Assembly (NCBI GenBank): GCA_015067255.1
Contig: SVMS01000018.1
Coordinates: 1-43,176, forward strand
Source of the DNA: Oscillospiraceae bacterium
GTDB lineage: Bacteria > Bacillota > Clostridia > Oscillospirales > SIG519
Length of the DNA stretch: 43,176 nucleotides
Direction: 5' to 3'
A model generated the notes under the pieces. The model worked only from the letters and a program-made list of their open reading frames with translations. It made no database searches and had not been told where the DNA came from. Both the position numbers and the translations under genes were made by a program. This document shows, one piece after another, positions 1 to 43,176 of this stretch (its first letter is position 1; every line of letters starts with the position of its first letter).

Positions 1-78
1 GTGTTCTCGCATATCTACTATAACACTTATTTTGAATTCAGTCGAGTATTTTCGTTGTATTTGTCCCTTTTTTGCCAT
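1..78 (-). CDS. IS3-family transposase OrfA, N-terminal 26 codons only
   Basis: Reading the minus strand from an ATG at 78 to the left edge gives an open frame beginning MAKKGQIQRKYSTEFK and ending ...VDMREH. This is the typical start of the helix-turn-helix OrfA protein of IS3-family (IS150-group) elements, which binds the terminal repeats and, fused by frameshifting to OrfB, forms the transposase. The rest lies outside the window, so completeness is unknown. A GGAGGTG ribosome site sits about 8-14 bases upstream, inside a hairpin at 83-122. The element end would lie near 124. Short but characteristic match; the family call is inference from remembered family sequences. Confidence 0.75.
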   Translation of the reverse strand, partial: MAKKGQIQRKYSTEFKISVIVDMREH

Positions 79-82
79 AAAA

Positions 83-124
83 ATATGCACCTCCAAAAGT
101 GTCTAACTTTTGGGGTGCATATCA
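83..124 (-). repeat. IS3-type terminal inverted repeat with hairpin over the orfA ribosome site
   Basis: On the minus strand the sequence begins TGATATGCACCCC and continues through AAAAGTTAGACA, the usual form of an IS150-group left end. Bases 83-99 (ATATGCACC, T bulge, CCAAAAG) pair with 107-122 to give a 16-bp stem with a 7-base loop. The orfA GGAGG ribosome site lies within this stem. Only one end is in the window, so the partner repeat and target duplication cannot be checked. Confidence 0.65.
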
Positions 125-191
125 AAATGTTTTTGCAGTCCTTTGTTATTGCATACTTTTCAAACTTGAAAATTTTTACTTGATAATGCAG

Positions 192-444
192 TATAATTGT
201 GGTAAACTAATAATTGCCAAACTAATTGAATAAAATAAGACAAGAGCTTTTTATATTTTAAAGCTCTATTTCTGCATCTTTTCAACAGTCTGTGAATTTG
301 ATAAAAACGCAAATTCCTTTTGGGGTTGATTAGATGTATGTTCTTGTCTTATCCAATTAGTTTGGCGACTATTGGAGTTTGCGTTTTTTGTGCGTCTGCT
401 TCGGTAGGCGCATTTTTTTATTATTAATTTTTGGAGGTTTTATT
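192..444 (+). promoter_or_regulatory. Structured leader of the LRR-dockerin gene (attenuator or riboswitch candidate)
   Basis: A TATAAT at 192-197 could be a -10 box; the only -35-like match, TTGAAA at 166-171, is 20 bases away. Downstream, 216-228 pairs with 354-366 (GCCAAACTAATTG / CAATTAGTTTGGC), and 236-244 pairs with 343-351 (TAAGACAAG / CTTGTCTTA). A hairpin AGAGCTTT / AAAGCTCT occupies 243-267. In addition 306-317 (AACGCAAATTCC) can pair with 374-385 (one mismatch), which crosses the outer stem and so would be a pseudoknot or an alternative fold. A UUCG-capped terminator ends the leader just before the ribosome site TTGGAGG at 431-437. No known riboswitch class was recognised. Confidence 0.5.
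391..419 (+). terminator. Intrinsic terminator just upstream of the LRR gene
   Basis: Stem TGCGTCTGC (391-399) pairs with GTAGGCGCA (404-412, with two G-U pairs) around a TTCG tetraloop, followed by seven T at 413-419. There is no room for a promoter between it and the ATG at 445. It therefore probably acts inside the leader as an attenuator. Confidence 0.7.
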
Positions 445-3255
445 ATGAGTATTGTCAAAAATATCAGGCACTTAATCTCTTTTTTGCTGTGTGTTGCGTT
501 GGTAGCAACCCTTATGCCTATGGGTGTATTTACCGTCAGTGCAGGAGATATCGTAGAGTATCATTATACATATACTGTTTCAAACGGTGAGGCAACAATA
601 ACAGGTTGCGACACTTCAATAAGTGGCGATGTTACTATCCCTTCAACCTTAGACGGTTATCCGGTTACAAGCATAGGTGATGAAGCATTTTATTATTGTT
701 ATAGTCTTACAAGGATAACAATTCCCGATAGTGTTACAAGCATAAGTGATAGTGCGTTTTCTTATTGTTTAAGTCTTACAAATATAACTGTAGATTCCAA
801 AAATATTGCATATACTTCGATTGATGGGGTTTTATTTAACAAAAACAAAAGTAAAATAATATGTTATCCGGCAGGAAAAACAGCATCGTCATATGTCATT
901 CCCGACGGTGTTACAAGCATAGGTAATTGTGCATTCTTCTATTGCTCAAACCTTACAAACATAACAATTCCCGATAGTGTTACAAGTATAAACGAATATG
1001 CATTTTATATTTGTTTAAGTCTTACAAATATAACTGTAGATTCTAAAAATATTGCATATACTTCGATTGATGGGGTTTTATTTAACAAAAACAAAAGTAA
1101 AATAATATGTTATCCGGTAGGAAAAACAGCATCGTCATATGTCATTCCCGATGGTGTTACAAGCATAGGCAATTGCGCATTCTTCTATTGCTCAAACCTT
1201 ATGAATATAACAATCCCTGATAGTGTTACAAGTATAAGTTATGGTGCATTTTCTTATTGTTCGAGCCTTACAAGGATAACAATTCCCGACGGTGTTATAA
1301 GCATAGGTGATGAAGCATTTTATAATTGCGCAAGCTTAACAAGTATAGTGATTCCCAATAGCGTTACAAGTATAGGGGATTATGTATTTTATTATTGTTT
1401 AAGTCTTACAAATATAACTGTAGATTCCGAAAATATTGCATATACTTCGATTGATGGGGTTTTATTTAACAAAAACAAAAGTCAAATAATATGCTATCCG
1501 GCAGGAAAAACAGCATCATCATATATAATCCCAAATAGTGTTGCAAGTATAGGAAATGGCGCTTTTGGTGCTTGCTCAAGTATTATAAGTATAACTATTC
1601 CTAATAGTGTTACAAGTATAGGCTCTTTTGCATTTTATAATTGCTCAAATCTCACAAGTATAAACATACCAGACAATGTTACAAGTATAGGTGATTATAC
1701 ATTTTTTTATTGCTCGAACCTTACAAGTATAACAATCCCTAACGGTGTTACAAGTATAGGCGTTTATACATTTGCTTATTGCTCGAGCCTTACAAATGTA
1801 ACAATTCCCGATAGTGTTACAAGTATAAACGAATATGCGTTTTATAATTGCAAGAGTTTAACAAGTATAACAATTCCTAACGGTGTTACAAGTATAGGTA
1901 GTTCTGCATTTGAGTTTTGCTCAAGCCTAAAAAATATAAGTATACCTAATAGTGTTACGAATATAGGCTATTATACATTTGCCTATTGTTCAAGTCTCAC
2001 AAGTATAAAAATCCCTGATGGTGTTACAAGTATAGGCGAGCGTGCGTTTGAGGGTTGCAGGGGCCTTACAACTATAAATATACCAGATAGTGTTACAAGT
2101 ATAGGTGATTATGCATTTTTTCAGTGTTCAAGCCTTATAGGTATAGTGCTTCCCGACGGTATTGCAAGTATAGGTGATGAAGCATTTTGTTATTGTCGTA
2201 GTCTTACAACTATAAATATACCAGATAGTGTTACATATATAGGACATGGAGCTTTTTCTGATTGCAATAGTCTTACAATGATAACAATCCCCAACAGCGT
2301 TAAAAGTATAGGTGATTATGCATTTTATGGTTGTTCGAGTCTTACAAGTATAAACATTCCCGACAGTGTTACAAGCATAGGTTATGGTGCATTTTATGGT
2401 TGTTCGAGCTTTACAAGTATAACCATTCCTGACAGTGTTACAAGTATAGGTGACAGTGCATTTGCTCAGTGCTCAAATCTTATAAATGTAAATATACCTG
2501 ACAGTGTTACAAGCATAGGTGTTTATACATTTGCTTATTGCTCGAGCCTTTCAAGTTTAGTTATTCCCGACAGCGTTACAAGTATAGGCGATGATGCATT
2601 TTATAATTGCGAAAGCTTAACAAGTATAACTATACCCGATAGTGTTACGAGTATAGGTAGTTCTGCATTTGAGTTTTGCTCAAGCCTAAAAAATATAAAT
2701 ATACCAAATAGTGTTACAAGTATAGGTGATAGTGCATTTGCTCGGTGCTCAAGGCTTATAAGTATAACTATTCCCGACAGTGTTACAAGTATGGGCAATT
2801 ATGCATTTTCTAATTGCGCAAGCCTTACAAGTGTAATCATCGGTAACAATGTTACAAGAATAGGTTTGGATGCGTTTTATAATTGTTCAAGCCTTACAAG
2901 CATAACAATTCACGACAGCGTTACATATATAAGTTGGGATGCATTTTACGGTTGTTCAGTTTTGACAGATGTATTTTATTCAGGTACAGAGGAAGAATGG
3001 GCAAATATTTCAATAAATGATGGCAACGATTATTTAACAAATGCCAATATCCATTATAACTACACAGAAAACGAAGCTGTTGAGGGCGACACTAACGGCG
3101 ACGGAGAGATAAATGTTCTTGATGCCATAAGTTTGAGAAACAGCTTATTGGGAAAAGGTACTGACAACGAAAAGGCAGATATGAACGGAGATTCGGTTTT
3201 TGACATTTATGATTTGCTGATATTGAAAGCGATGATTTTTAATAATGTGCCGTAA
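445..3255 (+). CDS. Secreted BspA-type leucine-rich-repeat protein with C-terminal dockerin
   Basis: A 936-residue secreted protein. The start is the ATG at 445, preceded by TTGGAGG with correct spacing; the frame is open further upstream but would run through the terminator hairpin. Residues 1 to about 33 are a signal peptide (cleavage likely after VSA). About 29 repeats of roughly 23 residues follow, with the consensus SLTSITIPDSVTSIGDYAFY, typical of BspA/TpLRR (LRR_5) adhesins. Three repeats carry an inserted NITVDS...GVLFNKN...CYPAGK segment. The C-terminus has two calcium-binding dockerin repeats (GDTNGDGEINVLDAISL and ADMNGDSVFDIYDLL). The protein is probably tethered through its dockerin to a cohesin partner. 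Repeat units are nearly identical in DNA sequence, suggesting recent expansion. The ligand is unknown. Confidence 0.9.
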   Translation: MSIVKNIRHLISFLLCVALVATLMPMGVFTVSAGDIVEYHYTYTVSNGEATITGCDTSISGDVTIPSTLDGYPVTSIGDEAFYYCYSLTRITIPDSVTSISDSAFSYCLSLTNITVDSKNIAYTSIDGVLFNKNKSKIICYPAGKTASSYVIPDGVTSIGNCAFFYCSNLTNITIPDSVTSINEYAFYICLSLTNITVDSKNIAYTSIDGVLFNKNKSKIICYPVGKTASSYVIPDGVTSIGNCAFFYCSNLMNITIPDSVTSISYGAFSYCSSLTRITIPDGVISIGDEAFYNCASLTSIVIPNSVTSIGDYVFYYCLSLTNITVDSENIAYTSIDGVLFNKNKSQIICYPAGKTASSYIIPNSVASIGNGAFGACSSIISITIPNSVTSIGSFAFYNCSNLTSINIPDNVTSIGDYTFFYCSNLTSITIPNGVTSIGVYTFAYCSSLTNVTIPDSVTSINEYAFYNCKSLTSITIPNGVTSIGSSAFEFCSSLKNISIPNSVTNIGYYTFAYCSSLTSIKIPDGVTSIGERAFEGCRGLTTINIPDSVTSIGDYAFFQCSSLIGIVLPDGIASIGDEAFCYCRSLTTINIPDSVTYIGHGAFSDCNSLTMITIPNSVKSIGDYAFYGCSSLTSINIPDSVTSIGYGAFYGCSSFTSITIPDSVTSIGDSAFAQCSNLINVNIPDSVTSIGVYTFAYCSSLSSLVIPDSVTSIGDDAFYNCESLTSITIPDSVTSIGSSAFEFCSSLKNINIPNSVTSIGDSAFARCSRLISITIPDSVTSMGNYAFSNCASLTSVIIGNNVTRIGLDAFYNCSSLTSITIHDSVTYISWDAFYGCSVLTDVFYSGTEEEWANISINDGNDYLTNANIHYNYTENEAVEGDTNGDGEINVLDAISLRNSLLGKGTDNEKADMNGDSVFDIYDLLILKAMIFNNVP

Positions 3256-3268
3256 GGTATATTATCTC

Positions 3269-3432
3269 GTTGCCGTAGGCAACATATCGCAAATTCCGTG
3301 AGGGATTTATATCGCTTTTTGTCGATATACTCGCTTTGCTCGTGCGATATATTTCGCACTACGCTAAAATGCGATATAATCGTCCTTACAGGTCGATTGC
3401 GATATAATGTAAATTACTTACGCAATTTACAT
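3269..3432. repeat. Array of short hairpins spaced by GCGATATA motifs
   Basis: ATATCGC or its complement occurs at 3284, 3309, 3323 (lacking the outer G), 3344, 3371 and 3399. Small inverted repeats lie between them: GTTGCC-GTA-GGCAAC (3269-3283), AAATTCC-GTGA-GGGATTT (3291-3308), ATCGTCC...GGTCGAT (3379-3397) and ATGTAAATT...AATTTACAT (3407-3432). The stretch has no coding frame. It sits between the LRR gene and the terminator facing recG. It looks like an intergenic repeat element, not a set of separate regulatory sites. Confidence 0.6.
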
Positions 3433-3444
3433 TGATACATTAAT

Positions 3445-3478
3445 AAGGCTGTAAAAAACTTTTGTTTTTTACAGCCTT
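3445..3478. terminator. Terminator-like hairpin between convergent LRR gene and recG
   Basis: AAGGCTGTAAAAAAC (3445-3459) pairs perfectly with GTTTTTTACAGCCTT (3464-3478) around a 4-base loop. The A/T runs are inside the stem, so it can serve both strands. The same hairpin sequence recurs at 8989, 25903 and 37029. Confidence 0.7.
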
Positions 3479-3495
3479 ATTTCATATTTCCTTTT

Positions 3496-5529
3496 TTAAT
3501 TAAATACTATAACGCCTATGTCGTTGAAAAAGCTATTTACTGCTTTTGAGAGGGCGGGGGTTATTCTGTTTTCATTATAAAGCTTATCGGCTATTTTGTT
3601 TGCAAGCTTTAGAAGCTCCATATCTGAATATATACTGCCGATTTTGAGCAGCGGTAAGCCGTGCTGACGTTGACCGAAGAAATCACCGGGGCCTCTCAGC
3701 TCTAAATCCTTTTGGCTGATAACAAAGCCGTCATTGGTCTGTGTCATAATTCTAAGACGCTCCAAGGTCTTTTCAGACTTATTGTCAGACATAAGTATAC
3801 AGTAGGATTTATGCTCACCTCTGCCGACTCTTCCTCTTAGCTGATGAAGCTGAGAAAGACCGAAGCGCTCAGCGTTTTCAATAACCATAAGCGTTGCATT
3901 GGGAACGTCTATACCTACCTCGATAACAGTTGTAGCAAGCAGTATTTTAGTTTCTCCCTTTGCAAAGCTCTGCATTATCTTTTCTTTTTCAGAGGGCTTG
4001 AGTCTGCCGTGAACAAAGCCGCAGGAAATTTCGGGGAAATTATCCTTCAAGTTTTCAAAATAGCTGTCAACAGCCTTTAGCTCTGTTTTATCGTTTTGCT
4101 CCACCAAGGGACATACTATATAGACCTGTCTGCCTTGGGTACATTGGTCCTTGATATAGCCGTTAAGGCGCTGACGGTAGCTTTCATCGCACAAAAAGGT
4201 GGATATCTTTTTTCTGCCCGGGGGAAGCTCATCAATAATTGAAATATCCAAATCACCGTAAATAATCAAGCCTAAGGTACGGGGAATAGGAGTGGCAGAC
4301 ATAACGAGAGTATGAGGATTTCTGCCCTTTGACGAAAGAAGGCTTCTTTGACGTACACCAAAGCGATGCTGTTCGTCGGTAATAACAAGGCCTAATTTAT
4401 CAAATTCTATATATTCTTCAATAAGTGTATGAGTACCTATAAGTAAATCAAATTCTTTATTTGATGCCGCATTAGCTATTTTGAGCTTTTGGGACTTTGT
4501 CATACTTCCTGTTATAAGTCCTATTTTAATATTGTCGGGAAGTAAAGAAAGCATAGCCTTATAATGCTGTTGAGCAAGGATTTCTGTGGGTGCCATTAGG
4601 GCGGATTGCAATCCGTTCGAAGAAGCAGCATAAATAAGAGCTGCACTTACTGCTGTTTTACCCGAGCCTACATCACCTTGGACAAGGCGGGACATAGGAA
4701 TATCCTTTGTCATATCGGCTAAACATTCACTTATAACTCTGTTTTGAGCATTGGTAAGCTTAAAGGGTAAGTTAGAAAGAAAGGGGGAAATATCGGTATT
4801 TGAGATTGAAAGCTCTGTTTTCTGACGGTTTCTTGTTTTAAGCTTTAAAAGTCCCAATCTGAATTTTATGAATTCTTCAATAACTAAATATTTTCTTGCC
4901 TCATTAAGCTGTTCAAAGGTTTTAGGATTGTGAATATAAAGAAGCGATTTTTTTAAGCCTATAAGGGACAGCTTTTCAAGAATTTCACTTTCAAGGGGCT
5001 CTTCCATTTGTTCGGGAAGCATAGAAAGGGCTGACTTTACACAAGAGGCTACAATATTTCTTGAAAGACCGCTTGTGAGAGGATAAACGGGAATAATGCG
5101 GCCGTTTTCGTTATCCTCATTTAAAGGCTCAATTTCGGGAGAGGTCATTTCACGTCTGAAATATGTACCTTGAATTTTTCCTGTGAAAATATAGCTTTGA
5201 CCGACCTTTAGCTTTGCCGCAAGAAATTTTTGATTAAAAAGGGTAATTTGCATATCTGTAACGTGGTCAGTAACTGTGAATTTATAAATTAAAAGTCCGC
5301 CCTTGACCTTAGCTTCTTTAATGGGAGAAGAAATCTCTGCAATAACAGTTGCATTTTCATAAAGCTGAGTCTGGTCAAGAGAGGATATTTTTGTTCTGTC
5401 TAAATAAGTTCTGGGATAAAAATGAAGCAAGTCTCCTATAGTTCTGACATTAAGGCGAGCAAAAAGAAGGGCGCGCTTTTCTCCCACGCCCTTTAAAAAT
5501 CTTATATCAGTATTGAATAATTTGTCCAT
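3496..5529 (-). CDS. recG: ATP-dependent DNA helicase RecG
   Basis: A 677-residue superfamily 2 helicase that remodels stalled replication forks and Holliday junctions. The N-terminal wedge/OB region (about 1-150) begins with FLKGVGEKRA. Walker A is GDVGSGKT at 285-292 and the RecG-specific motif II is DEQHRFG at 385-391. Later helicase motifs ATTVIEVGIDVPNAT and QLRGRVGRGEHKSYC are intact. The length matches bacterial RecG. It starts 8 bases after the stop of the LCP gene, and its AGGATT ribosome site overlaps that stop region, so the two are probably cotranscribed. Confidence 0.97.
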   Translation of the reverse strand: MDKLFNTDIRFLKGVGEKRALLFARLNVRTIGDLLHFYPRTYLDRTKISSLDQTQLYENATVIAEISSPIKEAKVKGGLLIYKFTVTDHVTDMQITLFNQKFLAAKLKVGQSYIFTGKIQGTYFRREMTSPEIEPLNEDNENGRIIPVYPLTSGLSRNIVASCVKSALSMLPEQMEEPLESEILEKLSLIGLKKSLLYIHNPKTFEQLNEARKYLVIEEFIKFRLGLLKLKTRNRQKTELSISNTDISPFLSNLPFKLTNAQNRVISECLADMTKDIPMSRLVQGDVGSGKTAVSAALIYAASSNGLQSALMAPTEILAQQHYKAMLSLLPDNIKIGLITGSMTKSQKLKIANAASNKEFDLLIGTHTLIEEYIEFDKLGLVITDEQHRFGVRQRSLLSSKGRNPHTLVMSATPIPRTLGLIIYGDLDISIIDELPPGRKKISTFLCDESYRQRLNGYIKDQCTQGRQVYIVCPLVEQNDKTELKAVDSYFENLKDNFPEISCGFVHGRLKPSEKEKIMQSFAKGETKILLATTVIEVGIDVPNATLMVIENAERFGLSQLHQLRGRVGRGEHKSYCILMSDNKSEKTLERLRIMTQTNDGFVISQKDLELRGPGDFFGQRQHGLPLLKIGSIYSDMELLKLANKIADKLYNENRITPALSKAVNSFFNDIGVIVFN

Positions 5530-5537
5530 ATTTAATC

Positions 5538-6548
5538 CTACTGTTCTATATAGTAAACCTTAAGTATGAGCTCTAATAATTTTTGATTGTCCACGTGATA
5601 TTCGGCGTATTGCTCGCCCATTTTCATTTCTCCCGGGATAGTAATAATTTCTCCCAAGGACATATTTTTTGACAGGAATATTGAAGCAAGGTAAGTAACC
5701 TCGTTTAAGTCAATATTTGTATGGGAAAATTTTGAAGCTGTATTAAAAATATCTGTCAGCACTAAAAAGTTTTGCTTTACTTTTTTAATAAGCTTATTTG
5801 AATATGCTTTTACATACTGTAATTGACGTTGCTGTCTTAGAGAATCGGAAAAATTGTTTTCTTTGTCTCTGTATCTTATATATTCTGCGGCATCCTTACC
5901 CATAAGAGTAATCTCTTTGCCCTTTTCGTATTTACCGTCTAAGAAGCTTTCGAGGCTTTCAAGAGTTACTCCGCCAACGGCATCGTTTAAAGGGGCAATA
6001 GCTGCAATATCAATAGAGTAATAAGCGTTGATTGGCATTCCGTATAAAACTCGTTCTAATGATTTTACAACGTTTTCACAGCTGCTTTTTTTACCGTCGC
6101 CATAAGCAAAGGAAAGACATATCTGGCTTTTTTCTATGCCTATATATTTTCCGTTTGGAGAATATATATCAATATCAGCCATAGTGTCACGGGGAATTAA
6201 AAGCAAAACAAGCTTTCCTGTTTCAACGTCAAAGGCGCATACAATCAAAAAGTCGGATTGACCTGCTGTGCCGATTACACTCTCAGAAATCTTTTCATTG
6301 TCAACACCGATAAATGCACCTGATATAATGTTTTCATTGAGCTTATAGGTTTTGCCGTTGTAAACAACTGTTTTTCCGTCATTATAGCTTATTTCAACGT
6401 CAGACACAATAAGAGAGGAAACGTCATCGTTATTTAAAAGCTGTTTTTTTCCTATGTTCATCATTACAGACAAAGCAATAACGGCAGTTAAAGAAACTGC
6501 CGCTAAAATACTTACAATTATAAGGATAATTTTAAGGGATTTGCTCAT
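5538..6548 (-). CDS. LytR-CpsA-Psr (LCP) family cell-wall ligase
   Basis: LCP enzymes transfer undecaprenyl-linked glycopolymers such as teichoic acids or capsule to peptidoglycan. One N-terminal membrane helix (IILIIVSILAAVSLTAVIAL) places the catalytic domain outside the cell. Family motifs are visible: IPRDTMADI, FAYGDG, NDAVGGVT, and YIRYRDKE followed by RQQRQ, which supply the arginines that bind pyrophosphate. I chose the MSKSLK start at 6548, which has a GGATGTG upstream. An ATG four codons earlier (6560) has no visible ribosome site. It lies between the sortase and recG in one minus-strand run. The substrate polymer cannot be told from sequence. Confidence 0.9.
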   Translation of the reverse strand: MSKSLKIILIIVSILAAVSLTAVIALSVMMNIGKKQLLNNDDVSSLIVSDVEISYNDGKTVVYNGKTYKLNENIISGAFIGVDNEKISESVIGTAGQSDFLIVCAFDVETGKLVLLLIPRDTMADIDIYSPNGKYIGIEKSQICLSFAYGDGKKSSCENVVKSLERVLYGMPINAYYSIDIAAIAPLNDAVGGVTLESLESFLDGKYEKGKEITLMGKDAAEYIRYRDKENNFSDSLRQQRQLQYVKAYSNKLIKKVKQNFLVLTDIFNTASKFSHTNIDLNEVTYLASIFLSKNMSLGEIITIPGEMKMGEQYAEYHVDNQKLLELILKVYYIEQ

Positions 6549-6578
6549 ATTTTTACACATCCAAAAAGCAAAGGAAAT

Positions 6579-7361
6579 TTATTTTTTCTTTGTGCGCTGT
6601 GTATTTTCCAATACGCCGCAAACAAGATATCTTGAACGATTTTCTCCTGTTATACAAGTGCTTAATACAACAACCTTGTCTTTAGCTTTAAGCTCAATGC
6701 CTTCTCTTGCGTTTTTAACAAGTGAAACAGGGTTTGCTACAACGTCATAAAAGCTTAGAAGAGAGTTAGTGTCATTCATATTATAGGCGTTTAAAATATG
6801 ACGGTCATCAAACTTAAAAGCACTTACAATTTTATAGGTTAATATTTTTGATTCTGTGTATATATAAAAATATTCGTGTTCATTAAAAAAGTCTGCATTT
6901 TCAAAATAATGAAGCGTAGTAAACATCAAATCACGGGAAGCGGAATTATGCCCGTAAATAACAGTTACAGGGTCCTGAAAATCCTTTCTGTTTACCGCCT
7001 GAGTATATATGCTTCCTAAATCGTAAGGCTTTTTCTCAACAGAGTGAGTTAAATAAAAATCGTCATTATCCGTTTGCAAAATAGGATAGTCAACCTTTGT
7101 GCCGGGGACAGTTATCCAAGCATATATATCCTCATTTATCTGCTTATGAGAAGCAAAATCAATGGGGTTTTCGGGCAAATCTGAATCTTCGGATTCGGAG
7201 CTTACTTGGGAATTGTTAGATGCCATTTCGCTGTAAATCTTATCGGTAAGATAATCTTTATAAAGCTTAAAAGCTATAAAGCCGGCAGAAACAAGCGTAA
7301 TAAGACTTAACAATATTATCAGTATAATCCATATTTTTTTGTTTTTTGAATTGCTTTCCAT
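6579..7361 (-). CDS. Class B sortase
   Basis: A 260-residue membrane-anchored cysteine transpeptidase. Residues 8-31 form an N-terminal membrane anchor and a linker rich in Ser/Glu follows. The catalytic His is H138 in VIYGHNS, the Cys is C236 in VVLSTC, and the Arg is R244 in RSRYLV. The INEDIYAWITVPGTKVDYPI stretch and the overall length fit class B, which attaches particular proteins to the wall or to pilins. No strong ribosome site is visible upstream of the ATG; a palindrome (7372-7389) and the terminator of the upstream gene lie there instead. The neighbouring small protein has a PGTG-plus-membrane-helix tail and may be a substrate. Confidence 0.9.
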   Translation of the reverse strand: MESNSKNKKIWIILIILLSLITLVSAGFIAFKLYKDYLTDKIYSEMASNNSQVSSESEDSDLPENPIDFASHKQINEDIYAWITVPGTKVDYPILQTDNDDFYLTHSVEKKPYDLGSIYTQAVNRKDFQDPVTVIYGHNSASRDLMFTTLHYFENADFFNEHEYFYIYTESKILTYKIVSAFKFDDRHILNAYNMNDTNSLLSFYDVVANPVSLVKNAREGIELKAKDKVVVLSTCITGENRSRYLVCGVLENTQRTKKK

Positions 7362-7371
7362 TTGATAAATT

Positions 7372-7389
7372 GCGGTAAAAATTTACCGC
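7372..7389. repeat. 18-base palindrome upstream of the sortase gene
   Basis: GCGGTAAAAATTTACCGC is a perfect palindrome of 8-base arms with a central AA, located 11 bases upstream of the sortase ATG. It occupies the position of the missing ribosome site. It could be an operator or an RNA hairpin; nothing distinguishes these. Confidence 0.4.
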
Positions 7390-7409
7390 CCTTTCTTTAC
7401 CATATATAA

Positions 7410-7447
7410 AAAAGCCTTGTTCATTTTTACAAATAAGCAAGGCTTTT
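7410..7447 (-). terminator. Intrinsic terminator after the small wall protein
   Basis: On the minus strand AAAAGCCTTG (7447-7438) pairs with CAAGGCTTTT (7419-7410), then continues into T-rich TTTATAT. It lies between the small wall-protein gene and the sortase gene, so sortase is expressed by read-through or from its own promoter. Confidence 0.75.
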
Positions 7448-7470
7448 AGTACTGTTTTAAATTTTAGAGC

Positions 7471-7905
7471 TTAGATAAGAGCTTTTTTGAAAACAACCAA
7501 AGCACCTGCAACGCATACTACTGCCAATACAGCAGCAACATAAACGCTTATATCCATAACGCCTGTTCCGGGAGCCTTAGGGTCTTTTTTAAAGAAACCA
7601 ATAATTTTAACGCCGTCATCTAAAGGCTCAATAACAATTTCCTTTGATTCAAGACTGCCGGAAATTATTTTATAATCACCGGTAATTCCCCATTTGTCAA
7701 AGATGTTTCCGCTTGTGGGAGTAGAAATAACCTTTATTGCGCCGTTGGGAGCAGGCTCAGTTTTTACAGTACCGGAGCCTTCGGGGGAAACTTCAACAGT
7801 ATAGTCAAACTTTGTTCCTGCTTCAGGGCTGTCAGCAGCAAGAACACCAAAAGAAAATGTTAATAACATAATAGCTATTAAAGAAAAAGAAACTAAAGTT
7901 TTCAT
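7471..7905 (-). CDS. Small secreted protein with InlB-type repeat and sortase-like C-terminal tail
   Basis: The preferred start is the ATG at 7905, preceded by GAAAGGAT; an in-frame TTG at 7923 would put the ribosome site inside the gene. The 144-residue product has a signal peptide (about 1-24, cut after VLA). One beta-rich unit (YTVEVSPEGSGTVKTEPAP...FDKWGI) resembles the InlB B-repeat / 'bacterial repeat' domain of surface proteins. The tail reads KAPGTGVMDIS, then a membrane helix (VYVAAVLAVVCVAGALVVF) and KK, the layout of a wall-sorting signal with PGTG in place of LPxTG. The class B sortase is the next gene downstream. Function unknown; a wall- or membrane-anchored surface protein is the best description. 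Confidence 0.75.
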   Translation of the reverse strand: MKTLVSFSLIAIMLLTFSFGVLAADSPEAGTKFDYTVEVSPEGSGTVKTEPAPNGAIKVISTPTSGNIFDKWGITGDYKIISGSLESKEIVIEPLDDGVKIIGFFKKDPKAPGTGVMDISVYVAAVLAVVCVAGALVVFKKALI

Positions 7906-7950
7906 ATAAAAATATCCTTTCAATATAAATTTAGATTTATAGGTATTATT

Positions 7951-7979
7951 ATAATATCATTTTTAAATTGATATGTCAA
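7951..7979 (-). promoter_or_regulatory. Promoter of the small wall-protein gene
   Basis: On the minus strand TTGACA (7979-7974) is followed after 17 bases by TATTAT (7956-7951). This is a near-consensus housekeeping promoter about 45 bases upstream of the ATG at 7905. Confidence 0.75.
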
Positions 7980-8024
7980 GTAAAAAATAAGGTGAATATA
8001 TTGTAAAAATAGACATATTTTGAG

Positions 8025-8053
8025 TTGTTTTTTTTACACTTAAGTAGTATAAT
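8025..8053 (+). promoter_or_regulatory. Promoter of rsmE
   Basis: TTGTTT (8025-8030), a 17-base spacer and a perfect TATAAT (8048-8053) lie 36 bases upstream of the rsmE ATG. It is back to back with the promoter at 7951-7979. Confidence 0.7.
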
Positions 8054-8089
8054 GAGTTTAATATATCAAATTTTAAAAATGGTGATTTT

Positions 8090-8815
8090 ATGCCTAAGTT
8101 TTTTGATTTGTCAATAAATAAAAATTGTGAAAAAATAGTTTTAACAGGTGAAAATGCGCATCATATAGGAAAGGTGCTGAGATGTCGTATTGGGGACAGT
8201 ATTACTGTCTGCGACGGAAAATGCACCGATTTTGTTTGCACAATAAGCGACATAAGCAAGGACGAGGTTTTTTTAGATGTTCAAAAAACAGAAAAATGTA
8301 AAGAGCCATCCTATGAGGCTGTGCTTTATCAGGCTTTACCAAAAGGGGATAAAACAGAGCTTATTATTCAAAAAGCTGTTGAGCTTGGAGTAAGAAGAAT
8401 AGTTCTCTTTTCTTCCCAAAACTGTGTTGTTAAATTTGATAAAAAATCAGTTAACTCAAAGCTTGAAAGATATAATGCAGTTTCCCTTTCCGCTGCAAAG
8501 CAGTGTTTAAGAGGAATTGTTCCGAAAATTGAATATTTACCCGATTTGGACAGTGTTCTGGAGGATATTAGCCAATACGATAAAAAGATTCTCTTTTATG
8601 AAGGAAAAAATACGGTATTTATTAAAAGCATTATTAAAGATAAAATGCCAAAGAGTATTGGATTTATAATAGGCTCAGAGGGTGGCTTTACTCCAAAAGA
8701 AGCTGAAAAATGCGCTCTTAAAGGACTTGATTTGGCAGGTCTGGGCGACAGAATTTTAAGAACCGAAACAGCTTCTCTTTGCGCACTTGCAATGTTAATG
8801 TATGAAGAAAATTAA
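8090..8815 (+). CDS. rsmE: 16S rRNA (uracil-1498-N3)-methyltransferase RsmE
   Basis: A 241-residue SPOUT-family enzyme that uses S-adenosylmethionine to methylate U1498 of 16S rRNA in the assembled 30S subunit. The N-terminal PUA-like region holds HHIGKVLRCRIGD. The C-terminal trefoil knot shows IIGSEGGFTPKEAEKC and LGDRILRTETASLCAL, the cofactor-binding signature. The length is normal for the family. It starts at an ATG with a GGTGAT ribosome site 4 bases upstream. It is often next to prmA, but is alone here. Its 3' end runs directly into copy 1 of the structured repeat. Confidence 0.95.
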   Translation: MPKFFDLSINKNCEKIVLTGENAHHIGKVLRCRIGDSITVCDGKCTDFVCTISDISKDEVFLDVQKTEKCKEPSYEAVLYQALPKGDKTELIIQKAVELGVRRIVLFSSQNCVVKFDKKSVNSKLERYNAVSLSAAKQCLRGIVPKIEYLPDLDSVLEDISQYDKKILFYEGKNTVFIKSIIKDKMPKSIGFIIGSEGGFTPKEAEKCALKGLDLAGLGDRILRTETASLCALAMLMYEEN

Positions 8816-8818
8816 AAA

Positions 8819-8979
8819 GGGGATGTAAAAAAAGCGCAGAGCGCATAAAACAAGTAAATATTTGTTTTATGCTATCTGCCAATTTCGCCCTCGGCGTACC
8901 TCTGTACGCCGTCGGGTGACCGCCAACAATATATTGTCGGCGCAAAATTGACAGATTCTGCACCTTTTTTCCTATCCCC
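8819..8979 (+). repeat. Structured 3'-UTR repeat element, copy 1
   Basis: The element begins 3 bases after the rsmE stop. Its ends pair: GGGGATG...AAAAAAAGCGCAGA with TTCTGC...TTTTTTCCTATCCCC. Inside are hairpin I (8843-8853 with 8862-8872, GCATAAAACAA), stem II (ATCTGCCAATTT 8874-8885 with AAATTGACAGAT 8945-8956), hairpin III (CGGCGTAC 8892-8899 with GTACGCCG 8904-8911) and hairpin IV (CGCCAACAAT 8921-8930 with ATTGTCGGCG 8933-8942). The whole folds as a cloverleaf. Homologous copies lie at 25944-26147 (minus) and 36784-37019. Confidence 0.8.
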
Positions 8980-8988
8980 TAAAAAACG

Positions 8989-9020
8989 AAGCTGTAAAAA
9001 ACGAAAGTTTTTTACAGCTT
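8989..9020. terminator. Terminator hairpin after repeat copy 1
   Basis: AAGCTGTAAAAAAC (8989-9002) pairs with GTTTTTTACAGCTT (9007-9020) around a GAAA loop. It lies between convergent rsmE and the gene at 9033-9482 and can serve both. It belongs to the GGCTGTAAAAAAC hairpin family seen at 3445, 25903 and 37029. Confidence 0.75.
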
Positions 9021-9032
9021 TTTACTTGCAAA

Positions 9033-9482
9033 TTATTCAGCAGCTTCTTCGCTTGCAGCTTCAACAGCTTCGTCAACTACGTCTTCATCTATTTCTTCTG
9101 TTATAAAGGGAATTTCTTCCTCTTCATTTCCCTCAAAAGCAGGAGTATATTCAGAATAATCAACAGCGTCAAGCTCGTCTAAGAAATCAATCTCTTCCAT
9201 AGCCATAACCTTAAGTCTGTGAGCCATACCGAAGAGAAGAAGAGCAATACCGCCGTAAAGGGCAATAGCTGTCAGAACAGGCATAAGATAAGTTTGATAG
9301 ATAGCAGGATTTGAGCTAAACAAATCAATGATATCACTAAAAGCCATTCCTTCCTGAGATATAGCATCAAAAAATGCTTTAACGCCGATAATTCCGAAGA
9401 TAAAGTTGATTACTGCGATGATTGTTGTTACAATTGCGCCGATATAAAGGAGAATGGACATTGTCTTAGTTTTTGATGACAT
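9033..9482 (-). CDS. Uncharacterised membrane protein with acidic C-terminal tail
   Basis: No family recognised. From the ATG at 9482 the product has 149 residues; AGAAAGG precedes it, and an in-frame GTG at 9503 would place that site inside the gene. Two hydrophobic segments are visible: SILLYIGAIVTTIIAVINFI and, after a loop of about 50 residues, TYLMPVLTAIALYGGIALLL. The last 60 residues are highly acidic (EGNEEEEIPFITEEIDEDVV...EEAAE) and probably cytoplasmic. A 9-bp hairpin overlaps the ribosome site and a palindrome lies in the promoter spacer, so expression may be controlled. It ends against the terminator shared with rsmE. Confidence 0.75.
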   Translation of the reverse strand: MSSKTKTMSILLYIGAIVTTIIAVINFIFGIIGVKAFFDAISQEGMAFSDIIDLFSSNPAIYQTYLMPVLTAIALYGGIALLLFGMAHRLKVMAMEEIDFLDELDAVDYSEYTPAFEGNEEEEIPFITEEIDEDVVDEAVEAASEEAAE

Positions 9483-9494
9483 AATAAAAACCTT

Positions 9495-9533
9495 TCTGCT
9501 CACATATTATTTTTGCACCATACCGTGAGCAGA
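9495..9533 (-). promoter_or_regulatory. Hairpin overlapping the ribosome-site region of the acidic-tail protein
   Basis: TCTGCTCAC (9495-9503) and GTGAGCAGA (9525-9533) are exact complements with a 21-base loop. On the minus strand the 3' arm ends inside the AGAAAGG ribosome site. It may mask that site. Confidence 0.45.
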
Positions 9534-9578
9534 TACAGTGAAAACAATACTGAATTAACAGTATAATAAACCTTTAAA

Positions 9579-9607
9579 ATTTTACCATTTTTTAAAATGG
9601 CAGTCAA
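9579..9607 (-). promoter_or_regulatory. Promoter of the acidic-tail membrane protein, with palindromic spacer
   Basis: On the minus strand TTGACT (9607-9602), 17 bases, then TAAAAT (9584-9579). The spacer holds the palindrome CCATTTTTTAAAATGG (9585-9600), a possible repressor site. An AT-only hairpin (9627-9647) overlapping the DUF1294 stop could be a weak terminator for the upstream operon. Confidence 0.6.
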
Positions 9608-9645
9608 GCAAAAAGAAAAACTTTAAAAATAATTTAACAAATTAT

Positions 9646-9936
9646 TTAACGGAAAAACAAAAAATAGTATGAAAGAAAAACAATAATGCTTTGAGCTATT
9701 AAAAGCAGAGGGACAGATATAAAAAACAACGGTTTTCTTATTTTATGGCGGAAAAACAACATTCCCGCTAACATACCTAAAGAGCCAAAGAAAATGGACA
9801 AACGTATCATAAAAGATTCTCTTATTCTCATTCTGTTACGCCGTGCATAATCTTTATCTTTTGCACATACAGAAAAAGATATAATGTTTATACCAACCAA
9901 AAGGGTTGTTATCCCAAGCATCAAATATCCTTTCAC
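9646..9936 (-). CDS. DUF1294 family membrane protein
   Basis: A 96-residue membrane protein. The pattern KDKDYARRNRMRI.ES followed by GSLGMLAGMLFFRHKIRKP is the DUF1294 signature (in the family: DK..A....RI.E...GG.G...G....RHK). Hydrophobic segments are at about 1-24, 46-63 and 70-92. Its molecular role is not established. The GTG start at 9936 has AAGGAG nine bases upstream; an ATG five codons later also has a usable AAAGGAT. It begins 12 bases after gpmI and is likely the last gene of the glycolytic operon. Confidence 0.8.
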   Translation of the reverse strand: MKGYLMLGITTLLVGINIISFSVCAKDKDYARRNRMRIRESFMIRLSIFFGSLGMLAGMLFFRHKIRKPLFFISVPLLLIAQSIIVFLSYYFLFFR

Positions 9937-9948
9937 AATAAAATCTCC

Positions 9949-11466
9949 TTATTTTATAATTAAGGAACTTCCTGTCATTTCGTTGGGTTTTTCTATATTC
10001 ATAATATCTAAAATAGTAGGAGCGATGTCAGCAAGACAACCGCCTTCTCTTAATTTTACACCCTCTTGTGTAACAATAAAAGGAACGGGATTTGTGGTGT
10101 GTGCAGTAAAGGGAGAAACACCGTCATCCTCAAGCATTTTATCTGCATTTCCGTGGTCTGCGGTAATAAGACAGATACCGCCTGCCTCAACAACGCTATT
10201 ATAAACTTTTTGAACACAGTTGTCAACTGCCTTGACAGCGCTCTGAGCTGCTTCGATAATTCCTGTATGTCCTACCATATCGCAGTTTGCAAAATTAAGA
10301 ACTATAAGGTCATATTTTCCGCTTAAAATTCTTTCGCAAACGCTGTCACAAACCTCGTTGGCAGACATCTCAGGCTGTAAATCATAGGTTGCAACCTTTG
10401 GAGAGGGGATAAGGACTCTGTCCTCACCGTCATAAACAGCTTCAACGCCTCCGTTGAAAAAGAAGGTAACGTGAGCGTATTTTTCTGTTTCTGCAATTCT
10501 GAGCTGTGATTTGTTTTGCTTGCTTAAATATTCACCCAAAGTGTTGGTAAGAGTCTGAGGCTTGAAAGCAACCTCTACGTTGGGCATTGTTGCATCGTAT
10601 TGAGTAAAGCAGATATAAGTTAAAGGGAAAAATCCGTTTCTTCTTTCAAAGCCGTTGAAATCAGGGTCGACAAAGGTTCTGGTGATTTCTCTTGCTCTGT
10701 CGGGACGAAAATTAAAGAAAATAACGCTGTCATTAGCGGATAAGCCCTCGTAAGATTCGTTTATAATGGGGATTATAAATTCGTCGGTTATGTTTTCAGC
10801 ATAGGATTTTTCTATTGCTGCTACAGGATTTGAGCTGTGCTCACCCTCTGCATAAACGATAGCTGCATAGGCTCTCTCAACTCTTTCCCAACGGTTATCT
10901 CTGTCCATAGCGTAATAACGGCCTATAACAGTTCCGACTTTACCGACACCGATTTTTGCACATTGGTCAATAAGCTCACGTACAAAATCCTTTCCGCTGG
11001 TGGGAGCAACGTCTCTTCCGTCCATAATAGCGTGAACGTAAACCTTTTCCACACCCGACTTTTTAGCCATTTCCAAAAGGCCGTAAAGATGAGAGTTATG
11101 GCTGTGAACACCGCCGTCGGACAAAAGACCCATAAGATGCAAAGCTGAATTGTTAGCCTTGCAGTTGTCCATAGCTTTTTTCAAAGCTTCGTTTTCAAAA
11201 AAGTCGCCGTCGGAAATACTTTTTGTAATTCTTGTAAGCTCCTGATATACAATTCTGCCGGCACCTATATTTGTATGTCCAACCTCGGAGTTACCCATTT
11301 GTCCATCAGGAAGACCCACTGCCATTCCCGAAGCATTGAGTGAGGTTGTGGGATATTTTTTTGAAATTGCTTCAATGTTTGGAGCGTTATCTGTGATTGC
11401 ATTTCCCTTTGTTTCAGGATTTATGCCGAATCCGTCCAAAATAGTTAAAACTATCGGTCTTTTCAT
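9949..11466 (-). CDS. gpmI: 2,3-bisphosphoglycerate-independent phosphoglycerate mutase
   Basis: A 505-residue manganese-dependent enzyme of the alkaline phosphatase fold that interconverts 3- and 2-phosphoglycerate in glycolysis. The first metal site is LDGFGIN near the start. The phosphoserine is in GQMGNSEVGHTNIGAGR. Further ligands are in MDGRDVAPTS, ANCDMVGHTG and ITADHGNADKM. The length is normal. It is third in pgk-tpiA-gpmI with a GAAAGGA ribosome site and a 35-base gap from tpiA. The cofactor-dependent gpmA type is excluded by fold and length. Confidence 0.97.
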   Translation of the reverse strand: MKRPIVLTILDGFGINPETKGNAITDNAPNIEAISKKYPTTSLNASGMAVGLPDGQMGNSEVGHTNIGAGRIVYQELTRITKSISDGDFFENEALKKAMDNCKANNSALHLMGLLSDGGVHSHNSHLYGLLEMAKKSGVEKVYVHAIMDGRDVAPTSGKDFVRELIDQCAKIGVGKVGTVIGRYYAMDRDNRWERVERAYAAIVYAEGEHSSNPVAAIEKSYAENITDEFIIPIINESYEGLSANDSVIFFNFRPDRAREITRTFVDPDFNGFERRNGFFPLTYICFTQYDATMPNVEVAFKPQTLTNTLGEYLSKQNKSQLRIAETEKYAHVTFFFNGGVEAVYDGEDRVLIPSPKVATYDLQPEMSANEVCDSVCERILSGKYDLIVLNFANCDMVGHTGIIEAAQSAVKAVDNCVQKVYNSVVEAGGICLITADHGNADKMLEDDGVSPFTAHTTNPVPFIVTQEGVKLREGGCLADIAPTILDIMNIEKPNEMTGSSLIIK

Positions 11467-11501
11467 TTATATTCAATCCTTTCAAGTATAGAGAAGAAAA
11501 T

Positions 11502-12266
11502 TTATTTTGCGGCATTGATTATTACAGAGAAGTCCTCTGCTTTTAATGCGGCACCGCCGATAAGACCGCCGTCAACATTCACTTTAGACAAAAGCTCCTG
11601 TGCATTCTTTGCATTCATTGAACCGCCGTACTGAATTGTAAGCTTTTGTGCAGCATCTTCTCCGTAAAGCTCGCCAACAGCAGCTCTGATTACACCGCAG
11701 GTTTCGTCAGCCTGGTCGCTTGTAGCTGTTTTGCCTGTGCCGATAGCCCATACAGGCTCATAAGCGATAATGATTTTATCAAGGTCTTTTTCTTCGATTG
11801 TGTTTAATGCAATCTTTGTCTGCATTGAAACAACCTCGTTTGTTATGCCAAGCTCACGCTGTTCTAAAAGCTCGCCAACGCACACGATAGCAGTTAAACC
11901 GTTTGCAATAGCTGCCTTTGTTCTCTTGTTAACGGTAGCATCTGTTTCTCCGAAATACTGACGTCTTTCGCTGTGGCCTAAAACAACATATTCAACTCCG
12001 CACTCTTTAAGCATCTGAGCTGAAATTTCGCCTGTGAAAGCGCCTTTTTCTTCAAAGTGGCAGTTCTGAGCGCCAACCTTGATATTTGTACCCTTACACA
12101 ACTCAACAGCTACAGCAATATCGGTAAAGGGAACACATATTACAACATCACAGGGAGCATCCTTTGCAAGAGGCTTAAGCTCTTCAATTAAAGCCTTAGC
12201 TTCAGAAGGAGTTTTGTTCATTTTCCAGTTTCCTGCAATAACAGCTTTTCTTATTTCTTTTTTCAT
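11502..12266 (-). CDS. tpiA: Triosephosphate isomerase
   Basis: A 254-residue TIM-barrel enzyme interconverting dihydroxyacetone phosphate and glyceraldehyde 3-phosphate. The start is the ATG at 12266 (MKKEIRKAVIAGNWKMNK), which has GAAAGGA upstream; an open frame 19 codons further back is unrelated sequence. Catalytic lysine is in GNWKMNK, histidine in VVLGHSERR, glutamate in IAYEPVWAIGTGKTA, and the phosphate loop is YGGSMN...GGLIGGAAL. It is the second gene of the glycolytic operon. Confidence 0.97.
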   Translation of the reverse strand: MKKEIRKAVIAGNWKMNKTPSEAKALIEELKPLAKDAPCDVVICVPFTDIAVAVELCKGTNIKVGAQNCHFEEKGAFTGEISAQMLKECGVEYVVLGHSERRQYFGETDATVNKRTKAAIANGLTAIVCVGELLEQRELGITNEVVSMQTKIALNTIEEKDLDKIIIAYEPVWAIGTGKTATSDQADETCGVIRAAVGELYGEDAAQKLTIQYGGSMNAKNAQELLSKVNVDGGLIGGAALKAEDFSVIINAAK

Positions 12267-12293
12267 TTTTATCTTTCCTTTCAAAACATTGTT

Positions 12294-12326
12294 AAGGTGA
12301 CAAGAGCAATCAGAACTTGTCACCTT
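12294..12326 (-). other. Intercistronic hairpin between pgk and tpiA
   Basis: AAGGTGACAAG (12294-12304) pairs perfectly with CTTGTCACCTT (12316-12326), loop 11 bases. No T-run follows on the minus strand, so it is unlikely to terminate. It may stabilise or mark processing of the pgk-tpiA transcript. Confidence 0.6.
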
Positions 12327-12340
12327 ATTGTTATTTTAAA

Positions 12341-13528
12341 TTATTTATCTTGTAGGCAAGCAATACCGGGAAGCTCAAGACCCTCAAGGAATTCAAGAGA
12401 AGCGCCGCCGCCTGTGGAAATGTGAGTCATCTTATCAGCAAAGCCGAGTTTCTGAACAGCTGCAGCAGAGTCACCGCCGCCGATGATGGAAATTGCGCCG
12501 CTGTCTGCAACGGCTTTAGCTACTGCGATTGTACCGCCTGCAAAGTTTTCCCACTCAGAAACGCCCATAGGTCCGTTCCATACAACAGTACCTGCATCTT
12601 TAATAGCGTTGCAGAACAGCTCTCTTGTTTTCTCGCCGATATCAAGACCCATCCAACCGTCAGGAATATTGTCGCTGTCAATAGTTCTGAACTCGGAATC
12701 AGCCTTATACTCTGTAGCAATAACGTTATCAAAGGGAATAAGAAGCTTTACGCCTTTTTCCTCAGCCTTTGCCATAAGCTCTTTAGCTAAGTCTAATTTA
12801 TCTTCTTCGCAAATGGAAGTACCGATAGGAAATCCTTTTGCTTTGATAAAGGTATAAGCCATACCGCCGCCGATGATAAGAGTATCAACCTTTTCTAAGA
12901 GATTGGTGATAACACCGATTTTATCGGAAACCTTAGCACCGCCGAGAATAGCAACGAAGGGACGCTTGGGATTGGAAAGAGCGCCGCCCATAATGCGAAT
13001 TTCTTTTTCAATAAGATAGCCGCTGACAGCAGGAATATAATCAGCAACGCCTGCAGTGGAAGCGTGTGCACGGTGAGAAGTACCGAAAGCGTCATTTACA
13101 AAAATTTCGCCAAAGCTTGCAAGCTCTTTTGCAAAGGAAGGCTCATTTTTGGTTTCTTCTTTATGGAAACGTACGTTTTCAAGTAAAAGGATTTCTCCCT
13201 CTTTAAGTGCAGCAGCCTTAGCCTTTGCATCTTCACCGATAACGTCCTTAGCCATAATAACGTTTACGTTTAAAAGCTCAGCAAGCTTCTTTGCAACGGG
13301 AGCAAGAGAAAATTTATCGTTGAATTCTCCCTTAGGTCTGCCCAAATGAGAGCAAAGAACGATTTTTGCATTTTTGCTTAAAAGATATTTGATTGTAGGA
13401 AGAGATTCAATAATTCTTTTAGCAGATGTAATATTCTGATTTTCGTCTAAGGGTACGTTAAAGTCACAACGTACTAAAACTCTCTTATTGCTTACGCAAA
13501 TGTCTTCGATGGATTTTTTGTTAAACAT
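12341..13528 (-). CDS. pgk: Phosphoglycerate kinase
   Basis: A 395-residue monomeric kinase that makes ATP from 1,3-bisphosphoglycerate. Substrate-binding [13 protein letters not shown] is near the start, and [54 protein letters not shown] and [11 protein letters not shown] are all present and in order. It has a promoter at 13580-13608 and leads tpiA, gpmI and the DUF1294 gene. The gap gene often found in front is absent here. Confidence 0.98.
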
Positions 13529-13579
13529 ATTTACTCTCCTATTTTTTTAATAGTCATTTACATTTTGAAACCAATATAT

Positions 13580-13608
13580 ATTATAAAGGATTAAGGAAAA
13601 TTTTGCAA
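13580..13608 (-). promoter_or_regulatory. Promoter of the pgk-tpiA-gpmI operon
   Basis: On the minus strand TTGCAA (13608-13603), a 17-base spacer and a perfect TATAAT (13585-13580). Transcription would start near 13573, about 45 bases before the pgk ATG. Confidence 0.75.
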
Positions 13609-13687
13609 TAGATATTGTTAAAAAATGAACAAACTTTTTTACAAAAAATAATGTGAATTAAACCCTGTTTTTTATATAATATATAAA

Positions 13688-14122
13688 TTATTTATTTAAT
13701 AGCTCATACAGAGCAGTTGCCGCAAGAATATAACTGTCAGAGCCAAAACCGCATATAGAGCCTATGCATACGGGGGAGATGACAGATGTGTGTCTGAACT
13801 CTTCACGCTTGAAAACGTTTGACATATGAACCTCTACACAGGGAAGACCGATAGCCGCTATAGCATCACGTATTGCATAGCTGTAATGGGTGTATGCTCC
13901 TGCGTTGATTATTATGCCGTCAAACTCTTTTGCGCTCATATGAAGCTTGTCAATAATAGCGCCTTCGCAGTTGCTTTGGAAAAATTCACTTTCCATTTTT
14001 AATTTTGAAATGTGGTTTTGAACCTTTTCATTGATATCAGCAAGGGTTTCTCTGCCGTAAATATCAGGCTCTCTTGTACCTAAAAGATTGAGATTAGGAC
14101 CGTTTATTACTAATATTTTCAT
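13688..14122 (-). CDS. aroQ: Type II 3-dehydroquinate dehydratase
   Basis: A 144-residue enzyme forming 3-dehydroshikimate in the shikimate pathway. The active-site loop is [17 protein letters not shown] with its Arg and Tyr. [15 protein letters not shown] and [18 protein letters not shown] supply the Asn and His residues, and the end has CGFGSDSY. The small size and lack of a class I lysine site give type II. It starts 18 bases after rnj and is probably cotranscribed with it. No clear terminator is seen in the 80 bases after it. Confidence 0.96.
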
Positions 14123-14140
14123 TTTCTTTTCTTCCTTTTA

Positions 14141-15799
14141 TTAAACTTCTGTAATAACAACTAAAATCATAGGCTTTCTCTTTGTTTTCTCATAGAGATA
14201 ATCGGAAAGATGCTCCTTGACTTTGGTTTTGACGGCAGTCCAGTCAGCTGAAGTACCTTCATATTTTTCCATAGTATCCTTGCAGACCTCTTTTATGCCT
14301 TCAATAAGTCCTTCGGATTCACGCATATATACAAAGCCTCTTGAAACTATATCAGGACCTGTAAGCAGTGTTCTTGTTATACTGTCAAGAGTTGCAACTA
14401 CAACAATAAGTCCGTCCTGAGCAAGATGCTTTCTGTCACGCAAAACAATGTTTCCAACGTCGCCGACTCCCAAGCCGTCAACCATAACTCTGCCTGACGG
14501 AACAGAACCGTTTATTTTTGCGCCCTGACTGCCTATTTCAAGCACAGAGCCAATATCCATAATAAATACGTTGCGAGGGTCCATTCCCATATATTTTGCT
14601 ATACCTGCGCTCTTTTTAAGGTGACGGAATTCTCCGTGTACGGGAATAAAATATTTGGGCTTTATCAACGAAAGCATAAGCTTAAGCTCTTCCTGACAGG
14701 CATGTCCCGAAACGTGAATTTCGGAGGAGGATTCATAGATAACCTCTGCGCCGCATTTGAAAAGCTCGTTTATAACTCTTGAAACAAGCTTTTCGTTTCC
14801 GGGAATGGGAGATGCGGAAACTACAACTAAGTCGTTGACATTAAGCTCAACTTTTTTGTGGTCGGAAAATGCCATTCTGTAAAGACCTGACATTGGCTCA
14901 CCCTGAGAGCCGGTTGTAATAATAGTAATTTTATCCTGAGGATAGCGGGAAATAGCATCAATATCAATTAAAACGCCCTCGGGTACGTGCATATAGCCTA
15001 ATTGAATAGCAACCTTAACTATATTCACCATACTTCTTCCCGAAACCGCAACCTTTCTGCCGTATCTTGCAGAGGCATCTATTGCCTGCTGAACACGGTG
15101 AACGTTTGAAGCAAAGGTTGCTATTATAAGACGTCTGCCCGCTGCATCGTGGAAAATAGCGTCAAAGGATTCTCCTACTTTTCGCTCAGAGGTAGCAAAG
15201 CCGGGACGTTCAACATTTGTTGAATCCATCATAAGCGCCAAAACGCCTTTTTTTCCAAGCTCACCCAAGCGTGCAAGGTCTATCATTTCACCCTGTATGG
15301 GAGTAACGTCTATTTTAAAATCGCCTGTGTGAACTATTGTTCCCAAAGGAGTTTTTATTGCCAACGCTGCAGCGTCTGCAATAGAGTGGTTAACTCTTAT
15401 AAATTCAACAGAAAAACAGCCTAAATTGATTTTGCTTCCATGCTTAACCTCAATTAAATTTTTGGTGGAAACCTGTGCCTCTTTAAGCTTGTTAGCAACA
15501 ATTCCCAATGTCAGCTTAGTGCCATATACAGGAATATCAAGCTGCTTCAAAACAATGGGAAGCGCTCCGATATGGTCCTCGTGACCGTGGGTTAAAACAA
15601 TACCGTGAAGCTTATCCTTAATTTTCAAAAGATATGTTATATCGGGAATTACAAAGTCAATACCCAAAAGCTCATCGTCGGGGAAAGCCATACCGCAGTC
15701 CACAACAATTGCGTCATCCTCGTATTCAATAACGGTCATATTTTTTCCGATTTCGTTAAGACCGCCAAGAGGAATAATTTTTATTTTTTCATTTTTCAC
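14141..15799 (-). CDS. rnj: Ribonuclease J
   Basis: A 552-residue metallo-beta-lactamase/beta-CASP nuclease with endonuclease and 5'-3' exonuclease activity, central to mRNA turnover and rRNA processing in Firmicutes. The zinc motif is VLTHGHEDHIGALP, followed by HTGDFKID and the beta-CASP region (MMDSTNVERPGFATSE, VSASPIPGNE, HVSGHA, PVHGE). The C-terminal domain is present. The start is GTG at 15799, seven bases after GGAGG; the upstream frame ends in a TAG sharing its G with this GTG. It has a strong promoter and a leader of about 170 bases with several hairpins. It leads aroQ. Confidence 0.96.
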   Translation of the reverse strand: MKNEKIKIIPLGGLNEIGKNMTVIEYEDDAIVVDCGMAFPDDELLGIDFVIPDITYLLKIKDKLHGIVLTHGHEDHIGALPIVLKQLDIPVYGTKLTLGIVANKLKEAQVSTKNLIEVKHGSKINLGCFSVEFIRVNHSIADAAALAIKTPLGTIVHTGDFKIDVTPIQGEMIDLARLGELGKKGVLALMMDSTNVERPGFATSERKVGESFDAIFHDAAGRRLIIATFASNVHRVQQAIDASARYGRKVAVSGRSMVNIVKVAIQLGYMHVPEGVLIDIDAISRYPQDKITIITTGSQGEPMSGLYRMAFSDHKKVELNVNDLVVVSASPIPGNEKLVSRVINELFKCGAEVIYESSSEIHVSGHACQEELKLMLSLIKPKYFIPVHGEFRHLKKSAGIAKYMGMDPRNVFIMDIGSVLEIGSQGAKINGSVPSGRVMVDGLGVGDVGNIVLRDRKHLAQDGLIVVVATLDSITRTLLTGPDIVSRGFVYMRESEGLIEGIKEVCKDTMEKYEGTSADWTAVKTKVKEHLSDYLYEKTKRKPMILVVITEV

Positions 15800-15852
15800 T
15801 AAATAACCTCCATAAAATAAAACTGCTTATTTTTTAAAACAGGCAACAACAA
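15799..15852 (-). CDS. Possible leader peptide overlapping the rnj start
   Basis: On the minus strand three consecutive in-frame TTG codons (15852-15844) follow a perfect AAGGAGGT. The frame gives a peptide of 15-17 residues (M..PVLKNKQFYFMEVI). Its TAG stop overlaps the rnj GTG by one base (TAGTG). The AAGGAGGT is itself paired in the 15856-15878 hairpin. Translation is unproven; the case rests on the ribosome site, its spacing and the stop-start overlap. Confidence 0.35.
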   Translation of the reverse strand: MLLPVLKNKQFYFMEVI

Positions 15853-15855
15853 AGG

Positions 15856-15970
15856 ACCTCCTTAAATTTAAAGGAGGTAATCCTATTTAGGTAAGCCTAT
15901 GTATCTTTCTTTCCACGCACAAAAGAAAGACTAAATATATTAAAGTCCGCAGACTAAAACATCAAAACTG
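15856..15970 (-). promoter_or_regulatory. Structured 5' leader of rnj
   Basis: In transcript order on the minus strand: AGTC-TGCG-GACT (15955-15944); a 9-bp stem TCTTTCTTT/AAAGAAAGA (15930-15922 with 15912-15904) with loop TGTGCGTGG; and a hairpin of ACCTCC and GGAGGT arms (15878-15856) that hides a perfect AAGGAGGT. None is followed by a T-run, so control of translation or stability is likelier than termination. No known leader class was recognised. Confidence 0.55.
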
Positions 15971-15978
15971 ATATTAAA

Positions 15979-16007
15979 ATTATATATAAATATTATATTT
16001 TTGTCAA
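15979..16007 (-). promoter_or_regulatory. Promoter of rnj-aroQ
   Basis: On the minus strand a perfect TTGACA (16007-16002), 17 bases, and a perfect TATAAT (15984-15979). This is the best consensus promoter in the window. It lies in the 16-45 base gap after the cls stop. Confidence 0.85.
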
Positions 16008-16023
16008 GTTAGAATTATAACCA

Positions 16024-17478
16024 TTATACTAACGGTGAGAACAATCTGCATACAGAATGTAAAGTTTTTTTCAAAAATCCGATATTTTTAAAATCCTTAA
16101 GCCTTGCCTCTTTGCAGCTTTCAATATCTTTAAGAAAAATATTTTTATTTTCCAAAGCAAAATCCTTATCATATATTACAGCGTTTATCTCATAATCAAG
16201 CTTAAAGCTTCTTATATCAAGATTTGTAGTTCCTATACTGCTTATTAAGTCATCACTTACAAAGGTTTTAGCGTGAATAAAGCCTTTGTGAAAATAAACC
16301 TTGACCCCTGCTTCAAGAAGCTCGTTTACATAAGAAAGAGTTACGTTGTATATCATTTTTTTGTCGGGAATACCGGGCAGCATTACTCTTATATCTACTC
16401 CGCTTTTGGCACAGATTATAATTGCATCCAGTAAGGTTTCGTCAGGGGCAAAATAAGGAGTCTGAATGTATATATAATTTTTGGCAGAGCAAATAATTTT
16501 AAAATAGCAATCTCTTATGTGCCCTCTTTGACTGTCAGGACCGCTGGAAATTATCTGAACGCCCATATTCCCTTGCTTTAAAGGCGGCGGAAAAAACTTG
16601 CTTATTTGCTCTTTTGAAAAGCTTTCGCCATTTTTTTTGAGCTGTTGAATGAAAATCCAATCGGTTAAAAACCGTAGCTGAACAGGGTTTACACAGCTTC
16701 CCGTCAATCTGACGGAGGTATCTCTCCAAGGGGTTATTTTGGGGTATTCTCCCAAATAATCATCGCCTATATTTATTCCGCCTGTGTATGCAATTTTACC
16801 GTCTATAACAACTATTTTTCTGTGCATACGGTAGTTGACCTGCACAAAGCTTTTAAAAAGGCTTGGCAAATGCCGGCAGACTAAAACTCCCGATTTTTCA
16901 AGACGTGAAAAGGTTTTTTTAAAAGCAGAGGAGGGAAGATTGCCCATACAGTCATATATAAATCGCACTTCAACTCCCTGAGAAGCTTTTTTGCAAAGAA
17001 TATCTGATATTTTTATACCTATTTTATCATAAGGCTTAAAGATAAAATAAAGAATGTTTATGCTTTGCTTTGCCTCTTCCAGCTCCTTTAAAAGAAGGGG
17101 GTATTTTTGCTGTGCGTCTACTAAAAGCTGAGCGTTGTTATCATATGTTATTTTGCAAAGCGAATTGCAAAGATTAAGCCGTATAAGTGAATTTGTTGTG
17201 CTGTCGTAGCAAAATTCCTGACCGTCAAAATAATTTTCCGAAATACGCAGATAATTGCTTTCAAGCGATGGCTGTCGGAAGCGGCGGGATAAAAGGGAAA
17301 TTTTCGAGGTACTGCCTATAAAAAAATAAAAAATAAATCCAACAACAGGAACAAACATTAAAAATAAAAGCCAGGAGAGAGAGGAAGCGGCGCTTTTTCT
17401 GTTTGTAAAAATAATAAAAAGCACTGCAAGAATATTTGCAGTATAAAGAATAAATAAAACAACCGTTGCCGCTTTCAA
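16024..17478 (-). CDS. cls: Cardiolipin synthase (phospholipase D family)
   Basis: A 484-residue membrane enzyme that joins two phosphatidylglycerols into cardiolipin. Two N-terminal membrane helices (about 3-22 and 35-55) are followed by two PLD motifs: HRKIVVIDGKIAYTGG.N and HAKTFVSDDLISSIGTTN. I chose the TTG at 17478, which has GGCGGTGAT just upstream, close to a full anti-16S match. The frame is open back to a TTG at 17529 without such a site. The start region is bracketed by a 10-base inverted repeat (17461-17470 with 17525-17534). It follows hemW by 60 bases in the same orientation. Confidence 0.92.
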   Translation of the reverse strand: MKAATVVLFILYTANILAVLFIIFTNRKSAASSLSWLLFLMFVPVVGFIFYFFIGSTSKISLLSRRFRQPSLESNYLRISENYFDGQEFCYDSTTNSLIRLNLCNSLCKITYDNNAQLLVDAQQKYPLLLKELEEAKQSINILYFIFKPYDKIGIKISDILCKKASQGVEVRFIYDCMGNLPSSAFKKTFSRLEKSGVLVCRHLPSLFKSFVQVNYRMHRKIVVIDGKIAYTGGINIGDDYLGEYPKITPWRDTSVRLTGSCVNPVQLRFLTDWIFIQQLKKNGESFSKEQISKFFPPPLKQGNMGVQIISSGPDSQRGHIRDCYFKIICSAKNYIYIQTPYFAPDETLLDAIIICAKSGVDIRVMLPGIPDKKMIYNVTLSYVNELLEAGVKVYFHKGFIHAKTFVSDDLISSIGTTNLDIRSFKLDYEINAVIYDKDFALENKNIFLKDIESCKEARLKDFKNIGFLKKTLHSVCRLFSPLV

Positions 17479-17534
17479 AAAAATCACCGCCAAAATATAG
17501 CATCTTAATATAATTTTGACATAAGGCAACGGTT
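17461..17534 (-). promoter_or_regulatory. Inverted repeat bracketing the cls start site
   Basis: AACCGTTGCC (17461-17470) and GGCAACGGTT (17525-17534) are exact complements 54 bases apart. On the minus strand the 3' arm lies in the first codons of cls and is followed by a T-rich stretch. The loop holds the cls ribosome site and start. It could act as a weak attenuator or mask the start. Confidence 0.4.
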
Positions 17535-17538
17535 TTAT

Positions 17539-18624
17539 TCAAATCAATTCTGAAATAATGCTGTTGGAAACCCACATACCTTTTTCGGTGAGAATGAGAC
17601 GATTTTTATTGATTTTAGCATATTTATTTTGGATAAGCCTTTTTATAAAGGACTGTTTGGAATTATCAAGCGCCGATATATCTATTCCGTCGCTTGTGCG
17701 CAGTCCTAACATAATATATTCGGATTTGATATCGGTATCTTCAGGGCAAATAATATTTGTACCGTTTATATACTCTTCAAGAGTTGAATTGCAAAAGAAA
17801 CGTTTATTGTCAAAATATGAGTGGGCAGAGGGTCCAAAGCCGATATAAGAGGATAAATTCCAATATTTTTTATTGTGCTGACACTCAAAGCCGTCAAAAC
17901 AAAAATTGGAGATTTCATAGTGCTTAAACTTGAAGTCCTTTAATTTTTGACAGGCAAGACTATACATTTCCCATTCAGCCTCTTCGTCTGCTAAAACAAG
18001 ACTGTCTTTTGCTTCATATAGGGCTGTACCCTTTTCTATTTTAAGGGAATATAGGGAAAGGTGATTGATTTCACATTCAACAGCCTTTTCAACGGAATAT
18101 AAAAGGGAGTCTTTTGTCTGGTTGGGAATGGCAAGCATAAGGTCTGCGCTTATGTTTTCAAAGCCTGCTTTTCTTGCATTTTTTAAAACCTTTTCTGCTT
18201 TAGAGGCATTGTGAATTCTTGACAGCATATTAAGCTCGTTTTCAACAAAGCTTTGAACTCCGAAGCTTATTCTGTTTATCCCTGCTTCTCTGTACATTTC
18301 AAGGTCTTTTTCATCAACTGTTTCGGGATTTGCTTCAAGGGTTATTTCGGCATTTTCAGAAACCTCGGTGCTTTTTTTTATGCTTTTTAAAATATCCTTT
18401 ATGCCTGTCTTTAAAAGGCTGGGAGTACCGCCTCCGAAAAAGATAGTATCAACCTGTGTTTTGGTCTTAAAAAAGCCTTCAATATCCTTTTTTAAGGCAT
18501 CAATATAAAACTCCCTTTTTGATAAATCGCAAAGGGAGTAAAAGCTACAATATGCACATTTTTTGCTGCAAAAGGGTATATGAACGTAAATACCCGTTTT
18601 TGAAGAAGCTTTATAACTAATCAT
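17539..18624 (-). CDS. hemW: Radical SAM heme chaperone HemW
   Basis: A 361-residue protein once annotated as oxygen-independent coproporphyrinogen oxidase; family work assigns it to heme delivery. [19 protein letters not shown] carries the cluster cysteines C19, C23 and C26. [16 protein letters not shown] and RISFGVQS are typical. The C-terminal HemN-like domain is present ([17 protein letters not shown]). HemN itself has a different cysteine arrangement and a longer N-terminus. Its ATG overlaps the end of lepA by 8 bases (ATGATTAG), the usual lepA-hemW arrangement. Confidence 0.94.
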
Positions 18625-20422
18625 CTAACTTAAGAACGGACATAAACGCCTCCTGAGGCACTTCAACAGAGCCTAACTGGCGCATACGTTTCTTTCCTTC
18701 CTTCTGTTTTTCAAGAAGCTTTTTCTTTCTTGTAATGTCACCGCCGTAGCATTTTGCAAGTACGTCCTTACGCATAGCCTTGACAGTTTCACGGGCGATA
18801 ATTTTATTGCCTATTGCCGCCTGTACAGGAATTTCAAAGAGCTGACGAGGAATATTATCCTTTAGCTTTTCGGCAATTCTTCTTCCTCTTGCATAGGCTT
18901 TTTCAGAGTGAACTATAAAGGACAGAGCGTCCACGGCCTCGCCGTTTAACAGTATGTCAAGCTTTACAAGCTGTGATTCCTTGTATTCCGACATCTCGTA
19001 GTCAAAGGAAGCGTAGCCTCTTGTTCTTGATTTTAAAGCGTCAAAAAAGTCGTAAATAATTTCGTTGAGAGGTAAATCGTAATGCAGATTGACTCTGTCA
19101 ACGTCAATATAAGTCATATTTTTGAAAATTCCACGTCTGTCCTGACAAAGCTCCATAATACTGCCAACATATTCGGAAGGGGTGATTATATCAGCTTTTA
19201 CAAAGGGCTCATACGCTTTTTCAATATATACGGGAGAGGGAAAATCAACAGGATTGTAGATAAATTCCTCTTCACCGTTTGTACGTTTTATTTTATATAT
19301 AACGCTGGGAGCAGTAGTTATAAGGTCAAGATTAAACTCTCTTTCAAGACGCTCCTGAATAATTTCCATATGAAGAAGTCCCAAAAAGCCGCAACGGAAA
19401 CCAAAGCCCAAGGCAACAGAGGTTTCAGCTTCAAAGGAAAGGGAAGCATCGTTTAGCTTAAGCTTGTCCAAGGCTTCTCTCAAATCCTCATAATGAGAGC
19501 CGTCAGCAGGATAAATTCCGCAAAATACCATAGGTAAAACAGTTTTATAGCCGGGCAAAGCTTCTTGAGCAGGGTTTTCTACATTTGTTACAGTATCGCC
19601 TACTGCGGTGTCCTTAACGTTTTTAATGCTGGCAGTGAAATAGCCAACCTCACCTGCAGAAAGAACACCTGTAGAAGAAAGTCCCGAGGGCTTCAATACA
19701 CCTGTTTCAACAACTTCAAATTCAGTGCCCTTTGCCATAAAGCGAACAGTATCGCCCTCTTTAAGACAGCCTTCAAAAACTCTGATATATACAATAACGC
19801 CCTTATAGCTGTCATAAAAGCTGTCAAAAACAAGTGCTTTTAGAGGTGCTTCGGGATTTCCTACGGGACAGGGTACAGCTTCGACAATTTTTTCAAGCAC
19901 AGCTTCAATATTTGTACCCATTTTTGCAGAAATAAGAGGAGCATCCTCTGCAGGAATTCCTATAATATCTTCAATTTCCTTGATAACTCGCTGAGGGTCA
20001 GCCGCAGGCAAATCAATTTTATTTATAACAGGGACAATTTCAAGATTATGGTCTATGGCAAGATAAGTATTTGCAAGGGTCTGAGCCTCTATACCCTGTG
20101 CGGCATCTACAACCAATATAGCGCCCTCGCAGGCAGCTAAGGAACGGGAAACCTCGTAGTTAAAGTCCACGTGTCCGGGAGTGTCAATAAGATTGAGAGT
20201 ATATTGCTTGCCGTCTTTAGCGTTGTAGTTTATTTTAACGGCACGTGCTTTTATTGTAATACCTCTTTCTCTTTCCAAATCCATATTGTCCAGAAGCTGT
20301 TCCTCCATATCTCTTTGAGATACAGTTTGGGTAAGCTCTAAAAGACGGTCAGCCAAGGTGGACTTACCGTGGTCTATATGGGCAATTATTGAAAAATTTC
20401 TTATAAGTGATAAATCGGACAT
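18617..20422 (-). CDS. lepA: Elongation factor 4 (LepA)
   Basis: A 601-residue ribosomal GTPase that acts on stalled or back-translocated ribosomes. G motifs: [22 protein letters not shown] and [10 protein letters not shown]. The LepA-specific C-terminus is intact ([54 protein letters not shown]). The length is standard. The ribosome site is GAAAGGA. It is followed by hemW with an 8-base overlap and preceded by hom, 23 bases away. Confidence 0.98.
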
Positions 20423-20445
20423 CTTTGGATTTTTCCTTTCAGATA

Positions 20446-21657
20446 CTATTTAAGTCTGATTTTATTTATTGCTTCAAATCCGTAAGCTTTAAGCTTTTCA
20501 AGGCCTTCGTCTATTTGCTTTTCCTTCATTTCGGAGGTTATAAAAGCAAAGTCGTTTTCAATTTGAATTGTCTTAGCATCGGGGAATATTTCCATTACCT
20601 TTTGTAAGCCTTCGGGGCAAATACGTACATACATACGCACGTTTTCCTCTTTGATATCTGACACAAAGCTGTTGTCACTATCCTGCCAGAAAAGCTCTTT
20701 GCGGGCGTTTACGTGCTTTACACAGTCAATCATATCGGCAACAACTGCGCTTGCAGTAGGAAGCTTGCCTGCGCCTCTTCCGTAAAACATAACGTCACCC
20801 ACAGCGTTACCCTCTACCATAACGGCGTTGAAAACGTCGCTTACACAGGCAAGAGGACAGCTGTTTTCAATAAGCATAGGAGCAACTAAGATATAAAGAG
20901 TGTTATCAGAATGCATTTTTGCTTTGCCGATAAGCTTTATTACATAGCCTGCCTTTTGAGCAAGATTTACGTCATTGAGAGTTATTGAGGTGATACCCTC
21001 TGTATGCACGCTGTCGGGATAAACGTGCTTTGAAAAAGCAAGGGAAGCTAAAATACAGATTTTTCTGCAAGCATCGTGGCCTTCTATATCAGCAGCGGGA
21101 TTTCTTTCGGCATAGCCTAAATCCTGCGCTTCCTTAAGCACATCCTCAAGGCTTCTGTTTTCATTTATCATTTTGGTAAGAATATAGTTGGTAGTTCCGT
21201 TTAAAATACCGCATATCTCAATAATTTTATTTGAAGCAAGACACTGATGAAGAGGGCGAAGCACGGGAATACCGCCGCCTACGGAAGCTTCAAAAAGGAA
21301 ATTGACGTTTTTTTCCTTAGCAGTTTTAAGAAGCTCTGCGCCCTTGGCAGCAACTAATTCCTTATTTGAGGTTACTACGCTTTTACCTGCTTTAAGTAAA
21401 GCCATTACATAGTCAAAAGCGGGGGTAATTCCACCCATAACCTCAGCAACGACGCCTATTTCAGAGTCGTTTAAAATATCTTCGAAATTTTTTGTGAATT
21501 TATCCTTAAGAGGATCATTGTCAAAATCACGCAAATCTAAAATTTTTGAAATTTCAATAGGTTGGCCGATTTTTGATTCAATATGCTTTGCATTTGTTAT
21601 AAGAACCTCGGCAACTCCGGAGCCTACAACTCCGTATCCCATTATTGCAGCTTTCAA
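20446..21657 (-). CDS. hom: Homoserine dehydrogenase
   Basis: A 403-residue NAD(P)-dependent enzyme reducing aspartate semialdehyde to homoserine for threonine and methionine synthesis. The nucleotide-binding [17 protein letters not shown] opens the protein. [22 protein letters not shown] and [23 protein letters not shown] are the catalytic signature. The last 75 residues look like an ACT regulatory domain, implying feedback control. The TTG at 21657 fits family N-termini and has GAAGGGATG upstream; a TTG six codons earlier would bury that site. It is not fused to aspartokinase. Confidence 0.95.
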
Positions 21658-21691
21658 GAAAAAACATCCCTTCAAATTAAATATCCTTTTT

Positions 21692-21720
21692 ATTTTACTA
21701 CAAATTCTTTCATTTGTAAA
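21692..21720 (-). promoter_or_regulatory. Promoter of hom
   Basis: On the minus strand TTTACA (21720-21715), 17 bases, TAAAAT (21697-21692), about 35 bases upstream of the hom start. Confidence 0.55.
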
Positions 21721-21790
21721 TGATTTTTTAATTATAAGTATAAAATTATAGTTTAAGAAAAAAATAAAGCAATAGCAGGCAAATCAAAGA

Positions 21791-21830
21791 GTCGACAAAA
21801 GTTGACATTTGTCGAAAATTGTATTATTAT
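21791..21830 (+). promoter_or_regulatory. Promoter with Spo0A-box-like sites for the kinase-like gene
   Basis: A perfect TTGACA (21802-21807) and TATTAT (21825-21830) are separated by 17 bases. The spacer holds TTTGTCGAAA (21808-21817), matching the Spo0A box core TGTCGAA. A second, inverted near-match TTTTGTCGAC lies at 21800-21791 on the minus strand. A box in the spacer would suit repression by Spo0A-phosphate; direction of control is inference. Confidence 0.65.
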
Positions 21831-21861
21831 AAAACTCATAAATGACTTAAAAGGTGAGTAA

Positions 21862-22653
21862 ATGAAAAATTCTGATATGTTTGAAGAATTGTCAAATCAG
21901 CTCAGAGAGGCTTTGAGCGTTGTATTACCTACGGCAAATTTAGCTCAGAAGCTGAATCTTGAGGATAATGAGAGTAAGGAAAAGATTAAGGAATACATAA
22001 AAATAATTTCCAAATCCTCTTATAATATGCTCAGAACCATTGAAAATGCGGCTGATTTTAAAGCTATAGAAGAAAATAAACTGGAAATGGACTATGTTTC
22101 CTGCGATGTATCTGTTTTTTGCAGAGAGCTTATTGCAGAAATAAGAGAGAGCAATAAAAATAAAAAAGTATTTTTGAATTTTTCAGAGCCTTTAAATACA
22201 AAAATAAGCTTTATAGATGTAGAAAAAACAGAGAGAATAATTCTAAATATCATATCAAATTCCATATTGAATACAAAAGAAGGGGCAACAATAGATATTT
22301 CGCTGGAATATGAAAGCAGCTACTGGGTTTTAAAGGTCAGCGATAACGGAGCAGCTATTGATGAAGGCACTTCAAAAAAGATTTTTTCGGAAAATATAAG
22401 AAGAGATATAGAAAGCCCGAGATATTTTGGCGGAATAGGAATGGGACTTGCTATTGCTCATAATTTTGCAAGACTTCAGGACGGTGAACTGAAGGTGGAT
22501 TTTGAGAATGAAAACGGTTGTAAATTTGTTCTTAAAATGCCGTATCTGCAAAATAAAAACAAATCTAAAGGCTTTAATAGAATTGTCCCCGAGTTTTGCG
22601 ATTATAATTTTGAACAGAGAGTATTGGAAGAGCTGTCATACTTTGAACTATAA
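21862..22653 (+). CDS. Histidine-kinase-like ATPase lacking the phosphoacceptor histidine
   Basis: A 263-residue soluble protein. Residues 5-65 resemble the HisKA dimerisation helices, but where kinases read SHELRTPL this one reads SNQLREAL (11-18), so the phosphorylated His is replaced by N12. The GHKL ATP-binding domain looks intact: N-box ERIILNIISNS (124-134), DNGAAI (161-166, replacing DNGxGI) and GGIGMGLAIAH (190-200). About 35 residues of tail follow. There is no membrane segment, sensor domain or adjacent response regulator. The ribosome site AAAGGTGAG and the Spo0A-like promoter suggest a link to the sporulation or stationary-phase network. It may bind or dephosphorylate a partner without phosphorylating itself. 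Confidence 0.75.
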   Translation: MKNSDMFEELSNQLREALSVVLPTANLAQKLNLEDNESKEKIKEYIKIISKSSYNMLRTIENAADFKAIEENKLEMDYVSCDVSVFCRELIAEIRESNKNKKVFLNFSEPLNTKISFIDVEKTERIILNIISNSILNTKEGATIDISLEYESSYWVLKVSDNGAAIDEGTSKKIFSENIRRDIESPRYFGGIGMGLAIAHNFARLQDGELKVDFENENGCKFVLKMPYLQNKNKSKGFNRIVPEFCDYNFEQRVLEELSYFEL

Positions 22654-22660
22654 TGGTTAT

Positions 22661-22690
22661 AACGGATACGGTTTTTAAGCCGTATCCGTT
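22661..22690. terminator. Terminator-like hairpin between the kinase-like gene and the SLOG gene
   Basis: AACGGATACGG (22661-22671) pairs perfectly with CCGTATCCGTT (22680-22690), loop 8. It lies between convergent genes; T-runs are modest on both sides (TTTACTTTTT about six bases after it on the plus strand). Confidence 0.65.
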
Positions 22691-22715
22691 AATTTACTTT
22701 TTGGAGAGCTTCTGT

Positions 22716-23210
22716 TTACTCATTGTCGGGAAATTTTATGATTTCTCTGCCTTTTTTTATTGCATAATTGAGCGCAATTTTTGTTCCGCTTTTGCGGGTA
22801 ACAGGTGTATTTGCTTCATCATAGTATACAATACAAAACTTACTTTTTTCTATCATTTCATAGTTACGTTCAACATATGTGGCTTTTCCCGAACCGAGAA
22901 TTTTCTCGGGATAATAGGTATCTTCGTAGCTCTCCAAAAGATAATTTCGGTAATCTTCGCTTATGTAAGGAAATTCAGCCCGCACATAAATTCGTTTTAT
23001 GTGCGGGTATTTTTTCTTTATTTCTGTTACCAACTCAACACATAAAGAGTTAAAATTACTCTTACTGCCAAATAAAAATGTATCTACATTCTCCTCATTA
23101 ATCAGTCTTTCAATACTTTCATATAAACCCTTTTTCAATTCTTTCGTTTCATTTATTGTTCTGTTACCAACGAAACAACAGGTATTATCTTGCTCTATTA
23201 TAATATCCAT
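22716..23210 (-). CDS. SLOG-superfamily (DUF1273/YpsA-like) protein
   Basis: A 164-residue protein with a Rossmann-like fold. NTCCFVGNRTI near the start corresponds to the TCCFTGHR motif of DUF1273/YpsA-type SLOG proteins, thought to bind nucleotides or their derivatives. Also consistent are FLFGSKSNFNSLCVELV, AEFPYISEDYRNY, and a C-terminal FCIVYYDE...KSGTKIALNYAIKKG, the usual substrate-pocket end. The molecular role is unknown. It is divergent from an XRE regulator, has a promoter at 23255-23283 and an operator-like palindrome at 23290. Such SLOG genes are common in accessory and phage-related regions. Confidence 0.75.
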   Translation of the reverse strand: MDIIIEQDNTCCFVGNRTINETKELKKGLYESIERLINEENVDTFLFGSKSNFNSLCVELVTEIKKKYPHIKRIYVRAEFPYISEDYRNYLLESYEDTYYPEKILGSGKATYVERNYEMIEKSKFCIVYYDEANTPVTRKSGTKIALNYAIKKGREIIKFPDNE

Positions 23211-23254
23211 AAATTATACCGCCTTTTAATAATACAGTATTTTTAATAGATATT

Positions 23255-23283
23255 ATTATAGAATAAAACAGTTCGATAGTCAA
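23255..23283 (-). promoter_or_regulatory. Promoter of the SLOG gene
   Basis: On the minus strand TTGACT (23283-23278), 17 bases, TATAAT (23260-23255). The -35 box ends 6 bases from the palindrome at 23290-23306. Confidence 0.75.
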
Positions 23284-23289
23284 GTTGTT

Positions 23290-23350
23290 ACCCTTATAAT
23301 AAGGGTATTACATTATTAAATAACAAGTGTATAAACCTTATAATAACGGT
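23290..23350. promoter_or_regulatory. Paired operators of the XRE regulator
   Basis: ACCCTTATAATAAGGGT (23290-23306) is a perfect 17-base palindrome. AACCTTATAATAACGGT (23334-23350) matches it at 15 of 17 positions. Each contains a TATAAT. The first abuts the SLOG promoter and the second lies just upstream of the XRE gene, so the regulator probably controls both. Confidence 0.7.
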
Positions 23351-23376
23351 ATATCATTTAATTATGAGGTGTAATG

Positions 23377-23721
23377 ATGAAAAATAAAGATAAAAACAAT
23401 CTTGCTATAGGGGAAAGAATTAAAGAAATAAGATTAAATAAAAATATAACTCAAGAAATATTGGCAGAAAAAGTGAATTTAGGAAGTGCTCAGCAAATAA
23501 GTGATATAGAAAGAGGCTTGTGCGGTTTATCTGTTGCAAAGCTTATGGAGTTTTGCAAAGCACTTGAAATAGATGCGGATTATTTATTGTTTGGAACGGC
23601 AACAAGAGATATGAAATGTTCTTTAAATAAATATCTTTCAAAAATGACATCCGAACAGTCCCGCTGTGTAGAAGAGCTTGTTTGCGCATATGCAAAATCC
23701 TGTGGGATTGATAAAGACTAA
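23377..23721 (+). CDS. XRE-family helix-turn-helix regulator
   Basis: A 114-residue DNA-binding protein. The HTH is AIGERIKEIRLNKNITQEIL, continuing AEKVNLGSAQQISDIERG, with ALEIDADYLLFG closing the domain at about residue 70. The C-terminal part (KCSLNKYLSKM...CVEELVCAYA) is likely a small dimerisation helix. Two adjacent ATGs follow GAGGTG; the second (23377) has better spacing, the first (23374) adds one Met. It is divergent from the SLOG gene with two matching palindromes between, the layout of an autoregulated repressor. It converges on fic. Confidence 0.88.
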   Translation: MKNKDKNNLAIGERIKEIRLNKNITQEILAEKVNLGSAQQISDIERGLCGLSVAKLMEFCKALEIDADYLLFGTATRDMKCSLNKYLSKMTSEQSRCVEELVCAYAKSCGIDKD

Positions 23722-23742
23722 AATTTTTTGATATAAACAAAA

Positions 23743-23773
23743 AGAGAGAACAAAGCAAAAACTTGTTCTCTCT
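23743..23773. terminator. Bidirectional terminator between the XRE regulator and fic
   Basis: AGAGAGAACAA (23743-23753) pairs perfectly with TTGTTCTCTCT (23763-23773), loop 9. The minus strand continues TTTTTGTTT, so it serves fic best. Confidence 0.75.
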
Positions 23774-23777
23774 TGCA

Positions 23778-24380
23778 TTATAAATCTTCTGTTTTGAAGG
23801 TAGTATAATTTTCGTAATAATAACTGTGGTCAATACCCTTCATAAACACTTCGCGGTCATTCGTTTTATCTGTTAAAGCGTTTTTAAGAATATGTTTTAT
23901 TTCAATATCTTTAACGGGGCTGCGTTCCATAGCGAGTAAATAGTCATCTTTATCCACCAAACTCCAGTCGACAACTTTGCCGATTTCGTTTTTCAATATA
24001 CAATCAAGCCAAATACGCATTGCTCTGCCATTTCCTTCACGAAACGGATGAGCGATATTCATTTCGACGTATTTTTCGACTATTTGTTCAAAAGTAGATT
24101 GAGGCATTTTATCAATATTTTGAAGCGCGACCTCTAAATACATAACAGGAGCAAAACGGAAATTTCCTTTTGCAATATTAACCGTGCGAATTTTGCCTGC
24201 AAAATCATAAATATTTTCAAATAAAGCCTTGTGAATGGCTATAAGGGACGACATTTTGCCCGATTCTAAATTATCAAGAACTCTATTTTCGAACAATTCC
24301 ACCGCTTTCTTCTTGCTGATTTTCTCTTCTTCACGAGCAAGCTCGGCAGAATCTGTTATGCCAAGTTTATTTTCAAGCAT
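23778..24380 (-). CDS. Fic-family AMP-transferase with C-terminal inhibitory motif
   Basis: A 200-residue Fic-fold enzyme; such proteins transfer AMP (or another nucleotide part) from NTP to hydroxyl side chains of target proteins. The catalytic motif HPFREGNGRAMR is canonical, with H111. IYDFAGKIRTVNIAKGNFRFAP is the usual flap region. The C-terminus contains SYYYEN (186-191), which fits the (S/T)xxxE(G/N) inhibitory motif of class III Fic proteins, with E190 expected to block ATP positioning. It is thus probably self-restrained and not paired with a separate antitoxin; none is seen beside it. The ribosome site is GAGGTGA. The target is unknown. Confidence 0.9.
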   Translation of the reverse strand: MLENKLGITDSAELAREEEKISKKKAVELFENRVLDNLESGKMSSLIAIHKALFENIYDFAGKIRTVNIAKGNFRFAPVMYLEVALQNIDKMPQSTFEQIVEKYVEMNIAHPFREGNGRAMRIWLDCILKNEIGKVVDWSLVDKDDYLLAMERSPVKDIEIKHILKNALTDKTNDREVFMKGIDHSYYYENYTTFKTEDL

Positions 24381-24412
24381 CCCGTCACCTCTTTTTGCGA
24401 TTTTACATTAAT

Positions 24413-24441
24413 ATTATACCACATAAAAATTAATATTACAA
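24413..24441 (-). promoter_or_regulatory. Promoter of fic
   Basis: On the minus strand TTGTAA (24441-24436), 17 bases, and a perfect TATAAT (24418-24413), about 33 bases upstream of the fic ATG. Confidence 0.6.
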
Positions 24442-24448
24442 TAAAAAA

Positions 24449-24474
24449 ATCCGCTCGAATCTCTTCGGGCGGAT
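24449..24474 (-). terminator. Intrinsic terminator of the PHP-domain gene
   Basis: On the minus strand ATCCGCCCGAA (24474-24464) pairs with TTCGAGCGGAT (24459-24449, one G-U pair) around a 4-base loop and is followed by TTTTTT. This is a classic intrinsic terminator. The 100 bases between it and the gene's stop hold nothing recognisable. Confidence 0.8.
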
Positions 24475-24572
24475 AATTTGGTTTTATAAATCTAATGATT
24501 TAGATTATTTAATAGTAGTCTGAGCGACAACAAGTTTTTGTCATTGCAAAATTGACTTATACAGCCTCTTTT

Positions 24573-25856
24573 TTAATTCTTTCCTATATTCTCGTAATAG
24601 GGAATTCTGTCTTTTATTTTGGGGTATTTTGCAACAATTTTTTCACTGAACATATTGTCATCAATATCCTTGCTTGCCGCTTTTTCGTGGCCTATAAGCA
24701 CCCAGGTAGCTGTGGAAAGATGAGCAAATTCAGGCTTTTCCAAAGCAGGACAGATAAAGGATTGGCGAGAGGTGTTTATATCTTCTCCGCTTATCTGGAA
24801 AAGGTCATACTTTTCGCAAAGCTTCATAACACGCTCAAGCTGAGCCATAGTGTTTCTTGAAGGCATATAGGTAACTGCCTTAAAGCCCAAATCACCCAGC
24901 ATATCAAAAAGCTCATCAAGATATTCGTCTTCAAATTTCTGAGCCTTTTTATCTCCTGTTACGCTGTCGCCTACATCGCCCAAATAAGCGTATGCGGAAA
25001 TAGCGCCGATGCTGTTTGCAAAGGCAATATAATCCTCAATAAAGGGACATTCGTCTACTGCATCAATGAAAAACTGAGATACAAAATTGCTTTTTAATAC
25101 GCCTAATAAATCGTATATATAGTGGGGGTTTTTATCGTCTGATAAAAATCCTTCTATTTTCTCTGAAAGAGAAATATTGAGGGAGTTTTTAATAAAATCA
25201 ACAACGGGAGCACCCTTAGTGCATTTTTCAATTATTTTGTTAGCTAATGCACAAAGAATATGGCGCTCTGTAATGCTTCCGTTTTCATAGCTTTGAGAAA
25301 TGGGAGCAATATCCTTGTCAAAATCAATGGAAAGTCCGTAAGGGGCAACAATTTCATTGATTTTTTTGGTCATTTCTCTGTTTCTCATATTTCTTTTATC
25401 ACGGTAAGGCTTTAAAAATTCCTCGCATTTGTCAATCATCTGATGAGGAATACCGTGTATTGCCACATAGGAAACGCCTTTCTGGTCGGGGTTGTTTGTT
25501 CTTATTCCTGCAAGAGAGGTGTGGTCCATTCTTACTCTGCATTCAAAGCCGCAGGTAACCGCCATTGAAGCAATTTCACCCGCTTCAATAAATTCCTTAC
25601 AGCCGCTTACAGAGTCGTGGTCCATTATTCCCGCTGTTATAAGTCCTGCTTTACGCGCAAAATAAAGGGCAGCAGTAGGGGAATAGGGAGAAAAAGAATA
25701 AATTGTGTGAATATGGTTGTTTACATATGCACCTGTCTGAGGCTTGTCTATTTTTCCCTCGTTTTCAAGAGCAATAAGCTCTCTTAAAGCATCAAGACGT
25801 TCTTCCTTTGTTTTTGCATTTAATTTTTGTTCAAGTGCTGATATATCGATTTGCAT
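24573..25856 (-). CDS. PHP-domain metal-dependent hydrolase-like protein
   Basis: The start is the ATG at 25856 (MQIDISALEQK), with AAAGGAG upstream, giving 427 residues. The PHP metal site is visible: NNHIHTIYSFSP for the HxH pair, GIMDHDSVSG, FECRVRMDHT, and a late ISGEDIN. PHP proteins are phosphoesterases such as histidinol phosphatase or nucleases; the long middle region with KPYRDKRNMRNREMTKK is not from a class whose substrate I can name. It lies downstream of the rhamnose genes, but structured repeat copy 2 and its hairpin separate them. A role in sugar-phosphate metabolism is only suggested by position. Confidence 0.75.
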   Translation of the reverse strand: MQIDISALEQKLNAKTKEERLDALRELIALENEGKIDKPQTGAYVNNHIHTIYSFSPYSPTAALYFARKAGLITAGIMDHDSVSGCKEFIEAGEIASMAVTCGFECRVRMDHTSLAGIRTNNPDQKGVSYVAIHGIPHQMIDKCEEFLKPYRDKRNMRNREMTKKINEIVAPYGLSIDFDKDIAPISQSYENGSITERHILCALANKIIEKCTKGAPVVDFIKNSLNISLSEKIEGFLSDDKNPHYIYDLLGVLKSNFVSQFFIDAVDECPFIEDYIAFANSIGAISAYAYLGDVGDSVTGDKKAQKFEDEYLDELFDMLGDLGFKAVTYMPSRNTMAQLERVMKLCEKYDLFQISGEDINTSRQSFICPALEKPEFAHLSTATWVLIGHEKAASKDIDDNMFSEKIVAKYPKIKDRIPYYENIGKN

Positions 25857-25902
25857 TATAAATCGTAACTCCTTTAGGATTAATCTTATCACATTAAATT
25901 CG

Positions 25903-25934
25903 GGCTGTAAAAAAACGAGAGTTTTTTTACAGCC
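25903..25934. terminator. Terminator hairpin after repeat copy 2
   Basis: GGCTGTAAAAAAAC (25903-25916) pairs perfectly with GTTTTTTTACAGCC (25921-25934) around GAGA. It ends the rhamnose transcript on the minus strand and lies just upstream of the PHP gene. Confidence 0.7.
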
Positions 25935-25943
25935 TGTTTTTTA

Positions 25944-26147
25944 GGGGATAGGAAAAATCAAGCAGAATCTGTCAATTTCGCGACAACAAAGATTTGTTGT
26001 AGGTTACCTGTACAGAGGTACTCTGAGGGCAAAATTGACAGATAGCATAAAACATATATTTATTAAAAAATTATATAAAAATGTTTTTCCGTTATTTTTT
26101 GTTCTTTCTTTTCTTGTTTTATGCGTTCTTCGCTTTTTTTACATTCC
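25944..26147 (-). repeat. Structured 3'-UTR repeat element, copy 2
   Basis: Read on the minus strand, the element starts at the last base of the aldolase/dehydrogenase stop codon (TAGGAATGTAAAAAAAGCG) and ends TTTTTCCTATCCCC. GCATAAAAC and GTTTTATGC form hairpin I with a long AT-rich insert. Stem II is ATCTGTCAATTT with AAATTGACAGAT. The conserved ACCTCTGT loop follows. Hairpin IV is ACAACAAA with TTTGTTGT. Stem III is weaker than in the other copies. Homologous to 8819-8979 and 36784-37019. Confidence 0.8.
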
Positions 26148-28105
26148 TAATTTAACATTATTTGTCCGCCTGTTACGGGTATAGCCTGTCCTGTTTCATA
26201 ATCCTGTTCAACGGCATAGAAGATAGCTCTTGCAACGTCAATTGTTTCACAGCCTCTGTTCATAGGAACTTTAGCTTCGTAGAACTTCTTTACGTCCTCA
26301 ACAGTTTTTGCACCGGGAACCTTGCCTGCTTTAAGATACTGAACGAAAAGTCCTTTTTCGGGGTCCATCCACAAAGGTCCGCCCAAGAAGTTTCCGGGGC
26401 ATATGCTGTTTACCTTAATTCTGTCCTCAACAAGCTCAAGAGCAAAGGACTCTGTAAGACCGATACCGCCGAATTTGCTTCCTGCATAAGCAAAGTTTCT
26501 CTTGCTTCCTTCAAGACCTGATTTAGAGTTTACTTGAATAATGTCAGTCCACTCATCTGTGAAACGGTTTTGAATTTTCATAATTTTTGCAGCATATTTT
26601 GTGCAAAGGAAATATGCAGTATAGTTTACCTTTGTAACAAGCTCAAAGGCGTTAAGCTGCATTTCCTCTAAACCGCCTGCCTTAACAATACCTGCGTTGT
26701 TAACAAAAACATCTAAGCCACCGTATGCAAGTGTCATATCGTAAATCATTTGCTTAACGTTTTCTTCGTCGCCTACATTAACTGTAAGACCTATTGCAGT
26801 ACCTTTTCCGAACTCCTTGTTAAGCTCTTCTGCAACAGCTTTTGCACCGTCGCCGTTAAGGTCAGCAATAGCAAGATATGAGCCCTCTTTTGCCATTTCC
26901 TTAGCAATACCTAAGCCAAAGCCCTGAGCGCTTCCTGTTACTATTGAAATTTTGCCTCTGAGACGGTTGCCGTTTCCTGAGGTTGCAGATACGCTTCTTC
27001 TGTATCTTTCAACCTCCCAGTTGTTTATAGCGTATATAAGCTCATCCTTCATAGGCTTTCCGCCGCCGAAGCTTTCAGCATAAACGCTTACTTCGATTGC
27101 ATTGAGGAAAAGAGATGCTGCAATATCAGCATTTTTCTTGTCATTTCCGCAAGCAAAGAAGCCTACGTTTTTAAGACCGATAATTTTGGGAAGCTTGTTA
27201 TTTTCAGCCTTGTATTCTTTGATTTTTTCTTCAAGCTCTGTATAAAAGCTTTCAATTCCGGAAGCTTCAATAAAGAGAGCCTTATCGTTACAGTAAACCA
27301 TATGGTCGGGGGAGAAGGAGGGAGTTGCTTTTTCAAAATTCTCACGGCTTGCTACAACGTTCATAACCTCTTTGTTTGTAACAAAGGTAGCAACCTTTCC
27401 TTCAGCCGCTAAAATACGAACTGCAGGAATAGCGCAAACAGCGAATTCCTTATCGTATTCAACCTCTGAAAAATCGGGGTTTCTTACTATTTTCTTATCA
27501 AAAGCAGCATCCATTTGTTCAACAGCGGCATCAATTTCTTCAATGCTGTTACCGCCGATGAATACACCGTGATTTTCAAGGAAAATATAGGTGGGAAGCT
27601 TGCCGTGCTCTTTTTCATAGCTTTCCATTTTATCCTTTACATCTTTTGCAAGAATGTATCCGGGCATAATCTGACCGACTGTTATGGAATTGTTGGGGAA
27701 AAGCTGAGAAACTGCCTGAACATAGCTTTTTGAACAGGTAAGACCGTTTCCCTTTGAAGGATGTACGTGAAGAATAAAGGTAAAGGGTAAAACATTGTGA
27801 AGAAGAGCTTCAACGCTGGGGCGTTTGTTTTCCTCTCCGATGCAACGAGCCGCCATCATATCTCTCAGAACCTCAGCCTCACGGGTGTCGGGATCTGAAG
27901 AATAGGTGGAGCTGAATATATTATTCAAGCGTGCTCTGTCCATTTTAACAAAGCCGCTCTCGGTGATTTCCGCAAGGGAAACACCGGAGCCTTTAACATA
28001 CATAACCTCGTTGTCCTTATAAGATGTGTTTCCGCCGCCTGCAAGAACATATGCAGGGTTGGAACCGTATCTGTTGGACATTTCTTTTAGTAATTGCAAA
28101 CTCAT
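26147..28105 (-). CDS. Bifunctional class II aldolase / short-chain dehydrogenase (rhamnose pathway)
   Basis: A 652-residue fusion resembling B. subtilis RhaEW/YuxG. Residues 1 to about 375 are a class II aldolase domain with NTSYK, FILHVHPSKGNG (metal histidines) and LENHGVFIGG. From about 383 comes a short-chain dehydrogenase: IVTGSAQGFGLGIAKEMAKEG for NAD, VFVNNAGIV, catalytic Tyr and Lys in FAYAGSKFGG, and GQAIPVTGG at the end. It should cleave L-rhamnulose 1-phosphate to dihydroxyacetone phosphate and lactaldehyde and then convert the lactaldehyde. It follows rhaA by 16 bases with AAGGAGT, so the two are translated from one message. No rhamnulokinase gene is in the window. Confidence 0.88.
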   Translation of the reverse strand: MSLQLLKEMSNRYGSNPAYVLAGGGNTSYKDNEVMYVKGSGVSLAEITESGFVKMDRARLNNIFSSTYSSDPDTREAEVLRDMMAARCIGEENKRPSVEALLHNVLPFTFILHVHPSKGNGLTCSKSYVQAVSQLFPNNSITVGQIMPGYILAKDVKDKMESYEKEHGKLPTYIFLENHGVFIGGNSIEEIDAAVEQMDAAFDKKIVRNPDFSEVEYDKEFAVCAIPAVRILAAEGKVATFVTNKEVMNVVASRENFEKATPSFSPDHMVYCNDKALFIEASGIESFYTELEEKIKEYKAENNKLPKIIGLKNVGFFACGNDKKNADIAASLFLNAIEVSVYAESFGGGKPMKDELIYAINNWEVERYRRSVSATSGNGNRLRGKISIVTGSAQGFGLGIAKEMAKEGSYLAIADLNGDGAKAVAEELNKEFGKGTAIGLTVNVGDEENVKQMIYDMTLAYGGLDVFVNNAGIVKAGGLEEMQLNAFELVTKVNYTAYFLCTKYAAKIMKIQNRFTDEWTDIIQVNSKSGLEGSKRNFAYAGSKFGGIGLTESFALELVEDRIKVNSICPGNFLGGPLWMDPEKGLFVQYLKAGKVPGAKTVEDVKKFYEAKVPMNRGCETIDVARAIFYAVEQDYETGQAIPVTGGQIMLN

Positions 28106-28121
28106 TTTTAAAACTCCTTAG

Positions 28122-29381
28122 TTATCTTTTTAAAAGAACATCTTTTTCGTAATCTTTAACATCATCAAGCCAATCAAGACCTACGCCTGCATTATTCTTT
28201 TCGCAGTAATAATCCCATACAAGAGAGAAGGGCGTATTTCTGAATTCCTGAGTGTATGCAAGTCTTGAGCTGTTGTCGCCGTTTGCTTCAAGCTCCTTCA
28301 TTTTTTCAACGGGCTGTAAAAGTGCGCTTAAAATAGCCTTCTTAGTATTTCTGAGGCCTGAAATCCAAGCAACAAGACGGTTGATTGAAGCATCGAAGAA
28401 GTCGGTTGCAATATAGGTTTTGTCAAGCTTGCCCATTCTTACAAGCTCTTCCATAATTGCTTTTGTTTCGTCATCGCAAGCAACAACGTGGTCGCTGTCC
28501 CAACGTACAGGACGGGAAACGTGAAGCAATACAGAATCGCAGAAAGCAAAAACGCTGCCCAATTTTGCAGAAACAACCTCTGTGGGATGATAGTGGCCTG
28601 TGTCAAGAGTTAAAATGATATGGTCAATATTCTTTTTAGCAACATAGCCCATACAAAATTCGTGAGAGCCTACAGTATAGCTTTCAAGACCGATACCGAA
28701 AACCTTTGACTCAATACCGTCAATAACGCCTTCAACATCTTTTGTAGCTTCAAAAATTTTATCGTAGCTGTCCTTAAGACGAAGTCTGGGAGAAAGAGTG
28801 TCAACAGGGAACTCTTTATCTCCGTCGGGAGTCCAGTGGTTTATAACGCAGGGCTTACCTGTTTTCTTATAGAAATATTCGCCTATCTTACGGCAACGGA
28901 TACCGTGCTCAATCCAGAATGCGCGGATATCTTCATCTGCATTGGAAAGAGTTCCTTTGTCAGACTTGGGATGTGAGAAGTATGTGGGGTTAAAGTCAAG
29001 TCCTAAATCGTTCTTTACTGCCCAATCTACCCATTTGTCAAAGTGCTTAGGCTCGATTTCGTTTCTGTCAACAAAGGTGTCTGCTTCCTGATAGTTTGCG
29101 TGAATATTTATTTTTTTAGCGCCGGGAATATATTTCATAGCAAATTCAAGGTCACTTCTGAGCTCATCGCCGTTTCTTGCTTTTCCGGGATAGTTACCTG
29201 TTACCTGAATACCTCCGGAAAGACCTTCGTCTGCCTTTTTTTCTGTTCCTGATACGTCATCGCCCTGCCAACAATGAATTGACACAGGAGTTTTGTCAAG
29301 AATTTCAAGTGCCTTATCAACATCTATGCCGTATCTTGCGTAAATTTCTTTTGCGGCTTCATAGCCTTTTAGTGTTTTCAT
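28122..29381 (-). CDS. rhaA: L-rhamnose isomerase
   Basis: A 419-residue TIM-barrel isomerase converting L-rhamnose to L-rhamnulose. The N-terminal PVSIHCWQGDDVSG and GGIQVTGNYPGKARN are hallmark sequences. Metal-site residues lie in INHWTPDG, GIGLESYTVGSHEF and LTLDTGHYHPTE, and HVSRPVRWDSDHVV follows. The length is normal. The ribosome site GGAGGAAG is strong. A perfect AT-rich palindrome (29403-29419) lies just upstream. It leads the aldolase/dehydrogenase. Confidence 0.96.
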   Translation of the reverse strand: MKTLKGYEAAKEIYARYGIDVDKALEILDKTPVSIHCWQGDDVSGTEKKADEGLSGGIQVTGNYPGKARNGDELRSDLEFAMKYIPGAKKINIHANYQEADTFVDRNEIEPKHFDKWVDWAVKNDLGLDFNPTYFSHPKSDKGTLSNADEDIRAFWIEHGIRCRKIGEYFYKKTGKPCVINHWTPDGDKEFPVDTLSPRLRLKDSYDKIFEATKDVEGVIDGIESKVFGIGLESYTVGSHEFCMGYVAKKNIDHIILTLDTGHYHPTEVVSAKLGSVFAFCDSVLLHVSRPVRWDSDHVVACDDETKAIMEELVRMGKLDKTYIATDFFDASINRLVAWISGLRNTKKAILSALLQPVEKMKELEANGDNSSRLAYTQEFRNTPFSLVWDYYCEKNNAGVGLDWLDDVKDYEKDVLLKR

Positions 29382-29402
29382 TTCTCTTCCTCCGTTTATT
29401 TG

Positions 29403-29419
29403 ATATTATTAAATAATAT
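29403..29419. promoter_or_regulatory. AT-rich palindrome upstream of rhaA
   Basis: ATATTATTAAATAATAT is a perfect 17-base palindrome 22 bases upstream of rhaA. It could be an operator for a sugar regulator, but AT-rich palindromes arise easily by chance here. Confidence 0.3.
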
Positions 29420-29445
29420 TATTTTCTTCATAAAAAAGCATAATA

Positions 29446-31347
29446 TTATATGTTTTTTCTTAAAATTGACTTAGGTGCCGCAGGAGCGTTCTTTGCAGGA
29501 TGGTATTCGTGAACAACGTCCATAAGACAGGCAACACAGCCTAAAAAATTATTTTGAGCTACTATATTTGAAAGCATTGACATTTTATCTTCAAAGTCTT
29601 CGCTTGTGCCGTGTATCTTCAAAATAAATATTTTTTCATTTGACGTTTTTGAATGCATTTCATCGTCAAAGCTCAGTTCTTCAAACATTTTTTCACCGGG
29701 ACGAAGACCAGTAAAGTCAATTTTTATATCCTTATAAGGTCTTAGACCTGAAAGTCTTATCATATTTTCTGCAAGAGTCAGAATTTTTATGGGACTGCCC
29801 ATATCAAGCACGAAAATTTCTCCGCCTTCAGCCATAGCACCCGCCTGTAAAACAAGAGAAACAGCTTCGGGAATAGTCATAAAATAACGCTGTATATCAG
29901 GGTGGGTAACAGTTACGGGACCTCCTTTTTCGATTTGACTCATAAAGGTAGGAATAACGCTTCCGTTACTGCCCAAAACATTTCCGAAACGTACGGCAGA
30001 AAAATCTGTTATATCGGATTTTGAATTCATTTCCTGAATAACCATTTCGGCTATTCTCTTTGTACAGCCCATTACGTTTGTAGGATTAACAGCCTTGTCT
30101 GTGGAAATGAGAACAAATTTTGATACCTCATATTTTATAGCGGCTTCACAAAGCTTATACGTACCAAAAACGTTGTTTTTAATAGCTTCTACAGGGTTGA
30201 TTTCCATAAGAGGAACGTGCTTGTGCGCTGCTGCGTGGAAAACAACGTTGGGACGGAAGGTAGAAAAAACATCTTCCAATCTGCCTACATCTCTTATAGA
30301 GCCTAAGAGCATTTTGAAATTTGCATTGGGAAAGCTTTGTTTAAGCTCTGCATCTAAATAGAAAAGACCGTTTTCGTTTACGTCCATTACATAAAGCTTA
30401 GCGCATTTATATTTCAGTACCTGACGGCAGATTTCAGAGCCTATAGAGCCCGCACCGCCTGTTACAAGAACGATTTTTCCGGTTATGTATTCTTTAACTA
30501 TATTGTCCTCCATAACCGAAGGCTCTCTGCCAAGCAAATCTTCAATTCTGAGATTTTGGAAATTGGGCTTTCCGTAATTTTCACTGTATTCTTCAATGCT
30601 TAAAATTGTTTCCAAGGAGCAGTTGTTATCTGAACAAATTTCAAGAAGTGTAAAAAGAGTATCGCTGTCAAAGTCGTTTTTACGCACAATGACTTTTTCT
30701 ACGTCTTTTTGAGAAACAGCCTGCTTAATACCTTCAATACCGTAGCCTGCAACAGGAAAAGTACCTATTGATTTTAATACTAAAGATTGTTTTTCGGAAG
30801 GGATAAGAATAATTTTATAATCTTTAAAATCTCCGCCTGAATATATGTTTTCAGCTAAAAGACGGATATTTTCGGGAGAGGCAAAAAGTACTATTTTTTT
30901 ATAGCTTTTATTTTTCACTAAATTGGAAAAGGAAAAAAGTGTGTTAAATATTCTTTCTATAAAGCGTATAAGACTCATAAGGAAAAACTGAAGCATACAT
31001 ACCGTTATAACAAAGAAAATATTTATCTCTATTTTATTAACGGGCGAAACCCAATTAAAAATAAAGCTTAGTATATAGAGCAGGGTACAGGAAACAAGGC
31101 AGGAAAAGGAAAGGCGGATAAGCTCCACTATACCTGCGTTTTTCCAGCTTCTCTCATAACAGTCAAATAGAATATTTGAAACAAGCGAAATAACAGAGAG
31201 AGAAAGGAAACAAACTATTACATCCGTATAATTCATATCCCTGAAAAAGTCTAAACCAAGCTGTGTGACATAAGAAAAGAGTATGCTTATTCCGACAATT
31301 ATAACATCGGCTGCCAAAAGTAAAGAAATTCTTAAAAAACGTTTCAA
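29446..31347 (-). CDS. Membrane UDP-sugar 4,6-dehydratase (PglF/WbpM/CapD family)
   Basis: A 633-residue nucleotide-sugar dehydratase, probably acting on UDP-GlcNAc for surface glycans. Four N-terminal membrane helices (about 1-115) precede a linker domain. The catalytic extended short-chain dehydrogenase domain begins with VLVTGGAGSIGSEICRQVL. HAAAHKHVPLME and STDKAVNPTNVMGCTKR follow; methionine in place of the usual catalytic tyrosine is typical of this membrane-bound subgroup. PGEKMFEEL is near the end. The TTG start has AAAGGGG eight bases upstream. It begins 24 bases after typA, so they may be cotranscribed. The glycan served is unknown; no glycosyltransferases are adjacent. Confidence 0.9.
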   Translation of the reverse strand: MKRFLRISLLLAADVIIVGISILFSYVTQLGLDFFRDMNYTDVIVCFLSLSVISLVSNILFDCYERSWKNAGIVELIRLSFSCLVSCTLLYILSFIFNWVSPVNKIEINIFFVITVCMLQFFLMSLIRFIERIFNTLFSFSNLVKNKSYKKIVLFASPENIRLLAENIYSGGDFKDYKIILIPSEKQSLVLKSIGTFPVAGYGIEGIKQAVSQKDVEKVIVRKNDFDSDTLFTLLEICSDNNCSLETILSIEEYSENYGKPNFQNLRIEDLLGREPSVMEDNIVKEYITGKIVLVTGGAGSIGSEICRQVLKYKCAKLYVMDVNENGLFYLDAELKQSFPNANFKMLLGSIRDVGRLEDVFSTFRPNVVFHAAAHKHVPLMEINPVEAIKNNVFGTYKLCEAAIKYEVSKFVLISTDKAVNPTNVMGCTKRIAEMVIQEMNSKSDITDFSAVRFGNVLGSNGSVIPTFMSQIEKGGPVTVTHPDIQRYFMTIPEAVSLVLQAGAMAEGGEIFVLDMGSPIKILTLAENMIRLSGLRPYKDIKIDFTGLRPGEKMFEELSFDDEMHSKTSNEKIFILKIHGTSEDFEDKMSMLSNIVAQNNFLGCVACLMDVVHEYHPAKNAPAAPKSILRKNI

Positions 31348-31371
31348 AACTCAAGCCCCTTTCCGAAAAAA

Positions 31372-33195
31372 TCAGTTATTTTTTTTGGTAACGCTGTTTT
31401 TCATTCTAAGTCCGTGGTCAAGTATTCTTTTGCGTATTCTCAAGGATTTGGGAGTAACCTCTAAAAGCTCGTCTGATTCAAGAAATTCCAAGGATTCTTC
31501 AAGACTAAGAATTTGCGGAGGTATAAGTCTTAGTGCGTCGTCGCTTCCTGAGGCTCTTGTGTTGGTAATGTGCTTTTTCTTGCATACGTTTACCGATAGG
31601 TCTGTGCCCTTGGGGTTTGTACCTACAACCATTCCTGCGTAAACATTTACACCTGCACCGATAAACAGACGGCCTCTTTCCTGAGCATTGAAAAGACCGT
31701 AGGTAACACTTTCACCTGTTTCAAAAGCAACCAATGAGCCCAATGAACGAGTGGGAATTTCTCCCGCATAAGGCTGATAGGAATGGAAAACGGAGTTTAT
31801 AATTCCTTCACCTCTTGTATCTGTCATAAATTCACTTCTGTAGCCGAAAAGACCTCTGGCGGGTATTAAAAATTCAAGGCGCACACGGCTTCCCTGAGGA
31901 GTCATATGCTGAAGCTGAGCTTTTCTTAAGCCCATTTTTTCCATAACTGCACCCACTGTACTGTCGGGAACGTCGATAAGAAGCTTTTCTACAGGCTCAC
32001 ACTCAACACCGTCAATGGTTTTATACATAACACGGGGGTTTGATACCTGAAACTCGTAGCCCTCACGGCGCATATTTTCAATAAGAATAGAAAGATGCAT
32101 TTCTCCACGTCCGCAAACTCTGAATGCCTCCGAGGTTTCAGTTTCGGAAACACGTAAGGAAACGTCTTTTAACAGCTCCTTGAAAAGTCTGTCACGCAAA
32201 TGACGGGATGTTACAAATTTCCCCTCTCTTCCCGCAAAAGGACTGTCGTTTACACAAAAAGTCATTTCAACTGTAGGCTCGGAAATTTTAACAAAGCTTA
32301 CTGCTTCGGGGGTTGATACATCGCAGACAGTATCACCGATAGAAATGTTTTCAATGCCGGAAACACATACAATGTCGCCTATCTGAGCTTCGGTAACGGG
32401 AGTTTTTGAAAGAGCATCAAACTGATAAATATTTGAAATTTTACCTCTGAAGCTGCTGTCGGTATGATAGTTTACAACACAAACATCTTGGTTTTGCTTT
32501 ATTTTTCCTCTTTCAATTCTGCCTACGGCAATTCTTCCTACATATTCGTTGTAGTCGATAGAGGAAACAAGCATTTGCAAAGGACCGTTTTCGTCACCCT
32601 CGGGAGCATCAAAATAGTTGACAATCATATCTAAAAGAGGAAGCAGGTCGCCTTCAGAAACGTCGGGAGAAAGGGAAGCGACTCCTTTTCTTGCCGAAGC
32701 GTATACAATGGGGCTGTCAAGCTGAGAGTCTGTAGCTTCCAAATCCATAAGAAGCTCAAGAACTTCGTCTCCAACCTCTTTAAGACGGGCGTCGGGACGG
32801 TCAATTTTATTTATTACAATAATAACCTTGTGGCCCATTTCAAGAGCCTTTTGCAAAACGAAACGGGTTTGAGGCATAGGACCTTCAAAGGCATCAACCA
32901 AAAGCAAAACTCCGTTTACCATTTTTAAAACACGTTCAACCTCGCCGCCGAAATCTGCGTGTCCGGGAGTGTCGATAACGTTGATTTTCATATCCTTGTA
33001 ATGTATCGCTGTGTTTTTTGCAAGGATAGTTATTCCACGCTCACGCTCAATGTCGTTACTGTCCATAACTCTGTCAGCCACAACCTGATTTTCTCTGAAA
33101 ACGCCCGCTTGCTTGAGCATTTCGTCTACAAGGGTTGTTTTACCGTGGTCAACGTGAGCAATAATTGCTATATTTCTAAGGTCTGTTCTAATCAA
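31372..33195 (-). CDS. typA: Ribosome-associated GTPase TypA/BipA
   Basis: A 607-residue translational GTPase implicated in 50S assembly and stress adaptation. [32 protein letters not shown] and NKIDRPDAR are the G motifs. The BipA-specific C-terminus is seen in [23 protein letters not shown] and RRLI-like [13 protein letters not shown]. The start is TTG at 33195 with AAAGGAG upstream; the next ATG in frame is far inside. It lies between the cohesin-like gene and the dehydratase, all on the minus strand. Confidence 0.97.
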
Positions 33196-33235
33196 GAGTG
33201 TTTTCTCCTTTTTTGCAACTTATTCTTTACATCCT

Positions 33236-34327
33236 TTATTCAAGGTCGTCATCTGTATTGTTAAGAATACTGTCGATAATATTCTGAGGCTCGCCCTCGT
33301 CATCATCAAAATCTTCCCCAGAGCTTTCGTTGATTGCAGCTGCTACTGAATCGGGAATAACAGCTTTGGGAGCAGGCTTTCTTTTGGAAACTTTGTCTAT
33401 AATTATATAAGCAGCTTCTGCAAGAATAATGAAAATCAATACAAGGTTGATTATGAGATTTCTGTTTTTAGCCTTCTGAAGCTCCTTCTCGTAAGTTTCC
33501 TTGCTCATTGAATCGTCAACGGGAGGAATGATGGAGGAGGTATCGTTGGAAGCGCTTTCTGCTTCTCTTGTAACAGTAATTTTATATACCTTAGTTGTTC
33601 CGTTTTCTGCTGTTACAGTGATTTTAACCTCGTTTTCTCCAACCTTGAGATTGGAAGCACCACTTATTTTAGCTGTTGCGGCAGTATCCTCAGTAGCATA
33701 CTGAAGATTTACTCTCTTAACATTGTTGGGTACAGTCATAGTGTACTTAGTTGTATTTTTGTTGAAATTAGGACTTAACTTACCTTCGTTTGCTACAAGG
33801 TTTGAAAGCAGATTATTTGAAGAAGCTTTATCCGAAATCACAAAATCGGTATAAGGGGAATCACAGCTGTAAGAAATGGATTTTCTGTTTTTGTCAAGGA
33901 AAGAGGAAACGGAAAAAGCAAAGCTGGTTTCACCCACATCTGCAGTGTTTTTAATACGCAGGGTTATGGTTGCTATATCGCCGTTAAAGTTTTCTTCGCC
34001 TTCTCTTTTGAAGTTTATTGTGACAGGATTGCTTTTTGAAATGGATAAACCGTTGCTGTCTACTAAGGGAGCAACGCTTTCAAGCTCAAAAAGAGAGGTG
34101 TTGAAATTGATTTTAAGTCTGTTCATTTCTTCAATAGTAAGACCGTCACCGTTTTTAACATCAATATTAACAGTCAGCATAATGGTTTTTCCCGCAGTCT
34201 GTGATGTACGGTCAGAGCTGATTGAAACCACTACCTTTGGTGAAGCGGCAAAGCTGAAAAATGTAAACATATTCATCAGTATAAATACCGTCAAAATCGT
34301 GCAAATAATCTTTTTAGTTGTTTTCAT
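33236..34327 (-). CDS. Membrane-anchored protein with cohesin-like and cadherin-like domains
   Basis: A 363-residue protein. A signal peptide (1-28) is followed by residues 31-165 that resemble a cohesin fold: VVVSISSD...TAGKTIMLTVNI at the start and FNGDIATITLRIKNTADVGE matching the cohesin F.G.I..L.F...A..G pattern. Residues 172-254 are a cadherin-like beta-sandwich (LSNLVANEG.LSPNF...TVTREA). A short coil (274-289), one membrane helix (291-311) and an acidic cytoplasmic tail follow. With the dockerin of the LRR protein it could form a surface attachment pair, though no binding is shown. The assignment as a true cohesin is uncertain; other cohesin-fold domains look similar. GGAG precedes the ATG. 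Confidence 0.75.
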   Translation of the reverse strand: MKTTKKIICTILTVFILMNMFTFFSFAASPKVVVSISSDRTSQTAGKTIMLTVNIDVKNGDGLTIEEMNRLKINFNTSLFELESVAPLVDSNGLSISKSNPVTINFKREGEENFNGDIATITLRIKNTADVGETSFAFSVSSFLDKNRKSISYSCDSPYTDFVISDKASSNNLLSNLVANEGKLSPNFNKNTTKYTMTVPNNVKRVNLQYATEDTAATAKISGASNLKVGENEVKITVTAENGTTKVYKITVTREAESASNDTSSIIPPVDDSMSKETYEKELQKAKNRNLIINLVLIFIILAEAAYIIIDKVSKRKPAPKAVIPDSVAAAINESSGEDFDDDEGEPQNIIDSILNNTDDDLE

Positions 34328-34542
34328 AATAATTCTCCATTCTTCCGTCCTTAATAAAAATACCTTCAGGACATAATAAATCGATTTTACACTATCATAT
34401 ATTGTACTAAAAATAACGGCTCAATGCAATAGTTTTTTTTATAAAACTATTCTTATTTTTATAAAATTTAAAAAACTGCGATTTTAAAATATCAAAAAGC
34501 GGCAAATATGTCATAATTGTCCACCTATGTCAAGTTAATGTG

Positions 34543-34570
34543 TTTACAAAAAAATAAAAAAGAGTAATAT
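34543..34570 (+). promoter_or_regulatory. Promoter of the alcohol dehydrogenase gene
   Basis: TTTACA (34543-34548), 16 bases, TAATAT (34565-34570). The rest of the 34328-34605 intergenic region is AT-rich with no other structure I can support. Confidence 0.5.
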
Positions 34571-34605
34571 TAAATTAAATATAAATTCGGAGGAAAGTGA
34601 TTATT

Positions 34606-35703
34606 GTGAAAACAGCAAAATTAGCCATTTATACAAAAGAAAATGTACCTTTTGAAATTAAAGAATTTGAGCTTACAGAGCCAAAAAGCGGCTATGCACA
34701 GGTAGAGCTTATTGCAAGCGGTGTATGCGGAACTGATATTCATATTCATACAGGCAGATTGCCTTTTAAGGGCCCTATGGTTATAGGCCACGAATTTGTA
34801 GGTAAAATAACAAATATTTTAAAAGAGGACTCAGAAAAGTACGGCTTAAAAGAAGGGGATAATGTAATAGTTGATATTGCTATTCCCTGCGGAAAATGTA
34901 AGCTTTGTAAAGAAGGGGACGACGCTAACTGCGTAAATATGAACGTTTCCAACGGCGGAAATCCTTATGAAGCACCTCATTTCTTTGGCGGATACGGTGA
35001 ATATAACTATTCTCCCGTTTCAAATATGATTAAAATTCCTGAGGAGATAAATCCCACTGCGGCTTGCGTTTTTGCTTGCCCCGGACCTACAGCAATTCAC
35101 GCTTTTTCTCTTGCTGAGAAAGCAGGCTGTAATATCGAGAAGGCAGAAACTGCAATTGTTCAGGGAACAGGACCTGTAGGCTCTTTTGCTATTGCATATT
35201 TTGCGGCTATGGGCATTAAAAACGTAATTGCGCTTACTGTAAATAAAACAGAGGCTTCTGAAAAATTGGCTAAAGAGCTGGGCGCAACTGAGGTTATTGA
35301 CCTGAATTGTATTACAGAAGCAGAGCTTAACGAGCATATTCTTTCAATGACAGATTCTTTGGGAGCTGACGTTGTTTTTGAAGCATCGGGAAATCCCAAG
35401 GCTGTACCTACAGGAATGAGCCTTCTTCGAAACAGAGGCGTTTATATGGTGCCGGGTCAGTATTCCAACAGCGGCGGTATTGAAATTCAGCCTCAGCTTA
35501 TAACCTTTAAAGCTCTTCATATTATAGGCTCATCTCAGTATTCAATGTGTGATGTGGAAAAATATTTAGAGTTTTTACAGAAAAATCCTAAGCTTCAGGA
35601 TATTATACTTTCCCTTGCAACCTGCTATAAAATTGAAGATGTAAACAAAGCCTTTGATGATGCAAAGGCACGTAAAAATATAAAAACTCTTCTTGTAAAA
35701 TAA
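34606..35703 (+). CDS. Zinc-dependent alcohol/polyol dehydrogenase
   Basis: A medium-chain dehydrogenase of about 365 residues. Catalytic zinc ligands are in SGVCGTDIHIHTG and VIGHEFVG. The structural zinc lobe CGKCKLCKEGDDANC has all four cysteines. The NAD fold is VQGTGPVGSFAIAYFAAMG, then ADVVFEASGNP. It resembles sorbitol/threonine dehydrogenase relatives, but the substrate cannot be fixed. GTG codons at 34597 and 34606 are both possible; the second fits family N-termini (MKTAKLAIYT) though GGAGG is 12 bases away. It stands alone between two terminators. A link to the nearby rhamnose genes is not supported. Confidence 0.88.
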   Translation: MKTAKLAIYTKENVPFEIKEFELTEPKSGYAQVELIASGVCGTDIHIHTGRLPFKGPMVIGHEFVGKITNILKEDSEKYGLKEGDNVIVDIAIPCGKCKLCKEGDDANCVNMNVSNGGNPYEAPHFFGGYGEYNYSPVSNMIKIPEEINPTAACVFACPGPTAIHAFSLAEKAGCNIEKAETAIVQGTGPVGSFAIAYFAAMGIKNVIALTVNKTEASEKLAKELGATEVIDLNCITEAELNEHILSMTDSLGADVVFEASGNPKAVPTGMSLLRNRGVYMVPGQYSNSGGIEIQPQLITFKALHIIGSSQYSMCDVEKYLEFLQKNPKLQDIILSLATCYKIEDVNKAFDDAKARKNIKTLLVK

Positions 35704-35721
35704 GTTAAAATTCTTAAAAAC

Positions 35722-35760
35722 AAAAAAAGTATCGCATTTAATTACAGCGATACTTTTTTT
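35722..35760. terminator. Bidirectional terminator between the dehydrogenase and the phosphoesterase
   Basis: AAAAAAAGTATCGC (35722-35735) pairs perfectly with GCGATACTTTTTTT (35747-35760), loop 11. Flanking A and T runs serve both convergent genes. Confidence 0.85.
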
Positions 35761-35789
35761 ATATGTTATTTACTTTTTACATTCCCTTT

Positions 35790-36482
35790 TCAAACTACTA
35801 AAACGGGGGAAAACTTTATATTATCAGCAGATACAAGCTTGTAATCTATTCCGTCATATTCTCCGAAAACTGAGTACATCGAGCCGTTGCCGTGAATATG
35901 TCCGTAAAAGCATTTTTTTACGTTGTATTTCTTGAGAAGCTCAGTTATACCTTCACATTCATAGTTGTCAAAGACAGGGGGATAGTGCATAAAAGAAATT
36001 ATAGGAAGAGCTGTTTGTTCTCCTGCTTTTAAAGAAAGCTCTAATCTTCCACATTCTCTGTTTATTATTTTTCTGTCATTTTCAGTTATGCTTTTGTTTT
36101 CAAGAAGCCAGCCTCTTGTTCCGCACAGAGCATAATTTTCTCTTACAATAGTGTTGTTAAATAAAAATTCAATATTTGAAAAATTGTTTTCTTTTATAAA
36201 ATTATCAAGCTTTTTCTGGGTTTGCCACCAATAGTCGTGGTTTCCCTTTAAAAGCACTTTTTTTCCTTTTAATGAGCAAAGAAATTCCATATCGGGCTTA
36301 AGCTCGTCAAGTGTCATAGCCCAGGAAAAATCTCCGCATATAACAACAGTATCCTCATCAGATACTTTTTGTTGCCAGTTTTCGTATAAAAGCTGAGTGT
36401 AGTTTTCCCAGCCCTTGAAAATGTCCATAGGCTTATCAACACCGAAGGAAAGATGAAGGTCACCTATTGCAAAAATTGACAA
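35790..36482 (-). CDS. Calcineurin-like metallophosphoesterase
   Basis: A 230-residue cytoplasmic enzyme with the full set of metal motifs: IGDLHLSFG, VVICGDFSWAMT, LLKGNHDYWW, ISFMHYPPVF and CFYGHIHG. Such enzymes cleave phosphomonoesters or diesters with two metal ions; the substrate is not known for this subgroup. The start is TTG at 36482, eight bases after AAGGAGG. It is monocistronic, convergent with the dehydrogenase and divergent from the DUF1540 gene. Confidence 0.92.
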   Translation of the reverse strand: MSIFAIGDLHLSFGVDKPMDIFKGWENYTQLLYENWQQKVSDEDTVVICGDFSWAMTLDELKPDMEFLCSLKGKKVLLKGNHDYWWQTQKKLDNFIKENNFSNIEFLFNNTIVRENYALCGTRGWLLENKSITENDRKIINRECGRLELSLKAGEQTALPIISFMHYPPVFDNYECEGITELLKKYNVKKCFYGHIHGNGSMYSVFGEYDGIDYKLVSADNIKFSPVLVV

Positions 36483-36600
36483 GACTTAAACCTCCTTTTT
36501 AAAATTTAGAAAAAATTTTCAATAATAAATTAAAAATAAAAGCAAAAAATATCTATTGCAAAGGGTAAAAAATTAGCTAATTAGAAAGGATTGATTGAAT

Positions 36601-36777
36601 ATGGATTTATTTAATAACCACGAAAATAAGAAGGGTCACAAAAACATTAAATGTAATGTTTGCAACTGTGTTTACCATTGTGACGACAATCACTGCGGAG
36701 CAGACTCAATCAACGTAGGTCCTTCCTTTGCTGACACTGCCGCACAGACGGTATGTGCATCCTTTAAAAAGGATTAA
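36601..36777 (+). CDS. DUF1540 cysteine-rich mini-protein
   Basis: A 58-residue protein. The DUF1540 pattern is clear: IKCNVCNCVYHCDDNHC, ADSINVGP, ADTAAQTVCASF. Five cysteines and nearby histidines suggest metal binding, but no function is established for the family. AAAGGA lies 11 bases before the ATG at 36601; a TTG two codons earlier (36595) is 5 bases from it and equally possible. The gene runs straight into structured repeat copy 3. Confidence 0.85.
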   Translation: MDLFNNHENKKGHKNIKCNVCNCVYHCDDNHCGADSINVGPSFADTAAQTVCASFKKD

Positions 36778-36783
36778 AGATAA

Positions 36784-37019
36784 GGGAATGTAAAAAAGCA
36801 AAGCGCATAAAACAGGAAAATAAAGAATAGATACTGTTCTTTTATGTAAGAACGAGCAAAAAATCAATGTAAAAACATCCTTTTGATAGTTTTTAAAAAT
36901 ATATTTTTTATGCTATATGTTAATTTCGCCCTCGACATACCTCTGTGCGCTGTCGAGTAACCGACAACAAATACTTGTCGTCGTGAAATTGACAGATTTT
37001 GCTTGATTTTCCTATATCC
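36784..37019 (+). repeat. Structured 3'-UTR repeat element, copy 3
   Basis: The element begins 6 bases after the DUF1540 stop (GGGAATGTAAAAAAGC) and ends TTTTCCTATATCC. Hairpin I arms GCATAAAA and TTTTATGC enclose a long AT-rich insert. CTCGACA and TGTCGAG form stem III around the conserved ACCTCTGT region. CGACAA and TTGTCG form stem IV. AAATTGACAGAT closes stem II with ATGTTAATTT less perfectly than in copies 1 and 2. Confidence 0.78.
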
Positions 37020-37028
37020 TAAAAATGA

Positions 37029-37059
37029 GGCTGTAAAAAACTTTCGTTTTTTTACAGCC
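37029..37059. terminator. Terminator hairpin after repeat copy 3
   Basis: GGCTGTAAAAAAC (37029-37041) pairs with GTTTTTTTACAGCC (37046-37059, one extra T) around TTTC. Downstream ACTTTTTTTAA on the plus strand and TCATTTTTAG on the minus strand let it serve both DUF1540 and plsX. Confidence 0.8.
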
Positions 37060-37067
37060 CACTTTTT

Positions 37068-38054
37068 TTAATCAGCTTCAAATATTTGAGAAATTTTTTC
37101 GATAGCTTTTACGTCGCATATCTTTTTAGCCTGTCTGATTGCGCTTTTTATAGCTTTGGCATCAGAGCTTCCGTGAGCCTTGATAACAGGCTTACGTATC
37201 CCTAAAAGAGGAGCGCCGCCGTATTCCTTATAATCAAGCTGAGCTTTAAAGCTGTTAAGCTCCTTTTTCATTATCAATGCTGATAGCTTTGTTTTTAAGC
37301 TGGAATACAAAACATTTTTCAAGGAGCCGGATATAAAGTTACCCATTCCCTCCATTGCTTTAAGAAAAATATTTCCCGAAAAGCCGTCAGCCACAATAAC
37401 GTCGGCATCGCCTAAAATAGCTTCTCTGCCCTCTATGTTTCCTATAAAGTTTACTTTTTCTTCCTTTAAAAGAGCGTGAGCGTCAATATGAAGCTGGGTG
37501 CCCTTACATTCCTCTGTGCCGTTGTTTAAAAGAGCAACCTTAGGGCTTTCTACACCCATAACCTTTTGCATATAGACACTGCCCATAAGACCGTATTGAG
37601 AAAGATATTCGGGCTTTGCATCAACAGTAGCGCCGCAGTCAAGCAACATAAAACAGCCTTCCTTTTTGGGAAGCACGGTTGCAATAGCGGCACGCTTTAT
37701 TCCTCTTATTCTTTTTACCAAAAGAGAAGCTCCTGCAAGCAAAGCGCCTGTATTTCCTGCGCTTACAAAAGCATCGCCTCTGCCCGAGGCAAGAGCTTTA
37801 AGACCTACAGCCATAGAGGAGCCTGATTTTGCTTTAAGTATACTTGTAGGCTCGTCCTCCATTGTCATAACATCGTCAGCGTGGATAATTTCTAAGGGCT
37901 GCGAAATATTATTTTTTTTAATGCAGGCTTTGATTTTATCGGCATCTCCCACAAGAGCAATTTCTAAAGAGTATTCTTGTGCAGCGGCAGCGGCACCCTT
38001 AACTATTTCTTCGGGAGCATTATCTCCGCCGAAAGCATCAACTATAATTTTCAA
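37068..38054 (-). CDS. plsX: Phosphate acyltransferase PlsX
   Basis: A 328-residue peripheral membrane enzyme making acyl-phosphate from acyl-ACP, the first step of phospholipid synthesis with PlsY. IIVDAFGGDNAPEEIVKGA opens it. SAGNTGALLAGA, LLDCGATVDAKPEYL, NGTEECKGT and VADGFSGNIFLKAMEG are typical. The start is TTG at 38054, overlapping the radical SAM stop (TTGA), with AAGGAGGG eight bases upstream. fapR and fab genes that often flank it are absent here. Confidence 0.96.
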   Translation of the reverse strand: MKIIVDAFGGDNAPEEIVKGAAAAAQEYSLEIALVGDADKIKACIKKNNISQPLEIIHADDVMTMEDEPTSILKAKSGSSMAVGLKALASGRGDAFVSAGNTGALLAGASLLVKRIRGIKRAAIATVLPKKEGCFMLLDCGATVDAKPEYLSQYGLMGSVYMQKVMGVESPKVALLNNGTEECKGTQLHIDAHALLKEEKVNFIGNIEGREAILGDADVIVADGFSGNIFLKAMEGMGNFISGSLKNVLYSSLKTKLSALIMKKELNSFKAQLDYKEYGGAPLLGIRKPVIKAHGSSDAKAIKSAIRQAKKICDVKAIEKISQIFEAD

Positions 38055-39079
38055 AAGAGTCCCTCCTTAGACTGCTTAACAAGAGATGTAATTCTTATTT
38101 TCTTTGGAGTAAGCTTAGGACTTTCTATTATCTTGACCTTTTTAATTCCCATTTCAGCCTTAAGCCTTTTGATGTTTGCTTTTCTGTTTCCTGTAATTTT
38201 GGAAATTTCACCCAAAGCACATCTTATAATAATATCCTTATACTCTTTTGTCTTAAGAGATTTACATATAAGCTTATAGTAAATTCGGCTGTGACACATT
38301 TCTCCGAAGGAAGAGTGGAAAGGACCTGCTACGATTGAGTCCCCGTCTGTAAGAGATTCGTCGGAATGAAGGCCTATACGAATAACAGGGATATTGTTTT
38401 TCTCAAAAAGAGATAACAGCTTTGTGGAAATGTCTACAGCCTCGTCTAAGGAAAGAGGAGTATATTCACCCTTTTCATACATTTCGGCAAGCTCGGTATC
38501 TTTAATAACAACGGTGGGATAGATACGCACTCCGTCAGGAGCAAGCTTAACTATTTTTCTTCCCGTTTGCATAGCCTTTTTCTCATCGTCCTTGGGAAGA
38601 CCTACCATCATCTGAAGAACAAGCTCAAAGCCGTATTGACGGATAAGTTCAACAGCTTTGTATACGTCATTTGCGGTGTGGCCTCTCTTTGATGCGGCAA
38701 GCACGCCGTTATCAAGACTTTGAGTGCCTAATTCTATTGTAGTTACATTATATCTTTTTAAAATTTTCAGAATATCCTCTGAAATATAATCAGGACGGGT
38801 AGAAACACGGATTCCGCAATAATCACCCATATCGACAAACTGCTTTGCAACTTTAAGGTAAGCAATCATCTGCTTTTTTTCGATACCTGTAAAGCTGCCG
38901 CCGAAAAATGCTATATGAGTTGTTCCTCCGGCAAAGCAAAGACCTTTTTTAAGCATAGCTTTTACCTCCGCTACAGTGGGCGGAGCTACAGTGCCGGCTA
39001 TTCTTTTTTGATTGCAAAATACGCAATTGTTATTACACGCCATATGAGGAATAAAAATCGGCAAACATCTGTGAGTCAT
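38051..39079 (-). CDS. Elp3-like radical SAM protein
   Basis: I start the gene at the ATG at 39079 (MTHRCLPIFIPHMACN), which matches relatives and has AGAAAG before it; an in-frame GTG at 39118 would add 13 residues. The 342-residue product carries cluster cysteines C15, C19 and C22 in CNNNCVFCNQ. FFGGSFTGI, VSTRPDYI, TIELGTQSLD and LQMMVGLPKD resemble the radical SAM part of Elp3/YtqA proteins, but the acetyltransferase domain is missing. Function unproven; tRNA modification is a guess from the family. It overlaps plsX by 4 bases, so the two form an operon. Confidence 0.82.
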   Translation of the reverse strand: MTHRCLPIFIPHMACNNNCVFCNQKRIAGTVAPPTVAEVKAMLKKGLCFAGGTTHIAFFGGSFTGIEKKQMIAYLKVAKQFVDMGDYCGIRVSTRPDYISEDILKILKRYNVTTIELGTQSLDNGVLAASKRGHTANDVYKAVELIRQYGFELVLQMMVGLPKDDEKKAMQTGRKIVKLAPDGVRIYPTVVIKDTELAEMYEKGEYTPLSLDEAVDISTKLLSLFEKNNIPVIRIGLHSDESLTDGDSIVAGPFHSSFGEMCHSRIYYKLICKSLKTKEYKDIIIRCALGEISKITGNRKANIKRLKAEMGIKKVKIIESPKLTPKKIRITSLVKQSKEGLF

Positions 39080-39201
39080 ATTCTTTCTGTGAGCAAAAAT
39101 TTGCTCAGCCACCACCATTTCGTTTTAATAGGGCATAAACTTAAGCTGTCGAATTTTATATAGCATACTGATTTTATGGTAACTAATCGCAAGTACAATA
39201 T

Positions 39202-39230
39202 AGTATACATTATTTTTTTAAAAAAATCAA
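39202..39230 (-). promoter_or_regulatory. Promoter of the radical SAM-plsX operon
   Basis: On the minus strand TTGATT (39230-39225), 17 bases, TATACT (39207-39202). Transcription would start about 115 bases before the ATG at 39079. The leader includes a GAGCAAA/TTTGCTC hairpin near 39096-39111. Confidence 0.6.
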
Positions 39231-39302
39231 GAGTGCATATTATTGCATATTTAACAGTTTTTCATATTTTCAAATACAATTTCAAAGAAAGGAATAAAAA
39301 AT

Positions 39303-40826
39303 ATGTCAAGAAAAAATTTCACAGAGGATTGGAAGCTTTACGAAAAGGGAAAAGAATACAATTCTCAAATAGGCTATAAAAGTGCCTGCGATAAAAATGA
39401 AAGATTTTACGCAGGCGACCAATGGTACGGAGTGAAGGCGGGGAATTTGCCCACACCTGTATTTAATATGTTTAAAAGAATAACGGACTATATAGTTTCA
39501 TATATTCTTTCATCTCCGTTAAAAATCAACTATTGCTCGGACAATGCAGATGCGGCGCTTTTGCTTAATAAATATGCCGCAACAAAATGGGAAAAGATGA
39601 AAATGGACTCAATGATGAGAGATTTACTTCTCGATGCCGCACTTTCGGGAGATATGGCAACACATACCTATTGGGACCCTACTCTTAATATAGGTAACGG
39701 CGTATACGGTGATTTTGTTACCGAAGCGGTGGACGGTATAAACGTGTTTTTCGGAAACGTAAACGACCGCCACGTACAAAAACAGCCTTACATAATTCTT
39801 GCAGGCAGAGCTATGACAGAGGACCTGAGAAAAGAGGCTATGCTTTACGGAATGAGCAAAAAGCAAGCGCAGGAAATTGTTTCTGACAACGATTGCTCTG
39901 ACCAAATGGGTGATTTTTCAAGCATTGAATTAGACGGAAAAAGTACCTTTTTAATTAAATATTATAAGGGCGATAACGGTAAAATATATTTTACCAAATC
40001 GACTAAAACCGTTGTAATAAGAGATAATATAGACACAGGACTGAGCAGATATCCCATATCCTTTGCAAACTATACCAAGCGTAAAAATTGCTATCACGGT
40101 GAAGCGTTGGGCACAGGTCTTGCTCCGAACCAGATTTTTATCAATAAAATATTTGCTATGGCTATGAAGCATTTAATGGATACGGCTTTCCCCAAGGCTA
40201 TATACGATAAAACTAAATTGTCTGCGTGGAATAATGCAGTGGGAAGTGCCGTTGGTGTTACGGGAGAAATAGACGGAGTTGCAAAATATCTTGAGCCTGC
40301 AGGAATGAACGGTAGTGTTATAACACTCATAGATAAAGCAATTCAGTATACTCAGGAAAATATGGGCGCTACTGACATTCTTTTGGGTCAGAATGTTAGA
40401 CCCGATAACGCTTCTGCTATTATTTCCTTACAGCAAAGCTCAGCAATTCCTCTTGACGGAATAAAACAGGAGCTCTATTCCTTCGTAGAGGATATAGCTC
40501 TTATCTGGCTTGACTTTATTTTAAATAAATATTCTGTTGAACGTACAGTGCCTATTGTCAACGATTCATTTATTGATTTTGCAAAAATAACACCTCAGAG
40601 TATAAGAAATTTTGAATACACAGCTACGGTAGACGTAGGTCCAAGCACATATTGGAGTGAAATCAATGCCGTTAAAACTTTGGATAGTCTGCTTCAGAAT
40701 GGGCATATTGATACAGTACAATATCTTAAACGTTTGCCCTCGGGCTATATTCCCAAAATCAATGAGCTTATTTCCGAGCTTGAAGCGGTTGCTCTTGAAC
40801 AACCAATTGAACAAGCCGATAGCTAA
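39303..40826 (+). CDS. Phage portal-like protein, with no other phage genes around
   Basis: A 507-residue protein resembling tailed-phage portal proteins, which form the dodecameric ring through which DNA enters the capsid. The N-terminus (NERFYAGDQWYGV, LPTPVFNMFKRITDYIVSYI) matches this group. The middle contains FANYTKRKNCYHGEALGTGLAP and NKIFAMAMKHLMDTAFPK, and ENMGATDILLGQNVRPDNASA is the usual wing/stem region. The frame is intact and full length, with AAAGAAAGGA before the ATG. The neighbours are radical SAM-plsX and transketolase, with no terminase, scaffold or capsid gene. It may be a prophage relic or a host-adopted gene. Base composition matches its surroundings. Confidence 0.82.
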   Translation: MSRKNFTEDWKLYEKGKEYNSQIGYKSACDKNERFYAGDQWYGVKAGNLPTPVFNMFKRITDYIVSYILSSPLKINYCSDNADAALLLNKYAATKWEKMKMDSMMRDLLLDAALSGDMATHTYWDPTLNIGNGVYGDFVTEAVDGINVFFGNVNDRHVQKQPYIILAGRAMTEDLRKEAMLYGMSKKQAQEIVSDNDCSDQMGDFSSIELDGKSTFLIKYYKGDNGKIYFTKSTKTVVIRDNIDTGLSRYPISFANYTKRKNCYHGEALGTGLAPNQIFINKIFAMAMKHLMDTAFPKAIYDKTKLSAWNNAVGSAVGVTGEIDGVAKYLEPAGMNGSVITLIDKAIQYTQENMGATDILLGQNVRPDNASAIISLQQSSAIPLDGIKQELYSFVEDIALIWLDFILNKYSVERTVPIVNDSFIDFAKITPQSIRNFEYTATVDVGPSTYWSEINAVKTLDSLLQNGHIDTVQYLKRLPSGYIPKINELISELEAVALEQPIEQADS

Positions 40827-40849
40827 TTTTATAAAATCCTCCAAAAAAA

Positions 40850-40883
40850 GAAAGGGTGCAGTCCTTACGGATTGCACCCTTTC
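40850..40883. terminator. Terminator between the portal gene and transketolase
   Basis: GAAAGGGTGCAGTCC (40850-40864) pairs with GGATTGCACCCTTTC (40869-40883, one G-U pair), loop TTAC. On the minus strand it is followed by TTTTTTT, so it mainly terminates the transketolase operon. Confidence 0.85.
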
Positions 40884-40894
40884 GCTATTTAAAA

Positions 40895-41833
40895 TTAGTT
40901 TTTTGCTTTAATTGCTTCCAAAGCCTTAGCTACAATGTTTTCTGCTGTAAGTCCGAATTTTTCAAGAACAGCGGGAACCTTTCCGGATTTTCCGAAGCTG
41001 TCTTCAACTGCAACCATTCTAACAGGAACGGGAGCATTGTTTACAACAACAGAGGAAACAAGGCTTCCTAAACCGCCGAATCTGTTATGCTCCTCAGCAG
41101 TTACTATACAGCCTGTTTCTTTTGCAGCCTTTATAATAAGCTCTTCGTCAATAGGCTTAAGGCTTATCATATCTATAACTCTTGCGCTTATTCCTTGCTC
41201 GGCAAGCATTTCAGCAGCTTTAAGAGTAATCTGAACCATAAGACCTGTTGCAATTAAAGTAACGTCAGTACCCTCTCTGAGAACGTTGCCCTTTCCTATT
41301 TCAAGCTTAAGGTCAGCGGGATAAATGCTTTCAACGGCAAGACGTCCCAAACGAAGATAAACAGGACCGTCGTGAAGAATAGCGGCTTCAACAGCAGCTC
41401 TTGTAGAGCCTGCATCACAGGGACAAAGTACAGTCATTCCGGGGATAGTAGTCATAAGTCCGATATCCTCGTTGCACTGATGGGTAGCACCGTCCTCACC
41501 AACTGAAAGACCTGCGTGGGTAGCGCCTATTTTAACGTTAAGATGAGTATAACCAATACCGTTTCTTATCTGCTCGTAAGCTCTTCCTGCCGCAAACATA
41601 GCAAAGGAGGAGGCAAAAACCGTTTTGCCTGTAGTTGCAATACCTGCTGCAACGTCCATCATATTGCCCTCTGCAATACCGCAGTTAATATGTCTTTCGG
41701 GGAAAGCCTTTTTAAAGGTATCTGTTTTTGTGGATTTTGTAAGGTCGGCATCTAAAACAACGATGTCATATTTTGCGCCGAATTCCTTAAGAGCCTCACC
41801 GTAAGCCTCTCTTGTAGCCTTCTTATCTGCCAT
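40895..41833 (-). CDS. Transketolase, C-terminal subunit
   Basis: A 312-residue subunit holding the pyrimidine-binding and C-terminal domains of a split transketolase. DADLTKSTKTDTF and HINCGIAEGNMMDVAAG provide the thiamine-pyrimidine glutamate. ATHAGLSVGEDGATHQCNED and VYLRLGR are typical, and AEEHNRFGGLGSLV begins the last domain. Its ATG overlaps the stop of the N-terminal subunit by one base (TAATG), so translation is coupled. Confidence 0.94.
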   Translation of the reverse strand: MADKKATREAYGEALKEFGAKYDIVVLDADLTKSTKTDTFKKAFPERHINCGIAEGNMMDVAAGIATTGKTVFASSFAMFAAGRAYEQIRNGIGYTHLNVKIGATHAGLSVGEDGATHQCNEDIGLMTTIPGMTVLCPCDAGSTRAAVEAAILHDGPVYLRLGRLAVESIYPADLKLEIGKGNVLREGTDVTLIATGLMVQITLKAAEMLAEQGISARVIDMISLKPIDEELIIKAAKETGCIVTAEEHNRFGGLGSLVSSVVVNNAPVPVRMVAVEDSFGKSGKVPAVLEKFGLTAENIVAKALEAIKAKN

Positions 41834-42681
41834 TATCTTGCACCTCCCAAAGCTTCAAGCTGAGCATTTAATTCGCTTACAGCCTGCTGATACTGTTCTT
41901 CATTGGTAGCGTTTCCGTGCCATGCATAGTTGTTTTCCATAAAGGAAACGCCCTTACCCTTAACTGTGTTTGCAATAATTATTGTAGGCTTGCCTTTAAC
42001 TGTTTTTGCTTCGTTGTAAGCAGCCTCAATCTGATTGAAATCGTGACCGTCAATAACAATAACGTGCCAGCCGAAAGCCTTGAACTTTTCATCAACGGGA
42101 TAGGGGGACATAACGCTTTTGATTTCGCCGTCAATCTGAAGACCGTTCAAGTCAAGAACTGCACAGAGATTGTCAAGCTTATAGTGAGCCGCAAACATAG
42201 CAGCCTCCCATACCTGACCCTCTTGAATTTCACCGTCGCCCATAGCGGCATATACACGGTAGTCCTTATTGAAAATTTTGGCTGATTTAGCCATACCGCA
42301 AGCAGCGGAAATTCCCTGTCCCAAAGAGCCGGAGGACATATCTATACCGGGAATGTTCTTCATATCGGGATGTCCCTGAAGCATACTGTTGATATTTCTG
42401 AAATTGCTGATTTCTTCAACGGGGAAAAATCCTCTTAACGCAAGAGCAGAATAAATAACAGGGGAAGCGTGGCCTTTAGAAAGCACGAAACGGTCTCTGT
42501 TTTCATCCTTAGGATTTTTGGGATCAATGTTCATCTCCACGTTATAAAGGTAAGTCAGAATATCTGCTAACGAAAGAGAACCGCCGGGATGTCCTGAGCT
42601 TGCGCTGTGTACTGCTTTCAGTATGAGCAATCTTGTTTTTGCGGCAATTACCGAAAGCTCGTTAAGCTTTGCTTTTTCCAT
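41833..42681 (-). CDS. Transketolase, N-terminal subunit
   Basis: A 282-residue thiamine diphosphate-binding half. SASSGHPGGSLSLADIL and RFVLSKGHASPVIYSAL are followed by GDGEIQEGQVWEA...DLNGLQ, the cofactor-Mg motif. With its partner it moves two-carbon units between sugar phosphates in the non-oxidative pentose phosphate pathway. The ribosome site is GAAAGGAAG. A TGTGCA/TGCACA hairpin (42706-42721) lies upstream of that site. The promoter is at 42799-42827. Confidence 0.94.
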   Translation of the reverse strand: MEKAKLNELSVIAAKTRLLILKAVHSASSGHPGGSLSLADILTYLYNVEMNIDPKNPKDENRDRFVLSKGHASPVIYSALALRGFFPVEEISNFRNINSMLQGHPDMKNIPGIDMSSGSLGQGISAACGMAKSAKIFNKDYRVYAAMGDGEIQEGQVWEAAMFAAHYKLDNLCAVLDLNGLQIDGEIKSVMSPYPVDEKFKAFGWHVIVIDGHDFNQIEAAYNEAKTVKGKPTIIIANTVKGKGVSFMENNYAWHGNATNEEQYQQAVSELNAQLEALGGAR

Positions 42682-42798
42682 TTATATCTTCCTTTCATAT
42701 GGGAATGTGCAAAAATGCACAAATAATACAGCTGAAAATAAAACTGTAAAATCCCTTGTTTAAAAAATAATTTTGACAAAAATATCGCAATTATAACA

Positions 42799-42827
42799 AT
42801 TATACCACTGTATTAAAGATTTTTCAA
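42799..42827 (-). promoter_or_regulatory. Promoter of the transketolase operon
   Basis: On the minus strand TTGAAA (42827-42822), 17 bases, TATAAT (42804-42799). The leader of about 110 bases carries a small TGTGCA-AAAA-TGCACA hairpin (42706-42721). Confidence 0.7.
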
Positions 42828-42855
42828 GAGTAAATAATATATTAAATAAAACAAA

Positions 42856-42884
42856 TTGACTTTTTATATTATATGTAATATAAT
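42856..42884 (+). promoter_or_regulatory. Promoter of dxs
   Basis: TTGACT (42856-42861), 17 bases and a perfect TATAAT (42879-42884). It is back to back with the transketolase promoter, the two -35 boxes being 28 bases apart. Confidence 0.75.
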
Positions 42885-42950
42885 TTATTAGAATGGTATA
42901 CTATCATTTAAAATAAACTTTAAAATTTTTTGAAAGGCAGGGCTTGTGAT

Positions 42951-43176
42951 ATGAGTATTTTAGAAAAAATTGAAAATCCGTCCGATGTAAAAAGCCTTTC
43001 TGAAAAAGAATTGATACAGCTCTGCTCTGAAATTCGGAAATTTCTTATTGATAATATTTCTAAAACAGGCGGACACCTTGCTTCAAATTTAGGTGTTGTT
43101 GAGCTGACCGTTGCCATTCTCAAGGTTTTTGATGTGCCCGAAGATAAAATAGTATGGGATGTGGGACATCAAAAAC
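42951..43176 (+). CDS. dxs: 1-deoxy-D-xylulose-5-phosphate synthase, N-terminal part
   Basis: The first 75 codons of a frame leaving the right edge. It begins [20 protein letters not shown] and contains [17 protein letters not shown] and IVWDVGHQK, the usual DXS N-terminus. The enzyme joins pyruvate and glyceraldehyde 3-phosphate with thiamine diphosphate, starting isoprenoid synthesis by the MEP route and supplying thiamine and pyridoxal precursors. The ATG has AAAGGCAGGG upstream. It is divergent from the related transketolase genes. Confidence 0.94.

Follow-up and report, generated by a model that had tools for sequence, protein, structure and literature searches.

A candidate transcription attenuator with a strand-exchange pseudoknot in the leaders of surface-protein genes of gut Clostridia

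Introduction

Does the structured stretch in front of an LRR-dockerin gene near the start of contig SVMS01000018.1 (Oscillospiraceae bacterium, assembly GCA_015067255.1) act as a genetic switch, and if so, does it belong to a known class? A preliminary description of the window, i.e., the whole stretch of 43,176 nucleotides analysed, proposed that it has the layout of a switch but fits no recognised class, with a small mobile element carrying 24-base inverted ends as the main alternative. The copy in the window was therefore analysed together with its relatives in other genomes.

Results

One copy of a conserved promoter-RNA-terminator unit occupies positions 180–419 of the window. The RNA is approximately 200 letters long and lies just 5' of the surface-protein gene, and all of its features are on the + strand. 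The promoter (180–208) consists of TTGATA (180–185), a 17-nt spacer and TAAACT (203–208), with TG 5' of the −10 box, and transcription is predicted to start at approximately 215. The TATAAT at 192, pointed out in the preliminary description, was not retained as the promoter, as the promoter aligned across copies is TTGATA-17-TAAACT. Of the 108 copies in which the promoter can be read, 90 have a −35/−10 spacer of 17 nt, and in 79 the −10 box ends 6 nt 5' of the outer stem's first G, the spacing also seen in the window copy.

The fold of the leader has a predicted energy of −77.8 kcal/mol compared with −45.8 ± 4.1 for shuffled sequences (z = −7.9), and none of 200 shuffles was as good. The outer stem P1 pairs 214–228 with 354–368 (15 bp), the inner helices P2 pair 230–242 with 339–352, and the hairpin P3 spans 243–267, where most other copies carry a GGGAUAnUAUACCC-type hairpin; these three elements agree with the preliminary description. 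The per-sequence folds consistently indicate a three-way junction that is closed by P1 and P2 and from which P3 and P4 branch, P4 being capped by P5. P4 (273–286/325–338), the position of which is kept in other copies with a different sequence, and the hairpin P5 (294–316, arms 294–300/310–316; GAAUUUG-AUAAAAACG-CAAAUUC) are absent from the preliminary description. P5 competes with the crossing pairing EX, in which AAAAACGCAAAUUCC (303–317), partly inside P5, pairs with GGAGUUUGCGUUUUU (374–388) to form a pseudoknot of 15 bp (−18.6 kcal/mol), longer than the 306–317/374–385 previously noted. Between P1 and EX, the unpaired linker GACUAUU (367–373; consensus GACaAUC) is strongly conserved, with a column conservation of 0.56–0.96, mostly at least 0.77. 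The UUCG-capped intrinsic terminator recognised earlier follows at 390–419, with a stem at 390–413 and a U-run to 419. A ribosome binding site, GGAGG (433–437), and an ATG at 445 then open a gene (445–3255). Its product, an exported protein of 936 amino acids, combines BspA-type LRRs with a type I dockerin at the C-terminus.

The elements P1, P5, EX and the terminator all covary across copies. P1, at which the 5' end of the RNA lies, is a covarying stem of 12–15 bp. At 12 positions in 112 copies, 95% of P1 was paired compared with 66% in shuffled sequences, P1 having been placed in each sequence where complementarity was greatest, a procedure biased towards pairing; given that four to six standard pair types occur at each of these positions, we regard the covariation as real. 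RNAalifold did not detect P1 in the raw MAFFT alignment, owing to poor alignment of the central part, and the stem was recovered by the per-sequence folds. The terminator stem showed strong covariation in 68 copies, and in all 68 its base lies 0–2 nt from the EX helix.

The P5 consensus is GAAUUUG-rU-AAAAAyG-CAAAUUC. The exchange strand AAAAAyGCAAAUUCC can have as its partner either its own hairpin or GGrGUUUGCrUUUUU just outside P1, the latter giving a pseudoknot helix as long as 15 bp. With P5 intact, the loop AAAAAyG pairs with CrUUUUU 3' of P1, forming an ordinary H-type pseudoknot with a 2-nt loop 1 and no loop 2. The EX 3' strand can extend by pairing GGrGUUUG with CAAAUUCC, displacing the 5' arm of P5. 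Among 68 diverse copies, 99.1% of EX cells were paired, with five pairs changed on both sides and 0 of 500 shuffles as high, and P5 was 97.9% paired, with both-side changes beyond all 500 shuffles, although the patterns by which the subtype-1 copies were gathered contain the strands of P5 and EX, so that the conservation seen in them is inflated. At locus L052, the three strands change jointly: in P5, G-C is replaced by A-U, and in EX, C-G is replaced by U-A.

In a divergent subtype from other families, drawn from covariance-model hits, GAAUUUG is absent, but the pairing of AAAAAyGC..CUC with GGAG..GCrUUUUU is kept, and an upstream U-run strand competes for the EX 5' strand. When strands were swapped among the copies of this subtype, with kinship ignored, the EX strand fitted its native downstream partner better than swapped ones in 31 of 32 cases (t = −6.9), and likewise its native upstream competitor in 26 of 32 (t = −4.1). 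The EX test is fair, kinship aside, because the model used, R1, was built without EX pairs. The covariation thus points to two exclusive structures, EX on the one hand and P5 or the upstream strand on the other, both co-evolving, the divergent subtype included. By the same swap test, no antiterminator pairing with a terminator arm was found (5' arm, t = 0.19; 3' arm, t = −2.2, weak). The terminator arms thus co-evolve little or not at all with upstream sequence, which argues against a classical antiterminator.

Copies of the unit were sought at several taxonomic levels, giving a total of approximately 235 (170, plus 65 from the search of the class). This genome holds three. The other two, on contigs 22 and 42, stand in front of a second LRR-dockerin gene and of a gene for a lipoprotein, so that each of the three precedes a gene for an exported protein or lipoprotein. 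In 394 genomes of the order, which represent 168 genera, a 25-base pattern with up to three mismatches matched 44 genomes from 32 genera, a few of the three-mismatch matches being due to chance; the reversed control pattern gave no match in the 394 genomes. A pattern joining both pseudoknot strands matched at least 120 stretches in a species-level genome collection, and the matches listed, among them a named strain, Pumilibacter intestinalis CLA-AA-M10 (locus L145), were all Clostridia by title or labelled Bacillota, mostly gut MAGs. The covariance model R1, built without P1 as well as without EX pairs, matched 83 of 391 genomes of the class, in 52 of 223 sampled genera. Several genomes had at least eight copies, scoring having covered eight candidates per genome. 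In a 398-genome sample of the phylum, which includes other genomes of the same class, R1 matched this genome only. No copy was found in either of two scans of viral contigs or in plasmids. One copy (L241:418-532; MT835503.1) lies in a phage scaffold, obtained from human faeces, that is unverified and may be bacterial DNA, and precedes an adenine-methyltransferase-like gene and an HNH-type protein. Two closely spaced copies in tandem, each with its own terminator, occur before one gene or a short gap apart at L226, L227, L229, L230, L102 and L198.

In 143 of 157 copies, the gene that follows runs in the direction of the RNA, compared with 89 of 152 for the upstream gene (p = 1.6e-11), approximately 9% of copies having no co-directional next gene. 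One feature of riboswitches, a conserved structure in the 5' leaders of genes on the same strand, is thus present. Start codons lie a median of 32 nt from the terminator, and in 84 of the 143 the distance is at most 40 nt, so that a second promoter does not fit there; with no room for a promoter of its own, such a gene must have an mRNA that passes the terminator. In the 65 further copies, nearly all from other orders, the bias was replicated (54/64 compared with 40/64 upstream, p = 0.009).

Downstream proteins are enriched in export signals: an exported or membrane N-terminus was found in 52% of 109 downstream proteins compared with 17% upstream, a lipobox in 33 of 109 (30%) compared with 3 of 136 (2%), and a CxxC zinc-ribbon-like motif in 18% of the 109 compared with 7%, these percentages being approximate, as start codons were set by a simple rule and less carefully for the upstream set. 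In the further copies, an exported or membrane N-terminus occurred in 21 of 41 compared with 11 of 54, and a lipobox in only 3 of 41. LRR_5 was the commonest downstream Pfam family (10/107), along with zinc ribbons, AMP-binding, Listeria-Bacteroides repeats and collagen, a set that points to no single metabolite. A small Cys-rich protein (TGIELTPG..CLGNG..CCCDECDY) recurs in several genera (L102, L133, L186, L235, L237, L056 and L107), mostly directly behind the RNA, and three scanned examples had no convincing Pfam match. At L150 and L145, some downstream genes resemble restriction-modification or nuclease genes, alongside surface proteins; defence-system cargo was rejected, PADLOC having given single matches only.

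Discussion

We consider it fairly probable that the element attenuates transcription in cis by means of a strand-exchange pseudoknot, and the RNA probably decides whether RNA polymerase continues into the gene. In the following scenario, polymerase would start at approximately 215, make the pseudoknotted RNA and, 25 nt short of the gene, meet a strong terminator; the gene would be made only on read-through. The strand AAAAAyGCAAAUUCC would either stay in its own hairpin or be taken by GGrGUUUGCrUUUUU just before the terminator, the resulting helix of up to 15 bp ending 0–2 nt from it. The partner of the exchange strand is the conserved variable right beside the terminator, and a strand-exchange attenuator is therefore proposed. 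Some signal, a ligand or a protein, may set the balance between hairpin and EX, and read-through would be regulated by the exchange, one of the two states permitting it. The layout proposed in the preliminary description is thus supported, in that Rfam gave no match, the exclusive pairings co-evolve, the genes are co-directional and there is mostly no room for a second promoter.

The main rival, which we regard as unlikely, is that the RNA acts directly on polymerase, modifying it to pass the terminator with or without a signal, as an antiterminator of the EAR/epsC type or of the type of HK022 put RNA, a known cis-acting case (PMC9378689). Such action would suit the fixed distance from promoter to RNA, the EX helix 0–2 nt from the terminator, the strongly conserved unpaired linker and the lack of an observed antiterminator pairing. 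However, we know of no conserved exclusive pairings in put or EAR RNAs such as those found here, and the Rfam library, which includes the epsC family, gave no match.

Less probable still is a stand-alone small RNA that merely tends to precede genes, the downstream gene living on low constitutive read-through. The 6S and raiA RNAs have a layout with their own promoter and their own terminator, and the element likewise has its own promoter, a 5' end exactly at P1 and its own strong terminator. Against this stand the strong same-strand bias, the short spacing to the start codon and the enrichment of exported proteins downstream.

A cyclic-di-GMP riboswitch is very improbable. Known c-di-GMP riboswitches also control surface proteins, and the surface and zinc-ribbon gene set resembles c-di-GMP regulons; however, no GGDEF protein was found in this genome or in G410, G590, G621, G757 and G704, which hold from 4 to at least 8 copies each, and c-di-GMP was rejected as a general signal on these grounds. 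LoaP, whose mode of antitermination calls for a second, specialised NusG in the host, was also rejected as a general factor, as two NusG proteins occurred in 1 of the 13 element-bearing genomes checked and this genome has one. The small mobile element with inverted ends has scarcely any claim left, since, despite several copies per genome and tandem copies at some loci, its ends vary by compensatory mutation instead of being fixed, its orientation to the gene is fixed, it is absent from the viral contigs and plasmids scanned barring the one unverified phage scaffold, and the neighbouring insertion sequence stops at 124. That sequence, a multi-copy insertion-sequence end at window positions 1–124, recurs with all 124 bases identical on contigs 22 and 47, encodes on its minus strand what may be the N-terminus of a transposase (MAKKGQIQRKYSTEFKISVIVDMREH) and stops 55 bases before the RNA promoter.

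For the strand-exchange attenuator, a wider reading to which we give even chances is that it represents a new class of signal-sensing leader RNA in animal-gut Clostridia, the exchange governing surface-protein expression in response to a general cue other than c-di-GMP. If so, one RNA, present in up to eight or more copies per genome, would set which surface proteins and lipoproteins are displayed in many uncultured gut Clostridia. A large orphan switch class would also be added, for which a ligand or direct action on polymerase could be tested in a reporter.

Rfam 15 gave no family at the gathering threshold for the window copy or for the copies in 44 other loci scanned, and relaxed matches to miRNA and snoRNA families, with scores far below threshold, were rejected as chance. 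A literature search returned no description of the motif, and neither of two surveys that looked for structured RNAs in the genomes of cultured bacteria names the carrier organisms or the genes in its main text. A survey of the human microbiome (2021) listed 3,161 candidate structured RNAs (PMC8040213), and the element could be an uncharacterised entry among them.

The element shares with raiA, 6S and other stand-alone clostridial RNAs a start at a promoter and an end at its own terminator, and differs from them in having no Rfam match, a strict orientation and a short distance to a gene. The type III toxin-antitoxin system ToxI-ToxN has the same order of promoter, pseudoknotted RNA, terminator and gene, whereas here no repeat array was seen in the RNA and the downstream genes encode lipoproteins, LRR and zinc-ribbon proteins instead of ToxN-like proteins. 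HK022 put RNA and the EAR/epsC element likewise combine a cis-acting fold near the promoter with a terminator after it, and for the epsC element, which serves surface-related genes, a pseudoknot has likewise been predicted (PMC2864571). The present element differs from them in lacking any sequence or Rfam match and in abutting tightly on one terminator, and, compared with EAR/epsC, often precedes single genes for exported proteins instead of long polysaccharide operons. With orphan riboswitch candidates and transcription-attenuating leaders (such as crcB and pfl before their ligands were known; PMC2864571), it shares a conserved fold in the 5' leader, an intrinsic terminator and many unrelated genes, whereas here there is no hint of a ligand, the fold does not overlap the terminator, the promoter spacing is fixed, and the conserved part itself contains two conserved exclusive pairings.

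Follow-up and report, generated by a model that had tools for sequence, protein, structure and literature searches.

An intact portal gene stands alone among core genes

The DNA analysed here (the window, 43,176 nt) is an entire contig, C18, of a draft genome of an Oscillospiraceae bacterium, and it carries, with only 2.35 kb remaining to its right, a gene for a phage portal protein flanked by plsX and a radical SAM gene on one side and by the genes of two transketolase subunits on the other (Table 1). An earlier sequence-only reading had described an intact portal frame with its own ribosome site, standing alone amid core genes, and both points held. The frame is complete and preceded by a ribosome-binding site, its product matched PHROG 156 'portal protein' over residues 18-467 (E 3.2e-36), and the match to Pfam P22_portal (E 1.3e-13) exceeds the curated cut-off. 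A fold search of the PDB with the AlphaFold model of the protein, which is of moderate confidence only (pLDDT 71, pTM 0.66), placed the podovirus portals of SU10, Pan3 and P22 at the top (best E 1.2e-16); searching the PDB by sequence with the same protein gave no portal among the matches. The gene is single copy in its genome, and the HMM scan of the window for head-module genes returned the portal as the sole match.

A promoter-like site lies upstream of the gene, and such sites are not more frequent in the window region than in shuffled sequences. The strong hairpin downstream of the stop codon is probably a two-way terminator, serving the portal gene and the convergent transketolase genes. 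Elsewhere in the window, an AT-rich patch (~30% GC) holds a 164-aa ORF together with two genes named by eye, one for an XRE-type regulator and one for a Fic-like protein.

Table 1. Positions and properties of the features described in the text (loci other than the window are given by contig or locus handle).
Feature	Contig or locus	Position	Strand	Properties
hemW and lepA	window	17539..20422	-	no head module beside the pair
AT-rich patch	window	22716-24380		
typA	window	31372-33195		
Shared upstream element	window	39219..39262	+	common to portal and C43 scaffold-capsid operon; direct repeat, 10-bp period
Element core, 14-mer TGCATATTATTGCA	window	39234-39247		exact match twice only in 1.84 Mb genome
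Promoter-like site TTAACA-18-TACAAT	window	39251..39280	+	consensus match 10/12; directly 3' of the element core
Ribosome-binding site AAAGGA	window	39288..39293	+	9 nt 5' of portal ATG; read from sequence
Portal protein CDS	window	39303..40826	+	507 aa, ATG start, podovirus (P22-like) type
15-bp hairpin	window	40850..40883	+	3' of portal stop; -27.6 kcal/mol, z -8.5, 0/200 shuffles
Small terminase (TerS), gp3-type	C13			114 aa; Pfam GP3_package E 1.9e-12
Scaffold	C43			188 aa; operon, by gene calling
Capsid	C43			287 aa; same operon
Head-completion	C43			192 aa; same operon
Hub	C43			580 aa; same operon
Collar fibre	C43			155 aa; same operon
Coiled coil	C43			180 aa; same operon
Partial oxidoreductase copy	C2 (L213)	877-1712		
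Lone portal and resolvase-like gene, G086	L039	7269-7886		
Second locus, G086	L066	4042-8408		
TerS-TerL, G056	L064	3121-6743		
TerS-TerL, G015	L065	4815-8446		
f16 box before RepO-like, DnaD-like and DUF4417/nuclease genes	L227	546-1448		
As above	L230	1823-2680		
As above	L221	1756-2472		
As above	L242	781-1428		

The terminase and capsid genes lie on two other contigs of the same genome

The genome is a draft of 54 contigs and 1.84 Mb (97.6% complete, 0.46% contamination), and it was searched for the large terminase (TerL), the capsid protein and the tail hub with the proteins of relatives as queries. TerL was found on contig C13 (E 9e-178), the major capsid protein on contig C43 (E 3e-119) and, adjoining the capsid gene, a tail-hub-like protein (E 4e-99); a stop flagged within the hub match falls outside the hub gene frame. 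On C43, which is only 12 kb long and stops 0.6 kb past the capsid operon, the six genes from scaffold to coiled coil (Table 1) have the rnf operon on one side and an oxidoreductase gene on the other, with a strong hairpin at the operon end. A disrupted partial copy of this oxidoreductase was seen by eye on contig C2. On C13, TerL is parted from TerS by one opposite-strand sulfatase-domain gene; in the family f24, the homologue of this TerS lies directly 5' of TerL. Pfam matches above the cut-off support the names capsid, collar, TerL and TerS; the scaffold, head-completion, hub and coiled-coil genes were named from their position, weak PHROG matches and homology among relatives. The TerL protein keeps GGAAGGGKS and VIRFDEVT, which we take to be its Walker A and Walker B motifs. 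Of 70 invariant positions, it keeps 68, with V to I and A to S changes at the other two.

All of these parts are open frames amid housekeeping genes, and they occupy three distant loci: TerS and TerL on C13, the portal on C18 and the scaffold-capsid operon on C43, not the single TerS-TerL-portal-scaffold-capsid operon of f24 and f19 relatives. The label 'orphan', which the portal had been given from the window alone, is therefore wrong, since the search for distant terminase and capsid genes proposed along with it brought up both, intact, elsewhere in the same genome. At none of the three loci was there a contiguous cluster with integration and replication genes, the anatomy of a prophage, and neither of the two lysis-gene types searched for in this genome, those of the relatives G086 and G015 described below, was found. 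An assembly break in a nearby prophage had been named as a finding that would refute the sequence-only reading, and a direct joining of the portal, terminase and capsid pieces is excluded by their flanks, because the capsid operon adjoins rnf genes at one end and a terminator with a housekeeping gene at the other, and TerL lies well inside the 47-kb contig C13.

A direct-repeat element links the portal to the scaffold-capsid operon

The two genomic copies of the 14-mer TGCATATTATTGCA precede the portal gene and the scaffold-capsid operon, whose upstream regions align over a gapped stretch of ~45 bp (local alignment score 43 versus a shuffle mean of 23.5, 0/500). This alignment test was partly post hoc, as the repeat had first been spotted by eye in the upstream regions, and the stronger support for the shared element is the genome-wide count of the 14-mer together with the finding in the f16 genomes described below. 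A first k-mer comparison with mismatches among the four upstream regions of this genome was little or no better than shuffles. The region upstream of TerS matched that of the portal weakly, being equalled by 6/300 or 50/500 shuffles depending on the length used; upstream of TerL, local comparison found no shared element. Four further sites in the genome differ from the 14-mer by one mismatch, and none lies at a recognised phage gene. In f24, the sister of the family of the present genome, two TerS upstream regions share TTGCA-N5-TTGCA, with the same half-site and spacing as the element found here.

Another box, TGTCATTRWATGTCA, is common to the dispersed units of three relatives, G086, G056 and G015. 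Scanning 28 genomes with it gave 29 sites, and the reversed control gave 1; 28 of these 29 sites lie within f16 genomes, where the exact box is present in 9/22 and absent from 13/22. At 18 sites, a match to an HMM, Pfam or PHROG gave a name to the first or second downstream gene, namely portal (6), TerS-TerL (3), scaffold-capsid (1), fibre (4), RepO (2), DnaD-like (1) and DUF4417/nuclease (1); at six, the downstream gene had no firm phage match and encodes a protein of fibre-like, repeat or small membrane type, and at the remaining five no close downstream gene was called. The positions of the boxes before RepO-like, DnaD-like and DUF4417/nuclease genes are given in Table 1. The box of the present genome and that of f16 are both 5-bp direct repeats with 10-bp spacing; several f16 boxes have three repeats, and the boxes finish near a TATAAT-like hexamer. 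By their form and position, the repeat boxes look like putative activator sites, and the phage replication genes in f16 would appear to be kept under the same control as the head genes.

Compact modules and dispersed sets in relatives

The portal was searched for across 98 genomes, and TerL, capsid and hub across 96. As a single query the portal gave no match in the genome-contig or viral-contig collections, whereas an alignment query did match; neither genome collection held a close relative of the present genome. Ten genomes carry the closest portals (the present one, G015, G018, G023, G040, G043, G056, G072, G075 and G086), and a close TerL and a close capsid gene are present in 10/10. The layout differs among families: in f24 and f19 the head set is one operon of ~8 kb, in f16 the terminase pair is located apart from the other head genes, and in G086, which belongs to another family than the present genome, the terminase, the portal and the capsid operon are on three contigs, as they are here.

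The genome-contig loci examined were the best 80 of 124 portal relatives, and 42 of these 80 had at least 6 kb on either side of the portal. Among the 42, a capsid gene was found at 41, a hub gene at 40 and a TerL gene at 29, and one locus (L113) has a lone portal. Homologues confined to full prophages would have spoken against the sequence-only reading; most of the closest ones lie in compact 8-kb modules, and the more distant ones in prophage-like regions (L202, L208 and L209, judged by eye) and in ~40-kb phage contigs. Of the proteins flanking 22 compact modules, 125 were picked and two very long ones left out; among the remaining 123 the commonest families were holin (9), GtrA-like (6) and gp3 TerS (4), with translation GTPases including LepA, and HemW, also among the commonest, and no integrase family with at least three matches appeared among the 25 commonest families shown. 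At 12 of the best 80 of 124 loci, the compact module lies directly or a few kb downstream of lepA-hemW, and the lepA-hemW pair of the window, which does not belong to the present-day system, is possibly an emptied ancestral module site.

Several neighbourhoods were noted in passing. The typA gene lies at most ~7 kb from the portal in the window, and likewise in both f24 genomes, in different order and orientation. At a second locus of G086, fibre, lysozyme-like, holin-like and small-terminase genes, named by eye, stand just before TerL, a gene content resembling that of locus II of FpGTA (a Faecalibacterium system described below), and the lone portal of that genome adjoins a serine-resolvase-like gene, also named by eye, a possible relocation agent. 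In G056 and G015, two species of one genus, TerS-TerL stands beside the same genes (transaldolase-like, ispE-like and plsY-like, by eye) and the portal loci differ.

The head set is inherited vertically and under purifying selection in relatives

The portal is present as a single copy in 20/22 genomes and 8/8 genera of f16. In f19 it was found in 41/63 genomes (one of the 41 being a fragment and one in two pieces) and 8/13 genera, and its presence is nearly all-or-none by genus (5/5, 7/7 and 4/4 versus 0/5, 0/4 and 0/4), the largest genus having it in 18/24. Order-wide, some portal relative occurs in 134/394 genomes, and a gap from 699 to 613 bits parts f1, f16, f19 and f24 from the rest, fragmentary matches aside. 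In a portal tree of 62 rows built by a quick search, from which L185 with its portal frame in two pieces was left out, the chromosomal portals of f1 and f24, f19, f16 and f20 form one clade of 30 rows (support 98); of 14 viral rows, 13 fall outside this clade, and the one inside is L166, a 13-kb contig with a compact module. The portal, TerL and capsid of the present genome each branch with f24 (supports 100, 100 and 100). In the hub tree the present genome is not grouped with f24, and in the capsid tree the f19 capsid proteins are closer to one phage group; because of these two placements, parts have probably been exchanged with phages in the past.

Selection was measured in relatives, as the family of the present genome is represented by one genome, and the species pairs used were the 18 closest of 46 candidates (17 for the hub). 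The dN/dS values were 0.043-0.099 for the portal, 0.040-0.097 for TerL and 0.011-0.080 for the capsid (18 close species pairs each), and 0.061-0.343 for the hub (17 pairs). The sequence-only reading had proposed looking for selection on the gene in relatives, and the portal is indeed kept, with dN/dS of 0.04-0.10 in the 18 pairs. These results demonstrated that the portal is under strong purifying selection across close species of the relatives, and that in these the head set is inherited vertically under purifying selection.

Viral relatives and known systems

The nearest viral portals, at 43-48% identity, are those of ~40-kb IMG/VR podovirus contigs (L151, L157, L159, L165 and L186), in which TerL, portal, scaffold and capsid follow in the same order as in the chromosomal sets, with extra genes nearby (RepO, DnaB and an integrase in L165, a primase in L159). 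The chromosomal proteins have a median length of 521 aa versus 599 in the viral contigs for the portal, 175 versus 272 for the scaffold, 131 versus 306 for the head-completion protein and 275 versus 279 for the capsid. In INPHARED, a homologous portal occurs in the Bacillus phages of the Page/Palmer group, 32-33% identical across 92-93% of the query; their records are of ~40-kb phages, not gene transfer agents (GTAs).

Chromosomal particles of phage origin are known from other bacteria. The alphaproteobacterial GTAs (RcGTA, CcGTA and BaGTA) have phage-derived head genes at several chromosomal loci, are inherited vertically under purifying selection, descend from a siphovirus-like ancestor and are switched on by host-encoded activators (GafA or GafYZ); BaGTA is coupled to a phage-derived replication origin. 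The set described here resembles them in its dispersed head genes, vertical inheritance and purifying selection (the last two measured in relatives) and differs in its podovirus ancestor with a P22 portal and in its iteron-like repeats. The replication-origin coupling of BaGTA is brought to mind by the RepO genes that belong to the f16 box set. PBSX of Bacillus subtilis, with a contractile tail and one contiguous gene cluster, kills and is not known to inject DNA. The likeness to PBSX, which is also named in the FpGTA paper (PMC12946183), lies in a chromosomal phage-derived particle packing host DNA, as the present set would probably also form; the differences are that the genes found here are dispersed, unlike the contiguous PBSX cluster, and of podovirus type.

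The nearest known counterpart is FpGTA of Faecalibacterium prausnitzii, published in January 2026 (Borodovich et al., PMC12946183). According to that paper, its main operon of 10.5 kb encodes TerS, TerL, portal, scaffold, capsid and others, a second operon of 5.5 kb encodes fibre and lysis proteins, and the particles measure 40 nm and hold ~9 kb of DNA; its authors term it the first podovirus-like GTA-like element, in a single genus, and mention GTA-like packaging also in Oscillospiraceae and Christensenellaceae (PMC12946183). Compared by this description, and with the present set judged from its genes alone, the two systems share a Gram-positive gut bacterium as host, a podovirus-like type, and terminases, portal, scaffold and capsid; as described there, FpGTA likewise has a main operon without replication genes and further parts at a second locus. 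Unlike FpGTA, whose main genes are described in one operon, the present genome has the capsid operon, portal and terminases at three loci with TerS and TerL parted, a shared direct-repeat box links its units, and the hosts belong to other bacterial families. FpGTA-like operons were found in f12 (L198 and L201), as distant homologues of the present set; their capsid protein is 350 aa long, and their portal branches separately from that of the present genome. Our guess is that the f12 genomes are kin of Faecalibacterium. A limited search of the GTA literature found no other such system in clostridia besides FpGTA.

A dispersed head-and-packaging system, probably a GTA

The sequence-only reading had raised two possibilities, a domesticated portal or part of a dispersed capsid-derived system, and the distant terminase and capsid loci, the shared upstream element and the purifying selection in relatives support the second. 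Judging from genes and genomes, we think there is a good chance that the portal belongs to a domesticated podovirus system for head assembly and packaging whose units are dispersed, and which is most likely a GTA; on the best reading the set would be of a kind related to FpGTA, split further and linked by the shared box. To our knowledge, GTAs are without phage replication-initiator genes, and the f16 box before such genes counts against the GTA reading. So do the lack of a shared element before TerL, the weak match between the TerS and portal upstream regions, the two lysis-gene types searched for and not found, the placements in the hub and capsid trees, and the 13/22 f16 genomes without an exact box.

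As a GTA, the system could work as follows. A host-controlled activator would bind the upstream repeats under some host signal and switch the dispersed units on together; scaffold and capsid protein would build a small prohead on the portal ring; and the terminase would fill it headful-wise with whatever chromosomal DNA it met, since none of the units belongs to a separate replicon. Lysis would then free the particles, which would carry host DNA to kin in kilobase pieces. From the trees and the layout in relatives, we infer that temperate podoviruses of ~40 kb gave rise to one 8-kb operon, which would have been split in the lineage of the present genome, the parts being kept by selection. A wider version, which we put forward tentatively and would rather doubt than assert, is that of an old podovirus-derived GTA across several families of one gut-clostridia order, dismantled into host genes at unrelated sites that make up a regulon tied together by iteron-like repeats spaced one helical turn, in which a RepO-type initiator (f16) may serve as activator or as pre-packaging amplifier of host DNA.

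The same anatomy would be expected if domesticated particles were formed and set free without transferring genes, either as PBSX-like killers or for a benefit that comes from lysis or DNA release. A collar-fibre gene is present, and the FpGTA paper leaves such a particle open for Faecalibacterium (PMC12946183), but both terminase subunits are kept, TerL with its motifs and nearly all of its invariant positions, and TerL, which is not obviously needed for killing alone, is under strong purifying selection in relatives; we regard this explanation as unlikely. A prophage that rearrangement had scattered and that no longer functions would also leave parts at separate loci, and similar portals do lie in prophage-like regions of some relatives. 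Every part in the present genome is an open frame, though, a similar three-way split recurs in G086 from another family, the portal is near-universal and single copy in f16 and under purifying selection in relatives, and the portal shares its upstream element with the scaffold-capsid operon, so that we consider decay distinctly improbable. Still less credible is a capsid- or portal-based device of defence or parasitism, such as a decoy portal or a satellite borrowing the parts of a helper phage: the portal is a separate transcription unit here and also alone in G086, but the genome also encodes the full set of head and packaging proteins, of which portal, TerL and capsid have a common history, and no integrase family is prominent in the flanks of the 22 modules. 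An assembly artefact or viral-contig contamination can be set aside despite the fragmented draft and the short capsid contig, as each part has bacterial housekeeping genes around it on its contig, the genome is nearly complete with little contamination, and dispersal is seen again in other genomes.

We know of very few GTAs outside the Alphaproteobacteria, and the comparable set described here occurs in nearly all genomes of one family (20/22) and frequently in another (41/63), single copy and conserved. The dispersed set illustrates a prophage turned into scattered host genes, and with its split architecture and shared box, the repeat offers a sequence handle by which the regulator and every member of the system could be traced. 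If the GTA reading is true, DNA exchange of the GTA type would be a standing trait of several gut-bacterial families known mostly from metagenomes.
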